From the NCBI RefSeq assembly GCF_037975245.1, contig NC_092580.1, forward strand, positions 26,394,501 to 26,458,500: a stretch of 64,000 bases of DNA, written 5' to 3'. Source of the DNA: Apostichopus japonicus. Lineage: Eukaryota; Echinodermata; Holothuroidea; Aspidochirotida; Stichopodidae. Positions 1 through 64,000 of this stretch are shown here, in pieces (within the stretch, counting starts at the first letter, position 1; every line of letters starts with the position of its first letter). The notes beneath the pieces are model-generated. The model worked only from the letters and a program-made list of their open reading frames with translations, searched no databases and was not told where the DNA came from. A program made the position numbers and the translations under genes.

Positions 1-359
1 TTACACAGTAGACAACCTAACATGGCATAGACAGGTGGTGGTCATGCTTGAAGATTGTGTCTAAAAGTTCAACATTGCAACATCCTGAATTTGCTGGTAA
101 GTTGGGTTTTGATGTTGTTGTTTTTGTCACAGAAAAAAGTACAAGTACTATGGGGACCAACTGGGGATATCGAAAACATATTTTGCACTTTTCACATTGG
201 CGATCGAGTGCAAACTTTGATAAAATGAAAAAAGTGGTTAGATACTGGAGGACTGGAAGTTCAGTAGGGGCAGCCTTAGGAAGAAGTGGAAACTTTGTTA
301 ATCACAGAGGGCATGTTACCTGTATGGATGGTGACAAGAGTGAACATACTTACATATAG

Positions 360-363
360 ACAC

Positions 364-416
<53 letters not shown>
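360..416. repeat. (CAGA)n microsatellite
   Basis: About 14 perfect tandem CAGA units follow a short CACA run. It lies just downstream of the third FHIT coding exon, within the next FHIT intron if the gene continues left. Confidence 0.95.
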
Positions 417-495
417 AGGATGGGTGGAGAATGTATAGGCTCACTAGCTTCTAGAGTATTTTACTAATATCTCAAAATGACTAAATTTGGCTTAC

Positions 496-1891
496 TTCAT
501 CGTATATGTCATCATTTTCAGCAAAATCGCCGGGCCTTCTTGGTACCACATGGACATGGACGTGCTGAGTAGAGAATGGTTTTTAAGAGATCAATGATGC
601 TTTGCCTTAATATCGTTTAACCATTTTGTTTTAAAAGGGTTTCTGGTTTAATAATAGTGCAATCTCAACAGTACTGTTTTATGGTCGTACTTCTTTCAGG
701 GCTGTGGTATTTTTAAAAACCTCTTAGAGATTTTTTTGAAACATTCCTTTGAAATAATAGGGCTCTGACTCTACCAAAAAAAATACGAACCAGTTGCCAC
801 TTCTCAAAGAAAGAGGCACCTGTGCGGCCTAGGAAACTTTAATTTCATCTCTGCTTGAGTCACTTTTACTTTGACGCATATCATGCTATGAAGATGCTAT
901 ATGGTTATTTATACACATGGTTTAAAATATACTATGCACTCTTGGTTTGCATTCATCAATACATAGGAGGACTTGAAGTGAGCCACCCTGTTCAGTAAGG
1001 GTAGCCTTAGGAAATATAGTCATGAAGATTTCATCACATCAACAATTTTTGGGGGGAGGAAATGAAGTGTTGCAATACATTCACACTGGATCACACCACT
1101 TTAGCATGATTAAAACAGTCTACACTTTGAGAGACCTAGCAATGAATGTGTGACACAAGATTCGAGGGTTCGATTCCTACCTTCGCCTGATGAGTCCCAA
1201 AAGGACAAAACCGGTCGTGAAGTGGAATTTTTCTGGTGAGTTTTTCTTTATTTATTTACTATATATCTGTCATACCACTTGCTACACATTCATTTCTTAT
1301 TTACTGCTTGGTTGGATTATGAAGAGTGGTTATTCTGTGCAAATTGTCAGATTCAAAGCACCAGGGGTGCACTACTGTATGTACAATCATAACACTTGGG
1401 TAATATGCCCTCATTGACAGTTATACAAAGCCAATTTATAGGCATTCACACACCAGTAGAATCACTGTGGTCGAGTGGTCCAGACTTTGGTCTGTGACAC
1501 AAGATCCGGGGATTCGATTCCTACCTTCGCCTGATGAGTCCCAGAAGGACGAAACTGGTCGTGAGGTGGAATTTTTCTGGTGTGTTATTCTTCATTTAAT
1601 TACTTTTTATATATATATATATATATATATATAGTCTAACAACCCCACCAACAGAACGGACGCAAAAGAGAATACACCGACAGAACAATACACCAACAAC
1701 CCTATAATCCCCGGTAACCCCGACGAGGATCCTATTTATTCATGGAGCATAACTTGAAGCTACCAGTTGTCTGATGATCGCTAAAACGCGTGAAACTCCG
1801 AGTTACAACTACTAGTATCAACATATATTTTTCGCTCTGTCCACTGGACATAGAGCACTCTGCGCCAAGATAGACGCCAACCAGCCAACTC

Positions 1892-1942
<51 letters not shown>

Positions 1943-1943
1943 G

Positions 1944-2006
<63 letters not shown>

Positions 2007-2023
2007 GTATATATATCTATCTA

Positions 2024-2094
<71 letters not shown>

Positions 2095-5000
2095 ATATAT
2101 ATATAAATATATAGAGTTGGTTGTTTGGCATCTATCTTGGCGCAGAGTGCTCTATGTCCAGTGGACATATCGGAATATATGTTGAGACTAGTTGAGACTA
2201 GTGGAACACTAGTAGTTGTAACTCGGGAGTTTCACACGTTTAGCGATCGTCAGACAACTGATAAAATCGTCAGACAAAGGAACCACACACAAAGGAGCGA
2301 ACACCAAAGAAAGGAAAATAACCCCACCAACAGAATGGACGCAAAAGAGAATACACCAACAGAAGAACAATACACCAACAACCCTATAATCCCCGGTAAA
2401 CCCGACGAGGAGCCTATATATTCATGGAGCATAACTTGAAGCATATAAATATATTAATATATACATATTAAACTCACAATTACCTTTTTGGTCTATCTGC
2501 TGCATTCAAGCTTTTGTTTTCTATAGAAATTGTTTGGCTTACGCAGTTACTTCAGTGTTACGTACTTCAACAGAATCTATAGTTTGTATCCCATGACAAC
2601 ACTGTCAAGAAATCTTTTTGTAAGCAAGCCAGGATCCAGTGAAGGTGTGGGGAAAGAAACCCCTCCCTCTCACTTCTCAACATCAAAATAAAAACAAACA
2701 GAATTAAAAGAATTAATTAGCAAAACCTTGCACGCAGACATAATTTTAATACAGGCTAAATTTGCCTCACAAAGCAACACCAGTCTCATTTTGTTCTGGA
2801 GAGGGGACTCCCCTCCCCCCCCCCCCAAGGAAAAGAACCCTAATTGTGAGTCAGCTATACTATGTCTGGGGCAGACCCTCTGCAATTTAACAACTTCTGG
2901 ACCTGCCTCTTGAAAGAAGTTCATATCCATATCTTTTTTTTTATTCTCTCGATCTTTGGAGTAAAATTTTTCATTGTTCCACAGATAGCTATGGATAAAA
3001 ATCAATGATTGGACATCAGATCTACTAAAACTGCTCGACAACTGAATGCTAAGAACAAGATTTGGTTGAGTTTTCATCAATGTAACAGCTTCCTCTCGAC
3101 ATAGACATACCCTCTACACCTGTTATGACTCAATACTTTCTCTTGAGCATAAACCGTTACCAAACAGCAGACAATGAACCGTCGTCTAGAGATGGGACAT
3201 GGAGAATTTGTAACTATTGGAAATACTTGATATCAACTTCTGGAGACAGTTTATCAATTTTGACTGTTTTTTACTGTGACAGTACTTAACGTATTAAGGT
3301 AATAATAGTATGTCCTCGGTTATTGTGAGTCACCTGAAAAATTATTTCATAGTGTTTAGATAAACAGTTGTTCAGCTGGTAAAAGAATAACAAGTACAAT
3401 CTCATTGTGACAGTAAAGTTGAAGCGTTTAACAAAAGTCACCAATTGTTTAAATCTTCTGTTTCTTCAAAATCTAATGGCACTATTGCAAAACTCTTAAA
3501 TGTACAATACTTCCATGCTGGGTTTAGAGTGGCTCAGCTAATCACATGACTTTCCTTTGATAATAACTATACTAGCAATTAATTCCTCCATAATTATTAA
3601 GGTGGGATGTTTTCATGTATGAATTTACTGATTGGAAGGACCTACATTAAGACTGGATACTTACTTGAACTGTCTGTCCTGCATCAGGTCCGTCCTGGAT
3701 GGCAATAGATAGTGAGGTAGCCTTAAAGTGTCCTTCTAGGTTCTTTGATACACTTTGTGCGGTCTGAAACAAGTCTGCTATTTCATTCTGTGTTAGTCCG
3801 GCAAATCTCTCTACTAGTCTAAGTGGTGAAATTAAGATATCTGCAATTTGTTAACAAATACTGTTAAGGTCAAAATCAGTGGTTTATCCTACCTTAGAAG
3901 TTACATTACAAAACTGTTGCAAAGATTCCAATCAATTTCTTGCATACACAGAGCATAAACAAACTACTACACAAAAATGAACAAGAGACTAATCACTGTT
4001 GACCCAGTTCAAAGCAACTTGGTATGCTAATTGCACAGAAATTTTCTGTTCTTTGGTTTTATTAATGTCGCAAGAGATTCTATGGTTCCATGCTGTTCAA
4101 AAAATCAATTTCCAGACTTTTCAAGACCAAACATGTATTCTTGGTTTTAATATGATGCCTACACATGATGTGAGAGAAATGTTAGGCTACCTATAGTAAG
4201 CCTAACAATTGTAACTCTTGCTAAAATCTATCTCTAAATTGCAAAATTATTGGAAATTCATAGGAAAAAATACATCTTAAACTGCCAGCTCCAGACAAAA
4301 ATGTTCTTTTTGTCAAAGAGAGAAACCATTTCTTAAAAAGTTATGAAAAACAAAACATGCTCAAATGAGGATTTTTCTTCCAATATCCAAACTAAAATTC
4401 AAGGATTTCCAAGACCCAGAAAGGAGGTTTTTCTCAATATCTACTTTTCCTATTTTCCAGACTGCATTGTAAGCATGAGATTCTTCAGCCGTATGAGAGA
4501 CTCTATAACTTTTCAAAGCCAATATAAGTACGCAGAGTAGGCCTAAGATTCTTTCCCATTATAATTACTCACACCTACCCTACCTTACATAAGACATTAT
4601 CACCAAAACTGGCACTTATAAACAGCAGAAAAATGACACCTTGGGTAGTGTGGGGAAGGAGATCTGTGGCTGAATAAAAGAGTGAGGTGCATTGGTTCCA
4701 ATCTACAGTACAAGTAGAGGAAGATCGATGGTTTCAGATTTGACTGAAGGCAATAAAACATAAATTCCTTTATTATTTACACTTTTTTGAAAATATTAAT
4801 GTCACAGAAATGTTGATCAATTTATTCTACTTATGATCACACAAAGCAAGCTAAATGTAAAAATGACATCATCGCAAAATGCTCATAGACAGCAGACACA
4901 TTAAGCTGTTCGTCTAAGTATGGCAGTGTTATTTGATATGAATATGAATATGAATGTAAGAGACTGACTTCGGTCAGCCTGCGGCTTTGATAAGCCAATG

Positions 5001-5300
5001 AGGCTTCTTGTTGAGTTCCTGCTTGTAGGAGGATCAGAAATACATTTGTAAAGTTATCGACCATAAGTTGATGAAACAACTGATCAAATAAAAAAAATTT
5101 ACATGAAAGAAACAAAAGCATTATACATTATGGAAAGACTGCAAGGTAAAGGATACGTCCAGGTACAACTGGCTTTCGATTGACAAAAGCAAATGAGAGC
5201 TTCGACTTGAAGAAGACTGCAGATGATTGGACTATGTGTTGACCAAATCTAAATGTGGCCATGTTTACATCATTGTTGGTAGGTGAAGTCATTTACTGGC
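496..5300 (-). CDS. FHIT: FHIT, bis(5'-adenosyl)-triphosphatase (partial, C-terminus off the left edge)
   Basis: This is a HIT-family dinucleoside polyphosphate hydrolase that splits Ap3A into AMP and ADP in the cytosol. Coding exons on the minus strand are 5262-5157 (ATG at 5262, 35 codons plus one base), 3840-3665 and 564-496. Junction phases agree (1, then 0) and all introns are GT-AG. The exon with the ATG begins at an acceptor near 5301, so 5263-5300 is 5' UTR. The protein reads MATFRFGQH... then [34 protein letters not shown] and [14 protein letters not shown]. These match human FHIT segment by segment, and the catalytic His triad (HVHVHV) is intact at residues 95-100. The family is about 147 residues long. 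Here 117 are present, and the last roughly 30 residues must lie left of position 1. The 3.1-kb intron 565-3664 holds hammerhead-bearing repeats. No upstream non-coding exon was found. Confidence 0.93.
1120..1250 (+). repeat. SINE-like repeat copy 1 with degraded hammerhead
   Basis: The copy shares a block running from TGACACAAGAT through a tRNA B-box-like GGTTCGATTCC to GTGGAATTTTTCTGGTG with the copy at 1440-1590. The shared block includes a hammerhead ribozyme core. The A-box end is poorly conserved. The 3' part runs into A/T-rich sequence. The two copies are 344 bp apart in the same orientation. Confidence 0.6.
1173..1228 (+). ncRNA. Hammerhead ribozyme motif 1 (type I, core mutated)
   Basis: The 5' strand of stem I, ATTCC..CTTCGC, is followed by CTGATGA, stem II GTCC/GGAC, then AAAA where GAAA is required, a minimal stem III (A-U, C-G) and the cleavage base C1216. 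The 3' strand GTGAAG.TGGAAT closes stem I. The G12 to A change at 1207 should abolish self-cleavage. One stem I pair differs from motif 2 (T-A instead of T-G) and pairing is kept. The element is in the FHIT intron, on the opposite strand to the gene. Confidence 0.7.
1440..1634 (+). repeat. SINE-like repeat copy 2 with intact hammerhead, AT-microsatellite tail
   Basis: The head reads TGTGGTCGAGTGGTC... then a GATTCGATTCC B-box-like segment, the hammerhead at 1517-1572, and an AT-rich tail ending in about 13 TA repeats. The layout suggests a tRNA-like SINE head joined to, or overlapping with, a self-cleaving ribozyme. The stem I sequence and the B-box overlap. Confidence 0.6.
1517..1572 (+). 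ncRNA. Hammerhead ribozyme motif 2 (type I, core intact)
   Basis: Stem I is two helices. CTTCGC (1525-1530) pairs with GTGAGG (1561-1566, two G-U wobbles), and ATTCC (1517-1521) pairs with GGAAT (1568-1572), with a small internal loop between. The core CTGATGA is at 1531-1537. Stem II is GTCC/GGAC with loop CAGAA, then GAAA at 1551-1554. Stem III is minimal (A-U, C-G, loop UG). The cleavage nucleotide is C1560, following GGU, which satisfies the NUH rule. Every invariant core base of the hammerhead family is present. Confidence 0.8.
1765..1810 (+). ncRNA. Hammerhead ribozyme motif 3 (Penelope type)
   Basis: Stem I AGTTGT (1765-1770) pairs perfectly with ACAACT (1805-1810). The core is CTGATGA at 1771-1777. 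Stem II is CGC/GCG (3 bp), followed by GAAA at 1792-1795. Stem III is ACTC/GAGT, a short hairpin. The cleavage base is T1804. All invariant residues are present. Confidence 0.8.
1892..2105. repeat. Compound microsatellite (TATATG)n and (CTGT)n
   Basis: Runs of TATATATG-type repeats are followed by about 15 CTGT units and a few CTAT units. The tract sits at the centre of the inverted Penelope-like copies. Confidence 0.95.
2214..2259 (-). ncRNA. Hammerhead ribozyme motif 4 (Penelope type, minus strand)
   Basis: This is the inverted partner of motif 3. Stem I AGTTGT/ACAACT is intact. The core reads CTGACGA, where position 7 is free to vary. Stem II is CGC/GTG with a wobble, then GAAA, with stem III ACTC/GAGT. 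It differs from motif 3 in the core N7 base, the stem II closing pair and the loop lengths, but every pairing is kept. Confidence 0.8.
2445..3664. other. FHIT intron sequence without recognised features
   Basis: Nothing beyond a poly-C run near 2815 is seen. Open frames here are short and on both strands, without coding character. Confidence 0.6.
4937..5040 (+). repeat. SINE 3' tail fragment
   Basis: The segment GACTGACTTCGGTCAG...CTTTGATAAGCCAATGAGGC is shared with the full SINE at 55937-56143 and the fragment at 9066-9125. It ends just before the first FHIT coding exon. Confidence 0.6.
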
Positions 5301-6410
5301 CTGGAAGAAACAATTTAAATTGGTATGAGGGAAACTACACTGGCGAATTTTATTCAGCTCAAAATGTTTAACAACAGATAATTCAATAAAAAATGGAATG
5401 TTAATATGAAAATTGCATTGAGCCCTGTCATTTTTTCTGGGCTTTTAGGGCAGTAAGATGGAAAAGGTCGAAGTTTAAATTTGGCAAACACACATTGAGA
5501 CTATAAGTTGTAAGACAATTATTTTGTGCACAGACTGATTAATGTAAAATGTAAGAACTAAACAGAACTAAGCCATAGGGTTACCCAGAGTACAGATACA
5601 ACTGTCTATAAATCAGCTAATTAAAACCACAATAAGTCTTGGAGCTTAGAGATACTGGCCACAACTTCCTGCTTAATAGAGCCAGGAGATAATCTTCTTT
5701 GTAAACAAAAATTGATTTTTCAATGCATTTCATTTGGAAGTCCTGGATTAGTTCACTACAGCTTGTCCAGTTCTGCGTAAATGTAGGTTCTTGGGCCCTA
5801 CATCATTTTTAAGACATTCAGATTCCACTCAAGAGATTTACCGTAAGAGTTACTAATTGTGAAGCTGGATGAGGGAAGGCAATGAAATGGGTTGGGGGAG
5901 GAAGTAGCCCTGTGTAAATGATCTTTTAAACTTGTTCTCGGTATATAGTAACTTGCAAAAACTCTTCGTACAATACACATAGTGTTCAAAGTTTCTAAAG
6001 GGACATGTGTTGTAAGTCAAAAAACCATAATTTGTTCCTCTCAAGAATTCATACCACATATACATTGTAACATTTTGATGAAAACTGACAATCGTTTTTA
6101 AATGCCTAATGGCTTAATAAGGAGACGGAAGCAAGAACTTGCACATAAAAAGAGGTTTTCAAAGGTGTTGTATTTAAAGCAAAGAAAGTAGACCTACTTA
6201 ATAGGTATAGATTACAAATTCTGAAAGATATTTTTTACAGGCAGACACTAACTTTTAATTGTGATCTATAAGACTTGAAAAACATTGTACTGTAAGAGAG
6301 ATCTAGACATTAAAGAAAGTTTATCTTCAAGTTTCATAATTTCTATTTGATTTTTCATTGCTTCCAGATACATTTAAGCAGTTTCTTATGGTTTATTTCT
6401 GTTTCTTCCA
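5301..6410. other. Upstream of FHIT coding exons, no feature seen
   Basis: No further FHIT exon, no CpG-rich promoter and no repeat with recognisable ends were found here. Confidence 0.5.
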
Positions 6411-6411
6411 G

Positions 6412-6515
6412 AACTGGAAGAAACCAAGTATTCCCAGAAGAAACCAAGTATTCCCAGAAGAAATCAAGTATTCCCAGAAGAAACCAATTATTCCCAGAAG
6501 AAACCAAGTATTCCC
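6412..6515. repeat. 20-bp minisatellite, about 5 copies
   Basis: The unit AAGAAACCAAGTATTCCCAG is repeated with few changes. Open frames on both strands arise from the repeat and are not counted as genes. Confidence 0.9.
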
Positions 6516-6593
6516 AATTTCTTTGTTTCTTCCCAAAGAAACTGAACGCTGATGTGAGCAGCAACAAGGTTGACATGACTACATGCAGTTTAA

Positions 6594-6939
6594 AGGCATT
6601 GAAGACGCGCCCCAAACCGGGTGCGGCCATCAGGAAAAGTTAACTTTCCGTTGCTTGCAAGTGACATTTTGTTTGTCGCTACAAAACGCAGACAGTAATG
6701 AAACGTGATACCTTGTTATCTTTAGCTGGACCTGGGATGTCCATCACTGTATGTACTGTGGGTATTGACAGCAGCTGTATGTACTGACTGTACACTAGTG
6801 TCTAATTACCGACGGTAGCAAGTTGTGTGTGTATTTTCTGGGATCGATGGTGGCGTCTAACACTGCTGTTACACCTCATTCAAAACTAGGTCACATTACC
6901 GGCATTAGATGTTTCTTTTTGGGCGAGTCTTCACACCCA
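6594..6939. mobile_element. TTAA-flanked MITE, copy 1
   Basis: It has inverted ends AGGCATTGAAGAC and GTCTTCACACCCA, flanked by TTAA on both sides (6590-6593 and 6940-6943). It has no coding capacity. It is a sister of 7500-7880. TTAA target sites are typical of piggyBac and Kolobok elements. Confidence 0.75.
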
Positions 6940-6943
6940 TTAA

Positions 6944-7495
6944 GTAGTTACCCTACCACTACCCAATTCCATCCATCTATCAGTCATGCATAAAATACTG
7001 TAGTGAAACTTTTTCCAAAGCATCAGTGCTAGCAAACATGTTCATGGCAAATTCAGCAAGGTTTGCCAACCCTGGGCCACCACATGTTACGTTGGTGGAA
7101 AAAAGCTTTACATGGAAGTTAAAGCACAAAAAATACTATAATAACACAAACATTTAATATATATACTATTGCTATTTTGCCAGCTACAAATACTTATTAC
7201 TCCTGAACAGCCATTACTACATAACTCTCACAACACTATCCCACTGCAAACCATCCTGAAGTCCTAATGGAAGTGGATATAAAAAGTTTGTACAGGTAAC
7301 ACTCTTTTTTTATGAAATCCAATATGTTAAAATGCAATAAGTTTGCAGTCCTGCTTCAGGATTACTAGAAAATGCATAATTTTATGCACACTGCGAGTGG
7401 ATAAACACAAGAGCACTAGCCTACTCCGTCTATAGTTGCCCGATCCAATCATAGGGAAAGGCCAGCTGCAAGTTAAGCATGTATAACAACTAGCC
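6944..7495. other. Spacer between the two TTAA MITEs
   Basis: No feature is seen here. Confidence 0.5.
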
Positions 7496-7499
7496 TTAA

Positions 7500-7880
7500 A
7501 GGCATTGAAGACTCGCCCCAAACCGTGTGACTGAAAAAGTTAACTTTCTGTTGCTTGCAAGTGAATTATTTTCGTGTCGCTACAAAATGCAGACAGTAAT
7601 GAAACGTGATACCTTTATCTAGACCTGAGATGTCCATCGCTGCTATGTACACTGTGTTGTGGGTATTGATCGTAGCTGTATGTATTGACAGTGCAATAGT
7701 GTCTTATCAGGGAGATGCTACTTAGAGTAGCAGCTCCCTGGTCTTATTACCGACGGTAGCAAGCTGTGTGTGTATTTTTTGGGATCGATGGTGGTGTGTA
7801 ACATTTCTTTTACACCTTATTGGAAACTAGGTCAGATTACCGGCATGAGACGTTTCTTTGTGCGCGAGTCTTCAAAGCCT
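7500..7880. mobile_element. TTAA-flanked MITE, copy 2, with hairpin insert
   Basis: The ends AGGCATTGAAGAC and GTCTTCAAAGCCT are flanked by TTAA (7496-7499, 7881-7884). It is collinear with copy 1 at 6594-6939 except for the 33-bp palindrome at 7708-7740, which copy 1 lacks. Confidence 0.8.
7708..7740. repeat. 33-bp palindromic micro-insertion
   Basis: It begins CAGGGAG and ends CTCCCTG. The arms fold onto each other with a short loop. It is flanked by GTCTTAT on both sides (7701-7707, 7741-7747). Copy 1 of the host MITE gives the empty site. Similar units occur at 53478-53513 and 53521-53555. Confidence 0.7.
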
Positions 7881-8447
7881 TTAAGCAGGTCTTAAACTCC
7901 TAAGTCTAAATAGCCTAGTGTCAGAATGTTGTTTACTTCCTAACAAAGTTTGGACCGGTTTTGCGGGTCAGAAGTATCAGATATTTTAGAGCGCAAGTTT
8001 AAGATACTTTAACCTGGGGCCAATAAGTACTGCGGGTTCCGAGCTATGCTGTGGGTTCCATGCAACTGATTTTTCTCGTGGAACTAGGCCTACCCCTCGG
8101 GCCTAACTGTAATTTTTACGGCGATTCCAGAATGTTGTTAACATATCATGTTTATGGAGCTCAATTATTCAACGTAGGCAATCTTTTAGAAGCTCCCATA
8201 TTTAACAACATTCAGTTGAATGAAATCCAAATTTTTCACCTCAAAAAGTGAAAGGGAACTGTAGGCCAGGCTAGAACTTCAAGCCGTCAACATCTGAAGA
8301 GAGAAGGTTTGTATCTTACTATCCGCTGGTTTCTAGCCTTCAAAGTTATAGACAAATTGGTCAGCTATGATGATCCCACCGGCTCTCACTATATTCTAAG
8401 TCTTCCATACACTTTTAGCTACGTCCATATGGAACGCCAAAAGGACA

Positions 8448-8705
8448 ACAGGTGGCGCTGCCACCCTTAACAGGAGGTGCTACTACTCTAAACAGGAGGT
8501 GCTACTACTCGAAACAGGAGGTGCTACTACTTTAAACAGGTGGTGCTACTACTCCTAAGTGAAGAGGCTACTGTAAAAAGGTGGCGCTACTACTCTAAAT
8601 ACGCGATTCTACTATTGCTACAGGCGGCGATGCTACTGTAAATTAGTAGCGCTACTACCCTACACGGAAGGTGCTACTACTCCAAATTGGAGTCGCTACT
8701 ACTCA
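8448..8705. repeat. 22-bp degenerate minisatellite
   Basis: About a dozen diverged units are built around AGGAGGTGCTACTACTC. They alternate between clean copies and copies changed to GGTGGCGCTACTACTCT. No gene overlaps. Spacer sequence on both sides (7885-8447 and 8706-9065) shows nothing else. Confidence 0.85.
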
Positions 8706-9065
8706 ATAACCAAGGCGTCTTTCCAAAACAATATGCACATAGGTGGTATTATGAAAGTCAATCTAGGTGCATATGCAAATCACATTCTTTTCAGACAAGA
8801 CCAACCAATCGCAAGTCATCTTTGTGTTTTTCGAGGAGGACAGTTCTACTACAAGAAGCTTCAGCTTTGAATGCGTCTGGACACGTTTTACTCGGTGACT
8901 CTTTGTATTCAGGTTTAAATATGTGTATGATCCATTAATATATGTTACTAGTATATATAAATATGGGGAACATCGGGATTTAATTTCATCATGGAAGACT
9001 GTCATATTCAAATTTTTGTATTAATTCATTTATTGTATCTACAGATCTACTGTCATCCTGTTTGA

Positions 9066-9125
9066 ATACTGAGGTTTTGATAAGCCAATGAGGCTTCTTC
9101 GCGAGTTCCTGCTTCTAGGAGGATC
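9066..9125 (+). repeat. SINE 3' tail fragment
   Basis: GATAAGCCAATGAGGCTTCT followed by CGCGAGTTCCTGCT matches the tail of the SINE at 55937-56143. Confidence 0.55.
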
Positions 9126-9243
9126 TAAAATATATGCATACATACATCCCTGTTGTTCTCTTGGCGTTCCATGCAAACAGGTAGTGCTTCTACCCTTTAC
9201 CAACCATAATATAATCAAGGTCAAGGAGGTCATTTGGGAAATT

Positions 9244-9620
9244 TACTGGGGGCCACCAGTCGACAGGCCGGCTGCTGGGGTACACGGCCGTGTACCGGAG
9301 CCTACGGGGCGGCCGGTCGACAGGCTGCTGAGGTCCACGACCGTGTACCGCAGCACACTGGGGGCCACCAGTCGGCAGAGGTACACGAGGGTGTGCCGGA
9401 GCGTGCCGAGGCCCCAGTCGGCAGGCTGGCTGCTGAGGTACACGAAGGTGTGCCGGAGCACACTGGGGGCCGCCGGTCGGCAGGATGGCTGCTGAGGGTA
9501 CACGAGGCTGTGCCGGAGCACACTGGGGGCCGCCGGTCGGCAGGCTGCTGAGGTCCACGACCGTGTACCGCAGCACGCTGGGGGCCGCCGGCGGCAGGCA
9601 GGCGGCTGAGGTCCACGAAG
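9244..9620. repeat. GC-rich minisatellite, unit about 58 bp
   Basis: About six units are built on CACTGGGGGCCGCCGGTCGG, GCTGCTGAGGTACACGA and GTGTGCCGGAGCA. It is far richer in GC than its surroundings. Frames stay open on both strands because the unit lacks stops. The repeated peptides vary by whole units and there is no codon signal, so I do not call a gene. Nothing is seen in 9621-10181. Confidence 0.85.
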
Positions 9621-10181
9621 CCAACGCCCCCTCCCTGGATAAGCGTCTGCTTAATATGCTTTGCAAAACATGTTTCTGGCAATTCTAAAACTACAATGAA
9701 AATGTAGTGAAATTTTCCGACTGTCAATAGCCGACATGTTGGCGTTCCATTGCACATGCAGCAACACTTCATATAATGACCTGTTAAAGTTCGACGTCTT
9801 GCTATATAAGTGAATCCAAACGTCTTCATTGTGGACAGCCGATAGCTAACATATGTCTACACAAAGGAATTAAATGAATGATGTCAAATTGCTTCATTTG
9901 TTATAAATATTCATTTCAACATCAGATATGACACAAGAATTTTTTATTTGGCAACATAGGTAAAATGATGTTCTTCGTTTGATTGTTGCGCTTATAACGA
10001 ACATTTCGACATGTATATATGTATACGACACTGATCAAGAACAGAGCCGTATACGGCTGTGATCAAGAAAACACAAGACTGCCATCTATATAAGCAGCTG
10101 AACAAGATACTATAAAATAAGAATATCAGAAATCAATTAACAAATGTTTGAGCACAAACGGATGCTAATACGGGCTTATAA

Positions 10182-12021
10182 CACTGGCGGATCCAAGGGG
10201 GGGGCCAAGGGGGGCCATGGCCCCCCCCCCAAAGGCGAGCCAAAAAGTGTTTCCGAACATCCGCTAAATCATATGATTGGAAATTTAAAAAATCGAGAGG
10301 AATAGCAGTGGTAGACTAGTCTAAACCTTTTCGTTTTCTGGTTTAAAATTAAATGCAGAGCTCCCAACTGACCCGCAATTCGCGGGAATTAGACCCGCAT
10401 TCTAACACCCAAACCCGCTGACCCGCACAAGTGTCCGAAAAAACCGCATTGTCATTGTCAAGTATACATAAAAAAAAATGCATCAATTTTTGACTTAGCA
10501 ACCATCATTTCTTTAGCATTTAGCATAATAGAGTATAAAACCTCCTTTACAGTATCATTTGAACCTCAAATTAGCCTATATTTCTTTTCATTGGGGCGAG
10601 CAGCGAACATTTTCATGCCACGGGAAAGAATGAATTATCACCTACTATTCAATTTATTGATGTTACACACAAAATAATGCATATTTCTCAGAAAATTTTG
10701 GGTGACAAAAGCCTTTCTAAGTGCCACCATTTTACATGTAGGCATCACCAGGATTCCAAAAAAATCAAAAGGGGAGGGGGACACCCCCTCCCCTTATACC
10801 CTTCCCCCAGGACGGCGATTCGTGGCATGGACCAGCATTTGCCTTCCCAAGAGTTGGGAGCTATGTAAATGTATGCATGGGCGGCGATCCTGCGGGGGGG
10901 GGGGGGGGGGGGGAAAGGGGGATATATCCCTCCATGAAAATGGGTGGAGGGGATGTAATACACCATATCCCCCCCCCCCCCCCACCAAATGCCAAGGATA
11001 AGAATATTTTCATGCCTACATTTATGTATCATCGTGAATGTACGGCTCTTTTTTAGCTTCATTTCTCGCCTACCATAAACGCAGTGCGATCTTTTCAAAT
11101 AAACCGTCTTTATCTTTATCACGGTATTGATATAGTACATATATGCACCCTCATAGTATTCATATAGGCCCTATAGTAGGCCTACACACGTACATGTTCC
11201 CTCGAACAGCTGAGAATCTCATGTTACCAGGGTAATGCTTTATACACGTTTCACCTGGATGCCGTAGCAATCGGTACCTAGGAATGTGACTATGTGTAAT
11301 TGTGTATTGCATGTGTATAGGCCTATAATAGCCTGCATGAGGCCATTTTCTTCATCGAATAATATAAAAGAGCTCTCGAACATTCTAACGTAGCGCCTGA
11401 AACAAGATTGACAGGGGCAATTTTCCCCAAATAACACCCGAAATTAAAAAAAAAAGTATTTTGGATCCTGATTATGAGATATTTCGGACATGATATCCCT
11501 ATTTTAAAGTTGGGTATATGCCGCTTGGAAACCTTGGGAAGTGCCGTTTCCGGCCATCTAGAGGGTTTGTAAATCCCCAAATTTTCTTGTACGCTTCGCG
11601 CCAACTCATGGTAGCGCTACGCTTAGATAGTCAACAATGTCATATCCCCCCCCCCCCACTCGGAAGTACGGATCGCCGCCCATGAATGTATGAGCATGAG
11701 GATTTACAGTTTAACACAATTTTGCAGTTACAGGCTGGTTGTAAGAAATCTATAACCTATGAGAAATAAAATTTCTTGAGAAAGATGATCCCAACTTTGT
11801 TTTATAAATACTTTAGAAAATTACACCTGGGAAACATTTTTTTTAGAAGTAAATTAACATCACCATTGTACACTTTTGTCGCACCAAATTGCATCTGAGG
11901 GCATTCAGTAATAGAAAATTTTCCAAAGGGGAGGGGGCACCCCCTCCCCTTAGACCCCTCCCCCATATCACTCTAATGCCACTTTGGCCCCTCCCAAACA
12001 AAGGTCCTGGATCCGCCAGTG
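10182..12021. mobile_element. hAT-like non-autonomous element, family A copy 1 (1840 bp)
   Basis: The ends are CACTGGCGGATCC and GGATCCGCCAGTG, with an exact 8-bp duplication GCTTATAA at 10174-10181 and 12022-12029. It aligns in reverse orientation to the element at 52062-53071 over its full length, except for the nested insertion 10876-11684. G/C homopolymers and the G-rich hairpin GGGGAGGGGG/CCCCCTCCCC occur near both ends. No transposase is encoded. Confidence 0.88.
10876..11684. mobile_element. TIR element nested in family A, family B copy 1 (809 bp)
   Basis: The ends are CATGGGCGGCGATC and GATCGCCGCCCATG, flanked by the 8-bp duplication AATGTATG (10868-10875, 11685-11692). The sister element at 52062-53071 has the uninterrupted site near 52375. 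It contains one copy of the shared internal module (about 11522-11630). It has no coding capacity. Confidence 0.88.
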
Positions 12022-12750
12022 GCTTATAAGTGTAATGAAAACACACCTTACGCGTGTATACTATACTTACCAATCAGAGAAGAGATCGACTATAGCAGAC
12101 TACCATTGTTTCTTGGTTTGGATCAATGAGCGTCGTCTGAGACAGGTATGAGAAGCGTGCGGTGCTAAAATCATCATGCAAGCATAAAATAAAAAAATAA
12201 TAATACAAAAAATCTATATACCACATTCTGTAAATAAGCAATCAATACATAATACAAGTTTAATTTTGATTCTGTGTGGCTGATAGCAACATCTTCAAGC
12301 TGCTTCGACAATCCACAGAAAGACAGAACTTGAATTGGAATAGGTAACTATTTCTACCAATACTGAGTAAGTTATCAAGAATTATTGCTACATTCCATAT
12401 AATAAAGAGCACGATAGACTTCGTATCAGTTTAATATATAACTTTTAAACAAGCGATCTTTGTAAACGTTTACTATACAGTCGTGATTATTTCAGAGAAT
12501 AAGAGATATACCTGGAATTCAGTACACGCTTATAGCTTCAAAATTTGGATTGGGAACATGTGAACATAACATATGTTACAGAGGCCCGGAATGGGGCCAG
12601 GGGATAGGAGGGAGGGGTAAGGTCACATATATCCATACATACAGATGCATGTCTACGAAAATGTCAACTCATCGATTATAATATATACATATCTTTTAAA
12701 TCAAAGCAAGAACAAAGTTAGGAACATATTTCTTTAATTCTTATGTTTCA
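12022..12750. other. Spacer upstream of the Ly6 gene
   Basis: No feature is seen beyond the duplicated target site at its left edge. The Ly6 promoter and any upstream exon are not identifiable. Confidence 0.5.
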
Positions 12751-12758
12751 GAATCAAG

Positions 12759-15729
12759 ATGACCAAAACGATAATAATAACGATTGTTGTTGGCCTGATA
12801 TTTCGCGGTAAGTAATATGTTTTTTATTAAATGTTGTGGAGAAAGTATATTCCCAAAGACGAAACCTAGGTAAGAAACGCCAAGGATTCTCACGGTACTA
12901 ATACATACCCTCAGTGCTAATCCCCTTACATTAGGATTGTTACCACGTGCAGCGATTAAGCCAGGAATTTGAAAAGGGGGGTGAGCACTTTTTGCGATTG
13001 ATATGGGGGAGGGGTTTAAGGGAGGGGGTGTCCCCCCTCCCCTTCGAGATATTTTTGAACAATTGAAGGTCCTTAGATGCGATCTGGTGCAATGTTTTGC
13101 CAGTTTCATCATTATCATATGATATCATATTATCAGCAGATTTTGTTTCCTGTTTGAATTCTTTTACATGTTCTTTTACATAATATAAGAAAGACAAACA
13201 TAGGCCTAGTGCTCTATTACAATTTTTCCAGTAGGACGATTCTTGTTTATTGTCCAATGTCTACATTTGACGAACTTAACTGATGGACAATATAAACTTT
13301 CTTATTTTGTAAGACAGCCAGATGTGCAGTGGCCTAAAAACAAATATCGTTATCGTAGTATATTAGCAGTGTAATAATTATTTATAGGAAGTGCGTATCA
13401 CGTACGCTTGCTAGCTTAGCTTCATAACATTCTGTTCGTGCAACAACTTAGGACGAATCATAGGAAGGATGAGAACGAACGTTGTCGACGTCGTTGTGCA
13501 TACGGTTAGGTAGGCAATATGTATTTTATTACGCAGTGGCCAACTGTAGGTTTGTGATATAGGCTATACGGGCTACATATAGCTAATTGCATCTGCAAAC
13601 TAAGTAAGTATAGTTGAATCAGTAGGCCTGAATGTTACTATAATCGAGTTAACGGAGCTGACGAGCATTCAAGATCAAAAGAGCACTGACAAAATACCAT
13701 GCTAAAAAACAATAGTTTTTTAAACATTTTTTTCGACACTGAACGTGACCATGACGGTGGTCTATAGCGCACGTATCACCATTCGCTTGAATTGGGAATA
13801 GATCGAAATATCACAAGATTCTCTGATAACATATACATCCCTAATAGCAATGGTTGATATGAATTCAAATGATGTTTGATATGTTGAGTAAGACTGTAAA
13901 AATGTAATACGTTTCACCAAGTTAAATCATTCGTGTCATTCGTTTGGAATACACAAACTCAAACATTTTGAGATTTACAACTCCAGATAGCTAATATCAA
14001 CTAAATTTATTCCGTTTCGAAATATCTTGACTCTGTTATTTTTTCATAAAATATCTACAAACCGTGATCCTTGCATCAATAATCGACTATTTTTTTATAT
14101 TCATTTCTGCCCCCCCCCCTTTGTTTTAGATTTTGTCTTTTTTTCTTGTTATTATCGATGACGTTGAATCCTTTCTTTAAATGTAACTAATAAATGTATC
14201 ACTTCGAAGTTAACCACATGCATATACCATCCAAACGGAATATAATATGTCCCCCCCCCCACCCCGCCCCGTAGCGTCCAGGTGATATCATATTGGGCAA
14301 ACTTCCAACATGCTAACATCAATTATATAATTGTGTATATTTCGCAAACGGACAGTTTTTGTTGTAGTTGAAAATAATTAGCTATAGCCACCAGCATCAT
14401 GGTATATTAATAATGAGTTTTCTTTGCTTCATCAATAGAAAAGCTCTCTGATTTCAGTTTTTCGATGCTCAAAATCCCATTAAAATGCTGGTTATTATCT
14501 CGACTAGTCTAATTTCATGTAAATGAATTAAAAGTTACGAATATCGTGCCCCTCCTTAAATTGTTGGTGAATTCCCCTCACTTGAAACTCAGAATTCCTT
14601 GCTACGGGCTTGATATGCACTCTACCGCACTCCACACGTTGAATGGTATATATATGTAACTTTTTTTCAATCATGGAATCCGGGATCATATGGAAGAATA
14701 CAAGCACTACGGGAAGGGCATATCCCACCCACCCCTCCCCGCCGCTGTAACCGTGCACGGTACGTTCTATCGAAGGAGGGGGGGGGGTGGGGTGAACACG
14801 TCTTCCGGTTGCTGTGCCCTAAAAAGGGATTACCACAGCCGGGAATCTTCCCCTATAATAATTCTTTTAAACTTCGTTTTCAGCTGATACATTAAAGTGT
14901 TACAATTCCTACCAAATTGGGTGTCGTGATGCAGACAATCAGTATGCTCTGACGTGCGCTGGAATGGAACACAATAATCGAGATCCAATTGAGACCGTCT
15001 GCGCAGCGGGAGAGGAGTGTGTGAAGATGACTGCTTTATACAGTTGTAAGTACGTGGGTAAATTAGAGTAAACATTGTTTTAGGCCGCTGTTCAATTGAT
15101 CAGTATTGTCCCATACGGGCTCGGATCTAAGGATTATGGGTGTGTACACCATCAACCAACCACCACCCTCCCAACCCCATTTTCTTAATCACATCCAAAC
15201 ATTGGAAAGTAGTTATCAGCATCATTTCGTGCATTTCTATGTACTTGTAGATCTTGTCTATATATTTATTAGTTGACTATATTTATAGCCTAAACATGAC
15301 ACAGAATGTACAATTTGACGTTTATTTTTGTTCTCTGGCAGACTCTATATTCGTGAAAGTCATATTCAACAAACTGAGGCCATGCCCAATATATATTTTG
15401 TGTATATATTTATAAATAGTGATTCATTATCGTTTTCTTCAATACTTTCTCCAGATAAGGATATGTTTATGGTCGATCTGGGCAAGGCAGAATGCAAACA
15501 AGTAACAATTCAAGATTGCGTCGATAGAGACATGCTACCAAAAGAGTTTGAGGTCGAACTCCGCCCACTCGATGCTTTCATTGAGGCATTCGATCTTACG
15601 GAAGAAAAGTTGGAAGTTTGCACTTGCAGTGACAAAGATCTTTGCAACAGGGCCTTTAACACGACTGGCGGATTTCTAGCCATTATATTGACGAGTCTCG
15701 TTGCCTTCAATGGCTTCATACTGGGATAA
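12759..15729 (+). CDS. Ly6/uPAR (three-finger) domain GPI-anchored protein
   Basis: Three exons are 12759-12807, 14884-15045 and 15455-15729, all GT-AG and phase 1 at both junctions. They give 161 residues. Exon 1 encodes the signal peptide (MTKTIIITIVVGLIFR). The mature part has ten cysteines in the LU-domain pattern, from LKCYN to the closing VCTCSDKDLCNRA, which is the family hallmark CxC...DLCN. After a short NTTGG linker the last about 20 residues are hydrophobic (FLAIILTSLVAFNGFILG), as needed for GPI attachment. The start follows an acceptor at 12750-12751, so an upstream non-coding exon is likely. Such proteins sit on the outer leaflet of the plasma membrane as receptors or modulators. 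The ligand cannot be told. The first intron carries a transposon remnant (12955-13060). Confidence 0.88.
12955..13060. mobile_element. Transposon remnant in Ly6 intron 1
   Basis: AGCCAGGAATTTG matches the termini of the CAGGCGCGTAGCCA elements. The G-rich hairpin GGAGGGGTTTAAGGGAGGGG / CCCCCTCCCC matches family A. No complete ends are visible. Confidence 0.5.
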
Positions 15730-16951
15730 GTTTTGAAGCAAACTTTGTTTCGCTCCAAAGTTTAAAGTTAATATGATGTCAATAAATCGGTATACGAAAT
15801 CGATATACCAAGCATCTATTTTTTAACATGAATAAATCGTGAAAACGGAAAAGCAAAATAGCAAATTCATTATCAAAGTACTTCCGCAGGTGTGTAATAC
15901 GATTACCATGGAAACCAAAAACTACTAAGTTCTTGAAGGGGATATAGGAAATGTATGTCATACATAGTTTTAAGTGTCAAGTTAAATTTATTGATCATCA
16001 CAGTCTGCGATCCTTCCCCACTTATTAATATATTCATTTTACAATTTCAACCAAAAATATTCAATATGCTTTCCAAGCTGCCTGCCAAATTCGAAGTGGC
16101 GTTTACGTATATATGTATCCAATTGTAACAATCAAGCTTATGAATATGATACGTACAACTAATCAATCTTATACGACGGTACAAAGAGAAACCCCTCTTT
16201 GTTTAGTTTCTTTTTTGTGATCATATGCTCAGAATTTCACATTTCTACAAAATATAAATGAAAACATAAACAAATATGGACTTTCATTTTGCTTCAAATT
16301 CAATATTCTTCGAGTAGGTTGTATTGATTGAATCTGGTCTTTCATGCAGATGTTATTATCTGACTGTTGTTTTATTATTTTCATTTTTTTTTTATATGAA
16401 TGATGACAGAATGACCTATATATACTACTGTACATTTTCTTTTTATTTGCAAATACCGTTCGTATAATTTTGGTTCATGCCAAATATATAGTGCATCCGA
16501 AGAGTTCACTTGACTCTGTCCATCTTCTCCCCCTACTCCCCAAAAACCACACTTTGATCTCATCAACTACCGCGTAATTAAAGGACAAATACTGCAAAGT
16601 GGACAGGATTGCCCCAAGAGTCATACATGATCATTACCAGAATTTTCTGTGGTGGACTACCCCCGCCAGAAACCCCTAATTGTCCCCCAAACCCGCCCTC
16701 AAACCCTCACCCCCGAAAACAAAAATCGATCTTGATTATTTCTACGAGTAACGAAGTGAACAGAAGAAAACTAAATGACATACAAGCAGAAAGTTTATGT
16801 TGTTGTTCAGCGAGCCAGAATCCCGACCCTCCCCCCCCCCAGCCCCAGCCAACGCACACACATACACACAAATTATTCAGCTTAACGATTAATCTGGTCA
16901 CACTTACTGCAATAATGTTCAGCATACCATGCATCATCGTCATACATTATA
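15730..16951. other. 3' flank of the Ly6 gene
   Basis: No coding sequence is seen. The polyadenylation site is likely near 15780 (AATAAA at 15780-15785, 51 bp after the stop). Confidence 0.5.
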
Positions 16952-17216
16952 CCCAACAAACACAAAAACGTTTTTAAAACGTTATTCAAACGTTTCGTCT
17001 TTTGTTTTGATAACGTTATTTGTGGTGTAATAATTATGTCACGAAAACGTTTTCAGGCTATTATTTCAAAACATGTTTTCGTTAAAACATTAATATAAAA
17101 TTAATATCTCATAAAAACATTATGCCGACGTTTTTATAACATCACATTTAACGTTATAAAAACATATTTTAGAGGCTCTTTTAAAAATGTTATGATAACG
17201 TTTTGTGTTTGCTGGG
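16952..17216. mobile_element. MITE with AACGTT-rich interior
   Basis: Inverted ends CCCAACAAACACAAAA and TTTTGTGTTTGCTGGG enclose many copies of AACGTTTT/AAAACGTT and AAAAACATT in both orientations. It is non-coding. A clear target duplication is not visible. Confidence 0.7.
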
Positions 17217-19095
17217 CAATTACCAGACCTCATCGGTGGTGTTACACACCTGCCAGTATAGTATATGTATTCATCCTTCTATTTTCTAAGACAGTTGCCT
17301 AACAATTCATACTCGCTCATGTCAAGGGATTTATGTATCCGGGGTACTGCGGTAGATTAGTACTCGAATTCTGCACTTGGAGCCGGACACTCTTTTTTCC
17401 CCAAGGCATCCCTCCATATGCTTTCAGGCCCCCAATTGACTCCGGGCCCCAGCGCTGATTACCCTTTGAAATCCTGGGTCATGTGGACAACTTCAAAATT
17501 TAAATTATGCATTTTACAAAATCCATTTCTACTACAGAAAAAAACAACAACATTGTAATAATAAATACAGTAAATAGAACTTCAAGCATATGTGGGTCGA
17601 TGATGCCATTATAGACCTGAACAGGGTAATTTTCTCCCTCACACCCCCTCCAATTTTGGTGAAGATAACAATGTGCTACATTCCATAAATATGACCTGCC
17701 ACCTTGTTTGGTAAAAGAGTAAAAAAAAACATCATATTTGTAATTATTTCCTTTTCTTTTGCAAAGTTGCCCTCTTGCAGTTTCGTTGACCACTTTAAAG
17801 AATTTGTAATTTTCATTTGCAACTCACTGTGCTTATCAAACTGTATATGGGGGAAGGGGAGGAAGGTGGCGAATGACTGACCAGGGCCCGCTTGTGGCAA
17901 AGGTACCCGACCCACAGAAATGTTTAATCTATGCCAAATATTTTGCAGTACGTTTCATCAGGTGACCCGATGAGCTGGTCTGTAGTTCATATAGCCTAGT
18001 GCCCTAGTCTATGGTTGGTATTATTTCCGTCAATGTCACTTACTCTTATCTAGCGTCATACTTTCATTGTGTTACATTTTGTACTTTTCATTCCACTGCC
18101 GAGTATTGCTGACGAAGGTCCCAGTGGGACCGAAAATTCCAATATATTTTCTAAAACAATATACTCCTAATTTGTCAATATGAGTCTGCATATCTTATTT
18201 CTCTGCTTTTGTCTTTTTTTTCTCTGTTTATTCAGCATATTTTCCTTTTAAACAATATAGCATATACATATTGTTATAATTATAATCACCTTTTACAATT
18301 CTTGCATAGAACATGTTTTTTTATGAAATTTCAAGAACGGAACAACTCTGGGCATTCAGAAAATGCATGTTGTAATTGAATATAACTAACTTTATCTTTC
18401 TTACACTTACTTGTTTTTGAATGAATATAACGTTCAACATCAATTGCAAACTGTTTGTAATAGGCATGGCTAAGATTTAACCCGTTTGCTCTTCTTGTTA
18501 ACTAAATTTGTTGAGAAGATAAACGAGTTCCTTTTTTTTGACACTATCATATTTTACCAATGTAATTTGCATATTATGTGTTGCTAATGTCTTTTTTATA
18601 TTTATGTATAATGTCGTACTTTTGAGTTTTGCAAAGTCACTATACCATTGAACACTGACAGTGTCATGTCAGCTGTTCTTCAACGGCTCAAAAATGTAAC
18701 GGTACTTTTGTCCTTTCTTGCGATATTCCTATATTTGTTTCTCTCCAAACGACGTATACATTCACGATTCTATAGGCATCCAAAATGAGAAAGAAAAAAA
18801 TATTTTCGTGTATGATCGTAGACGAAATCAATAGCTTTAATTAAGAATTAGCAGTTATTTAGATGTATACTGGGGGAAAGGGTCAACAGGACCTTGCCGC
18901 TCAAATGTCAACAAGCATTCTCCTGCATGCCACTCATGCCACTCTATATGTGCCCTATCACTGAGAAACTCAATCGTTAATTGTAATAAACCTCAATTTC
19001 TTCAGAAAAGTACTTTTGAATACTGAGGAGTGCGTTTTGAAATCGTTCCAGCAATTTTTAATCTGCTCAAAATTGGAACCAATATTGATGAATAT
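17217..19095. other. Spacer with a single hammerhead motif
   Basis: No coding exons are seen. The only structured item is the hammerhead at 18103-18145. Confidence 0.5.
18103..18145 (+). ncRNA. Hammerhead ribozyme motif 5 (minimal stem III)
   Basis: Stem I GTATTG (18103-18108) pairs with CAATAT (18140-18145, one G-U). The core is CTGACGA at 18109-18115. Stem II is a 6-bp helix GGTCCC/GGGACC with loop AGT, preceded by an extra A. Then GAAA at 18132-18135, a minimal stem III and cleavage base C18139. The CUGANGA, A, stem II, GAAANNUC layout is the one known from Penelope-like elements. Confidence 0.7.
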
Positions 19096-19103
19096 TAGAA
19101 GAT

Positions 19104-19392
19104 CAGGCGCGTAGCCAAGGGGGGGGGGGTCGAAGGGGGCAGCCGCCCCCCCCCCCTTGAGCATATTTTGTTTTAATGCTTTTATGATATCGCTAGTATT
19201 TTCAAAAGAGAAAACGCTAAGATGCAACTAACAAGGCCTGGGAAGAGCCATTTCCAGCGATCTGGGAGGCATCTTCAGCCAAAATTTTCTTGTACGCTTC
19301 GCGCCAATCATGGTGGCGCTACGCTTAGATAGTTTGAAATGCCGAATCTCCAGTTTCGCCCCTCCCTTGGCAAATTCCTGGCTACGCGCTTG
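19104..19392. mobile_element. hAT-like MITE, CAGGCGCGTAGCC family (289 bp)
   Basis: The ends are CAGGCGCGTAGCCAAGG and CCTGGCTACGCGCTTG, with exact 8-bp duplications TAGAAGAT at 19096-19103 and 19393-19400. The interior is a G/C-run hairpin, then one copy of the shared module (19227-19335, minus orientation). Confidence 0.88.
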
Positions 19393-19454
19393 TAGAAGAT
19401 CCACTACCTTTTCACTGTACAACACAATCATTGCGGCCTGCATTGATTGTATAT

Positions 19455-19812
19455 ATGGCGTGTCTGTGACGTCATGCTGGTTCGACTCCTGCGTAGTTCA
19501 CTACGTTGTGTCCTTGGGCATGGTATGGCGGTCTGTTATACTCAACTCGTGATCCAAGGATTGCTGGTTCGATTCCTGCCTAGTTCATTACGTTGTGTCC
19601 TCGGGCAAGATGCCCTACCTCAATTGCCTCTCTCCACCCATGGGTTAAATGGGTACCTGTGAGGTATCTTGTCATTGGGCGCAGTATATAACTGCAGCCG
19701 CCTGGAGGGATTGTCTCTGGGACAGGTTATCATTGACCAGGGGTAACATATCATCTGTAAAGCGCTTTGAGACCTATTGCTGGTATAAAGCGCTATATAA
19801 AAGTGGAATATA

Positions 19813-19844
<32 letters not shown>

Positions 19845-19845
19845 A
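19455..19845 (+). repeat. SINE with L2-like 3' tail and (ATT)n
   Basis: Two B-box-like GCTGGTTCGA[C/T]TCCTG segments come first, with the GTTGTGTCCT[T/C]GGGCA motif after each. The tail has TGTAAAGCGCTTTGAGAC and AAAGCGCTATATAAAA, then ATT repeats. The first 110 bp look partially duplicated. The tail is the form found on L2/CR1-mobilised SINEs. Confidence 0.75.
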
Positions 19846-20570
19846 GCAATAAATGACAATAAAAGTACTGAAGACGCACATGAAGGGATTGAAAATCAGT
19901 TTGGCTATTATAGTGACAAAGTTAAGGAAGAGAACACACGTCATGATGATTGCCTTGATGATTGAGAAAAAAATGAGCGTAAAAACTTAAAGGTATTCTT
20001 AGGTAATCTTGTCTCAACGTATTCCCCGATTTAAAAATAAAAGCAATGCCACCCTCTGTTTTAGCGGCAACAGATTCATTCATTTAATGTGGCATTCTCA
20101 TCCTGAGCTATAAACAGGATATGTATCTGGGCAATCCGTATCTCAGTTGTGCCTACCCTATAGGCCTACTGTGTAATCGTAGTGTGCGTTATGTGCGAGC
20201 ATTTTCCGCTGGTTCACAATGGTGCTAGTTGTACACAAGTTTCTATTGGCATTGAAACACTGCATTTGTCAGAGTAAAACAAATCCTCCATGCGACGGGG
20301 GAAAACCTTTTTTCCCGATTTTCGCTGGCATGTCGTACGACAGCTACAGACCGAGGGATCTGCTGCACTTGAAATATTCGCATCGCTACTTTGTGATAAT
20401 TTACTCTAATCCGTTAAAAGTAGCTTTCTGATAGATAAATAGTATAAATTTATTACTAAGGGTACACAATTTTTTAGTTTTGTTGTTGGCAATCCACATG
20501 TACTTCCTCTTTGACTATACGTTCTCTTTTTAACCCATGGAATCAGATTTTAGTACACGTGCACCCGGCA

Positions 20571-21247
20571 TTATATAATCCAACGAGGTCAATGAATCTG
20601 GAGAAACTATCACACAGTAAATACGCGCGTACGCGCGTACCATGTATGGAGGGTCATGTGATGTGTTCCAGGGTGGTACTAATATACTACTCTCCCTATT
20701 ACGCATGATAATTTCACCCAACTAGTACGTAAATGTATTTGCGTGCTTAGAGCAGCAGACGACACCCGTTACCTAGCAATAACCGTGCTTGTAGCCTAAC
20801 GTGATAGCTATATTTCCGTCGAACAGCATTAGGCTCTGTTCCATGGAGAATTCCGTGGTTGCACTGAACTAAACATTTCCCCACATTTCATTCACTTATA
20901 GCGTGTTGTAATAACGTTAGGCCATATGAGACAAAGCTTGCCTCTAGAGCTGTATTAATAAGTAAGATCTATTATGTAGAAGGCCTGCCTTCATTCAAGA
21001 GAATAAGGTTGAACGTTAGCATTAGCACTATTTCGTAGGCCTGAAGTACCAGTACCTTCTTATGCCGTTAGTTCCCATGTCCGAACCGACCAATCTTTCA
21101 CGAAGTCACTAACACTGTTCTCGAACTGCTACAGAGAAATATCAGTATAGTACCACCCTGGAACACATCACATGACCCTCCATACATGGTACGCGCGCAC
21201 CCAATTGACATGAATCCTCCAGATTCATTTACCTCGTTGATATAATC
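20571..21247. repeat. Inverted repeat with arms of about 100-120 bp
   Basis: The left arm 20571-20691 and right arm 21145-21247 are reverse complements with small indels, including CATGTATGGAGGGTCATGTG and GTTCCAGGGTGGTACTA. The loop is about 450 bp without coding sequence. It ends about 260 bp upstream of the glycosyltransferase ATG. It is either a foldback MITE or an inverted duplication. Confidence 0.75.
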
Positions 21248-21508
21248 ATCGCCAGCTGATCTCGTGATTGTTAACCATAGAAATTGAAGTAGGGCTTACT
21301 TCAATTTCTATTTTGTAAACAAACCTAGTAAGGAATTACTCACCCCTGGACATTGGTAACAAAGCGCCACCACATTGATGAGTGGCTTCAGAACAGGTCG
21401 TATGACATTCGTTCTCCTTACATCAATTTCTATGTTGTAAACAAACCATGCTGTCAGGCAGTATAATTTCCATTACTGTGCAACGTTTTCTGTATTTGTA
21501 TTCCTAAA

Positions 21509-24500
21509 ATGAGCGCTGACATTGGTATCAATACTTACATGATATATTTTGCAATAATTGTGATTTCTTTTGCATGGTTTTGGAAGAGATTACGAAATCA
21601 GAGATATCACTTTGACAAACGAATAATAATATTCTCAAGGTATCCAGAGGCCGGTTTCACGAAAACACGGTTAGTGCCAGAACTGGGCACGGATGGTGCG
21701 GCCGTTGTACAGAAGTTAATGGTCAGTATAGACAAATGTTAGCGTTATTACAATTACTCCAACCATGTTTCTGTAGCATTTTATGGTGTACGTAACTTGG
21801 TGTACTTTAAACTAGCAAATTTTAACCAGCTAATTGTCAAGTGAATCATTGTATCAGCCTAATCGAGCTTCTGCAATGTGTCACCTACACTACAGTAAGC
21901 TAAATGTATTTTAAATAAACGAGAAAAGAGCTGGAAGACTGGATTGTAATGATTTGGACCCAGAAAGCACTCGGAAAGACTCTTTAGTAAAATTGAAGTG
22001 TGGCCTTTTTGAATTTATCTTTCTACGTAGAACCATGAAGTTTTGCAAAGTGTTTCCTAATAAGTACGAACCATGCTATTAGGTGGCCCACATTAGGTTC
22101 ATTTGTAGTAGTTTGTACACGTTGTAAGATAAATTGCTTAAGCAACAGTAGATGACTAGCCTAGATCACTAGCCTAGCCATACGCCATTCAACTGATTGT
22201 AACACAGCACAGGCCTACCACACACTAGTTGTGTGTTGAAAAATAGTGGGTCTTTTATAATTCCATTATGATGCTCTTACAGAGTACTTAGTTGCATACC
22301 TAAAAATGGACAGCTGGTGTGAGATCTATATCAAAGGCTATAGACTTTCATATCTTCTGTCTATGACCACAGTTGTGCATGTATCCTCTGCTGACTCATC
22401 ATCTGCTAAGGCTGTCACCTTGAATAGTGATGATTAACTAGCTAATTTTGTGAGTTTACTTGTTAATTCAAACTGTGTCTTGCTTGGAGACGATGTAAAT
22501 ACTTAATGGTACTGTATTTTAATTCTATTCTTAGACTGATCATATACTACATGAGGTCCAAGCATTTGTGGCCGTCAACCAACACACTGGGGTAGAATTA
22601 CAGTATGATGGTGGATCGGAAGAGAAGGTAACATACTGGTTGGAAAGACAGAAGAATAATTTCCCACAATTCCAATGGACACCTCAAAGCTCTGGTCATC
22701 TTGGTGAAAGGATGAGGGATGCATTTAAGAAAGCATTCGAAGAGGGAGCGAAGACTGTTGTTCTAGTAAGCATGCGTATTATGATAATACTCTTTTCATC
22801 TGGTAATGGTAACCAAGCATGTGTGCCAGTGGCATGAACACGATTGCCCCACTCCACTATGTGCTCGCCACGGGTTTGTGTAATAAACTAACACTTTGTA
22901 TGGCTTCTTATTCTACAAATACTGCAGTTGGACTGTGAGATGAACAGTACTGACATTGCAATTATAAAAGAGAAAGCAATGACGTTCCATTTTTAATTCT
23001 TTCCTTAAATTTGTTTGTGTGTTTGCTCATTTGTGCATGCAGGTATATTGGAGAGGATAGGTGTCGGGTGGAAGGGGGGGGGAGGGTTGGTGCAATTTGG
23101 GGTAATTCCTTTATCATTACATTTCAGTCTACAAGTATTAGATACTTTAAATTTACGTGCAACTTGTTTAGAGATTTCTACCACGTAAATCAGATGATAA
23201 TGTATGGAAAACAAGAACAAGGGCTTCTGTACATTTGATGAGGATGAGTATCTAACAATGCAGGATCATAAAAAATTGGCAGTTTATCACAAATTCCAAA
23301 GCTATTTCTGAAGAAAGATTTGACATCAGATTCCTTCCATCCTTATTTTCAGATTTACAGTACCTCATTTTGTTTTCATATAATTTTTTTTTCAGATTGG
23401 GAGTGACATTCCTGGTATTAATATAGATGTTCTTTCAGAGTCTTTCAAGGTCATAGAATCTAAGTCATGTGATATGATTTTAGGAGCTGCTAATGATGGT
23501 GGATATTACCTGGTTGGGTTTCATCGGGGATGTGATAACAATTTGTGTAAGTAGCACGGTTTTAATCAATCAAAGAAAAACATTTATATCATGTCATAAA
23601 AAAGGTAAATCAACTCTGCGTGTATATTAATAACCTGATAATTTTAACTAAATAACTATATTTTTATGTTGTAGATAGGGCCAGAATTTCCCCATTATAG
23701 CTGCACAGGTGCTTAAATATTCTACAAGATGAAATCAAGTCACTAGTAGCCAAACTAAAAAGAGAAGAACCACCGGCATTTTTCTGCCAGTAGACATTAA
23801 GAACATAAAGAAATGATAACAATCTACAGCCAAAAAATCATTTCAGATTCCAGGACCTGATATATGAGCTCAGAGTATCGCTGCTTATTATTAACAAATA
23901 CTGTAAATTGGGCTGCTCTCATAAGCCAGTACAGAAACTTGTAGATTCCAGATTCCAGTACCTTACATATGAACCCAGTATTGATTCATTCAGAGTCAAT
24001 CACAGCAATTATTGTTCTTTACTTCCTGTGATATCTCTATACCAGAATCATTGTATTGTCCTCGAAAAGTACAGTGAAACACGTGTGAATAACTTGAGTG
24101 TGCACATAACTCATTGGCACTGATAGCGATAGAATAACACCTCACTGCCTTGAGGTCCACAAGTAGAAGGGATGAACCTCTCTTTTCCAGGTCAAAGAAT
24201 TATCCTGTCCCACACAGATGTAGTCTGTCTTTAGATATGGACATACTGTTAGATATCGACATACTGTTAATGCTCTCATAAATCAATAAGATGTACAAAA
24301 GCAACATAAAGAGAAGACAACCCTACATTGGTTTCTTGTTGTGTTAGTAAAGCGTTCAACTGTGCCACCTGTTAGTGAAACATGGGTCGGGACAAGGAAA
24401 GGAAAGGAACGGGTGGTTGGGGGGGGGGGGCTGCTTTGGTGAGTGATTTGTGACTCTTCACAATAAGGTTCTTTTTATCTTCTCAATATAATAGTTCTTT

Positions 24501-27500
24501 TTACATCACTATTCCTCGGACTGCTACAACATGGCTGAGAAGATTTATAAGAAAAAATCATTTGAACTGTTGCAGAGCTTACTGTTGTCAAAGGCTCTTC
24601 ATTTTCTCATCCCTCAGCTAGTGTTTTTGAGGGAATTGAATGGGGTACATCGAAGGTATTCAATCAGCAGCTGTTGGTAGCTCAGAGGCACAAACTTCGA
24701 GTGCATACACTGTGTCAAACACTGCAAGATATAGTAAGTTTCTCCGGTGTCATACTCCACATCATTGTTACGGAAACGACATGTAAATAATTCGTATTCC
24801 GGCAGAAAGAGTTTCCAAGGATGTTAACGCTTAAAAGAAAAGGTGGACGAGGTTTCGAATGGTATTTGAAAAATAATATTTCTATATTCTACAAATAATA
24901 TGAATAATAAAGATGAATGGTACAAATAAGTGAATAACAAAGATACAGTTAACTTAAGGTGCCAAATAGAAAGAAATGACTTATCTATTAAGACTGGGTC
25001 TGAGGGTCCATGAACTCGATGGTGTAGTAGAGCTGGGCCTTTGCGGTGGATACATTTACAGTCTTAATTTTATTGCAGTATTCAAAGGCATTAAAGTCCC
25101 TCTTACAACAAGTTACTTCTTCACACAATGTCTTCTTTCCTTTTGTTTACTTTTTGTAGCTATTTGAAAGAAATGAACTTGTTGATTTTCAGATGATGCT
25201 TGTTATTTAAAGATTTTGAATCAGAATAGGTCGCTGGAAAAAGTCAATTTTGTTATTTTCTCGATAGGATGAACCTGAGGATTTACCAGAATTTGAGAGC
25301 AAGGTTGGCATCAGTCTAGAAGAACTGAAGGCTCCAGTTCTTTCAGCTATAGTACCAACATATAATGAAGAGGGCAGCATACTATCAACCCTGAGCAATC
25401 TGATCACAGTAAGTTGAAAGTATTCTGTCGCTACATATTTCTTGTAGTATTCAAAGAATACCTTCTTTCTTTTTCTTCAATCAGTAGTAAATAATTTAGG
25501 CACCAACTTTATGAAATACTTTAGCAACATGGATGTATCGTGTCTTTAAGTTCAAACAAATCTAGACACTTCCTGTCAGATATATTGGTTAAAAATACGG
25601 CAAGTCTTCTCTATAGATTCCTATGCCGTGACATCATATAATTTGCATGAAGTCACATCCACCCTGCACTCTTATGTTTCCAAGGCGCTCCACCATTTAT
25701 AATACAGAATGTATCACACTGCATCGACTAGTAACACATAGATTTGTTGGACAAATATTTCTTGTTTTTTTTTTCTCAGCATGTGGCAGTAATTTTACTA
25801 GTTGTTACTATAGAAAGAGAGATTTATGACTCTACTCTAGAGCAGTAAACAATTTTCCAGGCTTTTAATCAGGGCAAGATCGGCATTCCACTCTATATGT
25901 GGACATTATGTTCTGAATGAATACATCATTTTCTATATCTAGTCATGTGGCACTAGTTTTGTACAGATATGTGTAAATATAAAGAGCAACAACATGAAGG
26001 AAATATTTTCATGACGACTAACCTAGGTACGTCCGTCACTCTTTATTTGGACATTCTATTCTATTTATGGGGATATTTCTGCACTACTGTGAAGGCAAAG
26101 ATGTTGCGGTCATTAGGCACTCACTGGTCAGTAAAGAAGAGAAGGTCACGTTTTCACTGTATTCTGCACCTTTTCGTTTCCTATTTTGCATATTTTGCTG
26201 TACTCTGGAGGTTAATAATGATATGCCATAGTAAATAGCATATTTATAACAATATGCCATAGTAGATAGCATATTAATAATGATATGCCGTAGTAGATAG
26301 CATATTAATAATGATATGATGTAAGAGATAGCATGTTTATAACGATATGCCATAGTAGATAGCATATAACTAATGATATGCCGTAGTAGATAGCATATTA
26401 ATGATGATATGCCGTAATAGATAGCGTGTTGAGAATTATTCAGACTCTGCCATGTTACTATTAATGCAGCATGTAAGCATCATCACTACCAGCTATAGAT
26501 CATAACAATAATAATAATAAACTATGTGGTATTTTCTTTCTTGTGCAGAGTAGCAGGTTTACTTCCTACATGGAGGTGGTGGTTAGCGATGGAGGCAGCA
26601 GTGATGGTACGAGGCGGAGGGTGGAGGAGTTTGCTAGCTCCTGTACAGCTTGTAAGGTCACTCTAGTCAATTCAAAGAAAGGTGAGTGAAGCAAACATCA
26701 ATTAAAAACAAAATGTGCTGTCAAGTTAAATAATATTACAAACAAGAGTTAATAGCTAATTTGGGAACTTACACATTTTCTTGCATCCCATTAAGTTGCT
26801 ACATGGTCATGTTAGAGACGATGTTACCTTACTTAGCCTCCATAGAGACCATCCAGTCCCTCAACAGTATTTCATATAAATAGCTGTTACTATGGTTATT
26901 CAGTTCAGTTGATAAATATCTGATCCACTTGAAGTAGCCTTTATATCGAAACAATCTGACCTACTTCTTATCAATTAAAATACCTCAAAAGTACATGACA
27001 TTCATTTTTATGATTTCTTTTTTACTTGTTTTTGAGTTTAGGTAGAGGAGTACAGCTCAATACTGGTGCTAAACATTCCACTGGGTCCAATCTCATTTTT
27101 GTTCACGCTGATACAACTCTACCGAGAGCCTTTGATAGTCATGTGATGGTCACACTCACTGAACCTGGGGTTGTTTGCGGAGCATTTGAGTTTGCTTTAG
27201 ACGTCCTGGAGAAGAATCAAGAAGCGGAAGACAAAGAAGAAGAGACCGCTGGAAAGGGAAAGACAAGGTTTAGTACAATTATCTATTATTTTTGTTCAAA
27301 TAATTTGGTAATGAGCTTAAGCTCTTAATTTGGAATTTTTATAGTTACAATCTGGATGGCCATTTCAGATGGGAAAATTTGGGATTTCTCTTGGATGCAA
27401 AATCCACCTTTCTTTGGGCAGCAAGGAATGCAAAAGCTGATGAAGCCTACTATCTGTGACACCAAATTTCAGAGATATCGAAAAAATAAGCATTTACAAA

Positions 27501-30500
27501 GTGATCAAATGAATAATCATACCTTTCTATAAAATGAAACAAGTTTGAGGTCATTCATGTGGGGCTTTCTTCCTTGTTCTTGTTTTCAGAGAAGAATTTT
27601 CAGTGCTATTTAAGTGGCAAATGAAACTTCTTACATGGTTCACTAACAGAAGAGCAAAGAATTATGGTAAATGATATTCAGGTTTAAATTAAAAGTTAAT
27701 TAAACGAGTGGAACAGCATTTTGGATAGTGAAATGGAGAACAGAATGTTAACATTTTTGACAAGACGTATGATTAAATAAGATTTACTGATGTTTTTGTG
27801 GCTCACTTCCTGTATGAAAGTCACCTCCTATAATAATTCTTGATACTGTGAGCAAAAGCTAGTATGTTGTTACATAAATAAATGGGTTAATATTTTGTTA
27901 TTTATTTACGATTGCCTATTTCATATTCAGGGCTTGAAATAACTGACCCTTCTGATGGCAATTTGCCATCTGTGCCCCTAAGTACTTTCATTTCCATCCT
28001 CGCAAAAACACCTGTTACCGACGGCAACAAAGTTTTAACCAAGCTGCTGTCATTATCGTTTCAATCAATAAGTTTCAAATATCAAGCTTAATATTTGTGA
28101 GCCTTCTGGTATTCCATTAAGTAAAGATAGCTTATATATATATTAGTTTTTATACAAATTAAAACATTTTAAAACAAATTGAAACATTTTATACAAATTA
28201 AAACATTTTGAAAGACGAGGCAGTTTTCATCTACATGAAACACTTAACATCTTTCCTTTCTGTTGGTTTTGAAAAAGAGCTGCCGTACGGTGACCAGGGT
28301 TTATTTATGACGAGACGGGTCTTCGACAAGGTTGGTGGATTCCCAGAGTACCGACTGATGGAAGATTATGCGATGGTAAACATATACTTTTTATTCATTT
28401 GTTCTCTTCAAAAGCAGCTGGTTATGTCTGTAATCAAATGCATTCAGCCAACAGGACACATAAAGCGTAGTATATATCATCATTGTGTTGCATTAGGCCA
28501 CAGAGTTTTAATGACTTGAGAGAGTTCACATAGCACAGATCTGCAATATAATACAAGCCGGGCATTATGAGAGGGAGATCAGTTGGGGGGGGGGGAGGAT
28601 CCCTAGAACCCCAGGATCAATCAGAGGGCTGAAGAAATATGATGTGTGCATTAAGAGTTAACAGTGTTTATGACAAATAAAATGAATCAATGTTATGTTT
28701 TTGGCATGAGTAAGGATTGGATCAGGCCAGGGCTTCCGATAGAAGGATAATTTCTTCATACTACCTTGCATGCACCATTAATTCATTAGTCTGAAAAAAG
28801 TGGGCCCAGTGACATGAGTGGCCCCCCCTCTCCCCACCCCCATCTTGTCTCATCTAGCTCTCAATGTAGCCGATCATAGCAGATATAGTTTATAATATAC
28901 AAATAATGAATGGTTATGAGTGCAATAGTGCAAATATTTCATGAGTTGAAAGATTTGCACTACTGCACGAATGGAAACCATTCATTATTTGTTTTATACA
29001 ACATATTATATTAAGATGGGTAAAATGCACTCATGCAACAGATTGTTTTGAACAGACAGGTTTCTCTTCTCTTAAACATTGAAAAGAGTGCTACCAAAAA
29101 AGTATAACCCATGGTTCTGGAATAGAGCGGATTTTGCATGCAATCAACGAGCAATTGACCAATCAAATGACCAGAATACAATTAGATGTTGTATAATAAG
29201 ACCTAACCTAATTTGCATATTCAAATTTGGGCTAACTGATAGATCAGATGGAAATAGGTTTACATGCTATACAGCTGGCTGGTCCAAGTATGTCAAAATG
29301 AATGCAAATTGCTTGAATAAGAGCCATGGATTGACACACACCATCAACATTGCATAGATTCCTTCTGCCTTCGGCAAGGCATCAATAAGGAGAGTGGTTT
29401 TTGTCAAGTGAACTAAAAAATAAAGACTGTAATGCAACTTACCCTTTTCTTTTGGTCTTTTGAAGGTTAAGAATTTGCAATGCCTTGGACACATCAAAAT
29501 CGTGAGTGGAGAGAAGGCTATCACCTCAGCAAGGAGATGGATAAAGCATGGTTTATTAAAGGTATCAGTGCATGCATTAACACATTTTATGCCAGGAATA
29601 TTTGGTTGTGTTGTCCAGAATTTTTAGTTGTCAATATTTGCCCGAATGCATGCCACAAGAGAGGTTAAAACCATTTTCATTCACAGGATTCAAAGTTAGT
29701 TGCTGTTTTACTCCTTTCTTTCAGTTTGAGATTTTTTTGGGGGTGGGAGGGGGAGTCATCAGCTGTTGTACCCTTATTTCATAACCCAAGCATTTTCTAA
29801 TAATGATAACTACAAAGGTTTTCACTTCTCTTGAATTCTGAAACTAAACATGCAAGAGGACGTTATCAAATAGTATTATGTTAAATGATATTTTACATTT
29901 CACTTTTGTTGTATTTGCTACTGTTCAAGGTAAGGAAACTACCAGATGAATGCTGGAATATTCTCAAACCACAGCACACACTGTATAAGATGAAAGCTGG
30001 AATATTCTCTAACCACAGCACACACTGTAAAAGATGAAAGCTGGAATATTCTCAATCTGTAGCACACACTGTATAAGATGAAAGCTGGAATATTCTCTAA
30101 CCACAGCACACACTGTATAAGATGAAAGCTGGAATATTCTCAATCTGTAGCACACACTGTATAAGATGAATGCTGGAATATTCTCAAACCACAGCACACA
30201 CTGTATAAGATGAAAGCTGGAATATTCTCTAACCACAGCACACACTGTATAAGATGAAAGCTGGAATATTCTCAATCTGTAGCACACACTGTATAAGATG
30301 AATGCTGGAATATTCTCAAACCACAGCACACACTGTATAAGATGAAAGCTGGAATATTCTCTAACCACAGCACACACTGTATAAGATGAATGCTGGAATA
30401 TTCTCAATCTGTAGCACACACTGTATAAGATGAATGCTGGAATATTCTCTAACCACAGCACACACTGTATAAGATGAAAGCTGGAATATTCTCAATCTGT

Positions 30501-33500
30501 AGCACACACTGTATAAGATGAATGCTGGAATATTCTCAAACCACAGCACACACTGTATAAGATGAATGCTGGAATATTCTCTAACCACAGCACACACTGT
30601 ATAAGATGAAAGCTGGAATATTCTCAAACCACAGCACACACTGTATAAGATGAATGCTGGAATATTCTCAAACCACAGCACACACTGTATAAGATGAAAG
30701 CTGGAATATTCTCTAACCACAGCACACACTGTATAAGATGAATGCTGGAATATTCTCAAACCACAGCACACACTGTATAAGATGAATGCTGGAATATTCT
30801 CAAACCACAGCACACACTGTATAAGATGAATGCTGGCATATTCTCTAACCACAGCACACACTGTATAAGATGAATGCTGGAATATTCTCTAACCACAGCA
30901 CACACTGTATAAGATGAATGCTGGAATATTCTCAAACCACAGCACACACTGTATAAGATGAAAGCTGGAATATTCTCAAACCACAGCACACACTGTATAA
31001 GATGAATGCTGGAATATTCTCAATCTGTAGCACACACTGTATAAGATGAATGCTGGAATATTCTCTAACCACAGCACACACTGTATAAGATGAATGCTGG
31101 AATATTCTCTAACCACAGCACACACTGTATAAGATGAATGCTGGAATATTCTCAAACCACAGCACACACTGTATAAGATGAATGCTGGAATATTCTCTAA
31201 CCACAGCACACACTGTATAAGATGAAAGCTGGAATATTCTCAAACCACAGCACACACTGTATAAGATGAATGCTGGAATATTCTCAAACCACAGCACACA
31301 CTGTATAAGATGAATGCTGGAATATTCTCTAACCACAGCACACACTGTATAAGATGAAAGCTGGAATATTCTCAAACCACAGCACACACTGTATAAGATG
31401 AATGCTGGAATATTCTCAAACCACAGCACACACTGTATAAGATGAATGCTGGAATATTCTCTAACCACAGCACACACTGTATAAGATGAAAGCTGGAATA
31501 TTCTCAAACCACAGCACACACTGTATAAGATGAATGCTGGAATATTCTCAATCTGTAGCACACACTGTATAAGATGAATGCTGGAATATTCTCTAACCAC
31601 AGCACACACTGTATAAGATGAATGCTGGAATATTCTCTAACCACAGCACACACTGTATAAGATGAAAGCTGGAATATTCTCAAACCACAGCACACACTGT
31701 ATAAGATGAATGCTGGAATATTCTCTAACCACAGCACACACTGTATAAGATGAATGCTGGAATATTCTCAAACCACAGCACACACTGTATAAGATGAATG
31801 CTGGAATATTCTCTAACCACAGCACACACTGTATAAGATGAAAGCTGGAATATTCTCAAACCACAGCACACACTGTATAAGATGAATGTTGGAATATTCT
31901 CAATCTGTAGCACACACTGTATAAGATGAATGCTGGAATATTCTCTAACCACAGCACACACTGTATAAGATGAATGCTGGAATATTCTCTAACCACAGCA
32001 CACACTGTATAAGATGAAAGCTGGAATATTCTCAAACCACAGCACACACTGTATAAGATGAATGCTGGAATATTCTCAATCTGTAGCACACACTGTATAA
32101 GATGAATGCTGGAATATTCTCAATCTGTAGCACACACTGTATAAGATGAAAGCTGGAATATTCTCAAACCACAGCACACACTGTATAAGATGAAAGCTGG
32201 AATATTCTCAAACCACAGCACACACTGTATAAGATGAATGCTGGAATATTCTCAATCTGTAGCACACACTGTATAAGATGAATGCTGGAATATTCTCAAA
32301 CCACAGCACACACTGTATAAGATGAAAGCTGGAATATTCTCAATCTGTAGCACACACTGTATAAGATGAATGCTGGAATATTCTCAATCTGTAGCACACA
32401 CTGTATAAGATGAATGCTGGAATATTCTCAATCTGTAGCACACACTGTATAAGATGAATGCTGGAATATTCTCAATCTGTAGCACACACTGTATAAGATG
32501 AATGCTGGCATATTCTCAATCTGTAGCACACACTGTATAAGATGAATGCTGGAATATTCTCAATCTGTAGCACACACTGTATAAGATGAATGCTGGAATA
32601 TTCTCTAACCACAGCACACACTGTATAAGATCAATGCTGGAATATTCTCAATCTGTAGCACACACTGTATAAGATGAATGCTGGAATATTCTCAATCTGT
32701 AGCACACACTGTATAAGATGAATGCTGGAATATTCTCAAACCACAGCACACACTGTATAAGATGAAAGCTGGAATATTCTCAAACCACAGCACACACTGT
32801 ATAAGATGAATGCTGGAATATTCTCAATCTGTAGCACACACTGTATAAGATGAATGCTGGAATATTCTCAATCTGTAGCACACACTGTATAAGATGAATG
32901 CTGGAATATTCTCTAACCACAGCACACACTGTATAAGATGAATGCTGGAATATTCTCAATCTGTAGCACACACTGTATAAGATGAATGCTGGAATATTCT
33001 CAAACCACAGCACACACTGTATAAGATGAATGCTGGAATATTCTCAATCTGTAGCACACACTGTATAAGATGAATGCTGGAATATTCTCATTCCATTACC
33101 GGTTCTAGTTTACTCTGTCTTACAGATTACCGGCCCTATTTTACTCTATATTACAGATTACTGGTTATATTTTACTCTATCTTACATATTACTGGTTCTA
33201 TTTTACTCTATCTTAAATATTACTGGTTCTATTTTACTCTATCTTACAGCTTCACAGGTTTTAGTTTACTCTTTCTTACAAAATACCAGTTCTATTTTAC
33301 TCTGTCTTCCATATTTCTGGTTCTATTTTACTCTATCTTAAATATTACTGGTTCTATTTTACTCTATCTTACAGCTTCACAGGCTTTAGTTTACTCTTTC
33401 TTACAAAATACCAGTTCTATTTTACTCTGTCTTCCATATTTCTGGTTCTATTTTACTCTATCTTAAATATTACTGGTTCTATTTTACTCTATCTTACAGC

Positions 33501-34031
33501 TTCACGGGTTTTAGTTTACTCTTTCTTACAAAATACCAGTTCTATTTTACTCTATCTTACATATTACTGGTTCTATTTTACTCTATCTTAAATATTACTG
33601 GTTCTATTTTACTCTATCTTACAGCTTCACAGGCTTTAGTTTACTCTTTCTTACAAAATACCAGTTCTATTTTACTCTATCTTACATATTACTGGTTCTA
33701 TTTTACTCTATCTTACATATTACTGGTTCTATTTTACTCTATCTTACAGCTTCACAGGCTTTAGTTTACTCTTTCTTACAAAATACCAGTTCTATTTTAC
33801 TGTCTTCCATATTAAATAGTACTGGTTCTATTTTACTCTATCTTACAGCTTCACAGGCTTTAGTTTACTCTTTCTTACAAAATACCAGTTCTATTTTACT
33901 CTGTCTTCCATATTTCTGGTTCTATTTTACTATTCTTACAGATTACTGGTTTCAACAGACTGATGGTTATCCTTTACAATCTTGGAGTTTCACCAGAGAC
34001 TTTATCAAAATGGTATTATGGATTTAATTGA
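21509..34031 (+). CDS. Membrane-anchored DUF2064 (CofC-like) / family-2 glycosyltransferase fusion
   Basis: Eleven exons are 21509-21721, 22535-22765, 23396-23546, 24618-24733, 25268-25408, 26549-26681, 27042-27267, 27590-27666, 28278-28375, 29466-29561 and 33942-34031. All phases agree and give 523 residues. Residues 10-28 form a membrane anchor. Residues 38-240 match DUF2064 (TIGR04282): IIIFSRYPEAGFTKTRL (39-55), SDIPG (151-155), GAANDGGYYLVG (178-189) and FEGIEW. Residues 260-523 match the TIGR04283 glycosyltransferase 2 family: VPTYNEEGS (266-274), SDGGSSDGT (297-305), FVHAD (348-352), LPYGDQGLF, LMEDYAM (456-462), TSARRW and the C-terminal NLGVSPETLSKWYYG. In bacteria both families occur near radical-SAM/selenodomain or arsenosugar genes. 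The substrate in animals is not known to me. The donor of exon 7 (GTTTAG) is weak but required by phase. AATAAA at 34140-34145 may be the polyadenylation signal. Confidence 0.9.
26216..26433. repeat. About 31-bp tandem repeat in glycosyltransferase intron 5
   Basis: About seven units built on GATATGCCRTAGTAGATAGC with an ATATTAATAAT spacer. The overlapping minus-strand frame is an artefact of the repeat. Confidence 0.85.
29945..33095. repeat. 44-bp minisatellite, about 71 copies, in the last glycosyltransferase intron
   Basis: The unit starts GATGAATGCTGGAATATTCT and ends GCACACACTGTATAA. Units differ at two positions. One is AATGCT or AAAGCT. The other is an 8-10 bp block with three states (CAAACCACAG, CTAACCACAG, CAATCTGTAG). 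Identity outside these blocks is near 100%. Runs such as the 132-bp trimer near 31141-31400 show higher-order repeats. Because 44 is not a multiple of three, one unit is read in all three frames, giving a 44-residue peptide period on the minus strand. These frames are not genes. Confidence 0.95.
33096..33941. repeat. Pyrimidine-rich tandem repeat carrying acceptor-like motifs
   Basis: The basic unit of about 31-33 bp contains TTCTATTTTACTCTATCTTA. A higher-order unit of 125 bp includes one TTACAG. TTACAG ends at 33125, 33156, 33249, 33374, 33499, 33624, 33749, 33848 and 33941. The spacing is 125 bp from 33249 to 33749. The last of these is the acceptor of exon 11 of the glycosyltransferase gene. 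The exon begins ATTACTGG, the same bases that follow the copy at 33156. Confidence 0.92.
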
Positions 34032-34145
34032 ATCATGTTGAAAAATGGGGTCCAACTTTTATGAATTAATTGGTGTCTCTCTCTCTCGCAAACAGTCCCA
34101 TCAAAATCTGTGGTAGTCAGAGGGAGACTCAGCAGTTACAATAAA

Positions 34146-36000
34146 ATGATATTTGCTTTCAATAATTTCGTTTTGATGAAAGCAATTATATCTTCTGTTT
34201 ACACAGAAAATGTATGACTGTCACAATGTGACAGGGACAAGGTGGACATGATTAAATTATGGAATGATCCACATGTTTTTTTTTTTTACAAAAAAGTATT
34301 TGGAGGAAAATGGTCAAATCACTATTCACATCTATCCAGTGAGCTAATAATGTTTTTAAGTCTTTCAAAAACAGTGAAGGATAGTTGAGGAATCACATAT
34401 GGTTACACTAAATTGTTGGGATATTCTGAATCTCAAAATGAAATTGTTTTGCTAGTATTAAAGAATTAAAAGGGAGTAAAGGAAGGGTTTTTTTTCAGAA
34501 TATTTTTCATCTCAATAGATTGTAGATCAAGTTAAATTTGAAAATGCATTTAATATTTTGTATTTTAAACTTAGTAAGAAAAGTAACACGTAAGACAAAC
34601 ACCACATGGTAACTCCAGAAAAGTTGAAGTTATTCAGTTTGCTTTTAGCTCAAGTACCTTGGTAAAACTGTACTACATAAAAATTTGTCAGTATTACTAC
34701 TATTCATATCAGGAAAATAACAGTCTTTCACAAACCATTTCAGTATTTCACCTGTATAGTGACTGTCACTATTGGTTCTTTAGTGCCGATAGAGGTGCAT
34801 GTTCACTGGCAGAGAACGAAAATTACTGCTCTTCTCATACAGTGTGCACAAAGTTGGAAAGAAATTGGCATGAAATCACATGGTTGGTCTAGCAAGTATC
34901 GGCTAATTTAGAACACAAATTTGATTGACCTCCTTATGACATATGAAAGTTTATTGCTTCTTATACGACAAAAAGTCAAAGTTTTTTCAAATTTGTACCA
35001 TATCAAATCTCATGTTTTGCATAAAATGTTTGTATCTTAAAAAAAAAAAAACTTTTGACATATTTAAACATTTCCATACATCCGATGTTTAAAGCCCATT
35101 TCTGTTTGATTTTATGGTAAATCTGTGTCACTTGAGGGGTGGGATTACAAATAATAGGTTGGTTTTGTTTTCCATACTTTCCCTTTAAAAAAAGTCATCA
35201 CCTTTTTATTTTAATTGATTTTTATCAATTATCATGGCATCCTTTAATAATTGTTCAAACCTGTGAAGATTGTTGCTAGCTCTCTTTGATTCCCCCTCGT
35301 ACAACAAACAATGAGGAAAAATCTCAACTTTTATTTGGAAATTTAATAGATGCCCTGTGTATAGTATGGTGAGAATTCTGGTTAAATGAAGAATCTAATT
35401 TTATAATGCTACAGTATGTACATGTGGCAAATTCGGACAAAGATGGGGATTCAAATGGCGAGCAATGCACTTGGCGGAACGAGGGGATTAATTACCTCAA
35501 TAACACTGTTTTCACTTTTGAAAATATTTTCAAAATTAAATTTACAGGAATATTTTCTTTATTTTGTACCTATTGAACAGACCTTTCTGGTTTGTTGCCA
35601 CAACTCAAACAATTAGAGATTACTATCTTTCTTGGTTTGTAAGTTTAGATAGAAGCAGCATGCATGTCAATTTTCTGAATTAAAGGTTCTTTCTTACATA
35701 ATGTATTCAGATTAATTATAAATGATTGTATCATGGAATGGAAGTCCAAGTCATTTGTTTTAATAAGGAACGGGGGTGGGGGGGGGGGGAGGGGGTTGGT
35801 AGCTTGGAGGCAAGTATTGGTACATAACACATTGCTACCAAACTAGAAACATAAGAAAGCAGAAGTGTGTGTAAGAAATGCATACCACCAATGGTGTTCA
35901 AAGTGTCTATCCTTACCTTGTTATAATCACAATTGATTGTAACTCACTTTCAGTGGTCAAACAAACTTAAGATGAGGTGCTTAAGCCACCTCTCTGGATC
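34146..36000. other. Intergenic sequence 3' of the glycosyltransferase gene
   Basis: A/T-rich sequence with poly-T (34278) and poly-G (35777) runs. No exon or transposon ends are seen. Confidence 0.5.
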
Positions 36001-36008
36001 CACCTGTG

Positions 36009-38066
36009 CAGTGGCGTAGCTAGGATTTTTTGAGTGGGGGGGCCATGGGGGGGCTGTTCTTTCTAGTGGGGGGGCCGGAGGTTACTATCTAAGCGGAGCG
36101 CCACCATGATTGGCGCGGAGCGTACAGAGAAAATTTGAGATTTTCAGCACCCCCCAGATCGCAGGAGATGGCACCTGTAAGGCAAAATAGCAACCAAAAA
36201 AGATGTGCAACTTTGGTGACAGAAATGCAAAAAAAGTTTTTTCTCTTTCATGCTGACTGGCCTTGCCAACTCAACCAGACTTTTAACTTGAGGGAAGTTG
36301 GCATCATTTGCAGGAATTTCAGAATTCCCAATATTTTATATCTCTACCAGTAGTGGAAAATCCTGTTTCGACAGTTTCGTGGCCATAAAAAAGATGTTTT
36401 GTGGAATATTCAATGACATATATTCATTTGACTCGAGGCAATATATGAATACCTGCATGGGCGGCGATCTGTTTCAAATATTAAGGGGGGGGGGACATCT
36501 GCTTGGATGCAGGCGAATTACTATCAAAGCGGAGCGCCACCATTGGTTGGCGCGCAGCGTACAAGAAAATTTCTGGTTTTGATAGCCCCCCAGATGACCG
36601 GAAATGGCACTTCTCGGGCTTGAAAATGACCAACCAGATGTACACTTTTGCCTGAGAACCAAGTTTTTCCTAATAGCTTTTTTTTTTCATTCATAACCTT
36701 TTGTTAAGATTGTCACCAGTCACACATCATGTTCGACCTCATTGCATTTGTAGGTAATTCTACGTAACGCCCCACAATACCCGTCAGCCCCACTTTTCAA
36801 GGTTTTAAGCCCATTATTTGTTCAGAATTTGAATAATAAATTCACTTCAAAACATACCCATAATGTTGCACTAAATTTCATCTATGGACAACCAATACAG
36901 AAACCCCCCCCCCCCTCAACCACTAACAGACCGGTCAAAATTGTACGAGTGTAGAGGGAAGTATACTATGATGAAGAATGTTGGTCAAGGAATTTTCGAA
37001 ATTTCAGACACAGTTAAATTATTGGTGTACAAATATTAAAACCTCTTATAACGGCTACTATAAAACTTCGATATCATAGAAAAAATACCAAAAAATATGC
37101 TCGAGGGGGGGCGGTCTCCACCCCTTCACCACCCCCCTCCCTTGGCTACGCACCTGCGGTTAGAAATCTTGTAGGAAACAGGTCAAATGGAAACCCAGTG
37201 AACCCATATCGATGTGGATCCTATGTTTGATTGTACGTACTTACACTCATACACAAGATGCAAACCAAATTTCATTACGGATGCGGTCCGTCTAGCTATT
37301 CATTTCGAGAAAAAAAAGTAAAAACTACTTTCGGTCATATATAGTAACAAATTGTGACACGGTTAGACAGGCGCTTTGCGAGAAATTTGCCAAGGGAGGG
37401 GCAAAGCTTGTACCCAGACTTTCTAAGCGTAGCGCCACCATGAGTTGGCGCGAAGCGCAAAAGAAAATTTTGGCCGAAAATGCCTCCCAGATCGCTGGAA
37501 ATGGCACTTCCCAGGCCTTGTAAGTTGCATCTAAGCATTTTCTATTTTGAAATTACTAGCGATATCATAAAAAAATACAAAACATATGCTTAAAAAAAAA
37601 CTATGTCACCAAATATTGGGGGGATATAAGATACTATATCCCCCACCTGAAATATTGGGGGGACATGTCCCCCCGTCCCCCCCCCCCCCCATGATCGCCA
37701 CCCATGAATACCTGATACCTCGGCTCAGAACAAACGGAGCCAATCTTTTGATAGATTGTTGCGCTAGGTGGAAGCACTGAACATATTTTCAGCAGATATC
37801 GCTATCACGCAGCACAACAAGGTTCGTGGTGTATGGTCGCAATCGTCGCATCGACCATTGCCATGCTATGCTGTGTGACCATTCTCATGATTACTACAGA
37901 TATTGTATTATTCTTATTCTGCCAGATGCAGACGAGAAAATTGTGTGACTCTATTTCCCAAATTATTGAACAAAAAATATTAGCGAATCGCACTGATGAG
38001 TGTTTTTTTTTTTTACCCCATTCCCAGTGGGGGGGCCAGCCGAGGCCCCCCGTAGCTACGCCACTG
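36009..38066. mobile_element. hAT-like element, CAGTGGCGTAGCTA family (2058 bp)
   Basis: The ends CAGTGGCGTAGCTA and TAGCTACGCCACTG are flanked by exact 8-bp duplications CACCTGTG (36001-36008, 38067-38074). The left part has one copy of the shared module (36083-36180). A family B element is nested at 36456-37706. No transposase is visible. Confidence 0.9.
36456..37706. mobile_element. TIR element nested in hAT-like host, family B copy 2 (1251 bp)
   Basis: The ends CATGGGCGGCGATC and GATCGCCACCCATG have exact 8-bp duplications AATACCTG (36448-36455, 37707-37714). It carries two shared modules (36524-36640 and 37421-37523). It also holds a block (36740-37080) that recurs inverted at 62050-62345. 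The ends match the element at 10876-11684, but the interior is largely different. Confidence 0.88.
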
Positions 38067-38074
38067 CACCTGTG

Positions 38075-40035
38075 CTGTATTCCTTCAAAAGTTCACTGTA
38101 TCAGATTTGATTTCTGCAACTTGACCTTAACCAATACCTACCATAGTAAAACAGCTTGAGAATTATTTAAAAATATTATATCTTCTAGAAATTTACAAAT
38201 ACCTACAACATTTACAAGGTACCTTATATATTTTGATGATACTATATTTGCCCCTTATAGACGTAATATTATTAAATGGCAATGCCCTTTTATTTTCGAA
38301 TCAGCTGATTTTGTACAACATTCCATTATGGAAAGTCTTTCCAAAGATTAATTTCTGAGACAGTACTTACCACAGAATTACTATATTTTTCATTGTAAGT
38401 AAAGTCTTATGCTTCTACATTCAATGTTTAATTTATAATCTTCATTTGTTATCATTTATATATATATATATATGTATATTCTTTCAGTGTAAAGGGCAGC
38501 TGTATCTTAAGCATGTGAAAGTTTATCTAATTTACATTGGTTTGAATTTGCATGCAGGGAATTCTTTGGCATTAAAAATGAATTATCTTGCGACTAGTTT
38601 ATCTGCAGTGTGTAAAAAACCACATTCTGATAGTGACATTATTTAGCCATAGATATAAATTGTCATTGGTCAAATCGGTTTTTTAATTATGAATGTATCT
38701 GGCAACAGGAGAGGGACATGATCTCCCAGCAGATGTGTTGTTTGGTATGTGTCTGTCTTCACGGTACTTGCAATAATTTCAAAGATTTGTCTAACAGAAA
38801 AAATTTCATATATCATTAAATTATAACTCTCTATTGATGTACGTATTTTGTATAAGGACAAAATAATGTCCTACCAGCAAATATACTTAACTGGGCAGAT
38901 GATTGGATGACACAAGCCCAATTACATTTTACATTTGCATAATAAATATTGAAAGTCCAACCATATCTTTTTTTTTTTTTGGGGGGGGGGGAGACTATTA
39001 GAACATGTGACCAATGACGAGACAAAAACATCCAGCACATTTTTAATTAGTCCTCTCTTTTCTCATCATTTTATTAGGCAATCATATATACAATATATAT
39101 TACAATACATTTCAGGTCAATCATGTCATATCTTTGCCATAAAAGCAAAGCAAATATTAAATGAAAAAGGCCTTATAATATACACAAATTGTTTGACATT
39201 GTCAAGTATTTACATGCTTCCTACTTATGAAATTCGTTTATTACCACAATATTTACAATAAAATTAGGAATGTTCACAACAGATGCTGTTCTTTGCACCA
39301 GATTCTATCAAAGTTGACAAGATTAAATTTAAAAATTTACACCATAAGGGGAGCAGTGGGAAGGGGGGAGGTAATCTGGGAGGTGCTTTTCCATATGTAT
39401 TTCCTTTGCAAGAGAATCCATAAGGTTTCATTGCACAAATGGCACACGTGTCGATCCTGTGTAGAAAACAAAGGAAAAGTATTCGATAATGAAACAAATT
39501 TTGACTTTGTGTCAGCAACAAACACCACAGGGTGAATTATCCTCAAAATCTTGTTTCAATTATTGCTGCCTTCATTTAGAAAATGGCACTTTCTTGGTAA
39601 GCCTCTTCATGAGTAGGGAACACTTGTGGAAGATGCTACTCACTGGCAAAAGTCCTTATAGTCCTTGCCTTATTAGTTTTATACATGGGACCACCTAAAT
39701 TGACTGTTACGGTGGAAAATGTGTCCTAAAGACGAACCAGGACATCAGAAAATGAGCTTCAGATAACTTGACCATTACAAAGGTACTACCCTTCTGAAAG
39801 TTGATGACAGATATTGATGACAGGCATTAGTGGAAGTGGAAAACCCAGTTTCAGCCACTTATAGAGGAGCAAAGATCTAAGCCTGTGATACTTATTGACA
39901 TAGAAAAGCCGTTCATCAAAGAAATGGAGCTCATAGTTTAAACAATGACCAGAGGATTATTTTGGAGGAAGGTGTTAGGTCTGTCAATATCATTTCTCCT
40001 AATTTTAATTTTGGCACTTAAGCCTTAATGTTGCC
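38075..40035. other. Sequence downstream of the coiled-coil gene
   Basis: The 3' UTR of the minus-strand gene probably reaches into the right part. Several minus-strand AATAAA motifs exist (for example near 39069 and 39238) and I cannot choose between them. No other gene is seen. Confidence 0.45.
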
Positions 40036-40039
40036 TGTC

Positions 40040-40520
40040 TCAGGCTTTTTAGCTATTATGTGTGATGAACATTTTTCTCCCTGAAATATAGAACTAGGAG
40101 TTACAGGAGGTTTCATAAATGGTGACTAATATGGCTAACTTTTCATTTTGAGCACTGACCACCTGAAATGACCTTAACCTCAGCAGAAACCAAAGGATTT
40201 TGTATTCAGTAAGTTGGATCCATGGAAATCGAAGCTTTCCATTTTGAGTTTGAGAGCTTACAAGGTTTCAGACTTTGACCACACATGACCTAACACTGCA
40301 GAAAACATCATCATGTTTCTTCTACTTAGTATGTTGCTTGTATATGCTACATATGAAGTTCATCCACCATACAGTTTTTGAGTTATCGTTTACAAGGTTT
40401 TCATGACCTTTGACCTCCACAGAAAACAATGAGATTCTTTCACTCAATATGGTGCATCCGAAAACCCAAATATGAATTTCATCCACTTTTATGGTGCTGA
40501 AAAGTACTTGCCCCAGCACC
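40040..40520. repeat. Degenerate tandem repeat with TGACCT motifs
   Basis: Units of roughly 130 bp contain TGACC(T/A)..CACAGAAA(A/C)CA and 'TTCATCCAC' blocks, each diverged. It lies just 3' of the coiled-coil stop codon, so it is likely in the 3' UTR. A related pattern (GAGGTCA..) occurs at 57120-57470. Confidence 0.6.
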
Positions 40521-40564
40521 TATCCACCCTCCCCCCCCCCACCCCTTAAAACAGAACTTTAGCT

Positions 40565-43500
40565 TCATCCTTGCTTTCCATTGTGCAAGGTACCCACCTC
40601 AACATTCATTGTACAAAAATGTTCATTTTGTTGCTTCCATGTTATATTCAGGTCACCATAAGGGTCACAAATGTAAAGGCCCTCTCCTTCCAGTTCTACA
40701 TATGGAGTGTCACCAGCTTCTTCCTGATATTGATTAAGCTGAAAGAGAACAAAAGGTACTGATAATTACCAGGGCAACAACCAGCTGTGTATGTAAAGAG
40801 GGAGAAAATCTTGTTGACCTCAAGTGACATTCATCTCCAACAGCAACATTAGGGATCTTCTTCATACTGTACAGATGAATCTGTTTATGGTATTAGGGTA
40901 CTGTCTCCAACAAAGCCTTTGGTTTCTTTTAATTCCCAAGAGGAATTTGCATATCTAACTTATGAGGCAACCCACTGCTGGACTCATTGAAATAATGCTG
41001 TTTGCAAGGTTGTAACATATTTGACCATGATCACTGTGTGGTGACATTTGCCGAGTCAATCCTGAAATACAGGATGACAAGATATGACGTCTATACTGCA
41101 CCTAACCTTGATGACATCACTGTGATCTAATAAAACACTGTAGAATAACAAAGCTTACCATACAAATTGCCACAACAAATAACTGCCAAAAACTAAATAA
41201 ATATATTTAAAAAAACATGTAAATGCTTTCTCTCTTCACGGTCGCATATCCTATCATTTTGTAAATTTCGACTACCACGTGATGTGTTTATCACAAGGAT
41301 CTTCCCAGCCTGAAACCTGTGGTGCAGATAACGCTATACAAGATCATCCAGACTTATATATACGTATATATATATATATAAATATATATCATTCTCATTC
41401 TTAGAGTATTTTTTTACTCTGCAGTACTAGATGAGGTAAATGACATTTTTGGAGAGGCAATTTATTTTATGCCAAATTTGGAACGTGTGTGTGCTTTGGT
41501 TGCTCTGAAAGGCCCCAGTCGAATCGACAAGTAAGCACGTTTTGCAATTTTGTGTAAAGGGTGATAATCCTGTACTTTCTGGTCAGCCACTTTTCAAGAT
41601 GAACACTGTCTCCAAGCTGAATTTAGAACAGAGTACACTGTAAAAGCATTTGTCATACTGAGCATGACGTTGTGATGGTCAGTGATGAACAGATTAATAT
41701 TGTGCTTCTTCTCCACAGTAGAGCTTCACATAATTAACAGTGTTTTTCATGTTCATTTAGTTGGATCACTATTCGTGTGCATGGTCACTTAACGGAAACT
41801 GGTCACTTGCAGTGAGTGACTGTTGCTCTATTGTTTTCAGGTTTTAAATCACACTACTGTATGTGCTAGAAGGTACTAACCTGGTGTTCAGCTTCCTTCA
41901 GGGCTTTCTCCAATTTAATGCACTTCTTCTTCCAATGTTGAGTTTGTTGTCTGTAAAATTTAAAAAAAAAATGTTTTCTTCTTAGTTATCTGGAATTTAT
42001 GCAGATAACACCGAAATGGATATTTACAAAGAACAGAGTAAGGGAAGGCACCCAGGGATTGAACTACTCAACTGTAACAACGTTAGTTTAACCTCCGTAT
42101 CTGGTTACAATTGCAATTCCAGGACCCAGATACGCTCTGACCATCCAAAATTGCAGGGATCTAGAACAGAAAGTGGTTAGAAGGGGAACACACACACACG
42201 CAATGTAAAACAAAACAGGAAAAATATTTCACCAGGAGAATTATGGTTATATATGCATGAAGGGATCTGGAAAAGTGGAGAATATAAAATCTACCTCCAT
42301 TTACCCTCTTCTTCCAATAATGTCAAAATCATGGTATTTTCCTCAGTGAATTGTCAGATAACTGTGTAGGCCAGTGAGATGAAGGTGCATCATCCGGCTG
42401 TATAAACAGCGAAAAGGTCAGCCAAACATTCAGACACAACAAGAGTTACCATTTCATTACCGATATTAAATTTTGGAATATGTCTAGCCTTGCATTATTA
42501 CCAAATTGATCTAGGCTTTATATATAAGACTCCATCATACACCCCCCCCCCCCCAACCTCCGCCCAAAAACAAAATATTGGGAGTTCCAACACCCACAAT
42601 CCTACAAGTTGTGACTCCATCTTTATTCAAACAATGACAGTACACAAAATACTGAACACTGCGGTTGGCAGCAAACATAGCTCTACATAATTGTGCAGTT
42701 TTACAATCATGGTTGGATGAAGAGATAGTTTATACTCACTTTTCAGTCTCTTGGTCCTGCTTAAGCTGATTGTATTGTTGCAGCAATTGCTTAGTGTAAG
42801 CATCTTGTTCATTTAATTCTTCTTGATGAAAGTCCAACAGGCGCTGGCATCTAGAAATTCAGTATTGATGGAAGACGAAGGTGAAATTAAACAAGCTCAT
42901 CAAATGGAATAGTCGTTTCAAGAGAAAAGTACGGGATCCAAAAAGTATATTGTCTGACAGGACTGTTTACACAATTCGTAATTGACATTATTGGTTGTCA
43001 ACTCAAACATATATCGGTCCAATTTCCATAAACAGGTTCAGATTGAGTACTTAAAATGTTCAAATGTTCTTTCTTACACATTTATGTTACTACACTTTGT
43101 CAGTGACATAGATACTTACTCCTCTTGCAACTCCAATATTTTTCTTTGACCCTGGAATGCCAAGTCTGGTTTACTTGAGGCCATGCGTTCCCCACCCAGC
43201 AGTGGTGGTGGTACCTCCTCCTTGTTGTTTGCCTTCAACTTTGTATTATTGAGGAGAGAATTAAAAATAACAAGATCGAAATTACTTTTTAAATTGACAA
43301 AGTAGGGCTGCACTCAACACTTAACTGTACATGCAGTCAGTTGCTAGTGTGGAAAGAAAACAACCTTGGACATCAGTAAGTATTGTAGCTTAATTTAACT
43401 TTTGCAAAGAAACCATATAGCATTCAATGTAGGCACAAACCAAGTGACTGTGAAGGGAGGCGGAGGGGAGTCGAAGGAAGGGTCAGCCTGCTGGTTAAGA

Positions 43501-46111
43501 CCAGAGTCGGCAGTATAAGATTTCACCAATTTATGCAATACAGAAAACAGCCTCAGACAGTACCAAAATTAACTCTTTGCCATGGTAAAACACCGTCTCT
43601 CAAACTAACAGAGACCTTGCTTCTAGAAATTTTCACAGGCCAGTATAACCCATACCAAGCCAAGAGCGTGCATTTGCATAAATGTAGGGCTAACAAGTGC
43701 ATGAATATTCCTAATCTTTAACATCCAAACCCTGTATTACTGCATAGAAGTTACTCTAGCACCAATATAGTTAATTATAACATTTCTACATAAGAAAAGT
43801 AGGAATCAATTGTACAACAGATCCAAAGGATGAAATTTAAGCAGCACTACTTTATTTGAATGACGTACCTACATCATCAAGATAGGGCTGGGCGGTGATG
43901 TTGTAGACAAAAGGGCTCTCCTGACAATATACTGCCCATGTGAACCAAGCTTTGAATAATTCATGAGTCATCAACTCACTACAACTGATAGTCTTGTACA
44001 TGGAATAATTTATTCAGTATCACATCATCCCACAACATGCTTTGCAAACTGAGCAAATTACTACACAAATACAAATACATATAGTAGTTTTCTGGATACT
44101 GATGCACACCAAACCACACCCCCTCCCCCCCCCCCCTTCCCACCCATGTACAGAAACTCATTTATGTTTCTGTGTAACAAGTTCAAAGACCCATACTCAA
44201 AGTCATTTCTGATCCAAACCCGGACTTCCCGCTTTATGTGTGGACACCGGTAAGAAAGGTCGCAATTCCACTGTAGGCTTTTGTGACCTGTCGCCTTACT
44301 CTAGAGGCCAGCCATGATGCTACCCATACTCGAAATCATTTCTGATTCCTAAAGCCGGATCACTAAAGAGATACTTTGAACAGATTCTGTCACATGAAAT
44401 GGAAATAACAAGCAAGGCAAATGAATACATAAATAATTGAAATTGTAGTGAGTTGGAAAAATCCAGAACAGTTAAAAAACTTCCACCCTACTACACTGGG
44501 ATTCAAAACAGGGCCTCCCGCTTTATATGCGGACACCCTAACCAATTAGGCTATGGGCGCTGATTGAATATCCAGCTGAGAGTTTCCAAACCGGTAAGTA
44601 AGGTCGCAATTCTACTGTAGGCATTTGTCACCTGTATCGAACAATGCTTTTCATAAAGAGAAATAACAAGACAACTTCGTAAGAGCAGAGCCCACAAAAA
44701 AACTCACAATTTCTTTCTTCAGACTGTCATTCTCCTCTTTAAGAACTTTCATCCTCTCAGCAGTCTGTTGATGCTTCTGTATCACCTGTCTATGATATTC
44801 AGCTGCATTTGCCTCAATTTGTTTCATATCCTTACACTTGCTCTGAGTTACAAGGATCAGCTTATTCAGTTCATCTTCAACCAAAGAAAAGCAAGACTTA
44901 AATTATGTAAAAGTAAACACCACAAGACAACTCTAACAGCTATATTTTCTTTAATTTAACCCTAACATGAGCAGGTTCTTTCCAATGGATCCTGTGAAAA
45001 CTACACTCAAGTGTAATCAACCATCTCATTTTAAAACACTGACACAAGCATTTAATTTACATCAAAGAGCAATGTAAGGTTAACACCTGGCTTGGGCATA
45101 GAGGAGCTGGGCAGGCCCAATCAGTACCACTATCATGTGTACAAACAATTCACAAGTTGTAGGAGATGAGTACTCTGTCCCTCCTTAAGTTGCAGGTGCC
45201 CCTCCTTAAGTTGCAGGTACCCCTCCTTAAGTTGCAGATACCCCTCCTTAAGTTGCCGGTGCCCCTCCTTCAGTTAATGGTGCCCTTTCAACTGAAACTC
45301 TATATTTATCCATCACCTTACTGTGTACTTCAAGTACATTTCTTCCCATACATATCACTGCAATGGGCAATTGCCAATTACCTGAGGTTTGTAGGCAGCT
45401 ATACACCAGGATTACAAGTTGACCCTGAAGGAGCTAATTTGAACTAGAGTAAAGAAGTGCATGTTTCTGTAAAGAATCTACAGTTATAACCTGTACACAC
45501 CACTAAGTACAGACAACTACTGTACCAAATCCCACTTTCAGACTAAACTTACTCTTGTGGTATCACAATATATGTCTACATATTATTGAAGCTTTGACCT
45601 CATACATTGTCATCCAGTAGTAAATCTATCTTCATTTGTACAGTACTATTTCGTGTTCAGATCCACAAGCTTATAAAAGAGGGGAAGTGGTCCTGGGGTT
45701 GCGGAAGCGGACTCCCAGGTAGGGGTGTTGGGGTCCTCCCATGAGGGCCCTCCCTCAAACTGGTCCTCTCCTCGGGAACCACACCTGAAATTTAAACAAC
45801 AATTTAAATCACAATTAATTGTTTCTTAAGTGACCAAATGTGGGGGAAGTGGAAATTTTCTTTTCCCCAGTTTCTTACCTCTCAAGCAATTGTTTTCATT
45901 GTAGTAAGTTATAACAATTTGGACTACATCGTTGCACAGGCTTAACAGACTTGGTCCTTCACCTTCAAGTAGCACTGAGGATGGGAGCTGTGCCTCATCT
46001 ATAACTTCATCTGGCCTGCCAGCATCACATGATGGTGGAGGCAGAAACCCACTATTTCGGCCTTTTGAAGACATACTGTAGTACTTCACAATTTCATTCA
46101 CAGCACCTCAT
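40565..46111 (-). CDS. Coiled-coil protein, unidentified
   Basis: Exons on the minus strand are A 46074-45879 (ATG at 46074; in-frame TGA upstream at 46110; exon begins at the acceptor at 46111), B from about 45770 down to about 45680 (ends uncertain), C 44874-44708, D 43238-43120, E 42850-42740, F 41950-41881 and G 40738-40565 with the stop. Phases from C to G all agree, and A to B agrees if the acceptor is CCGAG at 45771. The B-C junction is unresolved. The N-terminus is low complexity, acidic and proline-rich (SSKGRNSGFLPPPS). C to F are a long heptad-like coil rich in K, E and Q, with a loop EVPPPLLGGERMASSKPD. The C-terminus is globular: TPYVELEGEGLYICDPYGDL. I do not recognise the family. 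A cytoskeletal, centrosomal or adaptor role would be guesswork. Confidence 0.65.
44160..44300 (-). repeat. Partial tRNA-derived SINE
   Basis: It shares the block GGTAAGAAAGGTCGCAATTC and the CCCGCTTTAT segment with 44485-44640, but the head is degraded. Confidence 0.5.
44485..44640 (-). repeat. tRNA-derived SINE in coiled-coil gene intron
   Basis: On the minus strand it has an A box TAGCCTAATTGGTTAGGG and a B box GTTTTGAATCCC, spaced as in a tRNA, followed by a short unrelated tail. It sits about 70 bp from exon C. Confidence 0.65.
45178..45285. repeat. 20-bp minisatellite, about 5 copies
   Basis: The unit CCCTCCTTAAGTTGCAGGTA lies in the large intron of the coiled-coil gene between exons B and C. 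Confidence 0.9.
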
Positions 46112-47444
46112 CTGCGAGTTAAGGAAAAAAGATATTGTTATTTTGTTAACAAGTTGACTTAAGAAGTAATGTGCAATAATTAGTTATTTGTCCCTTTTTA
46201 TAACATTATAAGTCTAGATTTGCCAATATTTGCCACTTAGCTTAGACATTAGAGTGCATGTGAAGTGAGAGTTGAATACAGAGGAAATACTATGGTTGCT
46301 ACAAAAGGACAAAGAATCAAGGATCATTTTAAGTGGTAATGAGGGCAAATATAGTGATGGGGAAGACTTAATTTATAATGTGGAAGGGTATTAAAGTTTC
46401 TCAACGTTTATCAGCCACTGATATGTACAGTAGGCCTATTCAATGGTGGAGGTTGTAGTATATCCCAAGAGCTACGAAAGTAAGGAAACCAACAGAGGCT
46501 CTTTCGATAAACCTGATGATCGTTGGTTCATACATTTAGTTTAGCCGCAGCTTATATCTTGAAGTATTCTCTTTTCAAAGAGTCTGCAGAGAACTCATTG
46601 TTGCACTATGTCTGCATGGGGGATTAACACTTATGATGGTCCCATCTAAATGGCCAAGAGTGTTTACATCTGATAACATTCTCAAACACTAATGGAGGTG
46701 AATTAAAGACACGCCATTCATTACCATTGCAGTGCAGACTAGGCTATAGTGAAGTTGTATCAAAACTATTAAAAGAACACAAACAAAATCCATTTCCCAA
46801 TGGCACTTGACAGGTGCTCCCAATGTTACATTACATACAGTATATGCCCTACAGTGCTTATAATTTAAGAAAACACACCCAACATTGCCAAGATGTACTA
46901 TAGATTTCAGTTACTGTGCAAGCAACTTGTCTTTTCTTTGATAAATTCTGTGGGTCTGTGCCCGTTTCCCATTTCACAAACAGAATACAAACTAAATCCA
47001 CAGAATTAGCCTCTTCAAATAGGAGCACTTTATAGCAGCAAATTCAAACAGTTCAAGAGAACCGACTTACCAGAGGTATTTTGAAGTGGGAGCCTCCAAA
47101 TTGTGCAGGGGGCAGACACTGTAGTGTAAACATTATATGTATGATGTAGGCCTACGACATATTCAGGTGTATTATAATTATTATATTATTGATAATTATT
47201 AATGCTATGTATCATACTTATTACAGTACATTAGAATTAATATGTGAGATGTATGACAATATTTGTGACAGTGGGAAGGATAAATGCCATATTTACATAG
47301 TATTTATTAATATTAGTATTAGCAGAAATTTTATCAATATTTTGTGGCATACATGTGGGTGTGGCTCTGGCAGTATTTGCCTACTATACTGTGTCAGGCT
47401 ATAGGCTAGGTCAAATATTGTGATTAGCTCAGTACGCTTCACAC
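46112..47444. other. Upstream of the coiled-coil gene
   Basis: A minus-strand donor (CTG|GTAAGT at about 47067) could end a non-coding first exon. The rest shows no feature. Confidence 0.4.
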
Positions 47445-48126
47445 GTAGCATGGTGACTTCGAAGTTAAGACTTAAAACACCCCAAAACTAAATCTTCTGG
47501 TATAAATCAGGCATAGCTGTCGAATACCCCGCGTTATTGAAACTCACCTGAAAATATACTTCATATGGTGGGAGAATTTTGTTATAGTACGATACACGGC
47601 CAAATATGAAGTGCCATATGTGACAATATTATATATAGTCAGTATTGCGAAGTTCGCCATACTGCGAAGTTCGGGCACCCTAAGAAATACACGATTTTCA
47701 CCATGAAAACCTACAGGAAGAGCCAAATTTCACCAAAAAGTACGAAGCTACAGTTATTTTCTCTCCAAAATGACCCGTGTGCAAGAAATTACTTACATAT
47801 TTGTCAATAAAATGACGAAGATCTATGAAGTCTGTTATAATTACTGAAAGAGCAACAGCGCCACCAATTTTTACCAGCGCCACACTGTAGGTTGCGTGGC
47901 CGAAATTCGCAATACTCTAGCAAGAAGTACCAGTTCCACAATCACGAAGAATCTTCTTGGAAAACAACGTGAAAACAGTTTGCAGGAAAGAAAGTTTGGC
48001 CGTGTATCGTACTATAACAAAATTCTCCCACCATATGAAGTATATTTTCAAATGATTTATACCAGAAGATTTAGTTTTGGGGTGTTTTAAGTCTTAAGTG
48101 GGCGAACTTCGAAGTCACCATCCTAC
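47445..48126. mobile_element. Foldback element with arms of about 130-165 bp
   Basis: The left arm 47445-47612 and right arm 47996-48126 are inverted copies (for example GACTTCGAAGTT, TAAATCTTCTGGTATAAATC and GTATCGTACTATAAC). The middle (about 47700-47960) recurs inverted at 51785-51975. It directly abuts the 3.3-kb TIR element. It has no coding sequence. Confidence 0.7.
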
Positions 48127-48456
48127 CATATATATTGATTATAACGAGGAATATATGTTGGTTATGCAGTAATATATATGACTTATGTTTGTTCTTCATA
48201 TATATACGTTATGCATAACCTATATATATCGCATATCATATATATATCGCATAACATATATATATTGTTCGTTATAACCTTTATATATTAGATACTATTT
48301 TGTCATGTTCGGCGCGGTAATATATATATAGATTATAAAAGTGTGAGTGGCACGCGAGTGGGAGGAGCCGTTATGCAAATCGCGTTCGCGAGTACCATGC
48401 ATGTGTACGATCGGTATTGTTGATAAACTTTTTCGACGGAGCGCGGGCAAAAGGAC

Positions 48457-48810
48457 TTGTATCGTACTATACTAGTGCTTCAGTATATACCTACACTGTA
48501 CTGCAATAGAAGAATAGGGCATAAGCTACGTTATATCAGTCCGCAATATACTATCGAACCTTTCAACATGTCGAATAACTTTACGGAAAGCGAGTTTTCT
48601 TCCCTAGTAAATAGGCTTGCTGAGCCTGTCGCAAGCACTGATCTGTACACTAACTGGATTGGCGGCTCGCCGCTTCTGAACGCTAGTTGGTCTATTCCCT
48701 GTGAAGCGGCCATCTTGAATCACCCAAAAAGACGCCAAACATCTCTTGTTCTGTTACTAGCTAGGTACGGAGTCGGCAGTCAGCACTTCGCATTTTCAAT
48801 AAAGAAATAA
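48457..48810 (+). CDS. 117-codon open frame inside the THAP-bearing element
   Basis: The frame starts at 48457, and an alternative ATG at 48568 gives MSNNFTESEFSSLVNRLAEP... . It has ordinary composition and no recognised domain. It ends 36 bp before the THAP-like segment. It may be a 5' part of a transposon gene or chance. Confidence 0.25.
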   Translation: MYRTILVLQYIPTLYCNRRIGHKLRYISPQYTIEPFNMSNNFTESEFSSLVNRLAEPVASTDLYTNWIGGSPLLNASWSIPCEAAILNHPKRRQTSLVLLLARYGVGSQHFAFSIKK

Positions 48811-48837
48811 CTTAACCTCACTCGTTAAATATCTGAT

Positions 48838-48919
48838 GTTTTGAAAAATGCCTGTTCAGCTTATGGATGCACAAACCGGGATGTTCGTGGAAAACGAAAA
48901 AAGGGTTAACATTTCACAG
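48838..48919 (+). pseudogene. THAP domain remnant (first Cys pair), frameshifted
   Basis: The frame at 48844 reads KNACSAYGCTNRDVRG KRKKG, then a stop (TAA). Adding one base gives GLTFHR, the usual continuation of a THAP zinc finger, and a donor site (CACAG|GTAGGC) follows where many THAP genes are spliced. No ATG precedes it in frame, and the second Cys/His pair was not located. It is most likely a decayed transposase exon. Confidence 0.5.
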
Positions 48920-51518
48920 GTAGGCTATGCCGATTACTTGGGATGAATTCTAGTTAGTCTTTTGTACTACGTTGTATGCACTGGCGAGAATATGGACGTG
49001 TTTCGCGAAAGAAATAAGTTACATGATAAGTAACGTTAGCTTTTCGTCATATTTAGGTCTACTTGCATCAAAGTACAGTTTTCAGTACACTGCGTGACGT
49101 ACTGAATACATGAGGAATTATGTGTAGCTTAATAATTGAAAGGGTATACATAGGCTTACCACCTAACTCAGTTTTGAGAACTGAGAGAGTTGTTGCCTAA
49201 CTCAAGGCACAAGGCTAAGCTTGACTTATTTGGAAATTTGAAGCCTCACCTTTTATGAATGAGAATTACCAAGGACAGGTTACAATTCAATTGATCTGCT
49301 GCCTACAGGTGAAATTATTTCGTTTCTACAGATCAATTTTATATTTATATTATAAATTTCGATGTTTTGTTTATGTAATTTGCAGATTACTCCAACTCGT
49401 AAGCCACCATCTGCAAGACGATCCAGCCCAATCCCATGTACAAAACATGAATTACCAAATGCGGAGTGCAGTGAACCTGGAGTACCCCCGGAGATCATAC
49501 ATATGCTATAAAGGAGTCTCCAAAAAGCTAAAGCGCAAAATACCCGACATCATATATATTTTCATGCATATTGTGTTTAAACTATTTATCTTTTCATTCT
49601 TTTTATGTCAAGAGACATGTTCAAGGGCATAAGAGACCATAGAGAAAGTTTCATGAGAGCTATATTAGCAGAAAGACATGACAGTAATCACACATGGGAA
49701 AGGGGGGGGGGAGGGACTGATGTGGCTGAACATTCCAAGTTTAAAAATGATAGAACTTATGGCAAAGATTTTGTCAGTACTTTTAAGGCTCTTTTGCCAT
49801 CATAATTATCACATTTCTGCCGTCCAATCATACAGTTAATGAAGAAGAAGTATAAGTTTCATTATGTTTTTAAACAATGGAAACATTTCTCTGACCTCTA
49901 GTGGCAAAACATCTTGTGAGTTCATATTGTTTGGTGTTGAAGTTCTTGCCGAAATTTGTTTTTGTATAAGTTAAATGATAATTTTCAAGCACTAGAAGCA
50001 TTTCATGGACTTGCAGGTGCCACCCTATGTATTGTTTACTTTTTTATACCTTTATAGTCTTTTTGGAAAGTTTCATGACATTTTAACCACCAGAAGCATT
50101 GCACTGACTTCCTCTGCCCATACTGTTATGTTTTCAGATTATGAAATGTGAAGTTCTTGCCATTATACTTTCTTAAACAATATTTTTATAATAGTCTTTT
50201 ATATGTGAAGTTCTTGCTGATTTACTTTTATTTTTTTTTATAAATTTTAACCACCAGAAACATTGCATTGACTTCCAGGGTCCCGAGTGTAATGATTTTA
50301 AATTTTCTGGAAATGAAGTTCTTGTTGCACTTTTAAGTGCTAACAAGTCACTACAATCAATACTATTACAACTGTGTCACTTAAAATGAATAAATTTAAA
50401 GAAAAGGATATTTGCTTCCATAATGTGCTTTCATAGTTTACCTTGTCGGTACTCTATTTGTAATCATTTAAGGGTAAAGCTGAAACTGCAAGCACCCAAC
50501 CAGTAAAACCAATAGCATTATAGCATAAACATGAAATACCACAGTTTATGACTCACGAGATTGCTCTTAGACTACAACTGTTTGAAAACTCCCCCCCCCC
50601 CCCGGCCACACCAACCCCTCAATGTTGCTTTCGACCAAGAATATATTCGGAAAGGCTTTTGAGTTGTCCATATTGATCTGCTTTTGCAACCCTCATTTTA
50701 CTTGATCAATTAACCGCAATAAAAAATCAATCTAATATTGAGTACGTGGGCACGTCTTCCGACCACCTCCCCCCCCCCCCCACCACCTCAGTGACACACA
50801 CCTAATATCAGCGCCCCTTCTCTTGTCTTGGATACTTTCTGTCTACAAGAAAACAGTCATTAAATCAACGTTCAAATATCGCTAGCATACAAAATCAGTG
50901 AACGGGTGAACAAACATGGCGGACAGTAACTTCCGGTGACTTCACAGAGTAGGCTTGTTGCTCCAATCCAGTTAGTGTACAGATCAGTGTAGCTAACGCG
51001 TCTAAATAACTATTTTGTTGAAGTTCCATCACTTGTTGAACACATTTGACATGTACCTAGGCTTTAGGCGGCTAGACATACGCAGCCTAGCCTTCACGTA
51101 CGTAGACTGCTCTATAATCAATGTAGCTATATTCTACACTACACTTTGTTCATTCGCCGTAAACGTACATGTCTGTTGCGCGAATGTTCAAATAATCAAG
51201 GAAATTAAGCTCCTCCCACTCGCGCGTGTCACTCACACTTTTATAATCTATATATATTACCGCGCCGAACATGACAAAATAGTATATAATATATAAAGGT
51301 TATAACGAACAATATATATATGTTATGCGATATATATATGATATGCGATATATATAGGTTATGCATAACGTATATATATGAAGAACAAACATAAGTCATA
51401 TATATTACTGCATAACCAACATATATTCCTCGTTATAATCAATATATATGGTGTATAATATTGTCACATATGGCACTTCATAGAACTGGTATTTCTTTGC
51501 TAGAGTATTGTTAAGGCC

Positions 51519-51783
51519 GTGGCTATTCTTACGACTAGTCGTAACAATTATTTATAAACTATTCTTACAACAAAGGCGAATTCAAGCGCAGTAAAGTAAA
51601 TAAAGCAACTGCGCATGTAGTAGGGGTAACCCTAACTTTAATATAACCCTAAACCCCAATCCTAACCCTAACCGGAAATTATTGTTACTCCTGGTCGTAA
51701 AAAATAGTTCTCCTGTCATAAAAATAGCAACTGCGCATGCGTAGTCGGAAATTATTCTTACGAACAGTTGTAAGAATAGCCAC
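51519..51783. mobile_element. MITE with telomere-like interior (265 bp)
   Basis: Inverted ends GTGGCTATTCTTACGACTAG and CAGTTGTAAGAATAGCCAC. GTATTGTTAAG is repeated on either side (51506-51516, 51787-51797). The interior has AACCCTAACTTTAA and a (CCCTAA)-like run at 51650-51674. It interrupts an inverted copy of the 47.7-48.0 kb sequence. Confidence 0.7.
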
Positions 51784-52061
51784 TTTGTATTGTTAAGTTC
51801 GGACACGCAACCCACAGTGTGGCGCTGGTGATAAAATTGGTGGCGCAGTTGCTCTTTTAGTAATTATAACAGACTTCATAGATCTTCGTCATTTTATTGA
51901 CAAATATGGTAAGTAATTTCTGTATGGGCCATTTTTGAGAGAAAATAACTGTAGCTTCGTACTTTTTATACTACAATGCGAATCGTCAGAGAGAGAATTG
52001 TGAGTACTTTTTAAGAAAATCACGTAAGGAAGACAGTTGCGAATAGCAGACTTGATCCACA

Positions 52062-53071
52062 CACTGGCGGATCCAGGGCCTTTGTTTGGGAGGGGCCAAA
52101 GTGGCATTAGAATGATATGGGGGAGGGGTCTAAGGGGAGGGGGTGGAAAATTTTCTATTGCTGAATGCCCTCAGATGCAATTTGGTGCGACAAAAGTTTA
52201 CAATGGTGAGGTTAATTTTACTTCTAAAAAAATGTTTCCCAGGTGTAATTTTCTAAAATATTTATAAAATAAAGTTGGGATCATCTTTCTCAAGAAATTT
52301 TATTTCTCATAGGTTATAAATTTCTTACAACCAGCCTGTAACTGCAAAATGGTGTTAAACTGTAAATCCTCATGCTCATACATTTACATAGCTCCCAACT
52401 CTTGAGAAGGCAAATGCTGTTCCATGCCACGAATCGCTGTCCTGAGGGAGGGGTATAAGGGGAGGGGTGTCCCCCTCCCCCTTTTGAATTTTTTTGGAAT
52501 CCTGGTGATGCCTACATGTAAAATGGTGGCACTTAGAAAGGCTTTTGTCACCCAAAATTTTCTGAGAAATATGCATTTTTGTGTGTGTAACATCAATAAA
52601 TTGAATAGTAGGTGATAATTCATCCTTTCCAGTGGCATGAAAATGTTCGCTGCTCACCCCAATGAAAAGAAATATAGGCTAATTTGAGGTTCAAATGATG
52701 CTGTAAAGGAGGTTTTATACTCTATTATGCTAAATGCTAAAGAAATGATGGTTGCTAAGTCAAAATTTGATGCAATTTTTTTTTTATGTATACTTGACAA
52801 TTACAATGCGGTTTTTTCGGACGCTTGTGCGGGTCAGCGGGTTTGGGTGTTAGAATGCGGGTCTAATTCCCGCGAATTGTGGATCCGAGTTGGGAGCTCT
52901 GCATTTAATTTTAAACCAGAAAACGAAAAGGTTAAGACTAGTCAACCACTGCTATTCCTCTCGATTTTTAAATTTCCAATCATATGATTTAGCGGATGTT
53001 CGGAAACACTTTTTGGCTCACCTTTGGGGGGGGGGGCATGGCCCCCCTTGCCCCCCTTGGATCCGCCAATG
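52062..53071. mobile_element. hAT-like non-autonomous element, family A copy 2 (1010 bp)
   Basis: The ends CACTGGCGGATCC and GGATCCGCCAATG have exact 8-bp duplications GATCCACA (52054-52061, 53072-53079). It is a reverse-complement match to 10182-12021 without the nested family B insert. It contains two G-rich hairpins (52110-52150, 52442-52486). Confidence 0.9.
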
Positions 53072-53470
53072 GATCCACATCTAGCAGCGAACTGTGTTCA
53101 ATCCACCAAGTCCAACGAATTCGTAAACCAGGCTACGTATTATCATTATTATTAATATTAGAATTTGCAATCCATGTTGCAATATCCGTACGTCACCAGG
53201 GGCAAAGGTAACACTAAGTATGAGAAGTATCCACATGGCTGCAGATGGGTGTTCGAAAAATATCGCTATTACTCCATCGCACTGCCTAAATCAGTGCGAT
53301 GGATATTATTTTACGCCCTAAAAATCTAAGGTTTAAAGTGATGTAACTTTTTGAATGACCTTGGTAGGCTCATGAAGTATCAAACACCCAAATAACCATT
53401 TATCACTGGAAAGTTTAGTGCATTCTATTTATTGTATTGAACTGGTCATGGCTTCCGTTGCAACTACTCC

Positions 53471-53562
53471 GTCAGAGCAGGGAGTTGTTCCATAACAACT
53501 CCTTGGTCCCCTGGTCAGAGCAGGGAGTTGTTATGGATTCCATAACAACTCCCTGGTCAGAG
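53471..53562. repeat. Two tandem palindromic micro-units separated by GTCAGAG
   Basis: The units 53478-53513 and 53521-53555 each begin CAGGGAGTTGTT and end in CCCTG. GTCAGAG occurs before, between and after them (53471, 53514, 53556). They have the same size and ends as the insertion at 7708-7740. Confidence 0.7.
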
Positions 53563-53660
53563 CATGGAGGTAAAAGGTCAGAGAGAAACACAAGACATTG
53601 AATTTTGAGCAGGGTTCTTTTCCGGAAGACTTAAAAAATAATGAGGGCTTTTTGGTAACT

Positions 53661-53674
53661 GTTGCCATGGCAAC
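53661..53674. promoter_or_regulatory. Perfect X-box palindrome (RFX site)
   Basis: GTTGCCATGGCAAC is a perfect match to the RFX dimer consensus. No adjacent gene start was found, so its role is unknown. Confidence 0.35.
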
Positions 53675-55131
53675 GAGTTATGGTGGTATCAAATCACAAA
53701 TGATGCTTAAGTGTATTGGTATTTGGACACGCAAAATGCGGTTTTCCTCCACGTTTCTGTGTTAATAACCCAATTTTACCTTAGCGTTGTATGTATACAA
53801 GCAGTACATGAACTTTTATTCACATGTATGTACGGAGTGCCGTCTGCGACACAAATTCAATGGCACTTGGTTCGCTGAAACTCTCTACGGATGCCCATAA
53901 TCTACTTTCCAATTGCAAACAGCCTCTCCTGCTGTTATGAGGCGTAACGCATATGTTATCTTATAGGCTAGACGGTGGGAGATACGGTAGATTAGAAAAC
54001 AAGGTATCCACAATTTGATCTCTGGTGACTATGAGATTCGTCCAAGCTTCCATTCTCAAGGTATCGTGTTTAGAAGAAATGCATCACACATACACACACG
54101 CCTGCATGACTGCAAAGGTTACGATTATCATAGAAACAAACGACACGAGAATGAAAACTTGTGGTATATCATAAGTCTAACGATTATTTGATATATTTGT
54201 AGTAACCCTTGTATATATGTCACTTGCTTGTGACGCGTGGGAGAGGGGGGGGGGCAGATATCAGACCAATGTTCCTTGTTGTTGCAATCTTCTGATAAGT
54301 GGCGACACGACGCCAGACAGTGTGAACACCCCTCCGCCCACTCGCTTCCATTGAATTTCTATATTTCTAATCATTCCTATATGCAGAAGTTTACATCTAC
54401 ACATGCTAATAAATACTGTTTTTTCTCTCTTTTCTTTGCAGGTTGAAACAGGATGGGTCCACAACGCCCCACCCCTGCATTTGCGTCTACTACGACTCGC
54501 TATATGAGTTACTTATTAATTACTGTAAATGATTTTAAATAGGAAAATAGGTGGAAGAGGACAGGGTCATTAGAATGAGGGAGGGGAACGATTATATGGG
54601 AGAAAGAGAAACATTTAGAATCATGATTCCTAATCCCACATCCTCACCATTCACTCACCACCTCCCTCCCCCTCTTTCTTCTGTCTGTCTGTTTCTTTCT
54701 TCTTCACTTTTTGTGCAATCTCGACCAGAAAGAAAAGTACATGTCCGATGCATGGTGCCCAGAAGATTACAGAGCTGTTACCCTGGACAAACAGATAACC
54801 TAAAAGCTGTCGCGTGTTTTCTAAATGAAATAGCGTTACTTATCATTCGTTTAGTGATTTCCGGAAACTGTACGCCTGACTGACAGGAGCAGTAATGAGA
54901 CTCTGGAGATAACTTGACACCGTCTTATGACACAACGAGTCCATTGTAGTCCTAAGTTACTCAAGTGATTGCACGTTTATTTACCACTAACGCGTTCCCA
55001 TTGACTTGGACAAATGGTCTGTTTACCGATCGCCTTTCCATACAATACAGAGTTACTACCTATAAACATCTGACCACTTCAATGTACATTGGTTTTCAAT
55101 GTAAATGGTTTTGGTCTCGGTGCAAAGGCCC

Positions 55132-55145
55132 GTCGCCATGGTGAC
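55132..55145. promoter_or_regulatory. X-box-like palindrome (RFX site)
   Basis: GTCGCCATGGTGAC matches the RFX half sites with two changes from perfect. It lies 1.46 kb from the other site. Confidence 0.3.
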
Positions 55146-55936
55146 AACTGTATACAGGCACGCTCTTTTGACCCCCGGAGCTGGCGGTACGTAGGCATGT
55201 GTTGTTGCCACAGTACATGCATAGCACAAAAGACAACGCGTAATCCAACACTTGGGTGACTTTCCGTAAGAGTCTTATAGGGTCTTTAGGGGGAATTAAT
55301 GTTTCCAGTAAAACTCACAGAAGGTGACTATCTCGCCTGGAGAAGTAGACTCGTTTTGAAACAACTGGAGAATAGTATCACTGTTTGGATATAATACTTG
55401 GATTAACCCACACGTTATTGAAGTCGTAAATTTAGGTAAGTCAAGTAAGAAATTTACTTTACCAAAGAAGTTGTAAAAAATATTAGGAAAGACAAGAGCT
55501 TGGTACCAGTAACCATCTTAATGGCCTTTGTATGCCAGCCTGGAAAATCATGCCTGTATATGAGGTATCTTCATAACCTCTGTCATGTAATTCCGTTACG
55601 TTACATAATTATATGCCATGTTTGTCGTCTCATTGAATAATATCAAGATTGGATGTACAGGCCGTATAAATGGATAGAACATTGTGCGGGTAAACCAAAT
55701 TTTAACCGGTCGGCTTGCCCCATCTCTAAGGTATGTGAAGTGTTGCTCTAGATATATAATTAGAAAACGGCGAAATAAAAAACTCGGTGGTAAAAAACCC
55801 CACCAAACTCCGCAAATCAAATGAGTTTAAATTTTCTTAAAATGATGATATTGGCGTGTCTTGTAAGGCTTCGTTACAAGAAAGACTTAAAATTTTTCCA
55901 TTGTTTCCGAATTTTAGCAATGGAAAGATGAAATAA

Positions 55937-56143
55937 GGAGTGTTAGCTCAGTGGTTAACGCCGGTGCCTTCCAATCACAAGGTCCCCAGTTCGAATCACA
56001 CCAAGATTAATGTATGCCGTCCAGTTACAGAGTTGTTGAAAATTCATAATCATGGACGTTAAATATGAATCTAACAGACTGACTTCGGTCAGCTTGCGGC
56101 TTTGATAAGCCAATGAGGCTTTTTCGCGAGTTCCTGTGGGCTA
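55937..56143 (+). repeat. tRNA-derived SINE, complete
   Basis: A box TTAGCTCAGTGGTTAACGCC, B box AGTTCGAATC, then a body and the tail CTTTGATAAGCCAATGAGGC. Tail fragments of the same family occur at 4937-5040 and 9066-9125. The head is close to a tRNA but lacks a paired acceptor stem, so it is a SINE and not a tRNA gene. Confidence 0.75.
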
Positions 56144-57119
56144 CTAATTAATATAGATTGGAAATATGACTGGCCGCGTAATAAATGATATTTCAATATT
56201 TAGTGTAATGTTCTGTGCTAACCTTATACACCCCCTTTCACCTACCCCATCACCAAAAATCCTCAGTAGTCGATGAAAAGACAAACCAGTTGCTTGTAAA
56301 GAGTATGGCAGTTCAGAATCCTTCTACGTTTGTTTCTGTAAATAATTCCTAAAGTACACACCACAACGAATTACATGGAATTGTTTGCATATCCGATTTT
56401 AATCTTGAGAGAATGTAACCTAACCTTTAGGGCTATATATTTCCGTCCTCAGAAAATAAGCATCAGGATAACTAATTAGGAACATGGTTTTGTCGTAATA
56501 GATTCACTTGCTTTGTTCGGACTGTCGAAACTCTTGTGGCGATTTATTTAAGGCTCCGTTTCCAAATAATAACACATTCCTATAGCCATTATCGTATAAT
56601 GATACTTCAGAGACTGTTTACCCACACAAATTGTTGTTCACATAAACATCTAGTGTTGTGTGTTGTTGTGTGTTATAAAGGAGCATCGGGAAAGTCAGAT
56701 GGGGTATATGCAATGAGAATTATCTGTTTTTTCATTAATGAAAGTGACTAAACCAAACAAGAACGGCCAGCCTCAATGGATTAATTTCAGATCTTTGAAG
56801 GTCATCGTGGCATAAAGAGTGCTGAAAAAAAAAACATTAAAGGATTTTGATCAGTCTGAGTACATTAGTTCGAATAGCAAAAAGGGTTTGAAGACAATCG
56901 CCAAGACCTATCATTTTAGCACATAAGCATGCATAAGTATAGATTGGTTTATGCTCTCCAGACGATTATGGAAACAAAATGAATCGGTGAGGTCAGAATC
57001 ATGTTTTAACTGGTGAGAGGGGATTGGTTGAGGTCATCTTTGTTGATTTCTTTCCGGAGGCAACATGACTGTATATGTGTGTGTATTAATGTGTATGTGT
57101 GCCTATGTATGTGACGTCT
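56144..57119. other. Spacer, no feature seen
   Basis: It has short TGTTGTGTG runs near 56657 and a poly-A run near 56830. No exon is seen. Confidence 0.5.
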
Positions 57120-57470
57120 TGGCTTGTAAACACCATAGCTCAAATACTACATGACAGGTGAACTTCATATTTGGTATGTGGATGCACCTTAATGAGTGTA
57201 AGACCTCCGTCGTTTTCTGAAGAGGTCACAGGTCACCAGAGGTCGATACAGGACGAAGTCGGAAAACGTTGTAAACACGTTTACTCAAAATGCTTGGATT
57301 TACTTCATACTTAATAATGAGTTACTAATACTATGTGGTTTGCATCTAATTGAGGAGTACAAGAACCCTAGGCCACTGGTCATTTGAGGTGAACAGAGGT
57401 CAACGTCGTGTAACACGATAACTCAAAAAGAAACTTTGGATAAATTTCATACATGGGTATGTAACTCCAC
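57120..57470. repeat. Degenerate tandem repeat with GAGGTCA motifs
   Basis: Two diverged units of about 140 bp contain ACTTCATA..T, GAGGTCACAGGTCACCAGAGG and GAGGTGAACAGAGGTCAACG. It is of the same type as 40040-40520, inverted. Confidence 0.5.
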
Positions 57471-57494
57471 CTATTTAAGTAAAAGAACGGTCTA

Positions 57495-58946
57495 CAGGGG
57501 CGTCTCCAGGATTTTCTGATCCGGGGGGCGCCAATTACTATCTAAACGGAGCGCCACCATCGGTTGGCGCGCAGCGTACAAGAAAATTTTCTGGTTTTGA
57601 TACTCCGTAGATCACCGGAAATGGCACTTCTCAGGCTTAAAAATGACCAACCAGATGTACACTTTTGCCTGAGAACCAAGTATTTCCCAATAGTTTTTTA
57701 TATCCATAACCTTTTTGAAGATTGTCAGCAGTCACAAATCATGTTCGACCTCATCGCATGTCCTGTGGATCATTGCTTGTGTAGGTGATACTACGTCGCG
57801 GCCCACAATAGGGGCCTACCTGTCAGCTCCACTTTTCAAGGTTTTCCCCATCTACATAAGACAGACATTTCGTAGTTTACATTAGCATCCCGCAGTATAC
57901 TGTGCAACTTTCACGGATCGTAAGGTACACGAGGGCATACGATGTAATAACCGATGCTGGCTTATATGATATTGACATTAACATGTTGAACAATTTTTGG
58001 TTATTTTTTCGGGCAAGTCGTTACAGCCCCAAATCAAATTGGGCTCCTACGCCCATGCCTTCACACATAGACAGTTTTGAGGCTGTTCATCTTTGAACAC
58101 CATTTTCATGCTCATTGATATAAGGTGATATCTGCTGTTTGCTTTACAAATTCGAGCAGGCGCGTAGCGAGGAGTTTGCCAAGTGAGGGGCGAAGCCTGT
58201 TGGCAAACTATTTAAGCGTGTTGGCGCGAAGCGTACAAGAAAATTTTTGGCCGAAAATGCCTGCCAGATCGCTGGAAATGGCACTACCCAGGACCACTTG
58301 TTGGCGCGAAGCGTACAAGCAAATTTTGGCCGAAAATACCTCCCAGATCGCTGGGAATGACACTTCCCCGGCCTTGTAAGTTGCATCTAAGCATTTTTTA
58401 TTTTGAAATTACTAACGATATCATAAAAAAATATGGTAAAGGGGGGGTGTGGGGGCAGTCGCCCCCTTCCCGAAATGCGGCATGTTCCCCGACGACACGG
58501 TCGAGTTCGAGACCAGCCACAGTTGGTTTCATAGCAGGTTTCATATACACACACACGCGTTATGATAGACCATATTACATATACATTATTGAGAGAGGAC
58601 AAAATGGAAACGTCAAAAATGGGGTTGACGATGTTAGGGGTAGGGTGAGGCGCACGCCCCTTCCGAAATCCTTGATCAGTCACTGGCTACCCTGTGTATA
58701 TAATAGGGATCAGCGCTGTTATGATGTCACTGTTTCTCCTTCTCTTCCAGGTGTCTTGGCGTTTTTTCTTTTACTCCTTCCTTTTCTCCTTTTTCTCTCT
58801 TTCTTCTTTTTCTTTTCCCTTCCTTTCTCTCCTCTTCCTCTTTTTTTCCCCTCTTTTTTCCCTTTTTTCTCTCCTCTTTTTTTTCTCTCCTCTTTTTCTT
58901 ACCCGGGGGGCGCGCGCCCCCAACGCCCCCCCTGGATACGCGCCTG
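57495..58946 (+). mobile_element. Composite element, family C copy 1 (1452 bp)
   Basis: The ends are CAGGGGCGTCTCCAGG and CCTGGATACGCGCCTG. It carries three shared modules (57538-57640, and two at 58213-58378), an inner CAGGCGCGTAGCGAGG boundary at 58158, and a pyrimidine-rich tract (58735-58905). It is inverted relative to 60482-62665. The 5-8 bp on its two flanks do not match. Confidence 0.7.
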
Positions 58947-59550
58947 GTTACTACTCTATGCAAACTGCAGGGTTAACATTAAAATGTTATACTGTACGAT
59001 GAGCATCAGAATGGCAAGGCACCCCCCTAGGCCTGTCGGCTTTCTGGTTTTGAAAATAAATTCGTAGCAATCGTACTAGTCTAGAGACTATGGAACGCGG
59101 AAAGGGTCAACATGAGGCGCCGTCCACTCAGAAATGGTCGTTCGCTCAGAAACCGTCCACTTAGAGATCGCCGCTCAATTACAGCAGCCGCCCATTTTGA
59201 AATCGCCGTTTAACGTGAGGCGCCGTCCACTTAGAGATGGCCGTTGATACACAGACCGTCTACTCAGAGATTGCCGCTCAAACACACCCAACTTTTCGCG
59301 AACCGTCCATTCAGAAATGGCCGTTGACTTAGAAACCGTCGCTACTGAGAAATGGTCGTGATTCAGAAATCGTCCATTCAGAGATCGTTCACTATGAGAT
59401 CGTCGTGTCAGAGATCGTCCATTTGAGTGACAGCCAAACTTGCATATTTATATCGTGGGCGGGGCGTGAACTTTTCAATCACAGAGTCGAGGTGCGTCGA
59501 CCGTTCGCACTCGTACTCGTTCATTGAATTTTCAATCACAAATTAAAATA

Positions 59551-59706
59551 GACCAAAACGATGATATACAACTCGAGGAATTTGTGAAAATCGGTTTCAA
59601 CAACAGAAGAACGGCAGATTTGCTTGATTGCAGTGAATCAACTGTTATGAAAGGAGGCGTGCTTCTTTAGGCCTCTGGAAAAAAGATGGATCTCTCGCAA
59701 TACAAA
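59551..59706 (+). pseudogene. Helix-turn-helix transposase fragment, frameshifted
   Basis: The frame from 59551 reads a leader, then FVKIGFNNRRTADLLDCSES and TVM. A one-base shift continues ERRRASLGLWKKDG to a stop at 59707. The pattern (helix, turn, 'CSESTV' recognition helix, then RRR) resembles the N-terminal DNA-binding part of integrase-type or Tc-type transposases. No catalytic domain follows. Confidence 0.45.
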
Positions 59707-60481
59707 CCTAACGTTAGTATGATGAGTATGATGAGAACGGTGCTGGTATTCCTCAGCTTGCGGCCAATCCCTAATACTAGACTTGACCCTCATACTCGTT
59801 TGTTTTGATCCATTTCATTCAGTATCAGTTCGTACTCAATCTTCGGAGTTTGTGCATGTTGAGACGACGTACAACTAAGCCCATTAGTATTTTTAATTAA
59901 TAATTCGTGATTAACAGTTGTAATTTTCCCAAAAATTATTGATTTGTTAGTACGAATTATAATTTTGCTGTAATGAAATACTTGTATGTTTTAATGAAAT
60001 ATTACTTGTTAAAAATGAGTTATTACTTCATAATGATGAATTATTAATTTGTAACAATTAATGTCGTATTAATAAGTACCACACATGAAGAATTTTTAAC
60101 ATGCAATTGTACAAATTTATATTTCAAAATTTTATTTTTAATACAATTTATTTGTTTTAATGATATACTATTACATTTGTCACGAAACGTTACTTGGCGA
60201 CACTGAATTTACTAATTCATAATAAGGGATCATTAAGTGTTTACAATGTTTTGTAACTTTGTAACAGCTAGTGGAATTACTATTGTGTAATGCCTATAGT
60301 ATTTCATAGTTACAATTTATTAATTCATTATTGTAAATTAAAAATTAAATGTTAACATTTGTAGTTACCAGGTTTAACAGTTATGATCATCTATGGTCAT
60401 CATGATATAACACATCACATTTTTCCATTGCCAAGAATATGTTAATTTTGATGCTCAGTTACTGAAGGCATACATGTTAAG

Positions 60482-62665
60482 CAGGTGCGTATCCAGGGGG
60501 GGGCGTTGGGGGCGCGCGCCCCCCGGGTAGGAAAAAGAGGAGAGAAAAAAAGAGAAGAAAAAAGGAAAAAAGAGGGGAAAAAGAGGAGGAGGAGAGGAAG
60601 GAAGGGAAAAGAAAAAGAAGAAAGAGAGAAGAAGGAGAAAAGGAGGGAGTAAAAGAAAAACGCGAAGACACCGGGAAGAGAAAGAAGAACAGTGACATCA
60701 TTACAGCGCTGAAGGGTAGCCAGTGACGGATCAAGGGTTTCGTAAAAGTGTGCCTCACCCTACCCCTTACACCGACAACTCCATTTTTTTGACGTTTCCA
60801 TTTTCCTCTCTCACTAATGATCTATATATATACTATATATGGTCTAGCATAACGCGTGTGTAGAATTGTGCTATGAAACCAACTGTGGCTGGTCTCGAAC
60901 TCGACCGTTTCGTCGGGAACATGACGCATTTTGGGATGGGGGCGACCGCCCCCCATTCAGCATTTTTTAAATGATATCGCTAAGTAATTTCAAAATAGAA
61001 AGTGCTTAGATGCAACTTACAAAGCCTGGGAAGTGTCATTTCCAGCGATCTGGGAGACATTTTCGGCCAAAATTTGATTGTACGCTTCGCGCTAACAAAT
61101 GGTCCTGGTAGTGCCATTTCCAGCGATCTGGGAGGCATTTTCGGCCAAAATTTTCTTGTACGCTTCGCGCCAACCTAGGGTGGCGCTACGCTTAGATAAT
61201 TTGCCTACAGGCTTCGCCCCTCCCTTGGCAAATTCCTCGCTACGCGCCTGTTCGAATTTGTAACGCAAACAGCAGGTATCACATCATATCAGTGAGCATG
61301 AAAATGGCGTTCCAGGATGAAAATCCTCAAAACTGTCCGACTTGCCTGAAAAAATAACCGAAAATTTTCGTTTTTTTTCGCGTTCAACGTGTCAATGTCA
61401 ATATCATATAAGCAAGCATCGGTTATTACATCGCATGCCATCATGTACCGTACGGTCCGTTGAAATTGTGCAGTATACCGCGGGATGCTAATGTAAACAA
61501 CGACATGTCTCATGTAGATGTATAAAAAGCATGGAGGTCCAATAATGTCAAAAGTTTCTTTTACATTAGTAATGGCGAATTAGGGGCTGCACCCCTGCCG
61601 CGCAGTGGCGGAGCGTCCATACGGTCAGGGGCGGATGCGCCCCCTGACGGACTCAAATGGACTGCTGGCGCCTTTTTCAGCTCTTTACCAGTTTTTACTT
61701 ATTCTAGATTATTGACTATTTTATTGCGCTCTCATCTACTTATTGACATTTGTCACATTTTGTTGGTGTAATTTGGCGATGACACCCTATTCTTCGTTTA
61801 TCTGCAAATTAGCCAGGCCCTGAAAGGGTCATTTCCGGCGATCTAGGGAGTATCTTTACTCAAAATTTGTCTGTGCGCTACGCGCCAACCAGTGGTGGCG
61901 CTCCGCTTAGATAGTGTCGAAAGCGCCCCTACAGACCATTCTCGCCCCTCCTGACCAATACCCCCTAGCTCCGCCACTGCCGCCGCGCCTCCTACGCCTA
62001 TGTGTGTAGTGTTCGGTTTCGGAAATATCGCTATTTTTTCATTTCCTTCAACCAAGTTTTATAATAGCCGTTATAAGAGGTTTAATATTTGTACACCAAT
62101 AAATTAACTGTGTCTGAATTTTCGAAAATTTCTGACCAACATTCTGCATCACACTTCCCTCTACTCGTGCAATTTTGACCGGTCTGTTAGGGGTTGAAGG
62201 TAGTTTTTCTATATTGGTTGTCCATAGATGAAATTTTGTACAACATTATGGGTATGTTTCGAAGTGAGTTTATTCACGAGAAATGTGAATTTTCAAATTC
62301 TGAACAAATTTGGGGCTTAAAACCTTGAAAAGTGGGGCTGACGGGTATTGTGGGCCGCGACGTAGAATCACCTACCAACGCAAAGACCCACAGGACATGC
62401 GATCAGGTCGAACATGACGTGTGCCGGGTTGACAATCTTCAAAAAGGTTATGGATGAAAAAAAAAAACTATTAGGAAATACTTGGTTCTCAGGCCAAAAG
62501 TGTACATCTGGTTGGTCATTTCAAGCCCGAGAAGTGCCGTTTCTGGTGATCTGGGGCTATCAAAACCAGAAATTTTCTTGTACGCTGCGCGCCAACCGAT
62601 GGTGGCGCTCCGCTTAGATAGTAATTCGCGCCCCCCCGGGTTAGAAAATCCTGGATACGCGCCTG
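60482..62665 (-). mobile_element. Composite element, family C copy 2 (2184 bp)
   Basis: The ends are CAGGTGCGTATCCAGG and CCTGGATACGCGCCTG. TTAAG directly flanks both sides (60477-60481, 62666-62670), consistent with a 5-bp target duplication. It matches copy 1 (57495-58946) in inverse, plus the 377-bp insert at 61603-61979 and a block (about 62050-62345) shared with 36740-37080. It has four shared modules. Confidence 0.75.
61603..61979. mobile_element. hAT-like MITE nested in family C (377 bp)
   Basis: The ends CAGTGGCGGAGC and GCTCCGCCACTG are flanked by CTGCCGCG and CCGCCGCG (7 of 8 identical). It contains one shared module (61815-61917). It is absent from copy 1 of family C. Confidence 0.78.
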
Positions 62666-63447
62666 TTAAGTCATCACTTTCGTTTATTTTGACAAATGCT
62701 GAGCACATGGAAGGTCATATCTCGATCAAATTGATTAGACCAATGCAAAAAAACTGGGCCTGGCGACGGATGTTACTACCTTCCAAATCATATATTCCTG
62801 TTTGTCTATGAGTTGCCTGTTCCCTTTCGAAGTTACGGGAAACTTCTTCGGCATTTTCGACCCCCAACGTGTGGATTATTTCTTCCATCTTATTTCTTTT
62901 GGATTCTGGAAACTTTCATTGCATGTGGTCTTCGGTGTACCGAGACGAAATTACTCTCCTGAAAAAGGGAGGGGCGCCGCAGGTACGACTTCGGAATGAG
63001 GCGGGAACAACAGCGTTCTACTGTAACAGCTCGGTGTACGTTACTGGGCGGGAGCACAGCCGGTAAACAGTCCGCGCCCACTTAATGCATTCGTATATAG
63101 CCATTGTAAAGGGAGGACGAATTCTAAGTAGGCGCGGCTCAGCATCGACCGGCGATTTGTAAGTGGACGATTTCTGAGTCAACGGCCATTTCTGAATGAA
63201 CGGTTTCTGTACTTCAACGGCGATTTCAAAATGGGCGGCTGTTGCATTTGAGCAACGATCTCTGAGTGGATGGTCTCTGAGTGAACGACCATCTCTGAGT
63301 GGACCGCACCTCACGTTAAACGGCAATTTATAAGTGTGCGGCTGCTTGCATTTGAGCGGCGATCTCTAAGTGAACGGTTTCTGGGTGAACGACCATTTCT
63401 AAGTGGACGGCGCCTCATGTTGACCCTTTCCGCGTTCCATAAGAGAC

Positions 63448-64000
63448 AAATCAAACACTGAACTGTCCCAATATCCATTGCTTAGTCTCCTATAGTATCA
63501 GTTCCGTATACTATATAAATTATAATATGCAATGACGTCAGTATTTGTTAACATTGTTTGATTTTGAGTTGGAAATTCCGACAACTTAAAATATCATGCT
63601 GGTGACCATGGAACGATGTAGGTCTCCTTCTCCAATTGAAGTAGAAAGGAATGCAAATTAATTAATATATATTTGGTAGCCTACCTCTTCATCTTGTGAG
63701 TGTTGTAACATGGAGGTATCATACGTGCATGCATATATGCATATTTATGTCGGCAAATGTAATGCTTTTCAAAATCACTTTACTACTTATGTATTGTGTC
63801 GTTTTATAATAGACAGAGTCCTTTGTCGTGTAAATCACATGGCACGCCTGGGCAATATCCATGGGCTCCCAGCTCAGATAATATTTATTTTCCTAGATTT
63901 ATAGCTTTTCCATTTTTGTTTGGTCACATATGGGTTCCCAAGTAGAACATTGTGCATGCACCATCCTATCCTTACTACACCCGTAGGACGCCTATGCATA
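63448..64000. other. Right edge, no feature seen
   Basis: No exon or repeat end is recognised. Confidence 0.5.

What the first reader, a model, noticed from the sequence alone, without database searches (positions are those of the whole stretch)
1517..1572. Intact hammerhead ribozyme inside a tRNA-like SINE
The B-box-like segment GATTCGATTCC (1511-1521) overlaps stem I of a hammerhead with a complete catalytic core, an 11-bp two-part stem I and a minimal stem III. A SINE-like unit whose promoter box doubles as a ribozyme stem would link Pol III transcription with self-cleavage. Hammerheads in animal retrozymes and Penelope-like elements are established. This pairing with a SINE-type head is, to me, unusual.
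Basis: partly seen in the sequence, partly recalled or inferred. Interest (0 to 1): 0.85.

Follow-up and report, generated by a model that had tools for sequence, protein, structure and literature searches.

The report
Hammerhead retrozyme with tRNA-like promoter
A short repeat in this animal genome carries a self-cutting RNA fused to a tRNA-type promoter; it is not an ordinary SINE but a roughly 340-base mobile element whose copies look as if they were inserted by a Penelope-like reverse transcriptase.

Summary
Copy B has a complete type I hammerhead core (predicted cut after 1560); the B box (1511-1521) overlaps distal stem I; an A box lies 43 nt upstream. A second copy, A (1149-1266), 344 bp away, has G12 changed to A. 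The exact B-box/hammerhead junction occurs 235 times in the 672-Mb genome.

The SINE reading is only partly right. The spacer between A and B belongs to the repeat: a ~340-bp unit, dispersed or in short tandems, i.e. a metazoan non-LTR retrozyme with a tRNA-like head, as published for schistosome Sm-alpha. Stem III is usually the palindrome ACCGGU, so the ribozyme probably works as a dimer.

New is the insertion footprint. 3' ends cluster +50 and about +78/+87 nt after the cut, beside (TA)n; 85 of 92 main segments read through the cut; 23 head-to-head, no tail-to-tail pairs; no target duplications above chance. A Penelope-like protein in vitro starts reverse transcription about +85 to +92 of its hammerhead cut, at two sites a 30-40 bp tail apart, on both strands, at AT-rich DNA (PMC11167929). 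Such machinery probably moved the retrozyme. No RNA or cleavage was tested.

The parts
1149..1610 (+). the retrozyme insertion in the window: 462 nt = 1.34 units; left end u277, right end u50 (u1 = first base after a cleavage site), then AT-rich DNA and (TA)n
   Evidence: 118-nt terminal repeat 89% identical; mapped; same right end in other loci
1217..1560 (+). one full 344-nt unit, cleavage site to cleavage site
   Evidence: A and B 344 bp apart; 16 of 25 same-strand hammerhead spacings (this one included) are 327-344 bp
1149..1266 (+). copy A (partial unit): B box 1167-1177, hammerhead 1172-1229, G12 changed to A at 1207 (should be nearly inactive), stem III strand ACCGGT palindromic
   Evidence: effect of G12A from PMC2553840 (passages)
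1267..1461 (+). spacer of the unit; repeated genome-wide, not unique DNA
   Evidence: 964 first-look candidates, 40 scored, 44 matches
1468..1478 (+). A box TGGTCGAGTGG of the tRNA-like head
   Evidence: A box in 83 of 99 full copies
1511..1521 (+). B box GATTCGATTCC (one mismatch to GGTTCGANTCC); 1516-1521 is also the 5' strand of distal stem I
   Evidence: GGTTCRANTCC in 82 of 99 full copies
1516..1573 (+). type I hammerhead ribozyme B, core intact: stem I 1516-1521/1568-1573 and 1525-1530/1561-1566, core 1531-1537 and 1551-1554, stem II 1538-1541/1547-1550, predicted cut after 1560
1554..1559 (+). stem III strand ACTGGT (ACCGGT in 79 of 101 copies), self-complementary, suited to a dimeric hammerhead
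1572..1576 (+). TTTTT at the end of stem I, a Pol III terminator-like run; T4 or more here in 87 of 99 full copies
1608..1633 (+). (TA)13 at the 3' junction of the insertion
   Evidence: (TA)5 or longer at the 3' flank in 65 of 93 other insertions against 9 of 273 background windows
1638..2442 (.). neighbouring Penelope-like pLTR fragments, head-to-head, with minimal hammerheads near 1765-1810 (+) and 2214-2259 (-); 3' junctions with (TA)n at 1891 and 2114, +87 of the predicted cuts
   Evidence: the same pLTR pieces flank a decayed reverse-transcriptase-like frame in L156/L162

Best explanation
It is one insertion (1149-1610, 1.34 units) of a ~340-bp metazoan non-LTR retrozyme family with at least hundreds of copies. 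Each unit carries a tRNA-like head (A box, B box) whose B box is also one strand of stem I of a type I hammerhead; stem III is normally the palindrome ACCGGU, so cleavage probably needs two hammerheads, in tandem or in trans (inferred). RNA of one or more units, uncut or re-joined across the hammerhead site, was copied by a Penelope-like (PLE) reverse transcriptase/endonuclease that starts internally at about +50 or +78 to +87 nt after the cut site, on either strand of a broken AT-rich target. Shown here: the unit, its copy number, the boxes and core in most copies seen, two-peaked 3' ends, variable 5' ends, reading through the cut site, head-to-head pairs. Inferred: Pol III use, cleavage, dimer action, circular or multimeric template, and PLE as the enzyme.
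For: Family: 235 exact junctions; 933 and 964 first-look candidates for the two parts of the unit. Unit: 16 of 25 same-strand spacings 327-344 bp, three hammerheads in a row in L067. Ribozyme: intact core 87 of 100, stem III ACCGGT 79 of 101; the A:A double hammerhead with 6-bp stem III is the predicted optimum, -40.3 kcal/mol. Promoter: A box 83, B box 82 of 99 (near-duplicate loci not removed). Insertion: 3' ends of 104 segments: 51 at u41-60, 1 at u61-70, 31 at u71-95, 21 elsewhere; in the 56 pattern-chosen loci 46 in the two zones, p 2e-31 against a uniform unit; 85 of 92 main segments run through the cut site (50 of 56, 28 of 28, 7 of 8). 23 head-to-head and 0 tail-to-tail pairs; both outer ends in u41-95 in 13 of 23, p 1e-5. 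(TA)n at the 3' flank 65 of 93 against 9 of 273. PLE pLTR pieces in this genome end +78 to +87 after their own cut at AT-rich DNA. PMC11167929 (main text read; passages): Anolis Poseidon protein starts at two adjacent sites, most often 111-118 bp into the ORF; cut site at 26 bp, so +85 to +92 (my subtraction); the 30-40 bp tail lies between the two sites and is called unique to PLEs; AT-rich targets; both strands extended; uncleaved RNA the main template.
Against: No RNA, cleavage or protein data. Only part of the several hundred copies was seen, and the loci were chosen by similarity to B, by the exact junction or by the spacer. 21 of 104 right ends, 4 of 8 spacer-chosen loci and one outer end in 10 of 23 head-to-head pairs lie outside the zones. 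The u50 end sits in the element's own TATATAT, so part of that peak may be where the alignment merges into (TA)n. The text read does not say whether 111-118 bp is the near or the far Poseidon site. Bases pair, but no pair changes on both sides and shuffles reach the observed values. B's own best fold is not the hammerhead (-21.4 against -15.1 kcal/mol) and B:B prefers another pairing. The PLE assignment of the neighbour rests on motifs seen by eye; Pfam and PDB gave no match. The AC-rich start site of Poseidon is only loosely matched (1267-1303: A+C 0.51, no strong hairpin). The PLE query stops at +87, so longer ends could not show in the match itself.
Confidence: 0.7

Rival explanations
1. 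A tRNA-derived SINE of 150-190 bp with a hammerhead as its central domain, transcribed by Pol III and mobilised by a LINE.
For: A box and B box at tRNA spacing; the repeat shared by A and B is only 118 bp; (TA)n at the 3' end could be a tail; 9 of 77 left ends fall at u226-240, 12-26 nt upstream of the A box, where 3.4 would be even (one duplicate locus included); two insertions run from about u226/u237 to exactly TTTT (L097, L161). A LINE-like 926-aa open frame with endonuclease and reverse transcriptase domains exists in L162.
Against: The spacer is part of the unit and the unit is also tandem; no target duplications of 8 bp or more above chance; at least 83 of 104 segments extend past the T-run; in 13 of 23 head-to-head pairs both outer ends are 3' starts, which LINE twin priming should not give (inference).
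Confidence: 0.1
2. A retrozyme mobilised through circular RNA by a LINE rather than by a PLE; the fixed 3' ends reflect a LINE's recognition of the AT-rich tail.
For: Metazoan retrozymes are expressed as circular RNAs, and LINEs or PLEs are both named as candidates (PMC7229834, discussion read); Nematostella repeats have 15-bp duplications (PMC4918200, section read).
Against: No duplications above chance; two peaks 28-37 nt apart and head-to-head pairs with 3' starts at both ends fit the published PLE reaction.
Confidence: 0.17
3. Old inactive satellite-like repeats; boxes and core are kept only by shared descent, without function.
For: Copy A lacks G12 and copy B has a weaker stem III; only 40 of 99 full copies keep all five features; no covariation.
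Against: Dispersed on many contigs with defined 3' ends; at least one copy matches the family majority exactly over head and hammerhead, median divergence 3.5%, so the family was mobile fairly recently (inference).
Confidence: 0.03

Closest known systems
Sm-alpha / Sj-alpha elements of Schistosoma
   Same: 335-bp repeat, type I hammerhead, tRNA-like sequence, high copy number, called SINE-like (PMC2770079, PMC8490949, PMC5993326 passages, PMC4918200 section)
   Different: Sm-alpha sequence could not be compared (no schistosome sequence in the collections used; Ferbeyre 1998 not held), so whether its B box also forms stem I, its insertion ends and its mobiliser are unknown to me; here stem III is a bare palindrome
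Metazoan non-LTR retrozymes (coral, mussel, axolotl)
   Same: type I hammerhead, ~170-400-nt units, tandem, GC below 50% (PMC7229834, abstract and two sections read)
   Different: [quoted passage not shown] here A and B boxes are kept in most copies seen; no target duplications above chance; circular RNA not tested
Penelope-like elements with minimal hammerheads (Poseidon of Anolis)
   Same: one 3' end peak at the same distance from the cut, two start sites ~35 bp apart, AT-rich targets, tandem copies, both strands extended, uncut hammerhead in the template (PMC11167929, main text)
   Different: the unit is too short for a reverse transcriptase; its hammerhead has an internal loop in stem I and a loop on stem II as in canonical type I motifs
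Rfam Hammerhead_HH9 (RF02275)
   Same: best-matching covariance model of its clan, including the UACC stretch of stem I
   Different: below gathering score; the HH9 model has a closed stem III; HH9 is, from recall, an isolated conserved motif in amniotes

Membership tests
metazoan non-LTR retrozyme | type I hammerhead with intact core | tested here: met
   87 of 100 scored copies
metazoan non-LTR retrozyme | tandem units of about 150-450 bp | tested here: met
   16 of 25 same-strand spacings 327-344 bp; but 68 of 95 loci with a match (2-3 kb stretches) hold a single hammerhead
metazoan non-LTR retrozyme | GC below 50% and no long reading frame | tested here: inconclusive
   GC 0.40-0.42 in 15 of 16 tandem units, 0.27 in one; reading frames of the unit were not scored
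metazoan non-LTR retrozyme | self-cleavage and linear plus circular RNA in tissue | not testable with these tools
   needs RNA
metazoan non-LTR retrozyme | long target-site duplications when present | tested here: not met
   4 of 93 against 3.6 shuffled, approximate boundaries; published as optional
tRNA-derived SINE | A and B boxes at tRNA spacing | tested here: met
   83 and 82 of 99
tRNA-derived SINE | dispersed monomer with a defined 5' end at the Pol III start | tested here: not met
   left ends spread over the unit with only a mild excess near u226-240; tandem units
tRNA-derived SINE | target-site duplications from LINE mobilisation | tested here: not met
tRNA-derived SINE | 3' part shared with a LINE | not tested
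   no LINE library in hand
Sm-alpha-like element | tRNA-like sequence plus type I hammerhead in a ~335-bp unit | tested here: met
   344-bp unit with head and hammerhead
Sm-alpha-like element | sequence homology to Sm-alpha | not testable with these tools
   no schistosome sequence in the collections used
Penelope-like element | ORF with reverse transcriptase and GIY-YIG domain | not tested
   a 340-bp unit is too short for it; the unit is at most a passenger
Penelope-like mobilisation (as a genomic footprint) | 3' ends at two internal sites 30-40 bp apart downstream of the hammerhead cut, AT-rich target, both strands extended | tested here: met
   against PMC11167929; 21 of 104 ends outside

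The most novel reading that the evidence does not exclude
Each retrozyme unit contains a complete Pol III gene for its own hammerhead: A box, B box that is also stem I, core, palindromic stem III, and a T5 terminator at the end of stem I. Pol III would make ~120-nt hammerhead RNAs that cannot cut alone but pair through ACCGGU with the hammerheads of long multi-unit transcripts and cut them in trans, coupling Pol III output to the balance between uncut PLE templates and cut, circularisable monomers. Two insertions that run from just upstream of the A box to exactly TTTT (L161, L097) could be reverse copies of such RNAs.
Probability: 0.18. Interest if true: 0.85.

Novelty: new variant of a known kind. 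Interest (0 to 1): 0.66.

Why it matters
Which enzyme mobilises animal retrozymes is an open question; PLEs are named as a strong candidate because both carry type I hammerheads (PMC7229834, discussion read). Here about a hundred sampled copies in one genome carry a footprint that matches, in distance and in form, the internal start of reverse transcription measured for a PLE protein. The family also has an internal tRNA-type promoter sequence, which a 2020 review says retrozymes seem to lack, and a palindromic stem III that should favour cutting as a dimer. All three points can be tested with one synthetic unit and one PLE protein.

Tried and rejected
Relatives elsewhere: viral-contig scans gave a phage tRNA array (L001) and an unrelated L002, six contigs with a matching core pattern in other contexts (L003-L008; not folded), and no hit for two exact patterns of the unit; phage BLAST no match. 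Genome contigs: 53 hits to a loose B-box/CTGATGAG pattern; 4 of 53 have GAAA within reach and by eye none is a hammerhead. ARAGORN finds no tRNA in the window. Upstream of A and downstream of B show no further homology by local alignment, which first looked like two independent SINEs; the genome loci overturned that. Target duplications: none above chance. Covariation: none. A single Pol III start as the 5' end: only a mild excess of left ends, in a distribution distorted by how loci were chosen. A scan of the window with a model of A and B found only A and B (next best E 0.93). Literature: 10 searches; nothing in the listings, nor in the passages and sections read, describes a B-box/stem I overlap or PLE-type ends of retrozymes; the library lacks most subscription papers, among them Ferbeyre 1998 and Cervera 2014. 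Supplementary files were not read.

Full report
What is in the sequence. At 1516-1573 (+) lies a type I hammerhead with an intact core (CTGATGA 1531-1537, GAAA 1551-1554, predicted cut after C1560), a 4-bp stem II with a CAGAA loop, and a stem I of two 6-bp halves around a UAC/U internal loop. The 5' strand of the distal half, 1516-1521, is inside the B box 1511-1521. An A box, TGGTCGAGTGG, starts 43 nt before the B box; with the patterns used it is the only such pair in the window. With up to 3 mismatches the core-plus-stem-II pattern occurs twice in 64 kb and in none of 100 shuffles. No Rfam family reaches its gathering score; with E-values both copies match Hammerhead_HH9, A at 37.1 bits and B at 30.4 against a gathering score of 52. 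The second copy, A, 344 bp upstream, is 89% identical over 118 nt without gaps and carries G12 to A; that change slows hammerheads 10^5-10^6-fold (PMC2553840, passages).

Dimer form. In B the strand between GAA and the cut is A-C-U-G-G-U, in A A-C-C-G-G-U. Neither can close a normal stem III on its own, but ACCGGU is self-complementary. For A:A the double hammerhead with a 6-bp stem III is the predicted optimum (-40.3 kcal/mol); for B:B the same form scores -34.4 against -51.3 for another pairing, and for A:B -37.7 against -44.8. Single B also prefers another fold (-21.4 against -15.1). Newt and other type I hammerheads with weak stem III cut as dimers (PMC6155905, PMC7229834, PMC3088659; passages). 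So copy A has the better stem III and a dead core, copy B a live core and a weaker stem III.

The genome decides the unit. The window lies in a 671.6-Mb genome of 35 contigs. Head plus hammerhead (1462-1590) gave 933 first-look candidates, of which 40 were scored (43 matches); the spacer (1262-1461) gave 964 candidates, 40 scored, 44 matches at 84-100% identity. In most of the loci fetched the two parts are contiguous. Among 96 loci (4 overlapping ones left out) 95 hold 128 hammerheads: 68 loci with one, 22 with two, 4 with three, 1 with four; of 25 same-strand spacings 16 are 327-344 bp, the others 145-301, 365 and 713. The repeating unit is therefore ~340 bp, the size class of metazoan retrozymes (~170-400 nt, PMC7229834) and of schistosome Sm-alpha (335 bp, PMC8490949, passages). 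Copies A and B are the two ends of one 1.34-unit insertion.

Family-wide state. The exact 26-nt junction of B box and hammerhead occurs 235 times, the reversed control pattern never. From 60 loci taken at 60-odd of the 100 listed places 66 instances, 59 unique, were read: 40 of 59 fitted a strict core pattern, 19 did not; of the 40, 38 have G12 and 30 have ACCGGT. Over all loci, near duplicates included, 104 copies cover at least 90 of 116 nt of head and hammerhead: core intact in 87 of 100 scored, ACCGGT in 79 of 101, T5 after stem I in 79 of 95, median divergence from the family majority 3.5%, the window's copy B 7.8%. Of 99 full copies (33 partial set aside) A box 83, B box 82, core 85, palindrome 71, T4 or more 87, all five 40. 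In 49 copies 95.1% of 774 stem cells pair against 37-51% when the partner is slid, but no pair changes on both sides and shuffles do as well, so covariation neither supports nor refutes the fold.

Insertion anatomy. Number the unit from the first base after the cut (u1 = 1217). Of 104 segments of at least 100 nt (4 loci dropped as near duplicates, judged from their match coordinates) the 3' ends fall at u41-60 in 51 (37 at u50), u61-70 in 1, u71-95 in 31 (modes u78 and u87), elsewhere in 21. Taking the longest segment of each locus: the 56 loci chosen by the junction pattern, which does not fix the 3' end, give 46 of 56 in the two zones, p 2e-31 against a uniform unit; the loci chosen by query 1462-1590, which disfavours ends before u30, give 27 of 28 (the window included); the 8 spacer-chosen loci 4 of 8. 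50 of 56, 28 of 28 and 7 of 8 run through the cleavage site. Left ends are spread over the unit. The 3' flank has (TA)5 or longer in 65 of 93 insertions, the 5' flank in 31, background windows in 9 of 273. Target duplications of 8 bp or more are at chance (4 of 93, shuffled mean 3.6, maximum 6; boundaries approximate). There are 23 head-to-head pairs and no tail-to-tail pair; in 13 of 23 both outer ends lie in u41-95 and in the other 10 one does; for the partner this is p 1e-5. The window's own insertion ends at u50 beside (TA)13.

Comparison with a Penelope-like element. For the Poseidon protein of Anolis (PMC11167929, main text read; passages): reverse transcription starts inside the RNA at two adjacent sites, most often 111-118 bp into the ORF; the hammerhead cut is 26 bp into the ORF, hence +85 to +92 of the cut (my subtraction); [quoted passage not shown] the text read does not say on which side the second site lies, and if on the near side it would be about +45 to +62. 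Cleavage prefers AT-rich DNA; both strands are cut and extended; hammerhead mutants insert equally well, so uncut RNA is the main template. The retrozyme shows +50 and +78/+87, 28-37 nt apart, (TA)n targets, head-to-head pairs with starts at both ends, and passage through the cut site. Next to it in the window lie head-to-head fragments (1638-2442) with minimal hammerheads at 1771 (+) and 2253 (-). The same fragments flank a frame in L156/L162 that I read by eye as a PLE protein (YRDD, GIY-YIG-like and Cys motifs, recalled); Pfam and PDB gave no match. In the seven instances that reach the 3' part of this fragment (two in the window; L114 and L115 look like duplicates) it ends +78 to +87 after its own predicted cut, next to AT-rich DNA, with (TA)5 in 4 of 7; the query itself stops at +87, and two further matches, L111 and one piece of L129, break off at +12.

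Mechanism. Most likely long RNAs of one or several units, uncut or circularised, are captured by the PLE protein in trans, which starts at fixed distances from the hammerhead on either strand of an AT-rich break; fall-off gives 5' truncation, going round a circle or along a multimer gives tandems, copying from both strands gives head-to-head pairs. The hammerhead, active mainly as a dimer, would trim multimers to monomers for circularisation, as published for other retrozymes. All of this is inference from anatomy. What the tRNA-like head does is open: a Pol III start there should stop at the T-run at the end of stem I, which in 8 of 16 complete tandem units is the only T-run of 4 or more, so Pol III cannot easily make the template that was inserted; two insertions do run from near u230 to exactly TTTT.

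Novelty. A tRNA-like sequence with a hammerhead in a ~335-bp repeat is known from schistosomes, so the fusion is not a new kind. New here, as far as the 10 literature searches and the parts of papers read can tell, are the B box that doubles as stem I, the Pol III-like cassette with palindromic stem III, and the PLE-type insertion footprint of a retrozyme, which had been proposed as likely but, in what I saw, not shown.

Noticed in passing
window 18103-18145 (+): A further minimal hammerhead (CTGACGA, 6-bp stem II, GAAAATTC, stem I GTATTG/CAATAT) of the kind found in PLEs; related pieces lie 166-696 bp from retrozymes in L071, L096 and L148.
   Followed up: partly
window 19479-19489 and 19566-19576 (+): Two exact B boxes 87 bp apart followed by a similar body (TAGTTCA.TACGTTGTGTCC..GGGCA): probably two tRNA-derived SINE copies of another family; it resembles what I recall of MetaSINEs.
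   Followed up: partly
window 29944-33090 and 33095-33951: A 44-bp satellite of about 71 copies followed directly by a 31/125-bp satellite.
   Followed up: no
window about 21467-28519 (+): Exon-like frames, one matching DUF2064 and one weakly Glycos_transf_2 (below cut-off), perhaps one glycosyltransferase-type gene.
   Followed up: no
G000:C9:34.93-35.58 Mb, with L156 and L157: Pairs of junction matches exactly 205 bp apart occur four times within about 0.65 Mb, perhaps a local segmental duplication.
   Followed up: no
L162:2404-6347 (-): A LINE-like insertion with a 926-aa frame matching RVT_1 and Exo_endo_phos, followed by a poly-A stretch, sits next to the PLE frame.
   Followed up: no
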